Source: Alcanivorax sp. (GTDB lineage Bacteria; Pseudomonadota; Gammaproteobacteria; Pseudomonadales; Alcanivoracaceae). From it: a DNA stretch of 64,000 nt. Shown here in pieces: positions 1-64,000 of this stretch; the stretch's first letter is position 1; every line of letters begins with the position of its first letter. The notes beneath the pieces were generated by a model. The model had not been told where the DNA came from, did no database searches, and worked only from the letters and a program-made list of their open reading frames with translations. Made by a program: the position numbers and the translations under genes. The DNA is taken from assembly GCA_022449455.1 (NCBI GenBank), contig JAKUPL010000011.1:1-64000 (forward strand). Reading direction: 5' to 3'.

Positions 1-103
1 GCCGGGCGGTGAGCATGGCCGGAATCTCGGTCTCCATGGTGATGTTGGAGCTCGGTACGATCTGGCCGATTCGATAGAGATTTTTGTTATCCGCGCTTTG
101 CAT
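1..103 (-). CDS. nicE: Maleate cis-trans isomerase, N-terminal fragment (NicE-like)
   Basis: Only the first 34 codons are inside the window; the gene continues past the left edge. The visible residues include YRIGQIVPSSNITMETEIPA, the very conserved N-terminus of maleate isomerase in the Asp/Glu racemase superfamily (recalled from the P. putida NicE family). The enzyme converts maleate to fumarate, the last step of the maleamate pathway of nicotinate degradation. It follows the monooxygenase gene by 13 bases on the same strand, so the two are almost certainly co-transcribed. The catalytic cysteines lie outside the window, so activity cannot be judged from what is visible. Confidence 0.85.
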   Translation of the reverse strand, partial: MQSADNKNLYRIGQIVPSSNITMETEIPAMLTAR

Positions 104-116
104 GGCTGGGCTCCGA

Positions 117-1343
117 TCAGGCGGTGGCGGGGGCGTCGAACCGCTCGGCGCAGGTGGTGGCGTCGTATTCGTAGATCCACTCGGCGCGGATGCCCACCGC
201 GTTGGGGTCCTTCTTCTGCGCTTCGCGGAACGCTTCGTCGCGCTTGCGCAGTTCTTCCGGCGTGGACAAGTGGTAGCTGCGGCCGCGCTCACGGGCCTGC
301 AGCTGCACTTCGGCGGTGCGCGGCCGGCGCTCTTGCTCGTAGGCGCGCAGGGCGGCGGCGGGGTCGCCCTGATAGTGGGTCAGCGCCTCGGCCAGCACAT
401 AGGCGTCCTCGATGGCCATGGCGGCGCCCTGGGACAGGAACGGCAGCATCGGGTGGGCGGCGTCGCCGAGCAGGGTGGCCCGGTTGGTGGACCAGCGCGT
501 CAGCGGGTCGTGGTCGAACAGGCCCCATTTGAAGGTCTGGCTGGGGTCGGTCATCTTGAACAAACGGATCAGATCGTCGTTCCAGCCTTCATAGGCGGCC
601 AGCAGCTCCTCGGTGCTGCTCGGTTCGGTCCAGGATTCCTCCACCCAGTCGGCGGTCTCGGTAACGGCGACGATGTTCACCGCCTGGCCGCCTTTGACGT
701 AGTAGGTCACCACATGGGCCTTGGGGCCCATCCAGAAGGCGGCGTCCGGGCCCACGAAGGGCAGCGGGTGCTGCTCCACCGGCACCAGCGCGCGCCAGCA
801 CATATGCCCGGTGAACTGGGGCTGATCGTGGCCCCACAGGGAGGCGCGTACCGGAGAATGGATGCCGTCGGCGCCCACCACCAGGTCGGCCTTGAACTCA
901 CTGCCGTCGTCGAAGCGGGCCAGAACGCCGTCGTCCTGTTCCTCGATGCCGGTGCAACGGGCGTTGAAGGTCACTTTGTCGGCGGGCAGGTCGGCGGCCA
1001 GAATGCCGTGCAGATCGGCGCGGTGCACATGGTAGAACTCGGCGCCGTAGACCTGCGGAAAGGTCTCCTTGAGCGGCGTGCGGAACAGGGTCTCGCCGGT
1101 TTGCCAGTTGATGCCGCGCATGGACTCGGGCAGGAAGCCGATGTCGTCCAGGGACTCGGTGAGGCCCAGGGCCTTGAGCACTTTCACCGCGTTGGGGGTC
1201 ATCTGCACCCCGGCGCCCACTTCGCCGAACGCCGGTGCCTGCTCGAACAGATGAAAATCGATGCCCCGGCGGCCCAGGGCCCGGGCCAGGGCCACGCCGC
1301 CGATGCCGCCGCCAATGATACCGACACGAAGTCGCTCAGACAT
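117..1343 (-). CDS. nicC: FAD-dependent aromatic monooxygenase, probable 6-hydroxynicotinate 3-monooxygenase
   Basis: This is a 408-residue class A flavoprotein monooxygenase. It has an N-terminal FAD dinucleotide fold (GIIGGGIGGVALA, residues ~8-20), the mid-protein VGADGIHSPVR motif, and the C-terminal LLGDAAHPM flavin-ribityl motif followed by SQGAAMAIEDA. A clear AAGGAG lies 6 bases before the ATG. The family also contains salicylate and 3-hydroxybenzoate hydroxylases. The NicC assignment rests on context: maleate isomerase lies directly downstream and nicX is elsewhere in the window. The predicted reaction is decarboxylating hydroxylation of 6-hydroxynicotinate to 2,5-dihydroxypyridine in the cytoplasm with NADH, FAD and O2. 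The substrate is inferred; the fold and flavin chemistry are secure. Confidence 0.7.
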   Translation of the reverse strand: MSERLRVGIIGGGIGGVALARALGRRGIDFHLFEQAPAFGEVGAGVQMTPNAVKVLKALGLTESLDDIGFLPESMRGINWQTGETLFRTPLKETFPQVYGAEFYHVHRADLHGILAADLPADKVTFNARCTGIEEQDDGVLARFDDGSEFKADLVVGADGIHSPVRASLWGHDQPQFTGHMCWRALVPVEQHPLPFVGPDAAFWMGPKAHVVTYYVKGGQAVNIVAVTETADWVEESWTEPSSTEELLAAYEGWNDDLIRLFKMTDPSQTFKWGLFDHDPLTRWSTNRATLLGDAAHPMLPFLSQGAAMAIEDAYVLAEALTHYQGDPAAALRAYEQERRPRTAEVQLQARERGRSYHLSTPEELRKRDEAFREAQKKDPNAVGIRAEWIYEYDATTCAERFDAPATA

Positions 1344-1353
1344 GGAATACTCC

Positions 1354-1379
1354 TTATTAAATATTCAATTAATTAATTA
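1354..1379 (-). promoter_or_regulatory. AT-rich putative operator/promoter upstream of nicC
   Basis: A 26-base run of almost pure A/T sits just upstream of the nicC ribosome-binding site in otherwise GC-rich DNA. It contains ATTAATTAAT (1368-1377), a perfect palindrome that also occurs exactly upstream of livK (6044-6053). It is a candidate binding site for a common regulator or an internal promoter separating nicC from livF. The position and shared decamer are seen; the function is inferred. Confidence 0.4.
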
Positions 1380-1459
1380 CGGCGGCGCTTCGATCACCGG
1401 ACGCGACCGCCTTTATGCATCTTGATCAATACTTGAACGATAGAGGCCGGATGCCGCGT

Positions 1460-2188
1460 TCAGGCCCCCAGATAGGCGCTCAGCACTTCCGGGTCCTCCA
1501 GCAGGGTGGCGCTGTCCGCCTCAGTGCTGACGGTGCCGGTTTCCACCACATAGGCCCGGGACGCCACCGCCAGCGCGTTGTGCACGTTCTGCTCCACCAC
1601 CAGCACGGTGACGCCGTGGCCGTTGATCTCACGAACGACCTCGAACACCTCGTCGGCCATTTTCGGCGACAGGCCCAGGCTCGGTTCATCGAGCAGCAGC
1701 ATGCGCGGCTCGGACATCAGCGCCCGGGCAATGGCGAGCATTTGCTGTTCACCACCACTGAGCGTGCCGGCCATCTGCTTGTAGCGCTCGCGCAGTCGGG
1801 GAAAGCGATGGAACGCCATGCCCACCCGTTCTTCCACCTGCTGTTTCGAGCCGGTGAGAAAGGCGCCCAGGATCAGGTTCTCGCGCACCGTCATGGCCGG
1901 CCAGACGTGGCGCTCCTCGGGGCAGTGGGCGATGCCGGCGGCCACCACCTTCTCGGCGGGCCGGCCGGCGATGTCGTCGCCGTTCCAGACGATGCTTCCC
2001 CGGCTCGGTTTGAGCAGGCCGGAGATGGCCCGCAGAATGGTGCTCTTGCCGGCGCCGTTGGCGCCGATCAGCGCCACGGTTTCGCCTTCGCCCACCGCCA
2101 GATCCACGCCGTGCAGGGCGGCGATCTTGCCGTAGGCCACGTGCAGGTCGCGCACCTGCAACAAGGTTTTGTTATTGCTCGCGGTCAT
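1460..2188 (-). CDS. livF: Branched-chain amino acid-type ABC transporter ATP-binding protein LivF
   Basis: This 242-residue ABC ATPase has Walker A GANGAGKST (residues 42-50), signature LSGGEQQ (143-149) and Walker B MLLLDEPS (~163-170). Its length and the pairing with a second ATPase are typical of LivF of the HAAT uptake family. It would form the ATPase heterodimer with LivG on the inner face of the membrane and power LivHM. The start overlaps the livG stop by 4 bases, so translation is coupled. It is the last transporter gene before the nicC promoter region, so the cargo may be a pyridine or aromatic carboxylate rather than leucine; that substrate is inferred from context only. Confidence 0.9.
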   Translation of the reverse strand: MTASNNKTLLQVRDLHVAYGKIAALHGVDLAVGEGETVALIGANGAGKSTILRAISGLLKPSRGSIVWNGDDIAGRPAEKVVAAGIAHCPEERHVWPAMTVRENLILGAFLTGSKQQVEERVGMAFHRFPRLRERYKQMAGTLSGGEQQMLAIARALMSEPRMLLLDEPSLGLSPKMADEVFEVVREINGHGVTVLVVEQNVHNALAVASRAYVVETGTVSTEADSATLLEDPEVLSAYLGA

Positions 2189-2973
2189 GCCCGTGCCCTC
2201 CCCAGATAGGCTTCCACCACCTGTGGGTTGTTTTTCACCTCGGCCGGCTTGCCCTCGGCCAGCTTGCGCCCGAAGTCCATCACCATGACCCGGTCGCTGA
2301 CGTCCATCACCAGGCTCATGTTGTGTTCGACGATGACGATGGAGGGCACCTGCTCGCGGCGCAGCCGCTTGAGGATGCCGCCGAAACGCATGGCCTCCTG
2401 GCTGTTCAGTCCCGCCGCCGGTTCGTCCAGCATCAGCAGGGTGGGTTGGGCGGCCAGCGCCACCGCCACTTCCAGCAGCCGCAGTTCCCCGCAGGAAAGC
2501 CGGTAGGCCGGCGTGTCCATGCGCGCGCCCAGGTCCAGCAGGGTCACCAGCCGGGCGGCGTTGTCGCGGGCCTCCCGTTCCGCCCGCCGTACTGGCGCGG
2601 TGGGGAAGAAGGTGGCCAGCAGGCTCTGCCGGGCGCTCAGGTAATGGCCGGCGAGCACGTTCTCGAACACGGTCAGCGGCTTCAGCACATTGGTTTTCTG
2701 GAAGCTGCGCACCAGGCCCCGGCGGGCGATCCGGTAGGGGCTGTGGCCGGTGATGTCGTGGCCCTGAAAAGCCACCCGGCCGGTGGTGGGCGTATAGAAA
2801 CCGGTGATCAGGTTGAAGCAGGTGGTCTTGCCGGCGCCGTTGGGGCCGATCAGGCCGAACACTTCACCCCGGTTCACCTGGAAGTCGATGTCCTGCACCG
2901 CCTTGATGCCGCCGAAGGTCTTGCTCAGGCCTTCCACGGTGAGCAGCGGCGCATCGTCGTGAGTCGCGTTCAT
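2185..2973 (-). CDS. livG: Branched-chain amino acid-type ABC transporter ATP-binding protein LivG
   Basis: This 262-residue ABC ATPase of the LivG type has Walker A GPNGAGKTT at residues 43-51 and Walker B LLMLDEPAAGL. The signature reads LSCGE, with cysteine where most ABC ATPases have glycine, a deviation also tolerated in LivG relatives. The C-terminus carries the family end ...VVEAYLGRA. It overlaps livM by 4 bases at its start and livF by 4 bases at its end, within a tightly coupled KHMGF operon. It acts at the cytoplasmic membrane as partner of LivF. Confidence 0.9.
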   Translation of the reverse strand: MNATHDDAPLLTVEGLSKTFGGIKAVQDIDFQVNRGEVFGLIGPNGAGKTTCFNLITGFYTPTTGRVAFQGHDITGHSPYRIARRGLVRSFQKTNVLKPLTVFENVLAGHYLSARQSLLATFFPTAPVRRAEREARDNAARLVTLLDLGARMDTPAYRLSCGELRLLEVAVALAAQPTLLMLDEPAAGLNSQEAMRFGGILKRLRREQVPSIVIVEHNMSLVMDVSDRVMVMDFGRKLAEGKPAEVKNNPQVVEAYLGRARA

Positions 2974-3956
2974 GCCGGACCTCCCTGCACGCGGGTGGCA
3001 CTGTCGTCGGGCGCGGCGCGGTCGCCGCGTTCGCGACGGTGATTGAGAAAGCCCATCAGGCCGTTGGGCAGGAACAGCACCACCGCCATCACGATCAGCC
3101 CGAACAGGGACAGCCGCAGTTCCTGCAACTCACGCAGGTACTCGGTGAGCAGGGTGACCAGCAGAGCGCCCAACAGGGGGCCGATCAGGGTGCCCTTGCC
3201 GCCGATCAGCACCATGATGATCATGCTTACCATGAACGCGAAGCCGAACACGTTGGCGCCGACGAAGGTGATGTAGTGGGCGTAGAAACCCCCGGCCAGC
3301 CCGGCCAGGAAGGCACCCAGCACGAAGGCGCGCATGGCATAGACAAAGGGACGGATGCCCACCGACTGCGCCACGAAGCGGTTCTCGCGCACGGTCACGG
3401 CGGCGCGGCCGTTGTTGGAATAGACGAAGCGATAGGCCAGGTACAGGGAGACCGCGGTCAGCCCCAGGGCCAGATAGAAGTAGAAGCGCTTGGCCATCAG
3501 CGGCGAGGCGTCGGCCAGCAGCGCCGGCTGCGCCACCCCGGACAGACCCATGGGGCCGTTGGTGAAGTCCACCCAGTTGTTGGCGATCAATCGCAGCACC
3601 TCGGCGAAGGCCAGGGTGATGATCACGAAGTAGGGGCCGCGCAGGCGCAACGTGATGGCGCCGATCACCACCCCGAACAGCGCCGAGACCACTCCGGCCA
3701 GCGGGATGGTGGCCCAGGCCGGCAGCCCCAGCCGCAGGGACAGCAGCGCGGCGGTGTAGGCACCCAGGCCGAGAAAGGCGGTGTGGCCCAGGGAAAACTC
3801 GCCCACGTAGCCGACGATCAGGTTCAGGCTGGTGGCGAGCACCGCGTAGAGCAGCACCATGATGCCGATGTGCAGCAGGTACTGGTTGCCCACCAGCAAG
3901 GGAAAGGCGAGGGCGATCAGGCCCAGCACCAGCAGGGTATTGCGTTCAAATTTCAT
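2970..3956 (-). CDS. livM: Branched-chain amino acid-type ABC transporter permease LivM
   Basis: This 328-residue polytopic permease starts MKFERNTLLVLGLIALAFPL. It contains the family signature LNLIVGYVGEFSLGHTAFLG and the LRLRGPYFVIITLAFAEVLR loop that contacts the ATPases. The open frame runs upstream through livH in another frame, but the ATG at 3956 two bases from the livH stop matches family length. About eight membrane segments are visible. With LivH it forms the translocation channel for the periplasmic-binding-protein-delivered substrate. Confidence 0.9.
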   Translation of the reverse strand: MKFERNTLLVLGLIALAFPLLVGNQYLLHIGIMVLLYAVLATSLNLIVGYVGEFSLGHTAFLGLGAYTAALLSLRLGLPAWATIPLAGVVSALFGVVIGAITLRLRGPYFVIITLAFAEVLRLIANNWVDFTNGPMGLSGVAQPALLADASPLMAKRFYFYLALGLTAVSLYLAYRFVYSNNGRAAVTVRENRFVAQSVGIRPFVYAMRAFVLGAFLAGLAGGFYAHYITFVGANVFGFAFMVSMIIMVLIGGKGTLIGPLLGALLVTLLTEYLRELQELRLSLFGLIVMAVVLFLPNGLMGFLNHRRERGDRAAPDDSATRVQGGPA

Positions 3957-3958
3957 GC

Positions 3959-4831
3959 TCAGGCCCTCTCCACCTGGGTTGAAAACAGCCCGTAGGGTTT
4001 GAAGATCAGAGTCAGGATCACGATGATGAAGCCGATGATGTCCACGGTTCCGGTGGAGATGTAGCCGCCCCACAGGGCCTCGGCCACTCCCAGGATCAGG
4101 CCGCCGACGATGGCGCCGGCGAAGCTGCCCATGCCACCCAGGATCACCACCACGAAGGCCTTCAGACTGACCAGGCCGCCGGCGCTCACGTGGGTGGAAT
4201 AGATCGAGCCCAGCAGCATGCCGGCGGACGCCGCCAGCATGGTGCCCAGGGCGAAGGTGCTGGCGTACACCCGGGCGGTGTTGATGCCGGCCAGCCGGGC
4301 CGCCATCGGATCCTGGAAGGTGGCGCGCATGGCGCGCCCCAGGCGGGTGTGGCGGATCACCAGATGGGCGGCCAGAATCAGCACCGCGCAGGCGGCCACC
4401 GCGAACACCCGCAGCTCGGTGAGCACCACCGGACCCAGGAACACCGGTTTGTTGGGCAGCGGCCCTTCGATGGTCAGCGGCGCGGTGCCCACCAGCAGCA
4501 GGGCGGTGTTGGTGAGAAAGATCGACAGCCCGATGGTGAGCAGGATGCTGGGCTCCTCGCCCTGGTCGCGCACCCGCTCGATCAGGAAGCGGTCCACCAG
4601 CCAACCGCAGGCACCCATCACCGCCAGGGTCAGCGCCAGCCCGGCGAAGAAGTTCAGACCCAGCACGGTGGTGGCCAGCCAGCCCATCACCCCGCCCAGC
4701 ATGTACAACTCACCGTGGGCGAAGTTGACCACCCGCATCAGCCCGAAGATCAGCGTCAGGCCCAGGGCCGAGAGCGCGTAGAACGCCCCCGACACCAGAC
4801 CGTTGGCGACAAACTGCAACAGCATATCCAT
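3959..4831 (-). CDS. livH: Branched-chain amino acid-type ABC transporter permease LivH
   Basis: This 290-residue permease opens MDMLLQFVANGLVSGAFYAL and carries the hallmark GLTLIFGLMRVVNFAHGELY of LivH proteins. Eight or so hydrophobic helices follow. A second ATG two codons downstream is an alternative start. It sits directly downstream of the binding protein livK (3-base gap) and two bases before livM, in the order K-H-M-G-F usual for HAAT transporters. It forms the inner-membrane channel with LivM. Confidence 0.9.
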   Translation of the reverse strand: MDMLLQFVANGLVSGAFYALSALGLTLIFGLMRVVNFAHGELYMLGGVMGWLATTVLGLNFFAGLALTLAVMGACGWLVDRFLIERVRDQGEEPSILLTIGLSIFLTNTALLLVGTAPLTIEGPLPNKPVFLGPVVLTELRVFAVAACAVLILAAHLVIRHTRLGRAMRATFQDPMAARLAGINTARVYASTFALGTMLAASAGMLLGSIYSTHVSAGGLVSLKAFVVVILGGMGSFAGAIVGGLILGVAEALWGGYISTGTVDIIGFIIVILTLIFKPYGLFSTQVERA

Positions 4832-4834
4832 GGA

Positions 4835-5995
4835 TTATTGTCCGTCCTTGGCGCCGTCCGCCTGGGGATCGGCGATGCGGGTGGTGGCGACCACGTCGGT
4901 GTGGCCGTCGCGGATTTGCACCAGCGCCGCGTCGAAGCCGTAGCCCTGGCCGGTACGGGTAAACCGGTAACGGCCGTTGGGCGCCTGGTAGTCGGTGGCA
5001 TGGAGCCCGTCGACGATGGCGCCGGCGTCGGTGCCGCCGGCCCGGTCGATGGCGTCCATCATGATGTTCAGGGAGTTGTAGCCGGCGGCGGCGTACTTGC
5101 CGGGGGCATGGTCGTAGGCGGCGCTGTAGTCCTTCACGAAGCGTTCGTTGCGCTCGCCGGGCAGGTTGGACACGTAGGGCACGGCGGCGTAGATGCCCTC
5201 CGCCGCGTCGCCGGTGATCTTGATGAAGTCGCTGGTGGCCCAGGAGCCGACGCCGAACACGTCCATGTCGATGCCGAACTGTTTGATCTGCTTGACCAGG
5301 GTGGAGCCGTCCTGGGTCTCGGCGGCGACGAACACGCCGTCGGCGCCGGAGCCGCGCAGCTTGGTGAGCAGGGTGTAGAAGTCGGTGGCGCCGTGGTTGA
5401 AGTATTCGATCATGGCGGTTTCGACGCCGTGGCTGGACAGCTCCTGCTCGAAGGCCTTGGCGCTGCCCCGGCCCCAGTCGTCGTTGACGCCGATATAGGC
5501 CACCTTCTTGAGGCCCAGGTTGTCGACGATCAGACGGGAGAACGCCTTGCCCAGCAGGGCGTCGGTCTCGGCGGAGCGGAAGAAGTAGGGGTTGCCTTTC
5601 TCGGTGAGGCTGGCTTCCGAGGACACGCCGGTGAGGAACGGCGTTTTGTATTTACGCGCCACCGGCATCACCGCCGAGGTGGCGGAGCTGCAGAAGGCAC
5701 CCACCAGGGCCACCACCCGGTCACGCTGGATCAGTTTTTCGGCGGCGTTCACCGAGTTGGCCGGGCTGCACTGGCCGTCCTCGATGATCAGTTCCACCTG
5801 CTTGCCGAGCACGCCACCGGCGGCGTTGCGCTCCTTCACGGCCAGCCGCGCGCCGTTGGCGTCGGCGGTGCCGTTGTAGGCCACCGAGCCGGTGAGCGGC
5901 TGGATCAGCCCGATCTTGACGGTGTCCTGGGCCGGAGCCGCGGCGGAGGCCAGCACGGCAGTCGCCATTATGGGAGCCAGAATCAGTTTTCTCAT
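4835..5995 (-). CDS. livK: ABC transporter periplasmic substrate-binding protein, LivK family
   Basis: This is a 386-residue type-I periplasmic binding protein. I placed the start at the ATG encoding MRKLILAPIMATAVLASAAA because AGGAG lies 9 bases upstream and because it gives a clean Sec signal peptide ending near APAQD; an in-frame upstream ATG would add 16 residues in front of the signal. The mature part has the Peripla_BP_6 fold (KIGLIQPLTGSVAYNG). It determines transporter specificity. Ligand is unknown; the downstream nicC/nicE genes suggest a pyridine or aromatic carboxylate, but this is inference. Confidence 0.88.
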   Translation of the reverse strand: MRKLILAPIMATAVLASAAAPAQDTVKIGLIQPLTGSVAYNGTADANGARLAVKERNAAGGVLGKQVELIIEDGQCSPANSVNAAEKLIQRDRVVALVGAFCSSATSAVMPVARKYKTPFLTGVSSEASLTEKGNPYFFRSAETDALLGKAFSRLIVDNLGLKKVAYIGVNDDWGRGSAKAFEQELSSHGVETAMIEYFNHGATDFYTLLTKLRGSGADGVFVAAETQDGSTLVKQIKQFGIDMDVFGVGSWATSDFIKITGDAAEGIYAAVPYVSNLPGERNERFVKDYSAAYDHAPGKYAAAGYNSLNIMMDAIDRAGGTDAGAIVDGLHATDYQAPNGRYRFTRTGQGYGFDAALVQIRDGHTDVVATTRIADPQADGAKDGQ

Positions 5996-6041
5996 CGTCG
6001 TTATCTCCTGTTGAACTTTGTTGTTAGCGCGACTGACCGAC

Positions 6042-6071
6042 ATATTAATTAATCGATTAGTAAATTTACAA
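6042..6071 (-). promoter_or_regulatory. Putative livK operon promoter with embedded ATTAATTAAT operator
   Basis: On the minus strand TTGTAA (6066-6071) and TAATAT (6042-6047) are separated by 18 bases, a plausible sigma-70 promoter about 47 bases before the livK start. The palindrome ATTAATTAAT (6044-6053) overlaps the -10 region and recurs upstream of nicC, so a repressor binding here could cover RNA polymerase. Sequence positions are seen; promoter activity is inferred. Confidence 0.45.
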
Positions 6072-6166
6072 GCGCTGTGGCTCTCATAGCAAATTGCGGA
6101 CCAGAATACGGGACGGTAAGCGGCGCCGGTGGGCGTCCGCGCAGAGCAATTTTGGTGCGCCGGAAC

Positions 6167-6190
6167 GAAAACCGCCCCGGAGCGGGGCGG
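6167..6190 (-). terminator. Rho-independent terminator of the 6.2-10.9 kb operon
   Basis: An 8-bp perfect GC stem (6172-6179 with 6183-6190, loop of 3) is followed on the minus strand by TTTT. It lies 26 bases past the stop of the secretin-N-like gene, so it would end transcription of the three-gene exported-protein cluster before the liv promoter. Confidence 0.7.
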
Positions 6191-6216
6191 CTTGGATCAG
6201 AGCAAGGGCCGGAACA

Positions 6217-7002
6217 TCAGTCGCCTTGCAGCTCCACCTTGACTTCCAGGGGCAGGGACAGCCGTTCGCTGTGGCGGTCGGCGCCGCCCAGGCCGGCGGC
6301 GGCGCCGTCCTCGGTGACGGTGATGGCGCCCAGCGGCTGCCATTGGCCGGGCACCATCATCAGGGTGCTGGCGGCGCCCTGGACCTCGGCGGTGCCGCCG
6401 CCGGTGGGCCGTTCGAAGCGCTGGGCGATGTCCAGCCGCACCCGGCCGTCGCCGGTGAGCATGGGGCGCACCTCGATGCCCTGGCGCAGGCTCATCAGTG
6501 CCGGGTACTGGGTGCCGGTGAGCGCCACCAGCGTGCCCTGGCCGATGGCCGCGGCGTGGCCGGAGAGGGTGTTGATGCGGTAATCGTCCTGGCGCTGGCG
6601 GGTGACGCTGCCGGCGCCGGCGCTGACGCCGCCGGGGCCGACCCGGATGCCGCCGCCGGCGCTCTCGCCGCCGGTCCGGCGGCGCAGATGCACGGCCACC
6701 GTGCGCGGCGCCTCCGGCATGTCGCCCAGGGCGGCCAGGATCTCGTCGAAGTTGGCGGTGCTGGTGCGGATGATGAGCTTGCCCTGATAGGCGTTCACAT
6801 AGCCGCCTTCCGGCAGCAGCGGTCGGATCACCGGCACCAGGGCCTGGGCGTCGGCGCGCTGGATCACGTGGATCGACAGGGCCTGGGCCTGGCCGGCGCG
6901 GGGCAGGGCGAACAGAACGCACATCGACGCGGCGAGGATCGCCACCGCCAGCCATTTCAGCGGCGGCGACCGGTACGCGGGGACGGAGGGGGCAGGGGCC
7001 AT
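6217..7002 (-). CDS. Exported protein with secretin N-domain-like region, function unknown
   Basis: This 261-residue protein has a signal sequence (WLAVAILAASMCVLFALP...GQAQA). Directly after it comes a segment resembling the short secretin/NolW N-domain: SIHVIQRADAQALVPVIRPL, then a GGYVNAYQGKLIIRTS strand and a helix FDEILAALGDMP. The rest is beta-rich and includes a glycine-rich insert (~residues 110-130). No secretin pore domain follows, so it is not a complete secretin. I chose the ATG at 7002 because AAGGA is 9 bases upstream; an ATG three codons earlier is possible. It is the last of three same-strand genes for envelope proteins. Function is not recognised. Confidence 0.7.
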   Translation of the reverse strand: MAPAPSVPAYRSPPLKWLAVAILAASMCVLFALPRAGQAQALSIHVIQRADAQALVPVIRPLLPEGGYVNAYQGKLIIRTSTANFDEILAALGDMPEAPRTVAVHLRRRTGGESAGGGIRVGPGGVSAGAGSVTRQRQDDYRINTLSGHAAAIGQGTLVALTGTQYPALMSLRQGIEVRPMLTGDGRVRLDIAQRFERPTGGGTAEVQGAASTLMMVPGQWQPLGAITVTEDGAAAGLGGADRHSERLSLPLEVKVELQGD

Positions 7003-7085
7003 GATCAGCATTCCTTTGGCTGAAAAAGCGCGGGAAAAACCATCATAGCCCCAACCCCGCGGGGATCAACAGGGCGCCGGGCCGC

Positions 7086-8831
7086 TCACCGCGCCACCCC
7101 CGGACGCCCGGACGACCGCGAGGGCGCCACCAGACGGCCCTGTTCCCAGCGCGCCGGCACCAGCTGGTCCTGTCGGTCGCGGATCCAGCCCTCGCCGTCC
7201 GGCTGGTTGTCCCGGTAGGGGGTGATCTCCTCGACCCGGCCCTGTTCGCTGTATTCCACGAAACGGCCCTGGCGCTTGCCGTCCTGGTAGTGGCCTTCCA
7301 GCCTCGGATAACCTTCGGCGGTGGTTTCCTGGTAGGGGCCGTCCAGGCGATCCTCGTCAAAGCGGGCACGCACCTGGACGCCGTCGTCGCGGCGCTGGAA
7401 CACGTCGCCGTGGCGCTGGCCGTCGTGGTAGGGCACCCGGGAGAGCAGCTCGCCGCTGTCGTCGTACTGCGTCCATTCGCCGACCCGCTGGCCGCGCCGG
7501 TAATGGCGCTCGGCGAGCAGGTCGCCGTCGGCGGAGTGCAGGGTCCAGTCGCCGTCCAGTTTGCCGTCCACGTAGTGGGCGTCGCGCACCCGGCCGTCGT
7601 CCTCCAGGGTGTGCCAGTCGCCCACCGGCTGGCCCTGGCGGTAGCGGCCGGATTCGACCACGTCACCGGCGGCGTTTTCGGTGCGCCAGGGGCCGTCTTC
7701 CTGGTCTTGCCGGTAGTGTTTGTGGGTCCAGCGCTGGCCGTCCGGCCCGCTGCGTTCGCGCCAGTCGCCGTTCAGCCGGCCTTTTTCGTAGTGCATGACC
7801 CGGACCAGGCGGCCCCCGTCGTCGTAGGCTTCCCAGGTGCCGGTGCGCAGGCCGTCGCGCATCTGGCCCTGCTCGCGCCCGCCGTTTCCTAGCGGGGCGA
7901 TGGCCGACCCCTGCTGCACGCGATTGATCCAGTGTTCCAGACTCACCACGGTGTCACCGTTGAAGCCGATCCGCCACTGGCTGTTCTCTTGCGGGTAACG
8001 CAGGCTGACGCTGCTCGGCGAACCGTCCCGGTTGTGGTCGGCCATCACCGACAGCCACTGCGGCGCACCGTCCCGGAAGCGGCCCTGATCGTCCCGAAAG
8101 AAGTGGGCTTCGCGGCGGGCGTAGTTGCCGTTGCGGTAGCGGGTCCAGGCCATGAGCACCCCGGGAGAAGTAATGTCGGCATGGCCGATGCGGTTGCCGT
8201 CGCGGTCGTAGCGGTTGTAGAAATTGTCGTAATTGCCGTCGCGGTAGCGCCGCTCTTCCTGAATCTGACCGCCGTCCGGGCCGCCGTTCTCCCGGTAATA
8301 ATTGATCTGCATGCCGTCGGGGCGGTTGTCCTTGACGGGCCTTTCCAGCAGCAGGTTGCCTTCCTCGTCGTACATTTTTTCGACGCCGTTCATTTTGCCG
8401 TCGCGGTAGGGTTTGTACTTCTCCACCTGGCCGTTTTCATAGTAGGTGATCAGCTCGCCGTCCGGGCGGCCTTGCTCATCGTTGTGGCCCTTCTCCTTGA
8501 TCTGGCCGTCCGGGTACAGATAGCGGAAGTCGCCCAGCCATTGGCCGTCCTTGCCGGGCCCACTGCGTACGCCCTCCGCGTAGAGAGCGTCGCCGTCCTG
8601 GTAGTGGGCTTCATACAGATAGCCGGGGCCGTCCGGGTTCTCCGGCAGCGGTACCTCCACGTAGTAAAAGGCCTTGTCCGGTTGATCCAGCGGATAGTCG
8701 TATTCGCTGAAGTAGCGGCGTTCCGCGTGGGCGCCGGCGCCGATTAACAGGGCGCCCAGCGTGACCAGAGCGGCGGCGGGCCGGAGCCGGGCGCGGAAAC
8801 GGTTCGCGGTGGGCGTCGTGGTCAGGCTCAT
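7086..8831 (-). CDS. Exported MORN/YwqK-type repeat protein
   Basis: This 581-residue protein has a signal peptide (cleavage after GAGAHA, ~residue 36). The remainder is built of roughly twenty repeats of about 20-25 residues with the pattern G-x-W-x-x-Y-x-x-x-G-x-L-x-x-x-x-x-Y-x-x-G, for example GKLDGDWTLHSADGDLLAER followed by HYRRGQRVGEWTQYDDSGEL. This is the MORN-2/YwqK antitoxin-like repeat, a beta-hairpin solenoid. YwqK-family proteins are often labelled as immunity factors, but no toxin gene is recognisable nearby. Its start overlaps the stop of the upstream lipoprotein gene by 4 bases, so the two are translationally coupled and may act together in the periplasm or outer membrane. Confidence 0.75.
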   Translation of the reverse strand: MSLTTTPTANRFRARLRPAAALVTLGALLIGAGAHAERRYFSEYDYPLDQPDKAFYYVEVPLPENPDGPGYLYEAHYQDGDALYAEGVRSGPGKDGQWLGDFRYLYPDGQIKEKGHNDEQGRPDGELITYYENGQVEKYKPYRDGKMNGVEKMYDEEGNLLLERPVKDNRPDGMQINYYRENGGPDGGQIQEERRYRDGNYDNFYNRYDRDGNRIGHADITSPGVLMAWTRYRNGNYARREAHFFRDDQGRFRDGAPQWLSVMADHNRDGSPSSVSLRYPQENSQWRIGFNGDTVVSLEHWINRVQQGSAIAPLGNGGREQGQMRDGLRTGTWEAYDDGGRLVRVMHYEKGRLNGDWRERSGPDGQRWTHKHYRQDQEDGPWRTENAAGDVVESGRYRQGQPVGDWHTLEDDGRVRDAHYVDGKLDGDWTLHSADGDLLAERHYRRGQRVGEWTQYDDSGELLSRVPYHDGQRHGDVFQRRDDGVQVRARFDEDRLDGPYQETTAEGYPRLEGHYQDGKRQGRFVEYSEQGRVEEITPYRDNQPDGEGWIRDRQDQLVPARWEQGRLVAPSRSSGRPGVAR

Positions 8832-10948
8832 TGTGGCACCTCCGCGAAGTCGGCCCGCAGATCACGGTGCTGTTCGCCGTCGGCGCGCAGCAACCGCACT
8901 TCCTTGACCTTGCCCCAGAAGCGGCGTACCCCCTGGTCGTCCTCGCCGAGCGGCTGCAGGGCCAGGCCGGTGTCGTCCAGGGCGGCGTAGTCCAGGCCCT
9001 CGATACCGCCGCAATCGTCGCCCATCACCACGCCGTCGTCGCCGTCGAAGCGCGCGCAGCCGGGTTGCTCGCGGGTCAGGGTGACGGTCTCCACCCGGGT
9101 CGGGCAGCGGGCCTGGAAACTCAGCTCGCGGTCATAGAAGTAGCGGATTTTGTCGTCTTCCGTGCGCAGCTCGAAACCGGGATCAATGTCCTCGCGGACG
9201 CTGCCCTTGTCCCAGACGAAGTGCAGGGGCGTGCCGTGGTAGTCGGCGCCGTCCTCCGGCGCCAGGGTACACAGTCGCAGGCCCGGCGGGCCGGTGACCC
9301 GCAGCCGGTTGTCGTCCAGGCCCTCCAGGGTCAGCCCCTCAAGCAGCGTCTCGGTGTCGTCCGGCACCTCCGGCAGCGGTGACGACTGGTGGCGTACGCC
9401 ACCGGGGTTGAGGCCGGGTTCCCGGTCCCGCGGCAGCGGCCGGACGGTGAGGGTCAGCGGGCGCTGGCTTTCCTTGAGCGGCGTCAGGCGCAGGGCGGCG
9501 ATGGGCGCCTCGGTGATCAGGGTGACATGGTCCAGGGGCGGGCCCAGGGTCAGCCGGCCCACGAACACCTCGGCGGAGGTGTCCGCCTGCTGGTAGGGCC
9601 GGTAGACCACCGCGTAGGGCAGGGGCTCGCCGTCCGCGTCCAGCGGGCGGGCGCGCCAGCGGCCCAGGTCGCCGCCCAGCTGCAGGTCCACGCGCTGGTC
9701 CTGCCAGTCGAGAATCTTCGGCGCGTCCGGTGCCTGGTCGTCGCGCTTGAGGGTAACCGGTTCGCCATCGGTCCAGATGCGGGCGGCGCCGGTGAGCTTC
9801 ACCGGCTGGTCGGCGTCGAACTTGCCGTCCCCGGTGAGCACCAGCGGGTCGCGGCCGATGTCCGAGGGGATCGGCGAGGCCAGACCATAGAAGCCGCCGC
9901 TCTCGCCCAGCCGGTTGAGCAGCAGGCCGTCCGGCGCCGGGCCCTCGAAGCCGGTCAGATGAAAGCTGGCTTGTTGCTGCAACGGGGTGGCCAGGGGCCA
10001 GTCCCCCTCGGTGAGCAGCCGGGTTTCTTCCAGCTCGTCGCGTTTGTAGAACAGGCTCTGTTCAAGGCTGTCCAGCAGCCGGTCCACGTAGGCCTCGTCG
10101 CGCATCGGCATGCGCCGGTCCGGGGCAACGATGCGCGGCTCCCGCAGCTGGCGCTCGGTGGTGTCCGCGTACATCTCCACCCCCAACGGGTCCACGTCCC
10201 AGTCCTGCACCGGGTAGGGGTAGTGCCGCTGGCTGATCAATACCAGCCGTTGCTCCATGCGAGCGTCCTGGTCCGGCACCGGTACGCTGCTTTGCAGGCG
10301 CAGTGCCTCGGGCATGCCGGAGGGCCAGCGGGCGATCATGCGTGCCTGGCCGGTGACGCCGTCGCCGTCCAGGGTCAGGGCGATCAGCACCCGGTCGCCG
10401 TCCCGGGCCAGCACCCGGTAGTCCGCGGTGACCTTGGGCAAGCCCCACAGCGAGGCGCTGGCCTGCCAGGTATCCCCGGGCCGGGGATCGTCGGGCAGCG
10501 GTACCGCGGTGGCGGTGGCCTGATCGAGAAGCTGTTCCACCTTGTCGCCGAAGCGTTCCACCATTTCCTCGTGGAGCGCCGGGTCGGCGATGCGGGTCTC
10601 GGTGATCTCGCCGTCTTCCACCCGGCTCAAGGTGCCGGTGTCGAGAAAGCGGCGCAGCGGCTTGGCGCGCTCACCCAGCATCGCCAGGTTGCGGGTGTCC
10701 AGGTCGCCGTTGCCGAGCCGCATCCAGGGCAGGGTGGTGCGGATCCACAGGCCGCCGCCGGCGTCGTCGTCCACCCGGTTGCGGACCAGGGCCTGCAGCT
10801 GCATGTCCTGGCCATAGTCGCTGTTGTCGCGCTTCAGGGTCTGATGAGCGACGAGCAGAAAATCGTCTTCGTAATCGGCATCGGGGGCACGGTTATCCTG
10901 GCAGGCCGCCAGCAGGAAAAGGCAGAAAAAAGGCAGTAAAAAACGCAT
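8828..10948 (-). CDS. Large lipoprotein of unknown function
   Basis: This is a 706-residue protein starting with a lipoprotein signal peptide with lipobox LAAC (Cys ~16), followed by QDNRAPD. Because the residue after Cys is Q rather than D, outer-membrane sorting by Lol is expected. The mature part is acidic, cysteine-poor until the last third, and rich in short beta-like stretches, with no family I can name. It heads the three-gene minus-strand cluster and is coupled to the MORN-repeat gene by a 4-base overlap. A stem-loop terminator after the third gene closes the unit. Confidence 0.65.
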   Translation of the reverse strand: MRFLLPFFCLFLLAACQDNRAPDADYEDDFLLVAHQTLKRDNSDYGQDMQLQALVRNRVDDDAGGGLWIRTTLPWMRLGNGDLDTRNLAMLGERAKPLRRFLDTGTLSRVEDGEITETRIADPALHEEMVERFGDKVEQLLDQATATAVPLPDDPRPGDTWQASASLWGLPKVTADYRVLARDGDRVLIALTLDGDGVTGQARMIARWPSGMPEALRLQSSVPVPDQDARMEQRLVLISQRHYPYPVQDWDVDPLGVEMYADTTERQLREPRIVAPDRRMPMRDEAYVDRLLDSLEQSLFYKRDELEETRLLTEGDWPLATPLQQQASFHLTGFEGPAPDGLLLNRLGESGGFYGLASPIPSDIGRDPLVLTGDGKFDADQPVKLTGAARIWTDGEPVTLKRDDQAPDAPKILDWQDQRVDLQLGGDLGRWRARPLDADGEPLPYAVVYRPYQQADTSAEVFVGRLTLGPPLDHVTLITEAPIAALRLTPLKESQRPLTLTVRPLPRDREPGLNPGGVRHQSSPLPEVPDDTETLLEGLTLEGLDDNRLRVTGPPGLRLCTLAPEDGADYHGTPLHFVWDKGSVREDIDPGFELRTEDDKIRYFYDRELSFQARCPTRVETVTLTREQPGCARFDGDDGVVMGDDCGGIEGLDYAALDDTGLALQPLGEDDQGVRRFWGKVKEVRLLRADGEQHRDLRADFAEVPQ

Positions 10949-11049
10949 AATGAGAGCTCTCCGTCACGCGCCGAAGTGTAGCGAATGCCACTGCGTCACG
11001 GGGCGCTGTAAACGGAAATTGTGAAAAACACCCGGCAAAGAGAGGGCTG

Positions 11050-11724
11050 ATGGTGGGGAACAGCCGGTCCGTGACCAGCAATCAGGAGGATCTGCATCCG
11101 GCCCTGGAGGCCACCGTGCGCCGCCATCTGATACACCCCTGGCGGGCGCCGCTGGCGGACCACGATCGGGCCGCGTTCCAGCGCGCGCGGGAGTGGGTGG
11201 CCGGCCGTGACCGGCCGCTGATCCTGGATTCCGGGTGCGGCACGGGGCGCTCCTCGGTGCAATTGGCGCACTGCTATCCGGAGGCGCTGGTGCTGGGGCT
11301 GGATCAGTCCGCCCACCGTCTGGCGCGGGCGCCACGGCGCTTCGATATACCGGACAACGTGTTGTTGGTGCGCACCGACTGCGGCGGTTTCTGGCGGCTC
11401 GCCGAGCAGGCCGGCTGGCGGCCCTGGCGGCATTATCTGCTGTACCCGAACCCGTGGCCGAAAAGCGCCCATCTGAAGCGCCGTTGGCACGGCCACCCGG
11501 TGTTCCCGCACTTGCTGGCGCTGGGCGGCACCCTCGTGCTGCGCACCAACTGGGCCCTCTATGCCCGGGAAATGGCCGCCGCCCTGGCCCTGGCGGGCCG
11601 CGCGGCGACCCTGCGGGAGCCGGAGATCGGCGCGCGGCCGCTCACCGATTTCGAGGATAAATACCGCAACAGCGGCCAACGGCTCTGGGAACTGGTGGCC
11701 GAGGCGCGGCGTCCGCTCAGTTGA
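11050..11724 (+). CDS. TrmB-like SAM-dependent methyltransferase
   Basis: This 224-residue Rossmann methyltransferase carries the SAM loop LILDSGCGTGRSSVQLA (~residues 57-73), an acidic ribose-binding GLDQS, and the tRNA (guanine-46-N7)-methyltransferase hallmark LYPNPWPKSAHLKRRW (~136-151). The hallmark is usually FPDPWPKxRHxKRR; here Asp is replaced by Asn before PWPK and the GxGxG loop reads DSGCGTG instead of EIGxGxG. It is therefore either a diverged TrmB paralogue or a methyltransferase with another substrate. Its 3' end overlaps the convergent 54-residue ORF by 8 bases. Confidence 0.8.
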   Translation: MVGNSRSVTSNQEDLHPALEATVRRHLIHPWRAPLADHDRAAFQRAREWVAGRDRPLILDSGCGTGRSSVQLAHCYPEALVLGLDQSAHRLARAPRRFDIPDNVLLVRTDCGGFWRLAEQAGWRPWRHYLLYPNPWPKSAHLKRRWHGHPVFPHLLALGGTLVLRTNWALYAREMAAALALAGRAATLREPEIGARPLTDFEDKYRNSGQRLWELVAEARRPLS

Positions 11725-11881
11725 AGGTCAGGTAAAGCTTGTAGGCAATGGTGGCCAGCATGCAGAGGGTGCCCGCCGCCAGCAGCGCCACGCCCCAGTT
11801 GTACTGGCGACCGGCGAAGCCCACCGCCATCAACGTCAGTCCCACCGCGATCAGGGCAATCAGCCCGTCGAAAAACGCCAT
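11717..11881 (-). CDS. Small hydrophobic membrane protein (54 aa)
   Basis: The ATG at 11881 has GGGAG 7 bases upstream and opens a 54-codon frame. The product is nearly all hydrophobic: two predicted membrane helices (FFDGLIALIAVGLTLMAVGF and WGVALLAAGTLCMLATIAYK) separated by AGRQYN. It starts 14 bases after the trpB2 stop on the same strand, so it may be co-transcribed, and it overlaps the convergent methyltransferase gene by 8 bases. No function can be assigned. Confidence 0.6.
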   Translation of the reverse strand: MAFFDGLIALIAVGLTLMAVGFAGRQYNWGVALLAAGTLCMLATIAYKLYLTFN

Positions 11882-11895
11882 CGTTGTACTCCCGG

Positions 11896-13257
11896 TCAGC
11901 CCAGTTGGGGCAGTTGCGCCAACGCCGCCTCGGCGCCGGCGGCGTCGTAGTCGCCGTCTTCCAGCTTGCCGTCGAAGAAGTCGATGTACGCCTGCATGTC
12001 GAAATGCCCGTGGCCGGAGAGATTGAACAGAATGGTCTCCGCCTTGCCTTCCTGCTTGCACCGCAGTGCCTCGTCCATGGCGCCCTTGACCGCGTGGGTG
12101 CACTCCGGCGCCGGCACGATGCCTTCGTGGCGGGCGAATTCCACCGCCGCCTCGAAGCAGCCCAGCTGCTGGTAGGCGCGCGCCTCGATCAGACCCAGCG
12201 ACAGGGCGTGGGATACCTGCGGGCCCATGCCGTGGTAGCGCAGGCCACCGGCGTGGAAGCCCGGCGGTGTGAAGCTGGAGCCCAGGGTGTGCATCTTGGT
12301 GAGCGGCGTCAGGTGGGCGGTATCGCCGAAATCATAGGCGAAGCGCCCCTGGGTGAGGGTGGGGCAGGCCGCCGGTTCCACGGCGATGATGCGCCGGCGG
12401 CGGCCGCCGCGCAGCTGCGCGCCCAGGAACGGAAAGGCGATGCCGGCGAAATTGGAGCCGCCGCCGGTGCAGCCGATGATGATGTCCGGGTCGTCGCCGG
12501 CCAGTTCGAACTGCTCCATGGCCTCCAGACCGATCACGCTCTGGTGCAGCATCACATGGTTGAGCACCGAGCCCAGGGCGTACTTGGTGCCCTCGTCCCG
12601 GGCCGCCAGTTCCACCGCCTCGCTGATGGCGATGCCCAGGCTGCCGGGGTGGTCCGGGTTCCGCGCCAGGATGGCGCGGCCGGATTCGGTCAGGTCGGAC
12701 GGCGAGGGGATGCACTCGGCGCCGTAGGTGCGCATCAGCGCCTGGCGGTAGGGCTTCTGCTGGTAGGACACGCGCACCTGGAACACCTTCACCTGCAGGT
12801 CGAACAGGCTGCCGGCGAAGGCCAGGGACGAGCCCCATTGGCCGGCGCCGGTTTCCGTGGTCAGACGTTTGATGCCGGCTTCGGCGTTGTAATAGGCCTG
12901 CGCCACGGCGGTGTTGGGTTTGTGGGAGCCGGCCGGGCTCACGCCTTCGTATTTGAAATAGATCTTCGCGGGCGTATCCAGAGCCTTTTCCAGACGGCGG
13001 GCGCGGATCAACGGGCTGGGGCGCCACAGCCGGTAGATGTCGCGTACCGGGGTGGGGATCTCCACATGGCGATCGCCGGTCATCTCCTGGGCGATCAGGG
13101 TGTCCGGAAACAGCGGCGACAGGTCCGCCGGCCCCACCGGCTGGTGAGTGCCCGGATGCAGCACCGGCGCCATCGGCTCCGGAAAGTCCGCCATGATGTT
13201 GTACCAGTCACGGGGCATCCGGTCTTCGGACAGCAGGTATTTGGTGCTTTCGGTCAT
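11896..13257 (-). CDS. trpB2: TrpB2-type pyridoxal-phosphate enzyme (tryptophan synthase beta-like)
   Basis: This 453-residue protein has the PLP lysine motif in [20 protein letters not shown] and the phosphate-binding [11 protein letters not shown] loop. The longer N-terminus and sequence [13 protein letters not shown] are typical of the TrpB2 branch rather than TrpB1. The reaction expected is indole plus L-serine to L-tryptophan. No trpA is adjacent, which fits TrpB2 proteins acting without the alpha subunit, possibly as indole salvage. I chose the ATG at 13257 since GGGGGAA precedes it; an ATG four codons earlier lacks a good ribosome site. Confidence 0.88.
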
Positions 13258-13332
13258 GGCTTCCCCCATCGGGTGATTCTTGTTGACTCACCATGATGCC
13301 GATTTTCGCCGGCGCCGCCAGTGTGACGGCGC

Positions 13333-13761
13333 TCAGTCGAGCAGTTTGAACATCTGTCGGTGGGGAATGTGCGCGTCCATGAAGATGCCGCCGGACACGC
13401 TGAAGCCGGCGGTTTCGTAGAAGCTGGTGGCGTGGGTCTGGGCGTACAGGAAGATCTCGCCCATGCGCGCGGCGCGGGCGGCTTCCTCGGCGGCCACCAG
13501 CAGGGCGCGGCCGACGCCGCTGTTGCGGTGGGTTTCCAGCACGCAGAGGCGGCTGATCTGGCCGCTGCCCAACAGGCGCAGGCAGCCGATTGGCCGTTGG
13601 TCATCCAGCGCCAGGAAGTGGCGGGCGGCGTGGTCGGCGCCGTCCCATTCCAGTTCCTCGGGAACACCCTGTTCGCCGATGAAGACGCGCTCGCGCAGCG
13701 CGCTCAGCTCATCGCGGTGTTCGTCCCAGGACGTTTCGATGATGGTAAAACTAAAGCCCAT
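13333..13761 (-). CDS. GNAT family N-acetyltransferase
   Basis: This is a 142-residue GNAT protein. The acetyl-CoA motif A is visible as ISRLCVLETHRNSGVGRALL, where R/Q-x-x-G-x-G/A reads RNSGVG. The region upstream (LRERVFIGEQGVPEELEWDG) and the late LYAQTHATSFYETAGF are typical of ElaA/YjcF-like members. The frame is open much further upstream inside roxA, but family alignment places the start at the ATG encoding MGFSF, 10 bases after roxA. It likely acetylates a small amine or a protein; the substrate is unknown. Confidence 0.85.
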   Translation of the reverse strand: MGFSFTIIETSWDEHRDELSALRERVFIGEQGVPEELEWDGADHAARHFLALDDQRPIGCLRLLGSGQISRLCVLETHRNSGVGRALLVAAEEAARAARMGEIFLYAQTHATSFYETAGFSVSGGIFMDAHIPHRQMFKLLD

Positions 13762-13771
13762 GGCGTTCTCG

Positions 13772-14899
13772 TCAAAGCTCGGCAAAGTAGCCCTGGTCCA
13801 TCCAATGGTCCAGCAGGGCGCGGCCGTCGGCGTCGAGCACCGCGGCCAATTCCTTATCGGTGTAGCGGCGTTGGCGGGCGAGCAGCCCGGCCAGGGCGAG
13901 CTGGCCGCCGTGCAGCGGCCAGGGCTCGCCATTGAGCCAGGCGGTGTCGTCCGCCACCAGGAGACGCACGCCGCCATGGCGAACCAGGACGGCGTCGGAA
14001 TCGGCGGCGCGAATGTGCGCCGGGTCGATCAGAAAATCAAGTCCCGATTGACGCGGGGTGCTCAGCCAGCGGGCCAGCGCGTTGCGGGCCGCGGCCCGGT
14101 CGAACAGGCCCAGAGCCTGCTCCAGCATGGCGTCGCGCTCGCCGGCCTCGAGCCGGCCCGGGTCCGCCGGCGTCACCCGGCCGGCATCCCGGTACAGGGC
14201 GGGCGCGGCGTCGGCCAGGGTCTCGGCCACCATTTCCGCCAGCAGGTCCCGATAATCCGGGGCGCGGAAGCCCACCGACCAGGTAATGCAGTCGCTGTCC
14301 AGGGCGACACCATGATGAGCGACCCCCGGCGGCAGATAGAGCACGTCGCCGGGGCCGGCGATGTGCTCGTCGGTCACCGGCATGTCGGCCAGCATCTTCA
14401 ACGGCACATCGCCGCGCAGCCGGCTGCTCTCATCGCACTCCGGGCCCAGCTGCCAGCGCCGCCGGCCGGCGGCCTGCACCAGAAACACGTCGTACTGGTC
14501 GTAATGGGGCCCCACGCTGCCGCCCTCGGCGGCGTAGCTGATCATGATGTCTTCCAGCCGCCAGCCGGGCAGGAACCGGAAGTCATCCAGCAGCAGCGAC
14601 ACCTCGGTGAGGTAGTGGTCCACGGACTGCACCAGCAGGGTCCAGTCGCGCTCGCCAAGCTCCGCGAAGCGTTCCGCTTCCAGCGGGCCCTGTTCCAGAC
14701 TCCAGGGGCCGTCGCCGGCGCCCTGGATCAGCCGCGACTCCACCTCCGGTTCCAGCGCCAGGCCGGCCAGGGTGTCCGCGTCCGGGTGCGCCAGCCCGGC
14801 GGCGGCGCCGGGCATGAACAGGGGCGCGCGCTGCCAGTGGCGGGCCAGGAAATCCTCCGGCGCCAGCGGCAGCGTGAAGCGGGGCAGGGTCAGCGTCAC
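13772..14899 (-). CDS. roxA: 50S ribosomal protein L16 3-hydroxylase (cupin/JmjC), RoxA
   Basis: This 375-residue Fe(II)/2-oxoglutarate oxygenase of the YcfD/RoxA family is recognised by FLARHWQRAPLFMPGA near the N-terminus and the metal site HYDQYD (His...Asp) with the distal histidine in LYLPPGVAHHG. The C-terminal winged-helix-like region of ROX proteins is present. RoxA hydroxylates an arginine of ribosomal protein L16. I used the GTG at 14899, which gives family length; an in-frame ATG at 14941 would overlap purB by 41 bases. It follows purB immediately, as in many gammaproteobacteria. The start choice is uncertain. Confidence 0.85.
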   Translation of the reverse strand: MTLTLPRFTLPLAPEDFLARHWQRAPLFMPGAAAGLAHPDADTLAGLALEPEVESRLIQGAGDGPWSLEQGPLEAERFAELGERDWTLLVQSVDHYLTEVSLLLDDFRFLPGWRLEDIMISYAAEGGSVGPHYDQYDVFLVQAAGRRRWQLGPECDESSRLRGDVPLKMLADMPVTDEHIAGPGDVLYLPPGVAHHGVALDSDCITWSVGFRAPDYRDLLAEMVAETLADAAPALYRDAGRVTPADPGRLEAGERDAMLEQALGLFDRAAARNALARWLSTPRQSGLDFLIDPAHIRAADSDAVLVRHGGVRLLVADDTAWLNGEPWPLHGGQLALAGLLARQRRYTDKELAAVLDADGRALLDHWMDQGYFAEL

Positions 14900-14900
14900 G

Positions 14901-16376
<1,476 letters not shown>

Positions 16377-16380
16377 CTAA

Positions 16381-17007
16381 TTATTTGATTTCAATGCTGT
16401 TCAAGATTTCCAGGCGCTGCTTGCGCTGGAACAACAGCCGCCACCGACGGCCGTCCAGCTGGTGCCACAGAAAGGCGGCGCGCACGCCGGCCAGGAACAG
16501 GGCGCGGATGCGCGCCGCGTTGTCCTCGTCCTGCAGCTTGGCCGGGTCGCCCTGCACGCGGATGCGGAAGCGGAAGGTGCCCAGGGTATCCAGGTAGATG
16601 CCGGCAAGACGATGGCAGAAGGTGGTGTTGGCCAGGCTGTCGAAATGCTCGCGCTGGCCCTGCAGGGCGATCAGACGGTGGCGCAGCAGGCTGATCACCT
16701 CGTCGTTCTTGCGCAGCTTGGAGGACAGATGCAGCAGCGCCAGGGCGTAACTGAGCGGCCGCGCCGCGTCCCGGCTGTGTTCCCGGCCCAGGCTCTGGCG
16801 CAGCAGGCGCACGCCGTCCTCCAGGGCCGCCGGGTTCGGGTAGATCTGGTCGAATTCACCGGCGTCCATGGCCATCACCCCGCCCAGCAGGGCCTCCACG
16901 GCGCTGCTGTCCGCGTCGCCCCGGGTGGCGATGCGGTCGGCCAGCACGGCGGCCTGGAACACCGCCGCCAGGGCCAGCATCTGTTGTTGCTCGTGGTTGA
17001 ACGTCAT
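16381..17007 (-). CDS. hflD: High-frequency lysogenization protein HflD homologue
   Basis: This 208-residue, mostly alpha-helical protein of the HflD family starts [20 protein letters not shown] and has the characteristic [20 protein letters not shown] segment. E. coli HflD is a peripheral membrane protein that binds phage lambda CII; its housekeeping role is unclear. The start overlaps the mnmA stop by 4 bases, supporting the ATG at 17007 and translational coupling. About 110 bases separate it from purB. Confidence 0.93.
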
Positions 17008-18116
17008 TCCGTCGCCTCGATCACGGCGCCGCCCAGGCAGCTGTCGCCGTCGTAGAACACCACCGACTGCCCCGGGGTCACCGCCCGCTGGGGATCGTCG
17101 AACGTGACCCGCACCCGGCCGGCGCCGGCGTCTTCCACGTGGCACGCCTGGTCCGCCTGGCGGTAGCGGGTTTTCGCGGTGAGCCGGGCAGGCAGGGCCG
17201 GCGGCTCGCCGGCGATCCAGTCCACCGCGGCGCTGGTCAGGGCCCGGCTGAACAACAGCGGGTGGTCCTGGCCCTGCACCGCCACCAGCACATTGCGCTC
17301 CAGGTCCTTGCCGGCCACGTACCAGGGCGCGTCGCCGGCGTCGGCGCGGCCGCCGATGCCCAGGCCCTGGCGCTGACCCAGGGTGTAGTACATCAGGCCG
17401 TCGTGGCGGCCGATCAGGTGGCCCTGGTCATCCTTGATGTCACCGGGCTGGGCCGGCAGATAGGTCTCGAGGAAATCCTTGAAGCGGCGCTCGCCGATAA
17501 AGCAGATGCCGGTGGAGTCCTTCTTTTTATGGTTGTCGAAGCCGCGCTCGGCGGCCAGCCGGCGCACTTCCGGCTTTTCCAGGTCGCCCAGGGGGAACAG
17601 GGTGCGGGCGAACTTGTCGCCGCCCACCGCGTGCAGGAAATAGGTCTGGTCCTTATTGTGGTCCACGGCGCGCAGCAGCCGGCCGCGCTCGCCGTGGTGG
17701 CTCACCCGGGCATAATGGCCGGTGGCGATGTAGTCCGCGCCCAGGGAGAGAGCACGATCGAGAAAGGCGGCGAACTTGATTTCCTTGTTACAAAGGATGT
17801 CCGGATTGGGCGTCCGTCCGGCCCGGTATTCGGCCAGAAAATGCTCGAACACCCGGTCCCAGTACTCACCGGCGAAATTGGCGGTGTGCAGCTCGATGCC
17901 GAGCACGCCGGCCACCTGCATGGCGTCCAGCAGGTCCTCGCGGGCGGTGCAATAGTCGGTGCCGTCGTCCTCGTTCCAGTTCTTCATGAACAGCCCCTCG
18001 ACCCGGTAGCCGGCGTCCAGCAGGCGCGCCGCCGCCACCGACGAATCGACGCCGCCGGACATGCCGACGATCACGCGGGTGGCCTGGGGATCCTGGGGCA
18101 GGGTGTCGGACATCAT
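17004..18116 (-). CDS. mnmA: tRNA-specific 2-thiouridylase MnmA
   Basis: This 370-residue enzyme thiolates U34 of tRNA-Lys, -Glu and -Gln. The ATP pyrophosphatase loop is GMSGGVDSS (residues 18-26). The catalytic cysteines are in [14 protein letters not shown] and [10 protein letters not shown], and the [13 protein letters not shown] segment is diagnostic. Two consecutive ATGs (18116 and 18113) could both serve as start. Sulfur arrives through the Tus relay; tusB, tusC and tusD are encoded further along this window, but tusE is not. The gene lies 7 bases downstream of nudJ. Confidence 0.96.
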
Positions 18117-18123
18117 GGTATGC

Positions 18124-18591
18124 TCAGCCTCGTTGCAGGGGCCAGGGGTGTTGATAGATGGCGTCCAGCGGCAGGCGCCGTCCGCTTCGGTAGTCTTCCA
18201 CACAACGCTGCACCAGCGGACTGCGGTGCTCGCCATCGCGGGCCGCCAGTTCCTCCGGGGTCAGCCACAGCGCCTCCAGGATGCCGGTGTCCAGCTTCTG
18301 GTGCGGGTCGTGACCCAGCGGCCGGGCCAGGAAGCAGGTGCGGTAGTAGACGCCGCCGCCGGGATGGGGCTGGAAGATGTACCAGCCCAGCAGATCGGTG
18401 ATCTCCACCCGCCAGGCGGTTTCCTCCAGGGTTTCCCGGTAGGCGGCCTGCATCAGATCCTCGCCGAATTCGGCGTGGCCGGCGGGCTGGTTGAGCACCG
18501 CCTGGCCGCCCTGCATCTCGCGCACGAACAACAGGCGGCCCTCTTGTTCCACGACGGTGGCCACAGTAATGTGCGGTTCGAAGCTGTTCAT
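18124..18591 (-). CDS. nudJ: NUDIX phosphatase NudJ
   Basis: This 155-residue NUDIX hydrolase has the box [20 protein letters not shown], matching G-x5-E-x7-R-E-x2-E-E. Early residues [18 protein letters not shown] and the position next to mnmA identify it as NudJ (YmfB), which in E. coli dephosphorylates HMP-pyrophosphate and nucleoside di- and triphosphates. It begins the minus-strand operon nudJ-mnmA-hflD-purB-roxA and is divergent from moaC. Confidence 0.9.
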
Positions 18592-18678
18592 CGAAGGCTC
18601 CAGCCGGGCGGTTATGATCGGTCAGCGGGCGCAGATGGTAGCGCACCGCCGGCCGCCGTGACAGCCACGGTGCGCGTC

Positions 18679-18721
18679 AATGGGTGCCGAAATGGGTGCC
18701 GACCGAGTACGCCAATGGGTG
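18679..18721. repeat. Three copies of AATGGGTG between nudJ and moaC
   Basis: AATGGGTG occurs at 18679-18686, 18691-18698 and 18714-18721, the first two inside a 12-base tandem unit. They lie in the 147-base divergent nudJ/moaC intergenic region, 18-60 bases ahead of moaC. They may be regulator half-sites or a replication-slippage remnant; nothing in the sequence decides. Confidence 0.4.
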
Positions 18722-18738
18722 GGGCCGCGTCCCGGAGA

Positions 18739-19230
18739 ATGCAATACGTGAATGATACCTTCAGCCATCTGGATGACCAGGGCCGCGCCCGCATGGTCGA
18801 CGTCAGCGACAAGGCGGAAACCGCCCGCACCGCCCACGCCCGGGCGCGGGTGCGCATGGCGCCGCGTACCCTGGCGATGATCCTGGACCAGGCGCATCCC
18901 AAGGGGGACGTGCTGGCGGTGGCCCGTGTGGCCGGCATCCAGGCGGCGAAAAAGACCTGGGACCTGATTCCCCTGTGCCATCCGCTGATGCTCAGTGGCG
19001 TGAAGGTGTCCCTGGAGCCGGAGGGCGACGACGCCCTGCGCATCGACGCCCACTGCAAGCTCAAGGGGCTCACCGGGGTGGAAATGGAAGCCCTCACCGC
19101 CGCCTCGGTGGCGGCGCTGACCGTCTACGATATGTGCAAGGCGGTGGACCGGGCGATGGTGATCGAGCAGGTGTGCCTGGTGGAGAAGACCGGTGGCCGC
19201 AGCGGCGACTTCCGGCGGGAGGAGGTCTGA
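18739..19230 (+). CDS. moaC: Cyclic pyranopterin monophosphate synthase MoaC
   Basis: This 163-residue enzyme acts in molybdenum cofactor synthesis, converting the 3',8-cyclo-GTP product of MoaA into cPMP. Strong family blocks are [29 protein letters not shown], and [20 protein letters not shown] with CKAVDRAM, carrying the catalytic lysines and histidine. The start is the ATG at 18739; a GTG three codons later (18748) with GGAG 10 bases upstream is an equally good candidate. moaD follows after 4 bases. moaA and moaB are not in the window. Confidence 0.95.
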
Positions 19231-19234
19231 AGCC

Positions 19235-19489
19235 ATGATCGAAGTGGTGTTTTTCGCCGCCCTGCGCGAACGGGTGGGCGAGGATTCCCTGCGTGTGACG
19301 CCGCCGGAGACGGTGACCACGGTGGCCGCCCTGTGCGACTGGCTGGCCGAACAGTATCCGGCGGTGGGCCAGGCCCTGGACGCTACCCCCCGCCGCATGG
19401 TGGCGATCAACGAGCAACTGGCGGAGCCGGACAGCGCGGTGGCCGACGGCGACACGGTGGCGCTGTTTCCGCCGGTGACCGGGGGCTGA
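19235..19489 (+). CDS. moaD: Molybdopterin synthase small subunit MoaD
   Basis: This 84-residue ubiquitin-like protein ends in ...FPPVTGG; the terminal Gly-Gly is needed for adenylation and thiocarboxylation by MoeB. N-terminal VFFAALRERVG is typical of MoaD. GGAGG lies about 10 bases before the ATG, and the stop is one base from the moaE start, consistent with balanced expression of the two MPT synthase subunits. It donates sulfur to cPMP. Confidence 0.95.
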   Translation: MIEVVFFAALRERVGEDSLRVTPPETVTTVAALCDWLAEQYPAVGQALDATPRRMVAINEQLAEPDSAVADGDTVALFPPVTGG

Positions 19490-19490
19490 G

Positions 19491-19958
19491 ATGACCCGTA
19501 TCGACGTGGCGATCACCGCCGAGCCCCTGGAATCGCGCCTCTCCAGCGAGGGGCGCGACGGCCGCAGCGGCGCCGAGGTGCGCTTTTCCGGGCGGGTGCG
19601 CGACGAATCCGGCCAGGTGCGCGCCCTGTTCCTGGAACACTATCCCGGCATGACCGAGCGCGCGTTGCGGCGCATCGGCGAACACGCCCGAGAGCGCTGG
19701 CCTCTCAATGCCATTGAAATGATTCATCGGGTCGGCGAGATCCGCGTTGGCGAGGAGATCGTCCGCGTGGTGGTCTGGGCCGGGCACCGCCAGGCCGCCT
19801 TCGAAGCCTGTGCCTTTCTGATGGACGTGCTGAAAAGCCAGGTGCCGCTGTGGAAGAAGGAACTCACCGACGACGGTTGGCATTGGGTCGAGGCCCGCGA
19901 GCGCGACGCCGAGGCGGCCGCCCGCTGGATGGCGCCGTCTTCGGAGGGTGCACGGTAA
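19491..19958 (+). CDS. moaE: Molybdopterin synthase catalytic subunit MoaE
   Basis: This 155-residue MoaE has RFSGRVRD near the N-terminus, [16 protein letters not shown], and the catalytic lysine stretch [10 protein letters not shown] where MoaD's C-terminus docks. It converts cPMP to molybdopterin with MoaD. The last 95 bases overlap the 3' end of the convergent rluE, so both C-termini share DNA; the conserved part of MoaE ends before most of that overlap. Confidence 0.95.
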
Positions 19959-20487
19959 GCTCCCGCCACTGACCCGGCGCCAGCCCGTCCAGGCTCCAGT
20001 CGCCGATGCGCCAGCGCACCAGCCGCAGGGTAGGGTGGCCCACCGCCGCGGTCATGCGCCGCACCTGCCGGTTGCGACCTTCGTCCAGGATGATTTCCAG
20101 CCAACGGTCCGGTACCGTGAGCCGCTCGCGCACCGGCGGCCGGCGCGGCCACAGGTCCGGCGGCTCGATCAGCCGCGCGGGCGCCGGCCGGCAGGGCCCG
20201 TCCTTGAGGGTGACGCCCTGGCGCAGGGGGGCCAGATCCGCGTCCTCCGGCGCGCCTTCCACCTGGGCCCAATAGGTCTTGGGCAGGTGAAAGCGGGGGC
20301 TGGCGATGCGCGCCTGCAGCCCGCCGTGGTCGGTCAGCAGCAGCAACCCTTCCGAATCCCAGTCCAGACGACCCGCCGGATAGACCCCCGGCACCGGGAT
20401 GTAGTCCTTGAGGGTGGGACGCCCCCGGTCATCGCTGAACTGCGACAGCACCTGAAAGGGTTTGTTAAACAAAATCAGCCTTGCCAT
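19864..20487 (-). CDS. rluE: 23S rRNA pseudouridine(2457) synthase RluE
   Basis: This 207-residue protein of the RsuA/RluE pseudouridine synthase family begins at the fold core (no S4 domain) with [14 protein letters not shown]. The catalytic aspartate lies in [17 protein letters not shown], and the late [20 protein letters not shown] is family-typical. The conserved fold ends at WRELTVHP; a basic, low-complexity tail ([15 protein letters not shown]) reads antisense through the end of moaE. Next to icd as in E. coli. The tail may be a by-product of lost stop codons. Confidence 0.9.
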
Positions 20488-20595
20488 GGTCGAAATCGCT
20501 CTCCGACGGTCGCGAAGCCGAGCAAGAATACCACCTGGGTGCTATACTCGCGCGGCGACCGAATACTACGGTTTTTCTCAGAGGGAGTAGTGTAG

Positions 20596-21858
20596 ATGGG
20601 ATACCAAAAGATCACGGTTCCGGCGGACGGTGACAAAATCACCGTTAATGCGGACCTATCCCTGAATGTCCCCAACCACCCGATCATTCCATATATCGAA
20701 GGGGACGGCATCGGCGTTGATATCTCGCCGGTGATGATGAAAGTGGTAAATGCCGCCGTGGAAAAAGCCTACGGGGCGAAACGTGCGATCACGTGGATGG
20801 AAGTGTTCGCGGGCGAGAAGGCCACCAAGGTCTATGGCCCGGACACCTGGATGCCGGAAGAGACCCTGGAAGCGCTGCGGGAATTCACCGTCGGCATCAA
20901 GGGCCCGCTGACCACCCCGGTGAGCGGTGGCATCCGTTCCCTGAACGTGGCCCTGCGTCAGGAACTGGACCTGTACACCTGCATGCGCCCGGTGCGCTGG
21001 TTCGAAGGCGTACCGAGCCCGGTGCGGCACCCCGAACTCACCGACATGGTGATCTTCCGGGAGAACTCCGAGGACATCTATGCCGGCATCGAATGGCCCG
21101 CGGACAGCCCGGAGGCCACCAAGCTGATCAAGTTCCTGCGGGAGGAGATGGGCGTGACCCAGATCCGTTTCCCCGAGGGCTGCGGCATCGGCATCAAGCC
21201 GGTTTCCCGCGAAGGCACCCAGCGCCTGGTGCGCAAGGCGATTCAGTACGCCATCGACAATGACAAGGATTCCGTCACCCTGGTGCACAAAGGCAACATC
21301 ATGAAGTTCACCGAGGGGTCGTTCAAGAACTGGGGCTACGAGCTGGCCCGTGACCGGTTCAATGCCGAGCTGCTCGACGGCGGCCCGTGGATGGTCATGA
21401 AGAACCCGCGTACCGGCAAGGACATCGTCATCAAGGACGTGATCGCCGACGCCTTCCTGCAGCAGATCCTGATGCGCCCCGCCGAGTACAGCGTGATCGC
21501 CACGCTGAACCTGAACGGTGACTACATCTCCGACGCCCTGGCGGCGGAAGTGGGCGGCATCGGCATCGCGCCGGGCGCCAACATCGGCGGCTCCGTGGCC
21601 CTGTTCGAGGCCACCCACGGCACCGCGCCGAAGTACGCCGGCCAGGACAAGGTGAACCCGGGTTCCCTGATTCTGTCCGCGGAAATGATGCTGCGCCACA
21701 TGGGCTGGGAAGACGCCGCTGATCTGGTGATCAATGGCATGGAAGGCGCCATCGCCGCGAAGACCGTGACCTACGACTTCGAGCGACTGATGCCCGACGC
21801 CACCCTGCTCAAGTGCTCTCAATTCGGCGACGCCGTGATCGAGCACATGGGCGTGTAA
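20596..21858 (+). CDS. icd: NADP-dependent isocitrate dehydrogenase
   Basis: This 420-residue enzyme converts isocitrate to 2-oxoglutarate in the TCA cycle. Visible features are [15 protein letters not shown], the [12 protein letters not shown] loop with Ser115 (equivalent to the AceK-phosphorylated Ser113 of E. coli), and the metal/substrate aspartates in [14 protein letters not shown]. It is the E. coli-type homodimer, so the branch point with the glyoxylate shunt is probably phospho-regulated. A TATACT (20543-20548) could be a -10 element, but no good -35 is visible. It is divergent from rluE and convergent with cspD. Confidence 0.97.
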
Positions 21859-21882
21859 CCACGCCCGCCCGCGCCGCGCTCC

Positions 21883-22173
21883 TTATTGCGAGGAGACGGC
21901 GTTGCTTTCCTGATCCCGCCGCCGTGCTCCGCCCGGCCGGCGGGAAGACGGGGCTTCCCCTTTCTTCACGTCACCGGGTTTAAGATTGACGGCGTGGTAG
22001 CCCTTGCTGGCTTCGCGCAGTTCGTACTCGACGCTTTGTCCCGCGTACAGGGTTTTGTATCCTTCTTCCTGTATATAGGAATAGTGGACGAACAGATCGT
22101 CGCCGCCTTCGTCGGGGCGCACGAATCCGTAACCCTTGGTGTTGTTAAACCACTTCACTGTACCCGTTGGCAT
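21883..22173 (-). CDS. cspD: Cold-shock domain protein CspD
   Basis: This is a 96-residue protein. The N-terminal 67 residues form a cold-shock domain with RNP-1 KGYGFV and RNP-2 DLFVHY. The tail is a basic, probably disordered extension (KKGEAPSSRRPGGARRRDQE) longer than in E. coli CspD. GGGAG 6 bases before the ATG at 22173 fixes the start. CspD binds single-stranded DNA/RNA and can inhibit replication in stationary phase; its divergent position beside clpS matches E. coli and Pseudomonas. Confidence 0.93.
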   Translation of the reverse strand: MPTGTVKWFNNTKGYGFVRPDEGGDDLFVHYSYIQEEGYKTLYAGQSVEYELREASKGYHAVNLKPGDVKKGEAPSSRRPGGARRRDQESNAVSSQ

Positions 22174-22382
22174 GGTGCTCCCTCTGGCCGCTGGCTGCGA
22201 AGTTGTTGTTATCGGCCACAACCACCCCCGGCTCGGTTAGAATAGGTTGGTTTTTGAACAACTGTTCCTTAAGGCCCGCGGGGTGTCAACCCCCGAGCCA
22301 CCGGGATTGAAAAACGTCGTGATACCCCTCATTTGTTGATTGCCTGCTGACGCCAGCGGGTATACAACCGTTAGAGAAGGTT

Positions 22383-22778
22383 ATGAACAGGCATCAAGAC
22401 TCCACACCTCGAAACAGCAAAGCGGCGGCGTCCGCGCCGCGGGCCGCCCGGCTGGGCCCGGAAAAGCCCGAGGGGCCCGATCGACACGGCGAGGCCGCCG
22501 TCGAGGAGGCGCGGCCCAAGGTCAAACGGCCGCCGATGTTCAAGGTGATGATGCTGAACGACGACTACACGCCCATGGATTTCGTCGTCGAGGTGCTGGA
22601 GACCTTCTTTCGGATGGACCGTGAGCAGGCCACCCGGGTCATGCTGACGGTGCACACGAGAGGTAAGGCGGTGTGCGGGGTTTATCCCCAGGACATCGCC
22701 GAAACCAAGGCCGCGCAAGTGGTCGATTATGCCCGCGAACATCAGCATCCGCTGATGTGTCAGGTGGAACGCGCCTGA
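22383..22778 (+). CDS. clpS: ATP-dependent Clp protease adaptor ClpS
   Basis: This 131-residue adaptor delivers N-degron substrates to ClpAP. The core has [20 protein letters not shown] (with the Asn-Asp-Asp N-degron gate) and [20 protein letters not shown]. It carries an N-terminal extension of about 45 residues rich in A, R, P and E, longer than E. coli ClpS, whose flexible N-terminus engages ClpA. clpA begins 43 bases downstream. aat and bpt, which create N-degrons, are within 7 kb. Confidence 0.96.
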
Positions 22779-22821
22779 CGCCGTCCGGCGACGGACAGGG
22801 CACCAAGCAGTGAGGTAGCCT

Positions 22822-25086
<2,265 letters not shown>

Positions 25087-25114
25087 TCCGGCAAAGTCCT
25101 TCGACCCCTACCAG

Positions 25115-25139
25115 GCCCGGCCTCGCGCCGGGCTTTTTT
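25115..25139 (+). terminator. Rho-independent terminator of clpSA
   Basis: Stem GCCCGG/CCGGGC with a 7-base loop followed by TTTTTT, 29 bases after the clpA stop. Confidence 0.85.
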
Positions 25140-25184
25140 ATGCGTGGCCATCGCGGTCGGGCATGGGTTCCCGCGACACAAAGC

Positions 25185-25207
25185 AAAAAACCCGGCGGGG
25201 CCGGGTT
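25185..25207 (-). terminator. Rho-independent terminator of infA
   Basis: On the minus strand AACCCGG pairs with CCGGGTT around a 5-base loop and is followed by a T run (plus-strand AAAAAA 25185-25190). It is 37 bases past the infA stop and faces the clpA terminator, so the two convergent units are insulated. Confidence 0.85.
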
Positions 25208-25243
25208 CGGGGGTGCGCTTCGCGCCGCGCGGGCGGGAAGGGA

Positions 25244-25462
25244 TTATTTCATGCGGAAGGTGATGCGGCCCTTGCTGAGATCGTAGGGCGACATTTCCAC
25301 TTTCACCCGGTCGCCGGTGAGGATGCGGATGTAGAACTTGCGCATCTTGCCGGAGATGTGGGCGGTAATTACATGACCGTTGTCCAGCTTCACGCGGAAC
25401 ATGGTGTTGGGAAGGGTTTCAAGCACGACCCCTTCCAGCTCAATCTGCTCTTCTTTCGCCAT
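25244..25462 (-). CDS. infA: Translation initiation factor IF-1
   Basis: This 72-residue S1/OB-fold protein ([20 protein letters not shown]...[20 protein letters not shown]) is essentially the standard bacterial IF-1, and its length is identical to E. coli. It binds the A site of the 30S subunit during initiation. It lies downstream of bpt on the same strand and convergent with clpA, the order found in E. coli and Pseudomonas. Confidence 0.98.
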
Positions 25463-25537
25463 TCAGTGACTGTCCTGATACGTGTCGGCTTCAGAGGGAG
25501 CGCAATTGTGCCGCAAATGCCGCCGTGCTGCAAAGGC

Positions 25538-26272
25538 TTATGCGCCGCCCCCGGCGGGCGGATCGCGGAGCTCGCGCCACTGTCCGCGCACCAGCACTTC
25601 CAGCGGCCGGTACTGGCTCTTGTAGCCCATCTTCTGGCACTGACGAATCCAGTAGCCGAGGTACAGGTAGGGCAGGCCGCGATCGCGGCTGGCCTGGATC
25701 TGCCAGAGCAGGGCGTTGACGCCCAGGCCGCGCTCGCCCCGGTCCGGGTCGAAGAAGGTGTAGACCGCCGACAGGCCATCGTCCAGATGGTCGGTGACCG
25801 CCACCGCCAGCAACCGGTCGTCGCCGTCCCGGAAGCAGTGGAAGCGGGTGTCCGCCCAGTCGCAGGTGAGAAAGCTGGTGAACTGCTCCTCGGAGGGCGG
25901 GAACATGTCGCCGTCGCCGTGGCGCTGATCGATGTAGCGGGCGTACAGCCGGTAGATTTCGCGGGTATAGCGGGCCGGTTCCTCGGTGACGCGCAGGTCG
26001 GCGTTGCGCTGCGCCAACCGCTTGTGGCGACGGCGGGGCCGGAAATCCGCCACTCGCACCCGCGCCGGAATACAGGCCTGGCAGCCTTCGCAATACGGCC
26101 GGTACAGATAGTCGCCGCTGCGCCGGAAGCCCAGCCGCGACAGTTCGCTGTACAGCGAGGCGTCGAGCCGCGTCTGCGGATCGACGAACAGGGTCGCTGC
26201 CTGGTGCCCCTCCAGGTAACTGCAGGGGTGCGCCGGGGTGCGGAAAAAGCGAAGTTCGGACAGGTCGGTCAT
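25538..26272 (-). CDS. bpt: Aspartate/glutamate leucyltransferase (Bpt/Ate family)
   Basis: This 244-residue aminoacyl-tRNA-protein transferase has the N-terminal PCSYLEGHQAATLFVDP with the conserved cysteine, the RPYCEGCQACIPARV cysteine cluster and the C-terminal YLYLGYWIRQCQKMGYK. Bacterial Bpt transfers leucine to N-terminal Asp or Glu, making ClpS-recognised N-degrons. In other genomes it usually abuts aat; here aacS is inserted between them on the opposite strand. infA is 75 bases downstream. Confidence 0.93.
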   Translation of the reverse strand: MTDLSELRFFRTPAHPCSYLEGHQAATLFVDPQTRLDASLYSELSRLGFRRSGDYLYRPYCEGCQACIPARVRVADFRPRRRHKRLAQRNADLRVTEEPARYTREIYRLYARYIDQRHGDGDMFPPSEEQFTSFLTCDWADTRFHCFRDGDDRLLAVAVTDHLDDGLSAVYTFFDPDRGERGLGVNALLWQIQASRDRGLPYLYLGYWIRQCQKMGYKSQYRPLEVLVRGQWRELRDPPAGGGA

Positions 26273-26455
26273 GGCTCAAGTGTAGCGGATAGGCGGACGC
26301 CGGGAACACCGTGGCGTGAAAGGCCGGCGCCGGGCACCCGGTGACTTGCCTTCCTCGCCACGGTTATAGTGTGGCCGGCGTAAAAACAACGACAACGCCG
26401 GCGACGGATCGGCCGCCCCCTTGGAGGCCGCCGCGTCGGTACCGGGAGAGCAAGA

Positions 26456-28432
26456 ATGACAAACACCACGCCCGCGCCCCTGTGGCGCCCGGACGCCGCG
26501 CGCGTCGAGAACGCCCGCCTCACCGATTATCAGCGCTGGCTGAGCGCGGAGAAGGGGCTGGCCTTCGATGACTACCAGAGCCTGTGGGCCTGGTCGGTGG
26601 AGCACCTGGAAGACTTCTACGAATCGCTCTGGCGGTACTTCGACATCCGCCATTCCGCCCCTTACGAAGGGGTGCTGGACGGCCTGACCATGCCCGGCGC
26701 CAAATGGTTCGAGGGGGCGCGGCTGAATCTGGCCGAGCAGGTGTTCCGCCACCACGAGAACGAACCGGACCGGCCGGCGATTCTGTCCCGGTCCGAACTG
26801 CGCGGCCTGGACACCCTGACCTGGGGCGAGCTGCGCGGGCGCATCGCCGCCCTGGCCGACAGCCTGCGCCGACTGGGGGTGGGCCCCGGCGACCGGGTGG
26901 TGGCCTATCTGCCCAACCTGCCGGAAACCATGGTGGCGTTCTTCGCGGTAAGCAGCCTGGGCGCGATCTGGTCCAGCTGCTCGCCGGACATGGGCACGCG
27001 CAGCGTGCTGGACCGCTTCCGCCAGATCGACCCCAAAGTGATGATCGCCGTGGACGGTTACCGCTACGGTGGCAAGGATTTCGACCGGCTGACGGTGGTG
27101 GACGGACTGCGCGATCAGCTGCCGACCCTGGAAAAGGTGGTGCTGCTGCCGTATCTGAACGCCGACGCGCGCCTGGACGGCGCGTTGCTCTGGGACGATC
27201 TGGTCAGCCACGAGGCGCCCATGCGTTTCGAGCAGGTGCCGTTCGATCATCCGCTCTGGGTGGTCTATTCCTCCGGCACCACCGGCATGCCCAAGCCCAT
27301 CGTCCACGGCCACGGCGGCGCGCTGCTGGAAGGTCTGCAGGACCATGCCCTGCAACTGGATCTGGGCCCCCGGGACCGCTACATGTGGTTCACCACCACC
27401 GGCTGGATCATGTGGAACTCGCAGATGTCCGGCCTGCTGACCGGCGCCACCATCTGCCTGTACGACGGCAACCCGGGCTACCCGGACCTGGGCACCCTGT
27501 GGCGGTTCGCGGAAGAGACGGAGATGACGTTCTTCGGCGCCGGCGCCGCCTATTTTCTCAACTGCAAGAAAGCGGACATCCGCCCCGGGGACTGGGTGGA
27601 CACCGGCCGCATCCGCTCCATCGGCGCCACTGGCTCACCCTTGCCGGAGGAGGGCTACCGCTGGCTGATGGAGCAGTTCGATGACGTCATGATCGCCGCC
27701 ATCAGCGGCGGCACCGATGTGGCCAGCGCCTACGTGGGCGCCAGCCCGACGCTGCCGGTGTTCGCCGGCGAGATGCAGTGCCGCTACCTGGGCACGGCGG
27801 TGTACGCCATGGGCGACGACGGCGAGCTGCTGGACGACGAAGTGGGGGAGCTGGTGGTCACCAAACCGATGCCCTCCATGCCGCTGTATTTCTGGAACGA
27901 CGAGGGCGGCGAACGCTACCGGGACAGTTATTTCGACGTGTTCCCGGGCATCTGGCGTCACGGCGACTGGATCCGCATCACCCCGCGCGGCGGCGCCATC
28001 ATTTATGGCCGCTCCGACACCACCATCAACCGCCACGGCATCCGCATGGGCACCGCCGAGATCTACCGGGTGGTGGAGGAGTTCGATGAGGTGTTGGACA
28101 GTCTGGTGGTGGATCTGGAGTACCTGGGCCGGGAGTCCTACATGCCGTTGTTCGTGGTGCTGCGCGAGGGCGTGACCCTGGACGAGGGGCTGAGCGGACG
28201 CATCAAGGCGGCCATTCGTGACCAGCTGTCCGCCCGCCACGTGCCCAACGACATCATCGCCGCGCCGGACGTGCCGCGCACGCTCACCGGCAAGAAGATG
28301 GAACTGCCGATCAAGAAGCTGCTGCTGGGCCAGACCATCGACAAGGTGGCCAACCCGGACGCCATGGCCAACCCGGACAGCATCGCCTTCTACAGTGACT
28401 TCGCGGAACGGCAGGGCACGGCCAGGCGTTGA
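26456..28432 (+). CDS. aacS: Acetoacetate-CoA ligase
   Basis: This 658-residue member of the acyl-adenylate superfamily is close in length to AacS. It has the AMP-binding P-loop YSSGTTGMPKPIVHGHGG, the long N-terminal cap LTDYQRWLSAEKGLAFDDYQ and the C-terminal lysine region TLTGKKMELPIKKLLLG. It activates acetoacetate (and possibly 3-hydroxybutyrate) with ATP and CoA, linking polyhydroxybutyrate or ketone-body use to acetoacetyl-CoA. It is encoded on the plus strand between bpt and aat, an insertion relative to the usual order. GGGAGAGCAAG precedes the ATG. Confidence 0.93.
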   Translation: MTNTTPAPLWRPDAARVENARLTDYQRWLSAEKGLAFDDYQSLWAWSVEHLEDFYESLWRYFDIRHSAPYEGVLDGLTMPGAKWFEGARLNLAEQVFRHHENEPDRPAILSRSELRGLDTLTWGELRGRIAALADSLRRLGVGPGDRVVAYLPNLPETMVAFFAVSSLGAIWSSCSPDMGTRSVLDRFRQIDPKVMIAVDGYRYGGKDFDRLTVVDGLRDQLPTLEKVVLLPYLNADARLDGALLWDDLVSHEAPMRFEQVPFDHPLWVVYSSGTTGMPKPIVHGHGGALLEGLQDHALQLDLGPRDRYMWFTTTGWIMWNSQMSGLLTGATICLYDGNPGYPDLGTLWRFAEETEMTFFGAGAAYFLNCKKADIRPGDWVDTGRIRSIGATGSPLPEEGYRWLMEQFDDVMIAAISGGTDVASAYVGASPTLPVFAGEMQCRYLGTAVYAMGDDGELLDDEVGELVVTKPMPSMPLYFWNDEGGERYRDSYFDVFPGIWRHGDWIRITPRGGAIIYGRSDTTINRHGIRMGTAEIYRVVEEFDEVLDSLVVDLEYLGRESYMPLFVVLREGVTLDEGLSGRIKAAIRDQLSARHVPNDIIAAPDVPRTLTGKKMELPIKKLLLGQTIDKVANPDAMANPDSIAFYSDFAERQGTARR

Positions 28433-28457
28433 TGGCGGCGTTGCGCTTCAGTCGCGA

Positions 28458-30181
<1,724 letters not shown>

Positions 30182-30332
30182 CTATGGCCGCGATAGCCGG
30201 CGCCAGGGCGCCATCGAGCGCTGGTCCAAGGCCCCCGGATTGACTACAATCCCAAGGTTTTCAAGTCGTTAGATTCAAGGAGCCCGGCGCGCAAGGCGTG
30301 ATTCGGCGGCTCCTCAACCCCAGAGGCCTGCG

Positions 30333-32654
30333 GTGTCCAAGGCAAAGGCAGCAACCGGCGGCAACCCTTCCGGGTTCTCCCGTCATCTCAAGAAAGGCCT
30401 GGTGGAAGGCATGGTGATCGCGCTGATCGCCCTGTCCCTGTACCTGTTGTTGGCGCTGGTCACCTATGACAGCGGCGACCCGGGCTGGTCCTACGTGGGC
30501 AACGCCGGCGAGGTGAACAACGCCGGTGGCCGGGCCGGTGCCTTCTGCGCCGATTTGCTGCTCGGGCTGTTCGGTTTCATGGCCTATGTGTTCCCGGTGC
30601 TGGTGGCGTTCTGGGCGGCCCGGGTGCTGCGCGAGCGCCACGCCGGCCTGGCCGGCAGCTGGCCGCTGTTCAGCCTGCGGCTGGTGGGTTTTGTACTGAC
30701 CATGATGAGCGGCACGGCGCTGGCCTACATGCATTTCTCCGGCGGCGGCCTGCCGCTGCCGGAGGACGCCGGCGGCATTCTCGGCCATGTGGTCGGCGAC
30801 GCCGCCCTGGACGCCTTCAACCCCCTGGGGGGCACCCTGGTGATGGTGGCCCTGTTCCTGATCGGCGTCACCGTGTTCACCGACCTGTCCTGGATCGCCC
30901 TGGCGGAGCGGCTCGGCGCCGCGGTGCTGGCGGTGGGGCAGAAGGTGCCGGCCTGGTTCCAGGCCCGCCGCGAGCGCCGCGCGGAGCAGAAAGTGGCCCG
31001 CGAGGCCCGACAGAAGCGCGCCCAGGTGGTCACCGAGGCGAAGAAGAAGCAGGAGAACCGCACCCCGCCCAAGATCGCCCAGCCGGCCCGGCCGGTGGAA
31101 AAAAGCGAGCGGGTGCAGAAAGAGAAACAGCAGCCCCTGTTCACCGCCCAGGTCACCGGCGATCTGCCGCCGCTGGCCCTGTTGGACGCGGTGGACGAAA
31201 GCAAGGGTGGCTACTCCGAGGAAGCCTTGGACGGCATGTCCCGGCTGCTGGAGATCAAGCTCAAGGACTTCAACATCGACGCCGAGGTGGTGGCGGTGCA
31301 GCCCGGGCCGGTGATCACCCGCTTCGAGATTCAGCCGGCGGCGGGCATCAAGGTCTCGAAAATCTCCAACCTGGCCAAGGACCTGGCCCGCTCCCTGGCG
31401 GTGATCAGCGTGCGGGTGGTGGAGGTGATCCCCGGCAAGACCACCGTGGGCATCGAGATTCCCAATGAGCAGCGCGAGATGATCCGCCTCACCGAGGTGG
31501 TGGGGTCGCGGATGTTCGACGACGCCGCCTCGCCGCTGACCCTGGCCCTGGGCAAGGACATTTCCGGTAACCCGGTGATGGCCGATCTGGGCAAGATGCC
31601 GCACCTGCTGGTGGCCGGCACCACCGGGTCCGGTAAGTCCGTGGGCCTCAACGCCATGCTGCTGTCGATCATGTTCAAGGCCAGCCCGGAAGAGGTGCGG
31701 CTGATCATGATCGACCCCAAAATGCTTGAACTGGCGGTGTACGACGGCATCCCCCATCTGCTCACCCCGGTGGTCACCGACATGAAGGAAGCGGCCAGCG
31801 CGCTGCGCTGGGGTGTCGGTGAGATGGAGCGCCGCTACAAGTTGATGGCGGCCATGGGCGTGAGGAACCTGGCCGGCTACAACCGCAAAATCAGCGACGC
31901 CGAGAAGAAGGGCGAGCCGCTCAAGGACCCGTTGTGGAAGCCGAACGACCCCATGGACCTGAGCGAGGAAGCGCCGCTGGCGGTGAAGCTGCCCTATATC
32001 GTTATCGTGATCGACGAATTCGCCGACATGATGATGATCGTCGGCAAGAAGGTGGAAGAGCTGATCGCGCGCATCGCCCAGAAGGCGCGGGCCGCCGGCA
32101 TCCACCTGATTCTCGCCACCCAGCGCCCGTCGGTGGACGTGATCACCGGCCTGATCAAGGCCAACGTGCCGTCGCGGATCGGTTTCCAGGTGTCCTCCAA
32201 GATCGACTCGCGCACGGTGCTCGACCAGGGCGGGGCGGAGCAGCTGCTCGGCCACGGCGACATGCTTTATTTGCCCGCCGGCACCAGCATGCCGGAACGG
32301 GTGCACGGCGCCTTTGTCTCAGATGAGGAGGTGCACCGCGTCTGCGACGACTGGCGCAAGCGCGGCGAGCCCAACTATCTGGAGGAAATCCTGGAAGGCG
32401 GCGGCGACCTGAACGCGCCGCTGCCCGGCATGGAAAGCCCGGACGGCGGCGGCGAAGAGGACGATCCGCTCTACGACGAAGCGGTGGCCTATGTCACCGA
32501 ATCCCGCCGCGCCTCGATTTCCTCGGTGCAACGGAAACTGAAGATCGGCTACAACCGGGCGGCGCGCCTGGTGGAGGCCATGGAAATGGCCGGCGTGGTG
32601 TCCGAGGCCGGACACAATGGCCAGCGCGAAGTGCTGGCGCCGCCGCCGGTCTGA
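30333..32654 (+). CDS. ftsK: DNA translocase FtsK
   Basis: This 773-residue protein starts at a GTG with AGAGG upstream. It has four N-terminal membrane helices (~residues 25-190), a short linker that is charged and K/E/R-rich (~205-265), and a RecA-like motor with Walker A GTTGSGKS (~429-436) and Walker [12 protein letters not shown] winged-helix gamma domain (~710-770) recognises KOPS. It segregates chromosome ends and activates XerCD at dif. The linker is much shorter than in E. coli (1329 aa) and resembles Pseudomonas. A TACAAT at 30245-30250 is a possible -10. Confidence 0.96.
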
Positions 32655-32678
32655 TGCCCCTTTTTTCAAGGACCTGAT

Positions 32679-33290
32679 ATGCGACTTTTCCTGATCATCG
32701 CGCTGCTGTTGCCTTCCCTGGCCCTGGCCGGCCCCACCGAGGACCTGCTGGCCCGGCTGGGCGACCTGCGCAGCCTGGCCGGCGGTTTCCAGCAGACCGT
32801 GGTGGGCGAGGGCGGTGAGCGCGCCCGCGACAGCGCCGGCACCATGGAAGTGGCCCGGGGCAACCGCTTCTACTGGCACACCGAGCGGCCCTATGAGCAG
32901 CTGGCGGTGTCCGACGGTCGTCAGGTGTGGGTCTATGATCCGGACCTGGAACAAGTGGTGGTGCGCCCCTTGACCCAGGACCTGGGCCAGACCCCGGCGC
33001 TGCTGTTCGGTGGCGATCCCCAGGCGGTCTCCAAGGCGTTCTCGATCAGCGAGCAGAGCCGCGAGGGCGGCCGTGTCACCTACCGCCTAAAGCCCAAGGG
33101 CGGCGACCCGCTGTTCGACACCCTGGACGTGACCTTCGACGGCGACACGCCGCGCTCCATGCGCCTTGAAGACGCTCTGGGCCAGAAAACCATCATCGAT
33201 TTCCGCGATCTGACCCTCAACGGCGAGCCCACCCCGGGCCGTTTCCAGTTCGAGCCGCCGGAAGGGACCGACGTCATCCGGCAGCAATGA
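32679..33290 (+). CDS. lolA: Outer-membrane lipoprotein carrier protein LolA
   Basis: This 203-residue periplasmic chaperone has signal peptide MRLFLIIALLLPSLALAG. The LolA fold is recognisable from LAGGFQQTVVGEGGER, GTMEVARGNRFYWHTERPYE and QVWVYDPDLEQVVVRPL. It shuttles lipoproteins from LolCDE to LolB. It is 24 bases downstream of ftsK and overlaps rarA by 4 bases, the conserved ftsK-lolA-rarA-serS order. Confidence 0.95.
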   Translation: MRLFLIIALLLPSLALAGPTEDLLARLGDLRSLAGGFQQTVVGEGGERARDSAGTMEVARGNRFYWHTERPYEQLAVSDGRQVWVYDPDLEQVVVRPLTQDLGQTPALLFGGDPQAVSKAFSISEQSREGGRVTYRLKPKGGDPLFDTLDVTFDGDTPRSMRLEDALGQKTIIDFRDLTLNGEPTPGRFQFEPPEGTDVIRQQ

Positions 33291-34618
33291 GCGACCTGTT
33301 CGAGAACCAGCACCGCGCCGAAGCCCAGCCCCTGGCGGCGCGGCTGCGCCCCGCCAACCTGGACCAGTACGTGGGCCAGCGCCATCTGGTGGGGCCCGGT
33401 AAGCCGCTGCGCCAGGCCGCCGAGCGCGGCCAACTGCATTCCATGATCCTGTGGGGGCCGCCGGGCACCGGCAAGACCACCCTGGCGCTGATTCTGGCCG
33501 GCGTGGTGGACGCCGAGTTCATCACCCTGTCGGCGGTGCTGTCCGGGGTCAAGGACATCCGCGCCGCCGTCGATCAGGCCAAGGCGCGGCTCGGCCAGGG
33601 CCGGCGCACGGTGTTGTTCGTGGACGAGGTGCACCGCTTCAACAAGGCCCAGCAGGACGCCTTTCTGCCCCATGTGGAAGAGGGCACGGTGATTTTCATC
33701 GGTGCCACCACCGAGAACCCGTCCTTCGAACTGAATAACGCACTGCTGTCCCGGGCCCGGGTCTATCGCCTGCGCTCCCTGGAGCGCGATGACCTGGCCG
33801 GCCTGCTGGAGCGCGCCCTGCGCGAGCCGGAACTGGCCGGCATCGCGCTGGCCGACGACGCCCGCGACCTGCTGCTGGGCTACGCCGACGGCGACGCCCG
33901 GCGCCTGCTCAATATGCTGGAAATCGCCGTGGACCTGGCCGAGGGCAGCGGCGACGCCGCCGTCATCGACCGGCCGCTGATGGAAGAAGTGCTGCGCGAC
34001 GCGGTGCGCCGCTTCGACAAGGGCGGCGACGTTTTCTACGACCAGATCAGCGCTTTGCACAAGGCGGTGCGCGGCTCCGACCCGGACGCTGCCCTGTACT
34101 GGTTCGCGCGCATGCTGGACGGCGGCTGCGACCCGCTCTACATCGCCCGCCGGGTGGTGCGCATGGCCAGCGAGGACATCGGCAACGCGGATCCCCGGGC
34201 GCTTACCCTGTGCCTCAATGCCTGGGACGTGCAGGAACGCCTGGGCACGCCGGAGGGCGAGCTGGCAGTGGCCCAGGCGATCGCCTACCTGGCGGTGGCG
34301 CCCAAGAGCAACGCGGTCTACAACGCCTACAACCGGGCCCGGGACCTGGTGGCCCGCAACCCCAGCAACGAGGTGCCCCTGCACCTGCGCAACGCCCCCA
34401 CCAAACTGATGAAGAATGAAGGCTACGGCGCCGAGTACCACTACGCCCACGACTTCCCCGATGCCTTCGTGGCCGGCGAGAACTACTTCCCGGTGGAGCT
34501 CCGCGACACCCGCCTTTACGAACCGGTGGAGCGGGGCCTGGAAATCCGCATCGGCGAAAAACTGCGCCGCCTGCGCCAGCAGAACGTCGACGCGGACTGG
34601 CACCGCTACGACGACTGA
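33287..34618 (+). CDS. rarA: Replication-associated recombination protein RarA (MgsA)
   Basis: This 443-residue AAA+ ATPase related to clamp loaders has Walker [13 protein letters not shown] (~residues 54-65), Walker [21 protein letters not shown], sensor 1 [15 protein letters not shown] and the C-terminal tetramerisation region with [16 protein letters not shown]. It acts at stalled forks with SSB. The ATG overlaps the lolA stop. Confidence 0.95.
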
Positions 34619-34677
34619 GCTTGCCGCCGCGCTTTTTGCTAAGCTTTGCACCCGGCGCCCAAACGCCCGACCCATGA

Positions 34678-36000
<1,323 letters not shown>

Positions 36001-36033
36001 ACCGCTGATAAACGAGCCGCGAACGGAGCGCTC

Positions 36034-37425
36034 ATGGACTTTCTGCCGCTGGGCCTGAAACTGAACGGCGCTACCGTGCTGGTGGCCGGCGGCGGCGATA
36101 CCGCGCTGCGCAAGGCGCGCCTGCTGGACAAGGCCGGCGCCCGCCTGCGGCTGGTGGCGCCGCGCTGCCGGGACGACCTGGCGCGGCTGGTGGAGCAGGG
36201 CGGTGGCGAATGGCACCGCCGCGCGGTGCGCGACCAGGATCTGGACGGGGTGCGCCTGGCGGTGGCCGCCACCGACGACGCCGACGCCAACCAACGGCTG
36301 GCGCGGGCGGCCGATGCCCGTGGCCTGCCGGTGAACGTGGTCGACCGGCCGGACCTGGGCAGCTTCGTGTTTCCCGCTTTGATCGACCGCGATCCCCTGT
36401 TTATCGCGATCAGCTCCTCCGGCGTCTCGCCGGTGCTGGTACGGCGCCTGCGCGCCCGCCTGGAAGCCTGGCTGCCGGCCCGCTGGGGCCGGCTGGCAAC
36501 GCTGCTGGGCCGCTTCCGCGCGCCGCTGGAGCAGCGGTTGCCGAACCGCCGGGACCGGGAAGCGTTCTGGGAGGCCCAGCTCGACGGGCCGCTGGAAGAG
36601 CGGGTGCTGTCCGGCCACGAATCCGACGCCGAGGCGGGCCTGCGCCGGGCGCTGGAGCAGGCCACGGTGCGCCCGGACGGCGCCGCCGGGGAAGTCTATC
36701 TGGTGGGCGCCGGCCCCGGCGACCCGGACCTGCTCACCTTCCGGGCCCTGCATCTGATCGACAAGGCCGAGGTGGTGCTCTACGACCGACTGGTGGCCCC
36801 GGAAATCGTCGCCCTGGCCCGCGCCGACGCGGAAAAGATCTATGTGGGCAAGGCCCGCGATCAGCACACCCTGCCGCAGGACAATATCAACGACCTGTTG
36901 GTGCACTACGCCCGCCAGGGCAAGAAGGTGTGCCGGCTGAAGGGCGGCGATCCCTTTATCTTCGGGCGTGGCGGCGAGGAGCTGGAACAGGTGGTGGCCG
37001 CCGGCATCGACTTCCAGGTGGTGCCGGGCATCACCGCCGCCAGCGGCTGCGCCGCCTACGCCGGTATTCCGCTGACCCACCGGGACCACGCCCAGTCGGT
37101 GCGCTTCGTCACCGGCCATCGCAAGGACGGCAGCGTGGACCTGGACTGGGCCGGGCTGATGGCGCCCCACGAAACCCTGGTGTTCTACATGGGCCTGGTG
37201 GGGCTGCGGCAGATCTGCCAGCGGCTGATCGAACACGGCCGCGACCCGGCCACGCCCATCGCCCTGGTGTCCCGGGGCACCACCGATCTGCAGGAAGTGA
37301 TCACCGGTACCCTGGCGGATTTGCCGGACACCGTGGCAGGCCGGGAGATCCACGCGCCCACCCTGATCATCGTCGGCAGTGTGGTGAGCCTGCACCCGCG
37401 TTACCGCTGGTTCGGGCAGGATTGA
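36034..37425 (+). CDS. cysG: Siroheme synthase CysG (trifunctional)
   Basis: This 463-residue fusion has a dehydrogenase/ferrochelatase N-terminal half (Rossmann [14 protein letters not shown], catalytic Asp104 in NVVDRPD, Ser128 in SSSGVSP, the phosphoserine position of the Salmonella enzyme). The C-terminal SAM-dependent uroporphyrinogen-III methyltransferase has [19 protein letters not shown] and [16 protein letters not shown]. It makes siroheme for sulfite and nitrite reductases. It is adjacent to serS as in P. aeruginosa and convergent with ybiB (20 bases apart). Confidence 0.95.
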
Positions 37426-37445
37426 GACGAGCCGATCCAGCGTCT

Positions 37446-38432
37446 TTAGAACGCCTCGCGGTCGCGGGCTTCCCAGAGGGTTTCGGCGGCGTTCAGACCG
37501 TCTTCCAGGGACTCCACCTTCTCCAGCCCCCACAGCACCGTGGCCACGGTGCCACGGATCGCCGCCACGCCGTAGTCGTCATCGGCTTCGCCGCGCCACA
37601 CCGCGCGCACATGGGTGGGGGACACCACCCCCGGCGGCGCCTGGCGGGGCAGGGCGGCGTCCAGCACCGCCTCCGCCGGTTCGCCGTGGCGCAGGCCGGT
37701 CAGGGCGGTGCGCGCGTCCGGGCGGATCTCCGGCTCGCCGCCTTCACCCTTGAACAGCAGCAGATGGCGGTCGCCACACAGACGGGCGGCGCCCAGGTGC
37801 AGCTCCAGATAGGCGGGATGGAACACGCTCTGCATGCTCAGCGGCGCCGCCGCCGGATTGAGGCTGCGGGCCAGGGTGTTGATCGGCGAGCGCAGGCCCA
37901 GTTCGAAACGCAGCATCAACAGATCGGCCAGGGGCGCGCAGAACTGGTCCAGGCCCAGGTAGGTGAGCTCGTCCCGTTGCAGCTGGGTGCCGGCCTCGGC
38001 CACCGAACCGGGCAGCGCGAAGCCCAGCTCGGCGAGCATGTCGTCGCTGTAGCGCCGCTGCGGGGTGTGGGCCGGGCCGCCGTGCATCAGGATGCGCACG
38101 CCATGGCCGGCCAGCAGCCGGGCGGCGGCCAGGTACCAGGGATGGTGTTTCTTTTTGCCGGCGTAGCCCGGCCAGTCCACGTCCACCGGCGGCAACGCCG
38201 CCAACCGTTCCGCGCAGCGCGGCCGGCATGCATCGAGAAAACCGGCCAGCTCCTCGGCGGTCTCCTCCTTGACGCGCAGCAGCATCAGGAAGGCGCCCAC
38301 CTGGGCGTCGGTGGCCCGGCCGTCCAGGATCAGGCCCATGGCCTCGGCGGCTTCTTCCCGGGTCAGGCTGCGGCGGGCGCGCTTGCCGCGTCCCAGGGTG
38401 CGGACATAGGGGGCAAAGGCATGTTCAGTCAT
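37446..38432 (-). CDS. ybiB: YbiB/TrpD2-family protein (glycosyl/phosphoribosyltransferase fold)
   Basis: This 328-residue protein has the anthranilate phosphoribosyltransferase-like fold. The N-terminal helical domain (LTREEAAEAMGLILDGRATD, then VGAFLMLLRVKEETAEELAG) and the RSPINTLARSLNP stretch are typical of YbiB. E. coli YbiB binds nucleic acids without known enzymatic activity. It sits 3 bases after tusB on the same strand, the place where tusE would be expected in related genomes, so it is probably in the tus operon. Confidence 0.85.
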   Translation of the reverse strand: MTEHAFAPYVRTLGRGKRARRSLTREEAAEAMGLILDGRATDAQVGAFLMLLRVKEETAEELAGFLDACRPRCAERLAALPPVDVDWPGYAGKKKHHPWYLAAARLLAGHGVRILMHGGPAHTPQRRYSDDMLAELGFALPGSVAEAGTQLQRDELTYLGLDQFCAPLADLLMLRFELGLRSPINTLARSLNPAAAPLSMQSVFHPAYLELHLGAARLCGDRHLLLFKGEGGEPEIRPDARTALTGLRHGEPAEAVLDAALPRQAPPGVVSPTHVRAVWRGEADDDYGVAAIRGTVATVLWGLEKVESLEDGLNAAETLWEARDREAF

Positions 38433-38435
38433 GGT

Positions 38436-38693
38436 TCAAGGGTACCAGCTGGTGACCGGTCCGTGTTCCGCCATCAGCGCCACGAAGCGGTCATGGTCGA
38501 TGGTTTCCAGGGGGGCGGGCGGGTAGGCCGGGGCGGCGCCTTCCAACACATAGCCGGGGCCGCGCAGGGGAAACGCGGCCGCCACCAGGCCGCCACCGTC
38601 GGCGAACACGCAGACATCGCCGTCCCGGTACAGGGCCAGGCAGGCCTCCGCCAGCGGGGCGTCCAGGGTCTCGAAGGCGATCAGATGCAGCAT
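38436..38693 (-). CDS. tusB: Sulfurtransferase complex subunit TusB
   Basis: This 85-residue DsrH/TusB-type protein starts at the ATG at 38693 (MLHLIAFETLD) with GGAG 5 bases upstream; an earlier in-frame ATG would add 7 residues. Family marks are MLH at the start, a GDVCVFADGG strand and the C-terminal ..TSWYP resembling ..MAW of E. coli TusB. It forms the TusBCD heterohexamer that receives persulfide from TusA for tRNA thiolation by MnmA. Confidence 0.82.
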   Translation of the reverse strand: MLHLIAFETLDAPLAEACLALYRDGDVCVFADGGGLVAAAFPLRGPGYVLEGAAPAYPPAPLETIDHDRFVALMAEHGPVTSWYP

Positions 38694-38717
38694 GCCGGCT
38701 CCGTCACCGATCAAAGG

Positions 38718-39023
38718 TCAAAGCACGATAACGCGGTCGGCGTCATCACGGAGGGCGGCCCGGTCCAGCCACTGGATCGCCGCCGGCGCCCCGTCCCGAT
38801 AATGGGCGCGATCAGCCACGCAGGTTACGCCGAAGCCGGTCAGCTCGGCCAGCAGTTCGTCGCCGTCGGCCCGCCGGGCCAGCACCGCCACGGTGTCGGC
38901 GGCCAGCCACACCCGGGTGGGCAGGGCGAAGGCGGCACCGGTAAGCGCCATCTCCACGCTTTCCCGCCAGCGCCCATCGCGGCCGGGCACGCCCTGGATC
39001 AGATAGAGAACGGAGTCAGCCAA
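38718..39023 (-). CDS. tusC: Sulfurtransferase complex subunit TusC
   Basis: This 101-residue DsrF/TusC-like protein starts at a TTG (39021-39023) whose bases overlap the tusD stop (TTGGCTGA); no ATG lies near the beginning of the conserved region, so the rare start is the best choice. The YLIQGVPGRDGRWRESVEMA and VTCVADRAHYRD segments align with DsrE/F-like folds. It is shorter than E. coli TusC (119 aa) and probably works as the structural partner between TusB and TusD. Confidence 0.75.
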   Translation of the reverse strand: MADSVLYLIQGVPGRDGRWRESVEMALTGAAFALPTRVWLAADTVAVLARRADGDELLAELTGFGVTCVADRAHYRDGAPAAIQWLDRAALRDDADRVIVL

Positions 39024-39372
39024 AATGCACCACCCGGCCGCCGTGGTTGAGCGCGTCCACCCAGTCCCCCAGCCCCACCAGCCGGAACCCGCCGGCCAGG
39101 GTCTCCTCGGTGACGCCGCGCTTGTGGGCGGCGCCCACGCACACCGAGGCCGGCGGCGCCGTGTCCCGCACCCACTGCTGCCAGGCTCGGGCGGTGTCAT
39201 CGGCGGCGCCGTCGGTGTTCAATAGTCGATGGGCGAGCAGCACGCCGTCGCCGTAGAAAAACAGCCGGTACAGGGAGTAGGGGGAGTTCTGAAGAGCGCG
39301 GGCGGTACGCAGGGCGGTGAGGGCGCCGGGCCGCTGGGGCCCGGCGGTCACCAGAACACTGAACTCAGTCAT
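39016..39372 (-). CDS. tusD: Sulfurtransferase complex subunit TusD
   Basis: This 118-residue DsrE-type protein begins FSVLVTAGPQRPGALTALRT and has FFYGDGVLLAHRLLN and VCVGAAHKRGV. The cysteine in the last motif corresponds to the active-site Cys78 of E. coli TusD that carries the persulfide. It is first in tusD-tusC-tusB-ybiB and overlaps the end of the BI-1 gene by 8 bases. Confidence 0.88.
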   Translation of the reverse strand: MTEFSVLVTAGPQRPGALTALRTARALQNSPYSLYRLFFYGDGVLLAHRLLNTDGAADDTARAWQQWVRDTAPPASVCVGAAHKRGVTEETLAGGFRLVGLGDWVDALNHGGRVVHFG

Positions 39373-40051
39373 TCCCGCTGAGCGCGGTAAGAATGTTCAG
39401 CAGGGACAGGAACAGGTTGTAGATGGACACGAACAGGGTGACCGTGGCCATGATGTAGTTGGTTTCGCCGCCGTGGATGATGGCGCTGGTCTGCCACAGA
39501 ATCAGCAGGGACGACAGCAGCACGAAGGCGGCGGACACCGCCAGGGCCAGGGCCGGGATGTTGAAGAACATGGCACCCAGGCCGGCCAGGAAGGCCACCA
39601 GCACACCGACCATGATGAAATTGGTCATGAAGCTGAAGTCCTTGCGCGTCACCAGGGCGATGGCGGACATGGCCACGAAGATGGTGGCGGTGCCGCCCAG
39701 GGCCAGGGACACGATTTCCATGCCGCCCTGCATCTGCGCGTACATATTGATCAGCGGACCGGTGGTGAAGCCCAGCCAGCTGGTCAGGCCGAACACGGCG
39801 AGGATGCCCCAGCCGCTGTTGCGCAGCATGTTGGTGGCGATCAGCAGCACGAAGTAGACGCCGATGGTCAGGAACGGATTGATGTAGCCCACGCCGGCGG
39901 ACATGGCGAACACGGCGGCGCCGGTGGCGGCCATCAGACTCAGGCCGAGCAGCAGGTAGGTGTTCTTCAGCACCTGGGCGGCGCGTTCGCCGGTGACCTG
40001 GACACCGCCGCCGCGGACCGGCGAGGCGTAGGGATTCGGGTGGTTGCTCAT
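39365..40051 (-). CDS. Bax inhibitor-1/YccA family membrane protein
   Basis: This 228-residue integral membrane protein has seven hydrophobic helices starting after ~35 polar residues (SNHPNPYASPVRGGG...). Typical family segments are NTYLLLGLSLMAATGAAVF and IYNLFLSLLNILTALSGND, the acidic C-terminus. YccA of E. coli modulates FtsH; BI-1 relatives act as pH-dependent Ca2+ leaks. It lies directly upstream of tusDCB as in P. aeruginosa. Confidence 0.9.
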   Translation of the reverse strand: MSNHPNPYASPVRGGGVQVTGERAAQVLKNTYLLLGLSLMAATGAAVFAMSAGVGYINPFLTIGVYFVLLIATNMLRNSGWGILAVFGLTSWLGFTTGPLINMYAQMQGGMEIVSLALGGTATIFVAMSAIALVTRKDFSFMTNFIMVGVLVAFLAGLGAMFFNIPALALAVSAAFVLLSSLLILWQTSAIIHGGETNYIMATVTLFVSIYNLFLSLLNILTALSGND

Positions 40052-40163
40052 AATCGGACTCGTTGCTTGAAGGGCATTACCCGGATAATAGGGACGTGCG
40101 CGCCAAAATCAAGATTTTCCCGTTGAATCACACAGTTAGGGCAGGCTTGTTGACGTGGGGGCG

Positions 40164-40191
40164 TTGACTGCCGGAGCGTCTCAGGTATGAT
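40164..40191 (+). promoter_or_regulatory. Sigma-70 promoter of tRNA-Ser
   Basis: TTGACT (40164-40169) and TATGAT (40186-40191) are 16 bases apart, and the mature tRNA begins 12 bases after the -10, with a GC-rich discriminator typical of stringently controlled stable RNA promoters. Confidence 0.7.
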
Positions 40192-40202
40192 GTGCGCCGA
40201 CC

Positions 40203-40292
40203 GGAGAGGTGGCAGAGTGGTCGAATGCAGCGGTCTTGAAAACCGCCGAGGATTTGCGTCCTCCGTGGGTTCAAATCCCACCCTCTCCGCCA
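40203..40292 (+). tRNA. tRNA-Ser(UGA)
   Basis: This is a 90-base class II tRNA with encoded CCA. The acceptor GGAGAGG pairs with CCTCTCC, the anticodon loop CTTGAAAA contains TGA, the variable arm is long (GAGGATTTGCGTCCTC), and the T loop is GTTCAAATC. It reads UCA and UCG/UCU-type codons by modification. Terminator follows 9 bases after CCA. Confidence 0.97.
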
Positions 40293-40301
40293 GACAGGAA
40301 A

Positions 40302-40326
40302 GGCGCCCTCGCGGCGCCTTTTTTAT
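40302..40326 (+). terminator. Terminator of tRNA-Ser
   Basis: Perfect stem GGCGCC/GGCGCC with a 5-base loop followed by TTTTTT, 9 bases past the tRNA CCA end. Confidence 0.85.
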
Positions 40327-40384
40327 TTGCGTCCCGGGCGGTTTTATTTGCGCCCCGGGACGGTTTTACTGGCGCCCCGGGCGG
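40321..40384. repeat. Three 21-22 bp tandem repeats upstream of tetR
   Basis: TTTTATTTGCGTCCCGGGCGG (40321-40341) is followed by copies at 40342-40363 and 40364-40384 with two to four changes. Each has a T-rich start and a central CCCGGG palindrome. The array is placed two helical turns per unit and ends 25 bases before the tetR start, a likely position for an autoregulatory operator. Confidence 0.65.
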
Positions 40385-40408
40385 CGAACAGCGGAGGTGA
40401 CCACCGCC

Positions 40409-41083
40409 ATGGTGGAAGCGAAGGCATCGGGCAAGCGACGCGGGCCGGGGCGGCCCAAGGACGACCAGGCGGTGCGCGAGGTGATTCTCGACCAGGCGGA
40501 GCTGGCGTTCGCCGAGCACGGCTTCGCCGGCACCAAGGTGCGCGATATCGCCCGGGCGGCGGACGTGAATCAGAACATGATCCGCTATTACTTCGGCACC
40601 AAGGACGAGCTGTTCGACGCGGTTTACCGGCGCCACGGCGGCGTCATCTCCCGGGCCCGCCACCAGCTGCTGGACGCCTTGCTGGCCGACGACGGCCGCC
40701 CCACCGTGTCGCGGCTGATCCACGCCTACCTGAAGCCCCAGTGGGACATGAAGTACAGCGGCACCGGCGGCGCCGCCTTCGTGCGCCTGCAGGCGCGGCT
40801 GCACGCGGAGCCGGCGGAGTACGCCCTGCGTCTGCGCCGGGAGGTGTACGACGACTCTCTGCGCCGCTATATCCAGGCTCTGTCCGAAGCGCTGCCGGGC
40901 ATTCCCCGGGAAGTGATCAGCGTGCGCATGGCGTTCCTGGTGGGCACCTATATGTTCATGCTCAACGACCTGGGCCGGCTCAACGATCTCACCGACGGGC
41001 AGATCGGCGAGCCGGGCCACGACGAGATGCTGCGTCAGCTGGTGCTCTTCCTCACTGCCGGGCTCACCGCGCCGCTGGAATGA
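40409..41083 (+). CDS. TetR family transcriptional regulator
   Basis: This 224-residue protein has an N-terminal HTH (VILDQAELAFAEHGFAGTKV, then RDIARAADVNQNMIRYYFGTKDEL; ~residues 22-66) and an unrecognised ligand domain (~85-220). The N-terminus is basic and glycine/proline-rich (KASGKRRGPGRPKDD). The ATG at 40409 is preceded by GGAGG 12 bases upstream; the frame is open back through the tRNA, which cannot be coding. nicX follows in the same direction after 110 bases, so it is a candidate regulator of pyridine degradation, unlike the MarR-type NicR of P. putida. Confidence 0.88.
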   Translation: MVEAKASGKRRGPGRPKDDQAVREVILDQAELAFAEHGFAGTKVRDIARAADVNQNMIRYYFGTKDELFDAVYRRHGGVISRARHQLLDALLADDGRPTVSRLIHAYLKPQWDMKYSGTGGAAFVRLQARLHAEPAEYALRLRREVYDDSLRRYIQALSEALPGIPREVISVRMAFLVGTYMFMLNDLGRLNDLTDGQIGEPGHDEMLRQLVLFLTAGLTAPLE

Positions 41084-41120
41084 ACCCGCCTGTTTGTCGG
41101 TATGCTGATCATTGGCCTTG

Positions 41121-41142
41121 TAATTATACGAAATTATAATTT
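41121..41142. promoter_or_regulatory. AT-rich direct-repeat operator upstream of nicX
   Basis: AATTATA occurs at 41122-41128 and 41132-41138, exactly one helical turn (10 bases) apart, and the second copy is part of palindromic AATTATAATT (41132-41141). The block stands out in GC-rich surroundings, 53-73 bases before nicX. It probably contains the nicX promoter and a regulator site; function inferred. Confidence 0.45.
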
Positions 41143-41193
41143 ATGCTCGGAGGCAATGGTTATCCCCATAACGACGACTCCGGGAGAAATATC

Positions 41194-42225
41194 ATGGATC
41201 CCATCAGCTTCGCGGATATCTGCCTGCACCAGCTCAAGATGTCCGGCGTCCATGAGGGCGAGAAAGTGGTTGTCCTGACCCAGGGCAACGAACGACTGGA
41301 CTACGCCGACGCCTTCATGGCCGCCGGGCAAAAGCTTGGAGCCCGCATGTACCACATGCGTCTGCCGGCGCCGCCGCCCATGGGCGGCTGGGTGGTGGGC
41401 CAGACCGGCCTGGCGGCGCTGCCGGACGCGGTGGAAGCGCTCAAGCAGGCGGACATGCTGATCGACTGCATGTTTCTGCTGTTCTCCCCGGAGCAGATGG
41501 CGATCCAGGCCGCTGGCACCCGCGTGCTCACCGCCGTGGAGCCGCCGGAGCTGCTGGCGCGCATGCTGCCCTCCAAGGAGCTGCGCGAGAAAGTGGAAAT
41601 CGCCGGTGAGCTGCTCGCCAAGGCCAAGGTGATGCGCATCACCTCGCCCCACGGCACCGACGTGACCTACAAGCTCAATACCTACCCGACCATCATGGAA
41701 TACGCCTGCACCGACGAGCCGGGCCGCTGGGACCACTGGCCCTCCGGTTTCGTGTTCACCGGCGGCGACGACGACGGCGTGGATGGCCAGATCGTTGTGG
41801 CCCCTGGTGACGTGCTGCTGCCGCAGAACATGTACGTGCGCGACCCGATTACCTACACCATCGAAAAAGGCTGGATCACCGACATCCGTGGCGGCCTCGA
41901 CGCGGACCTGGTGAAGTCCTACATGGACAGCTTCAATGACGAGCGCGGCAACGGCATGAGCCACGTGGGCTGGGGCATGAACCCGGACGCCAAATGGCAC
42001 CGCATGACCCCGGGTGAGTTCCCCGGCGGCATGGGCATGGAGCCGCGCAGTTTCTACGGCAACGTGATGTTCTCCACCGGGCCCAACAACGAGCTGGGCG
42101 GCACTAACGACACCGCCTGCCATCTGGACATCCCGATGCGGGACTGCTCGCTGTTCCTGGACGACGAGCCGGTGGTCATCGATGGCGACATCGTGGTCAA
42201 GGAAATCCAGATGGAACGTCGCTAG
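41194..42225 (+). CDS. nicX: 2,5-dihydroxypyridine 5,6-dioxygenase
   Basis: This 343-residue extradiol-type dioxygenase of the NicX family opens 2,5-dihydroxypyridine to N-formylmaleamate. The signature blocks VEPPELLARMLP, YACTDEPGRWDHWPSGF, MSHVGWGMNPDAKWH and STGPNNELGGTNDTACHLDI match NicX. Metal ligands predicted from family knowledge are His257, His310 and Asp312; their spacing (53 and 2 residues) equals His265/His318/Asp320 of the P. putida enzyme as I recall it. GGGAG lies 8 bases before the ATG. No nicD, nicF or nicR is adjacent. A terminator follows. Confidence 0.9.
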   Translation: MDPISFADICLHQLKMSGVHEGEKVVVLTQGNERLDYADAFMAAGQKLGARMYHMRLPAPPPMGGWVVGQTGLAALPDAVEALKQADMLIDCMFLLFSPEQMAIQAAGTRVLTAVEPPELLARMLPSKELREKVEIAGELLAKAKVMRITSPHGTDVTYKLNTYPTIMEYACTDEPGRWDHWPSGFVFTGGDDDGVDGQIVVAPGDVLLPQNMYVRDPITYTIEKGWITDIRGGLDADLVKSYMDSFNDERGNGMSHVGWGMNPDAKWHRMTPGEFPGGMGMEPRSFYGNVMFSTGPNNELGGTNDTACHLDIPMRDCSLFLDDEPVVIDGDIVVKEIQMERR

Positions 42226-42250
42226 GCGCGTCGTCCGGACCCTCGAAAAA

Positions 42251-42274
42251 GCGGCCCGCGGGGCCGCTTTTTTT
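42251..42274 (+). terminator. Terminator of nicX
   Basis: Stem GCGGCCC/GGGCCGC with 3-base loop and seven T residues, 26 bases after the nicX stop. Confidence 0.9.
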
Positions 42275-42395
42275 ATGCGCGCCGGCGCGTCTTTGCCCCG
42301 ATCAACGACGCAACAGGCCATGGCCGGCGGCGCTATCGGCTGCCAGTATTCGGAACACCATTTCAATAAAACTGTTGCGATAACGGGAGAGCACC

Positions 42396-42677
42396 ATGAT
42401 TGGGATTACCGCCGTAATGACCGCCACCCCTGGCCAGGGCGACGCCCTGGTGGCCGCCATGCAAAAGATCGCCGCCGAGGTGGTCAAGGAAGAGGGCAAC
42501 CATTGCTATCTGGTGCACCAGTCCCTGGACGACGCCGACACCCTGCTGATCTATGAGCAGTACACCGACGAGGCGGCCCTGCAGGCCCACCGCGATCATA
42601 TGAAAGAACTGGGCGGCGGCCTCAAGGGCCTGCTCGCCGGTCGCCCGGACGTGAAGCTGTTCGCGCTGAAGGACTGA
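42396..42677 (+). CDS. Antibiotic biosynthesis monooxygenase (ABM/YgiN) domain protein
   Basis: This 93-residue dimeric alpha/beta-barrel protein starts IGITAVMTATPGQGDALVAA and has the family's NHCYLVHQSLDDADTLLIYE and QYTDEAALQAHRDHMKEL segments, as in quinol monooxygenase YgiN. Such proteins oxidise quinols without cofactor or detoxify reactive intermediates. The nicX terminator separates it from nicX, yet the GGGAG site and 170-base gap indicate its own promoter. Link to pyridine catabolism is only suggested by position. Confidence 0.88.
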   Translation: MIGITAVMTATPGQGDALVAAMQKIAAEVVKEEGNHCYLVHQSLDDADTLLIYEQYTDEAALQAHRDHMKELGGGLKGLLAGRPDVKLFALKD

Positions 42678-42689
42678 TCGCCAGGCGGA

Positions 42690-43712
42690 TCAACGCGTGA
42701 GGCGGGCGGCGAACGCCTGCAGCGCCTCGCGCCCCTGAATATCGTCGGCCAGCAGGGGCAGATGGTGGCGGGGCAGGGCGCCCAGGCGGGTGTCGATGTC
42801 CGCCAGATGGCGCTGCTCGCGTTCGCGGCGGGCGCGAAAGAAAGCGCCCTCGGCGTCGTCCGGCAGCACCCGATTGACGATGGCGCCGGCCACCGGGATG
42901 CCCGCTTCGGTGAGGCTGTGCACGGCCCGTTCGGTTTCCAGGATCGGCAGCTTTTCCGGGGTCAGCACGAACAGAAAGGCGCTGTGCGCCGCGTCCTGCA
43001 GCCGTCTCCGGGCGCGGTGGAAGCGGCGCTGGCGCTCCAGCAGCGGTGCCGCCAGACCCCGGGCGCGCTCGTCCAGGCCGTCCAGCTCCCGTTCCTCCGG
43101 TTCACCGGTCAGGCTTTCCACATCACGGCCCGGGCTCAAATGCCCCAGCACCTTGCCGAGCTGCTCACTGCGCCGGTTCTGGCGCAGCAGGCCCTCGGTC
43201 CAGGCGGCCATCACCTCGGGCAGACTGAGCAGCCGCAGGGTGTGGCCGGTGGGGGCGGTGTCGAACACGATCAGATCGTAGCGCTGGTCCTCGTCCATCA
43301 GGCTGGTGAGGCGCTCCAGCAGCGCCGCTTCCTGGGCGCCGGGGGACTGGCGGCTGAGGCGCAATTGGCGCTCCAGTTCCGGGCGCTGGTCGGCGGCGGC
43401 GAAGCGCGCCATGCGCGCGCGCACCGTTTCCAGGTGGGCGTCCACCTCCCGGTCCGGGTCGATTTCCAGACCGAACAGGTTCTCCGCCAGGGCGGTTTCC
43501 CGGTCGCCGATGTAGCGGCCGAAGGCGTCGGACAGGCTGTGCGCCGGGTCGGTGGATACCAGCAGCACCCGCCGGCCGCGCCCGGCGGCGGCCAGCGCCA
43601 GAGCGGAGGCGGTAGTGGTTTTGCCGACCCCGCCCTTGCCGCCGACCATCAGCAGGCGGCGGTTGTCGAGCAGGGTGGTGACGTTCAGGTCGGATTGGCT
43701 GGGTTCAGGCAT
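42690..43712 (-). CDS. ArsA/GET3-family ATPase in cstA operon
   Basis: This 340-residue protein carries a deviant P-loop GGKGGVGKTTTA (residues 24-35), the switch VSTDPAHSLSDAFG and the A-loop DTAPTGHTLRLLSLPE, all diagnostic of the ArsA/Get3 family. It has one ATPase domain, so it would dimerise. No arsenical operon genes are near; it is third after cstA and a small CC-terminated protein. I infer a targeting or membrane-protein maturation role for that operon, not arsenite export. Three bases separate it from the small gene. Confidence 0.88.
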   Translation of the reverse strand: MPEPSQSDLNVTTLLDNRRLLMVGGKGGVGKTTTASALALAAAGRGRRVLLVSTDPAHSLSDAFGRYIGDRETALAENLFGLEIDPDREVDAHLETVRARMARFAAADQRPELERQLRLSRQSPGAQEAALLERLTSLMDEDQRYDLIVFDTAPTGHTLRLLSLPEVMAAWTEGLLRQNRRSEQLGKVLGHLSPGRDVESLTGEPEERELDGLDERARGLAAPLLERQRRFHRARRRLQDAAHSAFLFVLTPEKLPILETERAVHSLTEAGIPVAGAIVNRVLPDDAEGAFFRARREREQRHLADIDTRLGALPRHHLPLLADDIQGREALQAFAARLTR

Positions 43713-43715
43713 GGT

Positions 43716-44000
43716 TCAGCAGCAGCGGAACTGGTCCAGGGGGGAATGGGGCAGGCCCATGCGGCGGTGCCAGTCGTGGAAACGGTCCAGCAGCAGCGGC
43801 TGCAGTTCCAGGGTGTACCAGCCCGCCGGGTTGGGGATGCCCAGGGTCTCGGCGAACACCAGCAGCATGAACAGGTCCTGCTCGTCGCGGCGGGCGCGGG
43901 CGATGGCGGCCCGGTAGGGGGCGTTGTAATACTCCGCCCCCAGCCGGCCCGCCTCCCGGGTCCAGCGTTTCAGCCGGCCGAGGATGCGCGGCCCGGTCAA
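43716..44000 (-). CDS. Small C-terminal di-cysteine protein between cstA and arsA-like gene (cory-CC-star type)
   Basis: This 94-residue protein ends ...LDQFRCC, two cysteines at the very C-terminus. The body is amphipathic (EAGRLGAEYYNAPYRAAIAR, QDLFMLLVFAETLGIPNP). I recall the name cory-CC-star for a small family in this position; the match is from memory. The only plausible start is TTG (43998-44000), which overlaps the cstA stop (TCTTGACC) and is preceded by a strong AGGAGGAGG. Translational coupling of all three genes is therefore likely. Cys93 and Cys94 could bind metal, form a disulfide or carry a lipid; unknown. Confidence 0.75.
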   Translation of the reverse strand: MTGPRILGRLKRWTREAGRLGAEYYNAPYRAAIARARRDEQDLFMLLVFAETLGIPNPAGWYTLELQPLLLDRFHDWHRRMGLPHSPLDQFRCC

Positions 44001-45676
44001 GACCGCACCTCCTCCTCGCGCAGCTTCTTGTGCCGGCGCAACGCGGCGGTGCATTCCAGGGTCACCAGAATGGCCGCCACCAGCACCACCAGATCCAGGC
44101 CCAGCAGGAACCAGTTCTCCTTCAGGTAGAAGCCCTTCAGCTGGATCAACAGCGCCAGCAGCGTCATCACCAGCAGGAAGATCAGCGGCAGCAGGGTGAA
44201 CAGGGTGGGGCGCCCGCGCCGCACCAGCATCACCGTCACCACCAGCAGGGTGAGCCCGGCCAGCAACTGGTTGGTGGTGCCGAACAGCGGCCAGATCAGC
44301 AGGCCGCCGGAGCCGTCCGCGCCGCCGGCGCCGAACGCCAGCACCAGGCAGCTGATCACCGCCAGGGCGGTGGCGGGGAACGGCTTGCGCATCCATTCCT
44401 GGTTATAGATTTCGCCCCACTCCTGGAAGATGTAGCGCTGCAGGCGCAGACCGGTGTCCATGGTGGTGCCGGCGAACAGCGCCGCCATCACGGTGAGCAG
44501 GGTGGCGGCCACCTCGCTGCTGAGGCCGGTGCCGGCGGACAGAATGCGCGCGCCACCATCGACGAAGGCGGTCAGGCTGCCCTGGCCGAAGGCGGAGTAC
44601 ACCGCCTGCCAGTCCGCCAGGGAGGCGAAGCCGGCGGTGGCGGCGATGATGGCGGCCAGGGCCAGGGCCCCTTCGCCCACCGCGCCGAAGTAGCCGACGA
44701 ACCGCGTGTCGGTTTCCTTGTCCAGTTGCTTGGAAGTGGTGCCGGACGCCACCAGCCCGTGGAAGCCGGAGATGGCGCCGCAGGCGATGGTCACGAACAG
44801 CAGCGGAATCATGGACGGGGTGTCCATGGGCAGGTCGGTGTTGATCATCGGCGCCACCACCGTGGGGTTGGCGATCAGCACCGCGGCGTAGAGCAGAATC
44901 AGGCCGACGAACAGCTGCAGGCCGTTGATGTAGTCACGGGGTTGCAGCAGCATCCACACCGGCAGCAGCGAGGCCACTGCGGCGTAGCCGAACAGAATCA
45001 GAATCCAGATCGCGTTGGCGGACAGGCCGGCGGTGGTTTCCGGCAGTGAGATCGGTACCTGCGGCCCCAGGAAGATCAGCCCGTAGAGGCAGGCCACGCC
45101 AATCACCGATACCAGCCCCAGGCCGATCATGCGGCGGTAGATCAGCTGGCCGATCACCAGCGCCACGGCGATGGCGCCCCACACCGGCACCACCGCCCCG
45201 GGGGTGTTGATCAGCAGCTTGGCGATGACCACGCCGAACACCGCGTTGACCATCAGCAGCACCAGGAAGATGACGATCATGAAGACGCTGCGGGCGCGGC
45301 CGCCGACCACTTCACCGGTGAGCGCGCCCACCGATTTGGCGCGGTTGCGGATGCTCGCCCAGATCGCCCCGGCGTCGTGCACGCCGGCGAAGAAGATGGT
45401 GCCCAGTACCACCCACAGGAAGGCGGGGAGCCAGCCCCAGATCACGGCGATGGCCGGCCCGACGATGGGCGCGGCCCCGGCCACGGAGGTGAAGTGGTGG
45501 CCCCACAGGACGAAACGGTTGGTGGGCACGAAGTCCACGCCGTCCTCGAATTCGTGGGCGGGGGTTTTGAAGTCGGGGTCGAGTTGGTAGACCTTGTTGG
45601 CGATGAAGCGGGAATAAATAAAGTAACCCGCCGCCATGCCGCCGAGGCCCAGTACCAGGAGCAGAATCGCACTCAT
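43997..45676 (-). CDS. cstA: Carbon starvation protein A family transporter (CstA)
   Basis: This 559-residue polytopic membrane protein has about 15 helices. Family blocks are FVPTNRFVLWGHHFTSVAGA, APIVGPAIAVIWGWLPAFLW, ISGFHGLVASGTTSKQL and WPLFGTTNQLLAGLTLLVVT. It is shorter than E. coli CstA (701 aa). Members take up peptides or pyruvate during starvation. It is divergent from gacA across 214 bases that contain GGGTC/GACCC inverted repeats. No two-component btsSR pair is adjacent. Confidence 0.9.
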   Translation of the reverse strand: MSAILLLVLGLGGMAAGYFIYSRFIANKVYQLDPDFKTPAHEFEDGVDFVPTNRFVLWGHHFTSVAGAAPIVGPAIAVIWGWLPAFLWVVLGTIFFAGVHDAGAIWASIRNRAKSVGALTGEVVGGRARSVFMIVIFLVLLMVNAVFGVVIAKLLINTPGAVVPVWGAIAVALVIGQLIYRRMIGLGLVSVIGVACLYGLIFLGPQVPISLPETTAGLSANAIWILILFGYAAVASLLPVWMLLQPRDYINGLQLFVGLILLYAAVLIANPTVVAPMINTDLPMDTPSMIPLLFVTIACGAISGFHGLVASGTTSKQLDKETDTRFVGYFGAVGEGALALAAIIAATAGFASLADWQAVYSAFGQGSLTAFVDGGARILSAGTGLSSEVAATLLTVMAALFAGTTMDTGLRLQRYIFQEWGEIYNQEWMRKPFPATALAVISCLVLAFGAGGADGSGGLLIWPLFGTTNQLLAGLTLLVVTVMLVRRGRPTLFTLLPLIFLLVMTLLALLIQLKGFYLKENWFLLGLDLVVLVAAILVTLECTAALRRHKKLREEEVRS

Positions 45677-45739
45677 GGGCGTTATCCTTGTTGTCGGTTT
45701 CGGCCGATACCGGGCCCAGGATGACCGCCGGGTCGGGGA

Positions 45740-45780
45740 GGGTCAATCCAATCGACCCTGATACCCGGGTCAATACGACC
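45740..45780. promoter_or_regulatory. GGGTC/GACCC inverted repeats between cstA and gacA
   Basis: GGGTCAAT recurs at 45740-45747 and 45767-45774, 27 bases apart, each followed by an inverted GACC (45754-45758 GACCC; 45777-45780 GACC). The first forms an 8-bp inverted repeat with one mismatch and 3-5 bases centre. Placed 64-104 bases upstream of cstA, it looks like an operator array for an unidentified regulator. Confidence 0.4.
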
Positions 45781-45890
45781 ATGGTCGCAAGTCGTGTGAG
45801 CAGGCCCTAGGCAGCACGATGGCTTCGCGCTAGTCTTTGTCGGTGCTGGGACAGCCTCTATCAGGGACGTCAAGTGGGGGACGAAAAACG

Positions 45891-46544
45891 ATGATAAAAG
45901 TACTGGTGGTCGATGACCACGATCTGGTCAGAACCGGTATCAGCCGGATGCTCGGGGACCAGGAAGGCATCCGGGTGGTGGGCGAAGCGCGGTCCGGCGA
46001 GGACGCCATCGAGATGGTGCGCGACCTGAGCCCGGACGTGGTGCTGATGGACATCAAGATGCCCGGCATGGGGGGCCTCGAAGCCACCCGGCGGATGATG
46101 CGCCAGGACGACGGGCTGCGCGTGATCGCCGTGACCGTGTGCGAGGCGGAGCCGTTTCCGTCGCGCCTGATGCAGGCCGGCGCCGCCGGCTACATCAGCA
46201 AGGGCGCCGACCTGGAGGAAATGACCCGGGCCATCAAGGTGGTGTTCTCCGGCCAGCGTTACATCAGCCCGGACATCGCCCAGGCCATGGCGCTGCGGTC
46301 GTTCTCACCGCCGGATCTGGCGCCGCTGGACCTGCTTTCCGAGCGTGAACTGCAGATCATGATGCTGATCGTGAACTGCCATAAGGTGCAGGACGTGGCG
46401 GACCAGTTGTGCCTGTCGCCGAAAACCGTCAACACCTACCGTTACCGGATTTTCGACAAGCTGGGCATCGACAGCGACGTGGAGCTGGCCCTGGTGGCGG
46501 TGCGCCACGGCATGGTGGATACCAACGGCCTCGGCATGTTCTGA
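45891..46544 (+). CDS. gacA: Response regulator GacA (UvrY)
   Basis: This 217-residue NarL/FixJ-type regulator has a receiver domain with phospho-acceptor Asp54 in VVLMDIKMPG, acidic pair D8/D9 and Lys in YISKGAD, and a C-terminal LuxR HTH (LSERELQIMMLIVNCHKVQD...VNTYRYRIFDKL). Gene order gacA-uvrC-pgsA is the classic pseudomonad arrangement. With the GacS kinase (elsewhere) it drives small RNAs that titrate CsrA/RsmA. GGGGGA lies 9 bases before the ATG at 45891. Confidence 0.95.
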   Translation: MIKVLVVDDHDLVRTGISRMLGDQEGIRVVGEARSGEDAIEMVRDLSPDVVLMDIKMPGMGGLEATRRMMRQDDGLRVIAVTVCEAEPFPSRLMQAGAAGYISKGADLEEMTRAIKVVFSGQRYISPDIAQAMALRSFSPPDLAPLDLLSERELQIMMLIVNCHKVQDVADQLCLSPKTVNTYRYRIFDKLGIDSDVELALVAVRHGMVDTNGLGMF

Positions 46545-46610
46545 CCCTCCCTGTTACAATCGGCGTCCAGTGCATTCCAGCGGCCCTTGCCGCTCTGTCC
46601 GGAGCCGTCC

Positions 46611-48434
46611 TTGCCCGAATTCGACGCCAAGCAGTTTCTGGCCCATTGCGCCCGCAAGCCGGGTGTTTACCGCATGATCGGTGCCGCCGGCGAGGTGCTT
46701 TACGTGGGCAAGGCCCGCGACCTGAAAGCCCGCCTGGGCAGCTATTTCCAGAAGAACCTGACCGGCGCCAAGACCCGCGCGCTGGTGTCGCGCATCGCCG
46801 GCGTGGAGACCACCGTCACCGGCAGCGAGGCGGAGGCCCTGCTGCTGGAGCAGTCCCTGATCAAGGAACTGCGTCCGCCCTACAATATCCTGCTGCGCGA
46901 CGATAAATCCTACCCCTACATCAAGGTCACCACCGCCGACGACTACCCGCGCATCACCTTCCATCGCGGCAAGCGGCGCCCCGGCAGCCGCTATTTCGGC
47001 CCCTACCCCAGCGCCGGCAGCGTGCGCGATACCCTGGCCCTGGTGGAGAAGGTGTTCCGCGTGCGCAACTGCCGGGACAGCTTTTTCCGCAACCGCACCC
47101 GGCCCTGCCTGCAATACCAGATCCGCCGTTGCACCGCCCCCTGCGTGGACTACGTGACCCGCGAGGGCTACCAGGAGCAGGTGGAGCTGGCCATGGACTT
47201 TCTGTCCGGGCGCAGCCGTCAGGTCACCGACCAGCTCACCGCCGACATGGAACGGGCCGCCGCCGACCTGGACTTCGAGCGCGCCGCCGAACTGCGCGAT
47301 CAGCTGGCGGCGATCCAGTCGGTGCAGCAGAAGCAGAACGTGGAGACCGACCGGGGCGGCAACGTGGACGCGGTGGCGGTGGACACCCGCCATGGCCTGG
47401 CGGTGGTGGAGGTGCTGATGGTGCGCCAGGGCCGGGTGCTGGGCCACCGCAGCTTCCGCCCGGACACCCGTGGCGAGGAGGACGTCACCGAGATCCTGGA
47501 GGCGTTTCTGGCCCAGTACTACCTGGGCGAGCGCGACGAACAGTCGATTCCCCGGGAGATCGTGGTGCCCCATGAGCTGCCCGGCGGCGAGGCCCTGCAG
47601 GAGGCCCTGGCCACCCGGCTGGGGCGCCGCATTCGCCTGGCCCACCGGGTGCGCGGCCAGCGCGCCGCCTGGCTGAACATGGCGCGCACCAACGCGGAAC
47701 AATCGCTGCAGGCGGACCTGGCCGCCCGGGAGCACCTGGAGCAGCGCTTCCACGCCCTGGAAACCTTGCTGGAAGCGGACGCGCCGATCCGTCGGATAGA
47801 GTGCTTCGACATCAGCCACACCCGCGGCGAAAAGGCGGTGGCTTCCTGCGTGGTGTTTGACCAGCAGGGCGCCCGCAAGAGCGACTACCGGCGCTTCAAC
47901 GTCACCCCGGACCAGGGCGGCGATGACTACCAGGCCCTGGAGGAGGCGGTGACCCGCCGCTATCAGCGGGTGGTCAAGGAGGAGGGCAAGCTGCCGGACC
48001 TGCTGCTGATCGACGGCGGCAAGGGGCAGATGCAGCGCTGCTTCACGGTGATCCAGCAGCTGCAGCTGGACAATCGGGTGCTGGTGATGGGCATCGGCAA
48101 GGGCCCCACCCGGCGCCCGGGCCTGGAAGTGCTCTACCTGCCCGACGGCCGCGAGCTGGTGCCCGGCGGCGCCAGCCCGGCGCTGCATCTGTTGCAGCAG
48201 GTCCGCGACGAGGCCCACCGGTTCGCCATCACCGGCCACCGGGCGCGGCGCGGCAAGGCGCGGCGTTCCGGTCTGGAAGATATTCCCGGGGTGGGGCCCA
48301 AGCGCCGCAAGGCGCTGCTCAACCACTTCGGCGGGCTCAAGCAGCTGCGCAACGCCTCCCGGGAGGAGCTGGCCCGGGTGGAGGGCATCAATGCCCAGAC
48401 CGCCGAGACCCTGTACAACTGGTTCCATGAATAG
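46611..48434 (+). CDS. uvrC: Excinuclease ABC subunit C
   Basis: This 607-residue nuclease has the N-terminal GIY-YIG domain (KPGVYRMIGAAGEVLYVGKA), the UVR motif DFERAAELRDQLAAIQ, the RNase-H-like C-terminal nuclease (ECFDISHTRGEKAVASCVVF, LLLIDGGKGQ) and a tandem helix-hairpin-helix tail. I place the start at TTG (46611) with GGAG 6 bases upstream, giving E. coli-like length; a second TTG eight codons earlier is less well placed. Makes both incisions in nucleotide excision repair. Confidence 0.95.
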   Translation: MPEFDAKQFLAHCARKPGVYRMIGAAGEVLYVGKARDLKARLGSYFQKNLTGAKTRALVSRIAGVETTVTGSEAEALLLEQSLIKELRPPYNILLRDDKSYPYIKVTTADDYPRITFHRGKRRPGSRYFGPYPSAGSVRDTLALVEKVFRVRNCRDSFFRNRTRPCLQYQIRRCTAPCVDYVTREGYQEQVELAMDFLSGRSRQVTDQLTADMERAAADLDFERAAELRDQLAAIQSVQQKQNVETDRGGNVDAVAVDTRHGLAVVEVLMVRQGRVLGHRSFRPDTRGEEDVTEILEAFLAQYYLGERDEQSIPREIVVPHELPGGEALQEALATRLGRRIRLAHRVRGQRAAWLNMARTNAEQSLQADLAAREHLEQRFHALETLLEADAPIRRIECFDISHTRGEKAVASCVVFDQQGARKSDYRRFNVTPDQGGDDYQALEEAVTRRYQRVVKEEGKLPDLLLIDGGKGQMQRCFTVIQQLQLDNRVLVMGIGKGPTRRPGLEVLYLPDGRELVPGGASPALHLLQQVRDEAHRFAITGHRARRGKARRSGLEDIPGVGPKRRKALLNHFGGLKQLRNASREELARVEGINAQTAETLYNWFHE

Positions 48435-48533
48435 CGGCGCCGGACCGGCTTCCGCCCACGCCGCCATGAGAGCCGCGCCGCTTTCCGATATACTCGCGTT
48501 TTTCGCGCCCTGGCATAGAGCATAGACGTACCC

Positions 48534-49139
48534 ATGTCCAAGCACGCTCCGATTCTGAATCTGCCGAACATCCTCACGCTGATCCGGGTGGCCGCGATCC
48601 CGGTGCTGGTGCTGGTGTTCTATGTCCCCATGCAGGGCAGCGATATGATGGCCGCCGCCCTGTTCCTGGCCGCCGGCCTGACCGACTGGCTGGACGGTTA
48701 CCTGGCGCGACGGCTCGGCCAGACCAGCCCGTTCGGTGCCTTTCTCGATCCGGTGGCGGACAAGCTGATCGTGGCGGTGGCCCTGGTGATGCTGGTGCAG
48801 GTGCACGCTTCCCTGTGGTTGTCGGTGCCGGCCATGGTGATCGTGTGCCGGGAAATCACCGTCTCGGCCCTGCGCGAATGGATGGCGGAACTGGGCCAGC
48901 GGGCGCGGGTGGCGGTAAGCTCCGTGGGCAAGATCAAGACCGTGGCGCAGATGGGCTCGATCACCGTGCTGCTGGCGCTCAAGCCCGCGCACACCGTCGA
49001 CGGCGACATCGTAATGACGCCGGGGCTGTGGATCGGCTACGCGGCGCTGTACCTGGCCACCGCCCTGACCCTGTGGTCCATGTACCGCTATCTGCGCGCC
49101 GCCGCCCCCCAGTTTCGTGGCGCCGGCCGTGGTGAATAA
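48534..49139 (+). CDS. pgsA: CDP-diacylglycerol-glycerol-3-phosphate 3-phosphatidyltransferase
   Basis: This 201-residue membrane enzyme has the CDP-alcohol phosphotransferase motif D-G-x2-A-R-x8-G-x3-D-x3-D, seen as DWLDGYLARRLGQTSPFGAF followed by LDPVADK. Five to six helices. It makes phosphatidylglycerol phosphate, the precursor of PG and cardiolipin. It is third in gacA-uvrC-pgsA and followed by the tRNA-Gly-Cys-Leu cluster, as in Pseudomonas. Confidence 0.96.
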   Translation: MSKHAPILNLPNILTLIRVAAIPVLVLVFYVPMQGSDMMAAALFLAAGLTDWLDGYLARRLGQTSPFGAFLDPVADKLIVAVALVMLVQVHASLWLSVPAMVIVCREITVSALREWMAELGQRARVAVSSVGKIKTVAQMGSITVLLALKPAHTVDGDIVMTPGLWIGYAALYLATALTLWSMYRYLRAAAPQFRGAGRGE

Positions 49140-49174
49140 TTGGCCAAGGCACTGAAAGCACAGAAGAAACAGGC

Positions 49175-49202
49175 TTGACAGAGGGGGCCGCTCGGGTAGA
49201 AT
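49175..49202 (+). promoter_or_regulatory. Sigma-70 promoter of tRNA-Gly cluster
   Basis: Consensus TTGACA (49175-49180), 16-base spacer, TAGAAT (49197-49202) and a GC-rich discriminator GCGGCTTCGCG. It lies 36 bases beyond pgsA and 40 bases before tRNA-Gly, so stable-RNA transcription is independent of gacA-uvrC-pgsA. Confidence 0.8.
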
Positions 49203-49241
49203 GCGGCTTCGCGTTGAGGGGAGACCCTCGGACGTGACAAA

Positions 49242-49317
49242 GCGGGAATAGCTCAGTTGGTAGAGCACAACCTTGCCAAGGTTGGGGTCGCGAGTTCGAA
49301 TCTCGTTTCCCGCTCCA
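49242..49317 (+). tRNA. tRNA-Gly(GCC)
   Basis: 76 bases including CCA. Acceptor GCGGGAA pairs with TTCCCGC, discriminator T, anticodon GCC in CTTGCCAAG, T loop GTTCGAATC. It reads GGC and GGU, the dominant glycine codons in this GC-rich genome. Confidence 0.97.
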
Positions 49318-49328
49318 AGATTCAAAAG

Positions 49329-49354
49329 AACCTCGGTTCATACCGGGGTTTTTT
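49329..49354 (+). terminator. Putative intrinsic terminator between tRNA-Gly and tRNA-Cys
   Basis: AACCTCGG pairs with CCGGGGTT (one G-U pair) around a 6-base loop and is followed by six T. It sits 12 bases after tRNA-Gly and 15 before tRNA-Cys; no separate promoter is obvious for the next two tRNAs, so it may be a partial terminator. Confidence 0.6.
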
Positions 49355-49369
49355 ATTCCCCAGGTTAAC

Positions 49370-49443
49370 GGCGCGGTGGCAGAGTGGTTATGCAGCGGAC
49401 TGCAACTCCGTGTACGCCGGTTCGATTCCGACCCGCGCCTCCA
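49370..49443 (+). tRNA. tRNA-Cys(GCA)
   Basis: 74 bases with CCA. Acceptor GGCGCGG pairs with CCGCGCC, discriminator T, anticodon GCA in ACTGCAACT, T loop GTTCGATTC. Part of the conserved Gly-Cys-Leu cluster downstream of pgsA. Confidence 0.97.
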
Positions 49444-49489
49444 TTTCCGCTTCACCGGGCCGCGTTACGCAGGTAGCCTTTCCTGTTAC

Positions 49490-49576
49490 GCGGGTATGGT
49501 GAAACTGGTAGACACAAGAGACTTAAAATCTCTCGGCTTCACGGCCGTGCCGGTTCGAGTCCGGCTACCCGCACCA
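49490..49576 (+). tRNA. tRNA-Leu(UAA)
   Basis: 87 bases, class II with a long variable arm (TCGGCTTCACGGCCGT). Acceptor GCGGGTA pairs with TACCCGC, discriminator A, CCA encoded, anticodon TAA in ACTTAAAAT. Reads UUA/UUG. Confidence 0.97.
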
Positions 49577-49650
49577 TCTTTCTTCCAGCCATCGCAACCG
49601 CCCCCGCCCTCGGGAACAGCGGTCCGTGGTGGTGACGCAGGCGGGGCAGC

Positions 49651-50283
49651 ATGAAAGAAGAAAAACTGGCCGAAGCGGTGGTCGGCAAGGTCCAGGACCC
49701 GGCACTGAAGGAGGCGCGCCTGGAGCAGATCTGCGACGCGGCGCTGGACCTGTTTCTGGAAAAGGGCTTCGCGTCCACCACCATCCGCGACATCTGCGCC
49801 CGCTCGGGCGTCAACCAGGCCAGCATCTACGACTACATCGCCAACAAGAACGACATCCTCCGTCGTTTGCTCAATCGTCTCTGGTTCGAACACGACGTGC
49901 CGTCCCTGGCGGAACGGTTGAGCCGGCAGGGCGATCGGGCCCTCACCGACATCATCGCCGAGTACCTGAAGGAAACCTGGAGCCACAAGCGGCAGGGCAC
50001 GCTGCTGGTGTACCGTTCGGTGCCGTACCTGCAAGCGGACGACCGGCGCGCCATGCGCGCCCGGGATGAAGCGGTGATCGCCGCGCTGGCGGCGCGGCTG
50101 AGGGAGCGCGCCGGCCTGCCGGAGCAGGATCGGCGCGCCGAGGTGATGGCCAACCTGATTATCTTTATCTCCGCCTTCGCGCCCATGCGCGACTGGCTGG
50201 GGCGCGACATCGATGACGATCTGATGCTGCGCACCGTGGCGGCCGGGGTGGCCGCCATGATCGAGGAGCTGGCACGCGGCTGA
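49651..50283 (+). CDS. TetR family regulator of the TAXI/acyl-CoA island
   Basis: This 210-residue protein has an N-terminal HTH (ICDAALDLFLEKGFASTTIR, then DICARSGVNQASIYDYIANK; ~residues 27-72) and a C-terminal TetR_C-like domain (~85-205). It is convergent with the TAXI-TRAP permease (33 bases apart). Two copies of a CTGAC-N4-GTCAG palindrome in the divergent promoter region at 53.5-53.7 kb are the most likely operators. Ligand is probably an acyl-CoA or the transported acid; this is inference. Confidence 0.88.
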   Translation: MKEEKLAEAVVGKVQDPALKEARLEQICDAALDLFLEKGFASTTIRDICARSGVNQASIYDYIANKNDILRRLLNRLWFEHDVPSLAERLSRQGDRALTDIIAEYLKETWSHKRQGTLLVYRSVPYLQADDRRAMRARDEAVIAALAARLRERAGLPEQDRRAEVMANLIIFISAFAPMRDWLGRDIDDDLMLRTVAAGVAAMIEELARG

Positions 50284-50316
50284 ACGCCGCGCGCCGTACC
50301 GGCAAGGCCGGTTCGC

Positions 50317-52248
50317 TCAGGTCGTCTGCACCGCCGGGTCCCGGCGGTTGTCCCACCACACCAGCGCGGCGAACAGCAGCGACAGCACGCCGCCGATCAC
50401 GGTGCTCATCAACGACGGGAAGCTGAAGATGAAGCCGGCCACCACCAGGCCCGGCCGCCACCAGCGCCGTACCCGCCCCGCGCCCAGCAACCAGCCTTCC
50501 AGGCCACCGGAGATCAGCACGATACCGGCGACGATGGACGGCAGGATGTACACCAGCGGCGTCAGGTCCCCCTGCAGCACCAGCGCCGGCTGGAACAGGA
50601 AGAACAGCGGCACGAAGTAGATCACCACGCCCAGCCGCATGGCCGTGAAGCAGGTGCGCATGGGGCTGCTGCCGGCGATGGTGCCGGCCAGGAAGGCGGC
50701 GGTGCCCACCGGTGGCGTGATCACCGACAGCATGGCGTAGTACACGATGAAGAAGTGCACCGCCACGGTGTTCAGTCCGCCCACCTCGATGATCGCCGGC
50801 GCAAGGGTCACCGCCAGGAAGATGTAGGCGACGATGGCCAGCCCCGCCATGCCCATGATGAAGCAGGCCAGCACCCCGAAGAACAGGATCAGATACAGGT
50901 TCTCGCCGCCCAGGGCGATCAGCCCGGAGGTCACCGAGCCGGTCACCCCGGTGATGGTGAGGGCGCTGACCACGAACGCCACCGGCAGGATGATGGCGGC
51001 GGTCTGGGTGACCAGAAAGCCGATCTGGCGCAGCGCCTCGAACAGCTTCACCGGCGTCAGGCGGGTGTCCTTCTGCAGGTAGGAAAGCGCCACGATCAGC
51101 GCCGCCGCGTACCAGGGCGCGTAGTATTCCCAGCGCATGTACAGCAGCCCCCAGACCAGGAACGACAGCACCAGCAGGAACGGCCAGCCGCGCTTGAGCA
51201 CGCCTTTCATGGGGGGCAGCTCGTCCTTCTCCAGGCCCTTGATGCCGGACTTGGCGGCGTAGGCGTCCACCTGCAGCAGCAGGCCGAAGTAGAACAGCAG
51301 CGAGGGGATCACCGCCGCCAACAGCACGGTGGCGTAGCCCACGCCGATGGTGATCGCCATGACGAAGGCGATGGCCCCCATCACCGGCGGCATCACCACG
51401 CCGCCGGTGGAGGCGCAGGCCTCGATGGCGCCGGCGTAGTGGGGCGGATAGCCGGACTTCTTCATGGCCGGAATGGTGATCGACCCGGTCCCGGCGATGT
51501 TGGAGAAGATCGACCCGGACAGGCTGCCGAAGAAACCGCTGGCCACGATCGCCACCTTGGCGGGCCCGCCCCGGTGACGGCCGAAACCGGCATTGGCCAG
51601 GTCGATGAAGAACTGGCCGGCGCCGGTGGCGATCAGGACCCCGGCGAACACCAGGAAGCCGAGGATGATCTCCGCCACGATTTTGGTGGTGATGCCCATC
51701 ATCCCTTCCGCCCGGAAAATATGGGCGTCGATCATGCGATCAAAATCGTAGGGGATGCCCATCAACAGGCCCGGGAAGCGGTCCGCCACCAGCGGGTAGC
51801 TGCCCAGCAGGGCCACCACCAGCAGGAACGGCAGCCCGCCACTGCGCCGGGCCAGCTCCATCATCAGCAGCCAGATCACCACCGCGGTGGGCACATGGGC
51901 CCAGCCGCTCTGCACCATGTCCCAGGCGTGCAGGGAGTAGTAGAAGCTGATGCCCATGGCCACCACCGCCGCCGCCAGATCGTAGAACGGGATGCGATGC
52001 TGGCCCTTGTAGGCGGGCAGGGCGATAAAGGCGGCGGCCACGAACAGGCCGATGAAGATCCAGTAGTACTGGCCCTCCAGCAGCCGCTGGCCGTCCCAGT
52101 TGAGCCCGAAGACATAGGCCAGGCCGGTGAGCAGGCCCGCCGTGCAGAGCACCACGAACAGGATGCTCTGCCAGGAGAACAGGGCTCCCAGGCGGCTGAT
52201 CTCCGGCTGCGGCGCCGGGTCCTCGACGGTGGAAACGGAAGTGTTCAT
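50317..52248 (-). CDS. TRAP transporter fused permease (4TM/12TM), TAXI type
   Basis: This 643-residue polytopic protein combines the small (DctQ-like, ~residues 25-190) and large (DctM-like) TRAP permease domains. Large-domain blocks are GQFFIDLANAGFGRHRGGPA, SGFFGSLSGSIFSNIAGTGS, GYPPHYAGAIEACASTGGVV and YYAMLSVITPPVGTAAFLAG. A fused permease is the hallmark of TAXI systems. Sodium-coupled uptake is expected. I started at the ATG 52248 (GGAGCGACGCTT upstream), 22 bases after the TAXI receptor gene on the same strand. Substrate unknown. Confidence 0.92.
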   Translation of the reverse strand: MNTSVSTVEDPAPQPEISRLGALFSWQSILFVVLCTAGLLTGLAYVFGLNWDGQRLLEGQYYWIFIGLFVAAAFIALPAYKGQHRIPFYDLAAAVVAMGISFYYSLHAWDMVQSGWAHVPTAVVIWLLMMELARRSGGLPFLLVVALLGSYPLVADRFPGLLMGIPYDFDRMIDAHIFRAEGMMGITTKIVAEIILGFLVFAGVLIATGAGQFFIDLANAGFGRHRGGPAKVAIVASGFFGSLSGSIFSNIAGTGSITIPAMKKSGYPPHYAGAIEACASTGGVVMPPVMGAIAFVMAITIGVGYATVLLAAVIPSLLFYFGLLLQVDAYAAKSGIKGLEKDELPPMKGVLKRGWPFLLVLSFLVWGLLYMRWEYYAPWYAAALIVALSYLQKDTRLTPVKLFEALRQIGFLVTQTAAIILPVAFVVSALTITGVTGSVTSGLIALGGENLYLILFFGVLACFIMGMAGLAIVAYIFLAVTLAPAIIEVGGLNTVAVHFFIVYYAMLSVITPPVGTAAFLAGTIAGSSPMRTCFTAMRLGVVIYFVPLFFLFQPALVLQGDLTPLVYILPSIVAGIVLISGGLEGWLLGAGRVRRWWRPGLVVAGFIFSFPSLMSTVIGGVLSLLFAALVWWDNRRDPAVQTT

Positions 52249-52270
52249 AAGCGTCGCTCCGGAGGCGCGG

Positions 52271-53467
52271 TCAGATCCTGGAGCGGAAGCCGTCCAGACC
52301 CTCGGTGTGCTTGTTCTGGATCTCCAGGAACGCCGGGTTCTGGAAGTCCACCTTGACGCCGGCCTGGCGGGCTTCTTCCACGGCGGCGCGGCGGGCGGCG
52401 ATCCAGCGGTCCATCTTCTCGATGGCCTGCTGGTTGTTTTGCTCGTCCTGCTCGCTCCATTCACCGATTTCGCGCAGGTACTTCACGGTGCCCTCGTGCA
52501 CCGGCAGCGGCGTGCGGTCCAGGTAGGCGCGGAACTGTTCCAGGGACATGCGCGCGGCCAGCGGGTGCTTGCCTTTGTATTGGTCGTAGGACTGGTGCAT
52601 CCATTTGGACAGGTTGTAGATCAGCGCGTCGTCGGCGCCGGCGGGCACGGTATAGAGAAAGTTGGAGGTGGCGCCCTGTACGCCGCGGGCGGAGTCCACG
52701 CCCTGGTCGATGGTGGTGGGCACCAGCATCGGACGGTACTCCAGATAGCGCTGCCAGCCTTCGGTGTTGCTCTGATCCATGGGCAGCCAGCGGATACCGC
52801 CGGGGGCGCCTTCCATCTCCGACACCACCGCGCTGATGGTGGCGCAATAGGCCACGTCGGCCTTGCCTTCCACCACCGAGCGGCAGTTTTCGGCGTAGCT
52901 GCTGGCGGGCACGAAATCGAACCGCTCACCGGCCTGGTCCTCGCTCATGCCGAGGAAGGCGGGCAAGGCCTTGGTGACGGCCACCGTCATCGGCGGCGAG
53001 AACATGCCCTGGGCCACCCGGTGCTTGCCCGCCTTCAAATCGTCCAGGGATTGCAGGTCGGAATCGCCGGACACCACGTAGCCCCAGGGCGAGTCGTTAT
53101 GGTGCCAGACGATGCGCTGGGGCGCCGGCACGGTGTTGATGTAACCGCCCACGCCTTCCACCTGGAAGCGCATCTCGGCGGCGGTCACCGAACTGATGGC
53201 GATGTCCTTGCGGTCGGTGAGGCGGCGGTAGCGCATGGTCTCGCTGTCCTCGGGCACGATACGCACCACGGTGCCCACGTCCTTCTGCAGAATCGGCGCC
53301 CAGGCGTTGGTGGAAATGAAACTGCCGGAGGCGGTGCCCGGGGTGCCGATCACCAGCAGCCGGGGCCATTCGAAGGCATCGTCCTTGGCCAGGACGGGCG
53401 CCGAGAGCAGCAGAGCGCCGCCACACAGGGCGCTGCCAAGCATCTGTTTCAAGGTGATTGTTGTCAT
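52271..53467 (-). CDS. TAXI family TRAP transporter solute-binding protein
   Basis: This 398-residue periplasmic receptor has a signal peptide (MLGSALCGGALLLSAPVLAK). The TAXI signature is visible in IGTPGTASGSFISTNAWAPI (family G-T-x-x-G-x-x-Y/F) and QDWE-like MRYRRLTDRKDIAISSVTAA, followed by WRHN-type IVWHHNDSPWGYVV. It delivers substrate to the fused permease encoded downstream. It is divergent from the acyl-CoA ligase gene, with an operator-like palindrome 69 bases upstream. Likely an organic acid later activated to a CoA thioester. Confidence 0.9.
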   Translation of the reverse strand: MTTITLKQMLGSALCGGALLLSAPVLAKDDAFEWPRLLVIGTPGTASGSFISTNAWAPILQKDVGTVVRIVPEDSETMRYRRLTDRKDIAISSVTAAEMRFQVEGVGGYINTVPAPQRIVWHHNDSPWGYVVSGDSDLQSLDDLKAGKHRVAQGMFSPPMTVAVTKALPAFLGMSEDQAGERFDFVPASSYAENCRSVVEGKADVAYCATISAVVSEMEGAPGGIRWLPMDQSNTEGWQRYLEYRPMLVPTTIDQGVDSARGVQGATSNFLYTVPAGADDALIYNLSKWMHQSYDQYKGKHPLAARMSLEQFRAYLDRTPLPVHEGTVKYLREIGEWSEQDEQNNQQAIEKMDRWIAARRAAVEEARQAGVKVDFQNPAFLEIQNKHTEGLDGFRSRI

Positions 53468-53535
53468 CGAATGCTCCTTTGTTCTTGTGGTTTTAAAGGC
53501 GGTTACTGCATGAAAAACAAAACAGTCTTTCGTTA

Positions 53536-53549
53536 CTGACGTTTGTCAG
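53536..53549. promoter_or_regulatory. Palindrome CTGACGTTTGTCAG, putative TetR operator 1
   Basis: Arms CTGAC/GTCAG are perfect around 4 bases. It lies 69 bases upstream of the TAXI receptor start (minus strand). The same arms recur at 53707-53720, so a common regulator, most simply the TetR protein at 49.65 kb, is inferred. Confidence 0.55.
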
Positions 53550-53706
53550 GCTAAAGCCGCGTTTCGATGGCCGCAACCACTAAAATCGTTTTCTTGAATC
53601 AAACAAGTTGGTTGTTATTTTAAGCGGGTGGAGGCGTAATGAGGGCGCGGGAGACCGTTGCCGGTGGCGAACTTGACACCCCGGAGCGGGCCGCTTAGCT
53701 TACTTC

Positions 53707-53720
53707 CTGACAACTGTCAG
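53707..53720. promoter_or_regulatory. Palindrome CTGACAACTGTCAG, putative TetR operator 2
   Basis: Six-base perfect arms CTGACA/TGTCAG around 2 bases, 83 bases upstream of the acyl-CoA ligase ATG. Matches operator 1 in all ten outer positions. Confidence 0.55.
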
Positions 53721-53803
53721 TCGCGCCGCGCCCGGCGGCTACCGGGGCTTTTGACCGGTCGATCAAGAACAACAACCGAGAGCACGGTCGGGAGAACAAC
53801 ACT

Positions 53804-55561
53804 ATGGGCCAAGGCCAACAGGACCGCGCCCCGGCGGCGCCGGGCACCGGCGCGCCGATGAGCTTCGAACAGGCCGCCGCGCATCTGGTCGGCACGGACC
53901 CCCGTTTCGCGCTGACCGAGGCCACCGTGCGTGGCCAGCGCTATACCGTGTTTCGTAACACACCGTTTCATTTACGCGATCTGCTGCGCCACGGCGCCCC
54001 CGTCTTCGCCGGCCGCGACGTGCTGGTGTACCAGCAGGAGCGCTGGGACCACGGTGCCCTGTGCGCCGACGTGCGGGCCCTGGCGGCGGCCATGGCCAAG
54101 GAACTGGGCGTGCGCCAGGGTGACCGGGTGGCGCTGGCCATGCGCAATTACCCCGAGCTGCCGATCCTGATTCTGGCGGTGGCCGCCCTGGGCGCGGTGG
54201 CGGTGCCCATGAACGCCTGGTGGGGCGAGCAGGAACTGGCGTTCGCCATGGCCGATTGCGGGGCGCGGGTGTTGTTCGCCGACCAGCCCCGTTTCCGGCT
54301 CGGAGAGACCTTCGCCGAACGCCTGGGCGTGACCCTGGTGGCGGTGCGCGACGTGCCCCCCGGACACGCCGGCCACGATTACCGGGACCTGCGCGCCGCC
54401 GGCGACGGGGCGGGCTGGCCGGAGACCGCCATCGACACCGACGACGACGCGGTGGTGCTGTATTCCTCCGGCTCCACCGGTCGCCCCAAGGGCGTGCAGC
54501 TGACCCACCGGGGCATGATCTCGGCGGTCTACTCCCAGGTGATGGTGCAGGCCATGGGACCGCTGATGAATCCGGACGCGCCGCCGCCGGCGCGGCCGCC
54601 GGCCTCGCTGATCGTCACGCCGCTGTTCCATGTCACCGCGCTCAACGCCAGCTTTCTGCAGGGCATGGTCAACGGCGCCACCATGACGCTGATGTACAAA
54701 TGGGACGCGGACGAGGCGGTACGCCTGATCGAGCGCGAGCAGGTGACCCGTTTCGTGGGCGTGCCGACCCAGTCCGCCGAGCTGCTGGCGGCGGCGCGGC
54801 GGGCCGGCGCCGCCCTGGAGAGCCTGAACTACATCGGCGCCGGCGGCGCCAAACGCCCGGCGGCCCAGGTCGGCCAGCTGGCGGAGGCATTTCCCGCCGC
54901 CAAGGTGGGCACCGGCTGGGGCATGACCGAGACCAACGCCCTGGGCATCGTGCTGGCCGGGCCGGACTACGTGACCCATCCCGACGCCGCCGGCCGGCTC
55001 AATCCGCCGCTGCAGGAAATGCGCCTGCTGGACGAGCAGGGCCGGCCGGTGCCGCCGGGGCAGGTGGGCGAACTGGCGGTGCGCAGCGCCGCCAATATGC
55101 GTGGCTATCTGAACCAGCCCGAGGCCACCGCCGACACGCTGCGCGACGGCTGGCTGCTCACCGGCGACCTGGCGCGGGTGGACGACGATGGCCTGGTCTA
55201 TATCGTCGACCGCCGCAAAAGCATCATTCTGCGCGGCGGCGAGAACGTCTCTTGCCTGGAGGTGGAAGGCGCGCTGCATCACCATCCGGCGGTGGCCGAG
55301 GCCGGCGTGTTCCCGGTGCCCGACGAACGGCTGGGCGAGGCGGTGGGAGCCGCCGTCTGGCCCCGGGCCGGCGCCACCGTCGACCCGGCGGAGCTGGCCG
55401 GCTTTCTGCGCGGCCATCTGGCGCGCTTCAAGATTCCCGATCACATCTGGGTGCTGACGCGGCCGCTGCCGCGCGGCGCCACCGACAAAATCGACCGGCG
55501 GGCCCTGCGCGCCGCCTGTCTCGACGACGGCCCGCGGGCCGTATTGCACGCAAAGGAGTAG
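53804..55561 (+). CDS. Acyl-CoA synthetase (AMP-forming)
   Basis: This 585-residue acyl-adenylate enzyme has P-loop VVLYSSGSTGRPKGVQLTHR, mid-motif GTGWGMTETNALG, YIVDRRKSIILRGGENVSCL and the catalytic C-terminal lysine in PLPRGATDKIDRR. Substrate cannot be deduced. I kept the first ATG (53804) with GGGAG 9 bases upstream; a second ATG 18 codons later is possible. The acyl-CoA dehydrogenase gene follows after 4 bases and SDR after that, giving an activation-dehydrogenation-type pathway downstream of the TAXI transporter. Confidence 0.9.
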   Translation: MGQGQQDRAPAAPGTGAPMSFEQAAAHLVGTDPRFALTEATVRGQRYTVFRNTPFHLRDLLRHGAPVFAGRDVLVYQQERWDHGALCADVRALAAAMAKELGVRQGDRVALAMRNYPELPILILAVAALGAVAVPMNAWWGEQELAFAMADCGARVLFADQPRFRLGETFAERLGVTLVAVRDVPPGHAGHDYRDLRAAGDGAGWPETAIDTDDDAVVLYSSGSTGRPKGVQLTHRGMISAVYSQVMVQAMGPLMNPDAPPPARPPASLIVTPLFHVTALNASFLQGMVNGATMTLMYKWDADEAVRLIEREQVTRFVGVPTQSAELLAAARRAGAALESLNYIGAGGAKRPAAQVGQLAEAFPAAKVGTGWGMTETNALGIVLAGPDYVTHPDAAGRLNPPLQEMRLLDEQGRPVPPGQVGELAVRSAANMRGYLNQPEATADTLRDGWLLTGDLARVDDDGLVYIVDRRKSIILRGGENVSCLEVEGALHHHPAVAEAGVFPVPDERLGEAVGAAVWPRAGATVDPAELAGFLRGHLARFKIPDHIWVLTRPLPRGATDKIDRRALRAACLDDGPRAVLHAKE

Positions 55562-55565
55562 AACG

Positions 55566-56825
55566 TTGAAAGCACTGGATAACGATACCGCGATGAACAA
55601 CCTGGCCATGTCCGAGGACGCCCGGCCGCTGCTCGACGCGGTGATCAAGCACATCCGCGACAACGTGGACCCGATCACCGAGGAGTTCCACCGCCTGGGC
55701 GAGGGCCGCGCGGAACGCTTCAGCTACGCCCCCGGCCAGCTGGAACTGCTGGAAGAGGCCAAGAACAAAGCCAAGGCCAACGGCCTCTGGAATTTCTTTC
55801 TGCCCAACGCGGAAACCGGCGAGGGCCTGTCCAACCTGGACTACGCCTACATCGCCTTCGAGCTGGGCAAGAACCCGCTGGCCTCCCAGACCCTCAACTG
55901 CTCCGCCCCGGACACCGGCAACATGGAAGTGCTGGAACGGGTGGGCACGCCGGAACAAAAAGAAAAATGGCTGAAGCCGCTGCTCAACGGTGAGATCCGC
56001 TCCTGCTTCGGCATGACCGAACCGAAGGTCGCGTCCTCCGACGCCCGCAACATCGAGACCAGCGCGGTGCTGGACGGCGACGACTGGGTAATCAACGGCG
56101 AGAAGTACTACATCAGCGGCGCCGGCGATCCGCGCTGCAAGATCATGATCTGCATGGTCAAGACCAGCCCGGACGCGGAGCCGTTCCGGCAGCAGTCGCA
56201 GATTCTGGTGCCCATGGACACCCCCGGGGTGAACGTGCTCGGGCCGATGCGGGTGTTCGGCCACGACCACGCGCCCCACGGCCACATGCACATCAAGCTG
56301 GATAACGTGCGGGTGCCCAAGGAAAACATTCTGTGGGGCGAAGGCCGCGGCTTCGAGATTTCCCAGCTGCGTCTCGGCCCGGGCCGGATTCACCACTGCA
56401 TGCGTTCCATCGGCGCCGCCGAAAAAGCCCTGGACCTGGTGCTCGAGCGCGGCATGGAGCGCGAGGCGTTCGGCAAGCGCATCCTCGACCTGGGCAAGAA
56501 CATGGAAGTGGTGGGGCGCGCCCGCATCGAGATCGAAGCGATGCGCATGATGGTGCTGAAAGCGGCCCGCGCCATGGATGTGCTGGGCAACAAGGAAGCC
56601 CGTATCTGGGTGTCCATGGCCAAGGCCATGGTGCCGGAGAAGGTCTGCCAGATCATCGATCAGGCGATCCAGATCCACGGCGCCACCGGTGTCAGCCAAT
56701 GGTCACCGCTGTCCGAGATGTACATGCAACAGCGCACCCTGCGTCTCGCCGACGGCCCGGACGAGGTGCACCACAACGTGGTGGCCCGCAACGAAGTGAA
56801 CCGCTACCGGCAAACCGCCGACTGA
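55566..56825 (+). CDS. Acyl-CoA dehydrogenase, ACAD10/11-like
   Basis: This 419-residue flavoprotein starts at a TTG with AGGAG 7 bases before; an ATG nine codons later is an alternative. Characteristic segments are CFGMTEPKVASSDARNIETS (FAD/substrate), GLGPGRIHHCMR-type RLGPGRIHHCMRSIGAAEKA, and IHGATGVSQWSPLSEMYMQQ with the late DGPDEVHHN. It would introduce an alpha-beta double bond into an acyl-CoA. Translationally linked to the ligase upstream (4-base gap). Confidence 0.92.
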   Translation: MKALDNDTAMNNLAMSEDARPLLDAVIKHIRDNVDPITEEFHRLGEGRAERFSYAPGQLELLEEAKNKAKANGLWNFFLPNAETGEGLSNLDYAYIAFELGKNPLASQTLNCSAPDTGNMEVLERVGTPEQKEKWLKPLLNGEIRSCFGMTEPKVASSDARNIETSAVLDGDDWVINGEKYYISGAGDPRCKIMICMVKTSPDAEPFRQQSQILVPMDTPGVNVLGPMRVFGHDHAPHGHMHIKLDNVRVPKENILWGEGRGFEISQLRLGPGRIHHCMRSIGAAEKALDLVLERGMEREAFGKRILDLGKNMEVVGRARIEIEAMRMMVLKAARAMDVLGNKEARIWVSMAKAMVPEKVCQIIDQAIQIHGATGVSQWSPLSEMYMQQRTLRLADGPDEVHHNVVARNEVNRYRQTAD

Positions 56826-56844
56826 CGGCGGCAGGGAGGTCTGC

Positions 56845-57633
56845 ATGGACATCAAGGATCGCATCGTCGTGATCACCGGCGCCGCCGGCGGCATCGGCCG
56901 GGCGCTGGCGGTGGCCTGCGCGGACGCCGGCGCCCGCGCCGTGGTGTGCGCCGACCTGGACGGTGACGGCGCCGCCGCCACCGCCGACCAGGTCAGCGCC
57001 GCCGGCGCCCGGGGCATCGGGCGCGCCGTCAACGTGGCCCGCGAGGACGAGCTGCGCGCGCTGATCGACGACACCGAGGACCAGGTCGGTCCCATCGACC
57101 TGTTCTGCTCCAACGCCGGCATTTCCATTGCCGGTGGCCCGGAAGTGGACAACGAGGGCTGGCAGCGGATCTGGGACATCAACGTGATGGCCCACGTGTT
57201 CGCCGCCCGCCATCTGGCGCCGCGCATGATCGCCCGGGGTGGCGGCTACTTCCTCAACACCGCCTCGGCGGCGGGGCTGCTTTCGCAGGTGGGCTCGGCG
57301 CCCTACGCGGTGACCAAGCACGCCGCCGTGGGCCTGGCCGAATGGCTGGCGCTGACCTACGGCGACGACGGCATCAAGGTCTCGGTGCTGTGCCCCCAGG
57401 CGGTGCGCACCAACATGACCAAGGGCAAGGAAGACCACGTGGCCAGCGTGGACGGCATGATGGAACCGGAACCGGTGGCGCTGGCCTGCCTGGAAGCCAT
57501 CAGGCAGGAAACCTTCCTGGTGTTGCCCCATAAGGAAGTGCTGCAGTACATGCGCAACAAGACCGACAACTACGACCGCTGGATCGGCGGCATGCGCAAG
57601 CTCAACCGGCGTTTCAATCCCAAGGCGGATTGA
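56845..57633 (+). CDS. Short-chain dehydrogenase/reductase
   Basis: This 262-residue SDR has the NAD(P) motif TGAAGGIGRA (TGxxxGxG), NAG in FCSNAGIS, and the catalytic serine/tyrosine/lysine region NTASAAGLLSQVGSAPYAVTK. It probably oxidises a hydroxy group after dehydrogenation and hydration, but no hydratase gene is present in the window. GGGAGGT lies 9 bases before the ATG, 19 bases after the dehydrogenase gene. Last gene of the island before a REP-like element. Confidence 0.92.
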   Translation: MDIKDRIVVITGAAGGIGRALAVACADAGARAVVCADLDGDGAAATADQVSAAGARGIGRAVNVAREDELRALIDDTEDQVGPIDLFCSNAGISIAGGPEVDNEGWQRIWDINVMAHVFAARHLAPRMIARGGGYFLNTASAAGLLSQVGSAPYAVTKHAAVGLAEWLALTYGDDGIKVSVLCPQAVRTNMTKGKEDHVASVDGMMEPEPVALACLEAIRQETFLVLPHKEVLQYMRNKTDNYDRWIGGMRKLNRRFNPKAD

Positions 57634-57643
57634 TCCACCGTTT

Positions 57644-57705
57644 ATCGCGGCTAAAGCCGCTCCTACCGAGACAGGATGCCCCGTAGGAGCGGCTTCAGCC
57701 GCGAT
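57644..57705. repeat. REP-like palindromic element
   Basis: Two 23-base arms (57644-57666 and 57683-57705) are inverted copies with one mismatch around a 16-base centre. The arm reads GTAGGAGCGGCTTCAGCCGCGA, the form known from pseudomonad and related REP sequences, and each arm contains an internal GCGGCT..AGCCGC hairpin. It sits just beyond the SDR gene and may act as a transcript-end stabiliser or IHF/gyrase site. A single copy is in the window. Confidence 0.75.
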
Positions 57706-57778
57706 CCCTCCCTCAATATTCGCAGTGATGCGCTTCACAGTCTCGGCGTGACCGTCTTCCCGGGTGCCACTTCCCCTT

Positions 57779-57784
57779 TATAAT
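57779..57784 (+). promoter_or_regulatory. Possible -10 element of the hybrid kinase operon
   Basis: A perfect TATAAT lies 111 bases upstream of the chosen start; the region at the expected -35 position (CTTCCC) is poor. A second weaker pair TTGATA (57803-57808) and TATTAT (57829-57834) has a 20-base spacer. One of them probably drives the kinase-cheR-RR-cheB unit. Confidence 0.35.
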
Positions 57785-57894
57785 CCGAGAGTTGCGACCG
57801 GCTTGATACTTTCGCCTGAGGAACGGGCTATTATGACCGGCCAGCGATGGACGATAATAAAAGCGCCTGGGGGCGCGATCATGGGGATGCGTGG

Positions 57895-61556
<3,662 letters not shown>

Positions 61557-61560
<4 letters not shown>

Positions 61561-62438
61561 ACGGAGACCCGGCCGTGGACGCGGATCCGCCGATCACTGA
61601 CGACCAGGTGCACCTGGAGGACATCGAGATCCGCCTGTTGCTGGAGGCCATCTACCAGCTCTACGGCTACGATTTCCGCTCCTACAGCCAGGCGTCGATC
61701 CGCCGGCGGGTGATGCACCGGCTGACCCTGTCCGGTTTCGCCACGGTGCTGCAGATGACCGACCGGGTGCTGCGCGACCGCGCCTTCTTCGTCACACTGC
61801 TCAACGATCTCACCATCAACGTCACCGAGATGTACCGCGACCCGGAATTCTACAAGGCGTTTCGCGAGGAAGTGGTGCCGGTGCTCAAGACCTTTCCGTT
61901 CATCAAGATCTGGCACGCCGGCTGCGCCACCGGCGAGGAAATCTATTCCATGGCGATCCTGCTGGAGGAAGAGGGCCTCTACGACCGCGCCATGCTGTAC
62001 GCCACCGACATCGACAAGAACGTGCTGGCGGCGGCCCGCAAGGGCATCTATCCGATCCACGCCTTCAAGCAGTACGCCGACAACTATCGCCGTGCCGGCG
62101 GTCGCCGTTCGCTCAGTGATTACGCCACCGCCCGCTACGACAGCGTGATCATGGAACAGCGCCTGAAACGCAATATCGTGTTCGCCGACCACGACCTGGC
62201 CACCGACCAGGTGTTCGGCGAAATGCATGTGATACTCTGCCGCAACGTGCTGATTTACTTCGACCGGTCGCTGCAACAGCGGGTATTCCGCCTGTTCGGC
62301 GACAGCCTGGACCTGGGCGGCTTCCTGTGTCTGGGCACCAAGGAGAGCCTGCGTTTCAGCGGCGACGAGGAGGCCTTCGAGGTGGTCAACAAACCGATGC
62401 GGATTTTCCGCAAGCGACAACCGCGTCATAACGCCTGA
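61557..62438 (+). CDS. cheR: CheR-type protein-glutamate methyltransferase
   Basis: This 293-residue CheR has the N-terminal helical domain (LLEAIYQLYGYDFRSYSQAS, IRRRVMHRLT) and the SAM-binding core WHAGCATGEEIYSMAILLEE, ATDIDKNVL, ILCRNVLIYFDRSLQQRVF. The normal CheR substrate is an MCP; the only linked candidate is the coiled-coil region of the upstream kinase. Its ATG overlaps the kinase stop (ATGA), so expression is coupled. No TPR domain or C-terminal pentapeptide receptor is visible. Confidence 0.93.
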
Positions 62439-62452
62439 GTTCGAGACAAACC

Positions 62453-62923
62453 ATGATCGAGCAGAAACTGTTGTTGGTCGACGATCAACCCGCCAATCTG
62501 GTCTCGCTGGAAGCCATCCTGGAAGAGGAAGGGCGCACCCTGCTGAAGGCCGAGTCCGGGCAGGACGCGCTGAAGATTCTGCTCAAGGAAGACATCGCCC
62601 TGGTGTTGCTGGACGTGCAGATGCCCGGCATGGACGGGTTCGAGGTGGCCGAGCTGATGCGTCAGCGCAAGGATACCCAGACCATCCCGATCATCTTCGT
62701 CACCGCCATCAGCAAGGAAAAAAAGTACGTGTTCAAGGGCTATCAGGCCGGGGCGGTGGACTATCTGTTCAAGCCGCTGGATCCGCTGATCCTCAAGAGC
62801 AAGGTGAACTTTTTCCTGCAACTGGATCGCCAGCGCCGGGAGCTGCAGGCCAAGCTGAAGGAGGCCCAGGCCCACCGCGCCGCCTACGAGGCGGAGAAGC
62901 GCAATCGCGGCGGGCAGGGATGA
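62453..62923 (+). CDS. Response regulator, receiver plus C-terminal coiled coil
   Basis: This 156-residue protein has a full receiver (acidic D10/D11, Asp54 in LLDVQMPGMDGFE, Thr/Lys in VTAIS and LFKPLD). After ~residue 120 there is a coiled-coil tail (LQLDRQRRELQAKLKEAQAH) and no DNA-binding output. It closely resembles the truncated regulator at 63577. It lies 15 bases after cheR. It could be a phosphate sink or an adaptor that oligomerises through the tail. Confidence 0.92.
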   Translation: MIEQKLLLVDDQPANLVSLEAILEEEGRTLLKAESGQDALKILLKEDIALVLLDVQMPGMDGFEVAELMRQRKDTQTIPIIFVTAISKEKKYVFKGYQAGAVDYLFKPLDPLILKSKVNFFLQLDRQRRELQAKLKEAQAHRAAYEAEKRNRGGQG

Positions 62924-62955
62924 CCGCGCGCCGGGCAGGGTGGCGGTGAGCACCC

Positions 62956-63540
62956 ATGGGGTCGATCAAGGCGGTGGTGATGGGCGCCTCCTGGGGCGGG
63001 CTGAATGCCTACTCGCGCATTCTTTCCTGCTTGCCGGAGCGTTTCCCCGCCGCCATCATGTTGGTCCAGCACCAGAACGCCAGCGCCGATAACCGACTGG
63101 CCTGGTTGCTGTCGCGCTACTGCCGCCTGCCGGTGGTGGCGCCGAACGATAAAGAAAGAATCCGGGCCGGCCACGTCTATGTGGCCCCGCCGGGCTATCA
63201 CATGCTGGTCAACGCGGATGACACCATCGCCTTGACCGTTTACCGGCCGGTGCATTTTTCACGGCCGTCCATTGACGAACTGTTCTTTTCCGCCGGACAT
63301 GTCTATGGCAAAAATGTCATAGGCGTGGTCCTGACCGGTGCCAACGAGGACGGCTCCGCCGGGCTCGACTACATCCGCCGGCGCGGCGGGCTCACGTTGG
63401 CCCAGTCGCCGCCGAGCAGCGAGGCGCCGGTGATGCCGGAAGCGGCCATTGCCCTGGGCGCCGTCCGGGAGGTGCTCGATCTGGAGCGGATCGGCCCCTT
63501 TCTGGCGAAAATCCGGTCGGAAGACGGGGTGCCGGAATGA
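62956..63540 (+). CDS. cheB: CheB-type methylesterase, stand-alone domain
   Basis: This 194-residue protein has the CheB catalytic triad Ser12 (GASWGGL), His39 (VQHQN) and Asp132 (TGANEDGSAG), plus IYVAPPG-like VYVAPPGYHML. The usual N-terminal receiver is absent, so activity cannot be governed by phosphorylation in cis. The neighbouring receiver proteins may replace it. It demethylates or deamidates glutamyl residues of receptor-like proteins. Upstream overlap is none (32-base gap from the regulator). Confidence 0.92.
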   Translation: MGSIKAVVMGASWGGLNAYSRILSCLPERFPAAIMLVQHQNASADNRLAWLLSRYCRLPVVAPNDKERIRAGHVYVAPPGYHMLVNADDTIALTVYRPVHFSRPSIDELFFSAGHVYGKNVIGVVLTGANEDGSAGLDYIRRRGGLTLAQSPPSSEAPVMPEAAIALGAVREVLDLERIGPFLAKIRSEDGVPE

Positions 63541-63576
63541 GTCCGGAATCAGTGAACAGTGGGGCTGGGTTGCGCA

Positions 63577-64000
63577 ATGAATAAGCAGAACATCCTGGTC
63601 GTCGACGACCACCGGGAGAACCTGATCGCCATGGAGGCGTTGCTGGACGGGGAGGGCCGCCAACTGATCATGGCCGGCTCCGGCAACGAGGCGCTGGCAC
63701 TGGCGCTCAAGCACGATTTCGCGTTGATTCTGCTGGACGTGCAGATGCCCGAAATGGACGGTTTCGAAGTGGCGCAACTGATGCGTCAGAACCGCAAGAC
63801 CCGCCACATCCCGATCATTTTCGTCACCGCCATTTCCAAGGAACAGAAGTACGTTTTCCAGGGCTATCGCAACGGCGCCGTCGACTATTTGTTCAAGCCC
63901 GTGGACGAACGGATTCTCGACGCCAAGGTCAATGTATTCCTGGAGCTGGACCGGCAACGTCGCAAGCTGCAGCAGGCGGTGGTGCAGATGAAGCGCCTCA
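63577..64000 (+). CDS. Response regulator, receiver plus coiled coil (3' end outside window)
   Basis: 141 codons are visible. Receiver with D10/D11, Asp54 (LLDVQMPEMDGFE), VTAISKEQKY and LFKPVD, then LELDRQRRKLQQAV. It is a close paralogue of the regulator at 62453, with long identical stretches around Asp54 and IPIIFVTAISKE. The coiled coil continues at the edge, so an output domain such as a kinase or GGDEF may follow; unknown. Confidence 0.9.
   Translation, partial: MNKQNILVVDDHRENLIAMEALLDGEGRQLIMAGSGNEALALALKHDFALILLDVQMPEMDGFEVAQLMRQNRKTRHIPIIFVTAISKEQKYVFQGYRNGAVDYLFKPVDERILDAKVNVFLELDRQRRKLQQAVVQMKRL

What the first reader, a model, noticed from the sequence alone, without database searches (positions are those of the whole stretch)
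42690..45676. CstA / C-terminal di-cysteine mini-protein / ArsA-like ATPase operon
A nutrient transporter of the CstA family is fused in one coupled operon with a 94-residue protein ending in Cys-Cys and a Get3/ArsA-type ATPase. No arsenical genes are near. Get3-family ATPases deliver tail-anchored membrane proteins, so the operon could encode a dedicated assembly or regulatory complex for CstA, with the terminal cysteines acting as metal, redox or lipid anchor. Stop-start overlaps (TCTTGACC, 3-base gap) argue for fixed stoichiometry.
Basis: partly seen in the sequence, partly recalled or inferred. Interest (0 to 1): 0.75.

Follow-up and report, generated by a model that had tools for sequence, protein, structure and literature searches.

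The report
Transporter operon with double-cysteine partner protein
A bacterial nutrient transporter is encoded together with a small helper protein that ends in two cysteines and with an ATP-splitting enzyme; this three-gene set was described in 2010, but comparison suggests that the two-cysteine tail is its most constant part, that an unrelated-looking helper carries the same tail, and that in one lineage the tail sits on the transporter itself.

Summary
On the minus strand, cstA (559 aa), a 94-aa protein ending Cys-Cys and an ArsA/Get3-type ATPase (340 aa) form a coupled operon. It is not new: the small protein is NCBIfam NF041419 ('cory-CC-star'), and Castillo & Saier (2010, PMC2963123) described CstA-CstX-ArsA operons. 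Co-occurrence is very tight: the ATPase follows in 83 of 83 loci, cstA precedes in 82 of 83.

What the comparison adds: E. coli btsT-yjiX-yjiA has the same architecture (CstA-family transporter, small protein ending CC, P-loop NTPase) from other families. The dithiol tail is the constant part: 83/83 CC-star proteins end CC; of 73 YbdD/YjiX proteins 68 end CC and 5 CPC; and in one CstA clade without YbdD the transporter itself ends RCC (10/10), whereas 0/30 CstA from YbdD genomes do. No genome examined has both CC-star and YbdD (0 of 44).

Best reading: an accessory subunit brings a redox- or metal-active dithiol to the cytosolic side of CstA; the ATPase regulates or assembles it. Tail-anchored-protein delivery and a lipid anchor are poorly supported. 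No function was tested here, and the tail is not universal: 8 of 13 plasmid-borne CstA loci showed no dithiol partner.

The parts
43997..45676 (-). cstA: CstA-family transporter, 559 aa, short type, predicted APC/LeuT-like fold
43716..44000 (-). cory-CC-star (CstX) gene: 94 aa, TTG start, ends Arg-Cys-Cys-stop
   Evidence: NF041419 126.2 bits, cut-off 80; translation; 83 of 83 homologues end CC
43719..43724 (-). codons of the terminal Cys93-Cys94
   Evidence: translation; invariant columns in A4, 60 rows
42690..43712 (-). ArsA/Get3-family ATPase, 340 aa, single domain, no cysteine
   Evidence: TIGR00345 265.8 bits; PF02374 245.7 bits; switch motifs invariant in 38 orthologues; Cys count
44006..44017 (-). 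Shine-Dalgarno-like stretch GAGGAGGAGGTG before the TTG start of the small gene, inside the end of cstA
   Evidence: sequence and position

Best explanation
The operon encodes a CstA-type symporter with a dedicated soluble accessory subunit and an NTPase. The CC-star protein (a long helix, a G-I-P-N turn, two shorter helices, then a flexible 13-residue tail ending RCC) docks on the cytosolic side of CstA and presents a terminal dithiol that CstA needs in order to transport; the dithiol acts as a redox- or metal-responsive element. The ArsA-type ATPase, probably as an ATP-switched dimer, controls the small subunit: loading, release or redox/metal state. Shown here: operon, invariance of the tail, presence/absence pattern, parallel with YbdD/YjiX + YjiA, the same tail on CstA itself in one clade. 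Shown by others in E. coli: YbdD is needed for CstA-dependent pyruvate uptake. Inferred: docking, the chemistry of the dithiol, the role of the ATPase, and that CC-star does for short CstA what YbdD does for long CstA.
For: Gene order cstA-CC-arsA in 82 of 83 loci, from Gammaproteobacteria to a Bacillota plasmid, and all three genes in 5 of 5 further genomes of the phylum sample. 83 of 83 small proteins end CC. In 94 relatives, 39 carry CC-star and the same 39 carry the short CstA; 8 of 46 genomes of the window's family lack both. E. coli btsT-yjiX-yjiA and cstA-ybdD: YjiX and YbdD end RCC. YbdD tails: 68 CC + 5 CPC of 73. Pyruvate uptake is 20% of wild type in a ybdD deletion, 13% in a cstA deletion, 25% in the double deletion (PMC5847655, passages). 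Ten of ten readable long CstA from genomes without YbdD end RCC themselves; 0 of 30 from YbdD genomes do; the ten are one clade (support 100) inside the YbdD-type CstA. The YbdD family has members ending Cys-Sec (PMC4607533, passages; NF033934 matched by 12 of 12 YbdD rows, below its cut-off in the one member shown), which argues for thiol chemistry. Switch motifs of the ATPase are invariant in 38 orthologues.
Against: Many CstA proteins show no convincing dithiol partner downstream: 11 short, 9 distant and 6 long rows, including four f46 proteins about 60% identical to the window's CstA; and 8 of 13 plasmid-borne CstA loci. So the tail is not universal. No significant homology between CC-star and YbdD (hhalign probability 0.5% and 1.5%), so equal function is an analogy. 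The cis tail is one evolutionary event, not ten; its join with YbdD-bearing f84 rows has support 80 only, in a quick tree with long-branch warnings. The exclusion of CC-star and YbdD is not significant in the even phylum draw alone (P 0.61). No complex could be modelled. The CC-star model is moderate (pLDDT 80, pTM 0.53).
Confidence: 0.5

Rival explanations
1. Biogenesis: the ATPase is a Get3-like chaperone that escorts CstA or the small protein to the membrane; the small protein is an adaptor.
For: The ATPase belongs to the Get3/ArsA subfamily with intact nucleotide motifs; coupled genes.
Against: No cysteine in the window protein and no conserved cysteine column in 38 orthologues, Met-poor helical segment; CstA is polytopic and the small protein has no transmembrane segment (0 of 60 reach a mean hydropathy of 1.6 over 19 residues). 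At the two E. coli loci the companion is a P-loop GTPase or no NTPase gene, so no ArsA-type chaperone stands there.
Confidence: 0.2
2. Energisation: ATP hydrolysis by the ArsA homologue powers CstA transport, with CstX (CC-star) coupling the two, as proposed by Castillo & Saier 2010.
For: Operon association and matching trees in that paper (PMC2963123; passages, section 3.2 and tables).
Against: BtsT is called an H+/pyruvate symporter (start of the abstract of PMC7730263; gene name), so ATP need not drive it; a YjiA-type NTPase gene was found next to only 21 of 73 YbdD genes, and neither a YjiA- nor an ArsA-type gene at the ten cis-tail loci.
Confidence: 0.13
3. Metal handling: the dithiol and the NTPase (ArsA type here, YjiA type in E. 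coli) load or sense a metal, and CstA activity is tied to metal supply.
For: YjiA belongs to a GTPase family with metallochaperone members (recalled; only names it a P-loop guanosine triphosphatase); CC and CPC tails are plausible metal ligands.
Against: The ATPase here has no cysteine to take over a thiophilic metal; Sec in place of Cys in the YbdD family points rather to redox.
Confidence: 0.12
4. The terminal Cys-Cys is a lipid-attachment site that anchors the small protein in the membrane.
Against: CPC variants in the YbdD family, Cys-Sec variants, and a like tail on CstA itself, which is already in the membrane. No bacterial C-terminal CC prenylation is known to me (recalled).
Confidence: 0.03

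Closest known systems
CstA-CstX-ArsA operons (Castillo & Saier 2010, PMC2963123)
   Same: Same three genes, about 90-aa small protein, single-domain ATPase. Their ATPase cluster 18 lists Alcanivorax sp. DG881 and Idiomarina baltica OS145; both genomes are here as L069 and L067 with the gene order cstA-CC-arsA.
   Different: The passages and sections that I read do not mention the terminal Cys-Cys (0 matches for 'Cys' or YbdD in the find), and call CstX a single-TMS protein in archaeal operons; I find no transmembrane segment in 60 bacterial homologues.
E. coli cstA-ybdD and btsT-yjiX-yjiA
   Same: CstA-family transporter, small protein ending RCC, and (btsT) a P-loop NTPase in the same order.
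   Different: Small proteins of family PF04328 without detectable homology to CC-star; the NTPase is a YjiA-type GTPase, not ArsA; the CstA is the long type.
KCU-star / DUF466 selenoprotein (NF033934)
   Same: Small protein with a terminal pair of thiol/selenol residues.
   Different: Last residue is Sec (PMC4607533, passages); the family is YbdD, not CC-star.
Get3/TRC40 and ArsA ATPases
   Same: Sequence family and nucleotide motifs.
   Different: No CxxC, no ArsA cysteines, Met-poor helical part; the partner is a symporter-type permease.

Membership tests
NF041419 cory-CC-star | Score above curated cut-off | tested here: met
   126.2 bits against 80
NF041419 cory-CC-star | Terminal Cys-Cys-stop | tested here: met
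CstA-CstX-ArsA operon of Castillo & Saier | cstA, about 90-aa gene and single-domain arsA homologue together | tested here: met
   two of their cluster-18 genomes recovered as L067 and L069 with the same order
CstA transporters (PF02554) | Score above cut-off | tested here: met
   462.5 bits against 27
E. coli-type CstA (NF011590) | Score above equivalog cut-off | tested here: not met
   237.4 bits against 1188
CstA transporters (PF02554) | Pyruvate or peptide uptake | not testable with these tools
   needs an uptake assay
GET3/ArsA/TRC40 subfamily (TIGR00345) | Score above cut-off, P-loop and switch motifs | tested here: met
   265.8 bits against 135; motifs at residues 24, 55, 151; conserved in A5
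Get3 tail-anchored targeting factor | CxxC zinc motif of the dimer (recalled) | tested here: not met
   no Cys in the window protein, no conserved Cys column in 38 orthologues
Get3 tail-anchored targeting factor | Met-rich hydrophobic client groove (recalled) | tested here: inconclusive
   3 Met in residues 88-241 (mean 4.5 in 38 rows) against 14 in a stretch of 3zq6; a count only, no structure of the groove
ArsA arsenical ATPase | Cys113/172/422 (named in PMC2963123) | tested here: not met
   no cysteine
YbdD/YjiX (PF04328) | Profile match of the small protein | tested here: not met
   no Pfam match in the window protein; PF04328 not among the matches of 11 CC-star members at E up to 10
YbdD/YjiX (PF04328) | Remote homology to CC-star | tested here: inconclusive
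   hhalign P 0.035, probability 1.5%

The most novel reading that the evidence does not exclude
A large part of the CstA-type symporters is thiol-dependent: transport needs a terminal dithiol at the cytosolic mouth, which evolution has supplied in three ways (YbdD/YjiX, CC-star/CstX, or the transporter's own C-terminus), and a SIMIBI-class NTPase was recruited twice, as a YjiA-type GTPase and as an ArsA-type ATPase, to control that dithiol.
Probability: 0.35. Interest if true: 0.75.

Novelty: new member of a known kind. Interest (0 to 1): 0.5.

Why it matters
Why CstA-type pyruvate/peptide transporters need a 65-94-residue partner, and why an ArsA-type ATPase stands beside some of them without arsenic genes, are questions raised in print in 2010 and 2018 (PMC2963123, PMC5847655) that I found no answer to in the papers seen. 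Reducing the partner to its two last residues, found on three polypeptides, makes the question testable with one point mutation and one uptake assay. If the dithiol is redox-active, it would link uptake of a central carbon compound to thiol status.

Tried and rejected
Homology of CC-star and YbdD: hhalign with small and larger alignments, local and global, gave no significance. The forced full-length alignment lines up G-x-P, the F..R helix, R-x-G and RCC in order, which is suggestive only.

Known fold for CC-star: Foldseek against PDB gave nothing below E 3.3; a profile search of PDB sequences gave one match at E 1.9. CstA has no PDB sequence relative at E up to 1.

A selenocysteine form of CC-star: none seen; all 83 proteins end CC before their first stop.

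A third kind of dithiol partner beside CstA proteins that lack CC-star and YbdD: I looked for ORFs ending CC or with Cys near the end; apart from the cis tails nothing convincing. ORFs ending CC by chance, overlapping cstA in another frame or standing away from it (L200, L201, L221, L222), were set aside by eye.

Sampling of other phyla by the genome search: a species name was not accepted as centre and I did not pursue it; plasmid records were used instead. The genome-contig scan kept only the best 80 of at least 574 relatives, so the 83 loci lean to near relatives.

Selection: alignments used parts of what was held: CC-star A4 60 rows, ATPase A5 38 rows, CstA A6 34 rows, tree 84 rows. L060 and L067 were left out of A6 because the stated stretch ran over the stop at the very end of cstA (position of the stops); L084 was shortened to end before its stop. 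CstA of G186, G240 and G203 (L227) are cut by contig ends and were not counted in the cis-tail test. L055 lacks cstA because the contig begins there.

Correction: a count in my third notebook entry, YjiA beside 17 of 30 YbdD genes, was a miscount; the loci give 16 of 30 and 21 of 73. Four of the 73 loci have under 900 bases downstream, so 21 is a lower bound.
Full report
WHAT IS THERE. The finding is real. On the minus strand the window holds cstA (45676-43997), a 94-aa gene (44000-43716, TTG start) and an ArsA/Get3-family ATPase gene (43712-42690). The first pair overlaps by four bases, with a Shine-Dalgarno-like stretch before the TTG; the second pair is three bases apart with no obvious ribosome site. 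The small protein is NCBIfam NF041419, 'cory-CC-star', 126.2 bits against a cut-off of 80. The ATPase is TIGR00345, 265.8 bits against 135. Neighbours are a GacA-type regulator on the other strand, uvrC- and pgsA-like ORFs (names recalled from the sequence, not from a family search) and an ABM-domain gene.

IT IS A PUBLISHED OPERON. Castillo & Saier (2010, PMC2963123; passages, section 3.2 and the tables seen) reported 26 cases of CstA with an ArsA homologue, 24 of them with a small protein, CstX, and proposed that the ATPase energises CstA. Their ATPase cluster 18 lists Alcanivorax sp. DG881 and Idiomarina baltica OS145, which came back here as L069 and L067 with cstA, CC-star and arsA in a row. 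I infer that CstX of these genomes is the cory-CC-star protein. The link of a CstA transporter to a non-arsenical ArsA protein is thus correct but not new.

CO-OCCURRENCE. The genome-contig scan found at least 574 encoded relatives and kept the best 80, from Gamma- and Betaproteobacteria or unassigned Proteobacteria; with three plasmid loci that makes 83. The ATPase follows in 83 of 83 and cstA precedes in 82 of 83; the exception starts at a contig end. A Bacillota plasmid (Cytobacillus, L041) has the set with one extra 95-aa ORF between cstA and CC-star. Among 94 relatives, 39 carry CC-star and the same 39 carry the short CstA; 8 of 46 genomes of the window's own family lack both. In an even draw of 398 genomes of the phylum, 7 have CC-star, 67 YbdD (PF04328) and 189 CstA; all 7 and 66 of 67 also have CstA, and none has both CC-star and YbdD. 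That exclusion is not significant in the draw alone (about 1 expected, P 0.61); over both samples it is 0 of 44 CC-star genomes, most of them from the window's own family.

THE PARALLEL. In E. coli K-12 the order btsT-yjiX-yjiA is a CstA-family pyruvate symporter, a small protein ending RCC and a P-loop GTPase; cstA-ybdD is the same without the GTPase. Both NTPases belong to the SIMIBI class (recalled). YbdD is needed: its deletion leaves 20% of pyruvate uptake, a cstA deletion 13%, the double deletion 25% (PMC5847655, passages). Of the 73 YbdD matches of the phylum draw, 68 end CC and 5 end CPC. A YjiA-type GTPase was found close by in 21 of 73 and in 0 of 83 CC-star loci; no ArsA was found at the 73 YbdD loci. 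Profile comparison finds no significant homology between the two small families. PMC4607533 (passages) reports DUF466 (= YbdD family) proteins whose last residue is selenocysteine after a cysteine, and suggests redox activity; one plasmid record already names a YbdD 'CstA-like transporter-associated (seleno)protein'.

THE PARTS. CC-star is predicted as a helix 3-53, helices 58-62 and 67-81, and a coil tail 82-94 (pLDDT 80, pTM 0.53). No stretch reaches a mean hydropathy of 1.6 over 19 residues in 60 homologues, against the single-TMS label that PMC2963123 gives CstX in archaeal operons. The ATPase keeps the P-loop and switch motifs, has no cysteine (24 of 38 aligned orthologue stretches have none, no conserved column) and few methionines in the helical segment. 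Features that I recall as typical of Get3 are thus missing, and so are ArsA's cysteines.

WHAT SPEAKS AGAINST. The dithiol partner is not universal. No convincing CC-ending ORF stands downstream of 11 short, 9 distant and 6 long CstA rows (the nine distant ones were read with only about 0.3-0.5 kb downstream, and looked closely at 15 of the 26). Six long ones of these (L219-L223, L232) belong to genomes that have YbdD elsewhere. Four f46 CstA proteins, about 60% identical to the window's, have no partner. Of 13 CstA loci that I chose from 125 plasmid records (60 listed), five have a YbdD-like ORF ending CC and eight have none on the same strand, among them long ones in Lactococcus and Nonomuraea. 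So the tail is needed, if at all, only in part of the family.

VERDICT. Best explanation: CstA with a dithiol-bearing accessory subunit, and an ATPase that controls or assembles it (0.5). Rivals: Get3-like biogenesis (0.2), ATP energisation (0.13), metal handling (0.12), lipid anchor (0.03). The operon is known. The tail shared by YbdD, CC-star and one CstA clade was not in the passages that I saw of eight papers out of ten searches; no search was aimed at the cis tail itself, and most subscription papers are absent from that library.

Noticed in passing
L198:3102-4271 and L199:3054-4247: Beside CstA proteins that lack CC-star and ArsA in family f46, a 389-397-aa permease-like ORF on the same strand has a cysteine pair near its C-terminus (SACCG, SSCCASE). 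It did not show in L200, so it may be coincidence.
   Followed up: partly
L081:6415-8088: Natronospirillum has a second CstA gene directly after cstA-CC-arsA (72% identical to the window's CstA).
   Followed up: no
L041:4633-4920: A 95-aa ORF of unknown kind stands between cstA and CC-star on a Cytobacillus plasmid.
   Followed up: no
L224, L226, L228, L270, L279: YbdD proteins that end Cys-Pro-Cys instead of Cys-Cys: five of 73.
   Followed up: yes
window 41143-42225: A 360-aa ORF without any Pfam match at E up to 1 or NCBIfam match at E up to 0.01; it reminds me of NicX/M29-type metallo-enzymes (recalled, untested).
   Followed up: no
window 49242-49573: Three tRNA genes on the plus strand after the pgsA-like gene, and a single tRNA at 40203-40289.
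   Followed up: no
L040, L041, L042: The operon lies on large plasmids in Paracoccus, Cytobacillus and Pseudochrobactrum, so it can be carried outside the main chromosome.
   Followed up: no
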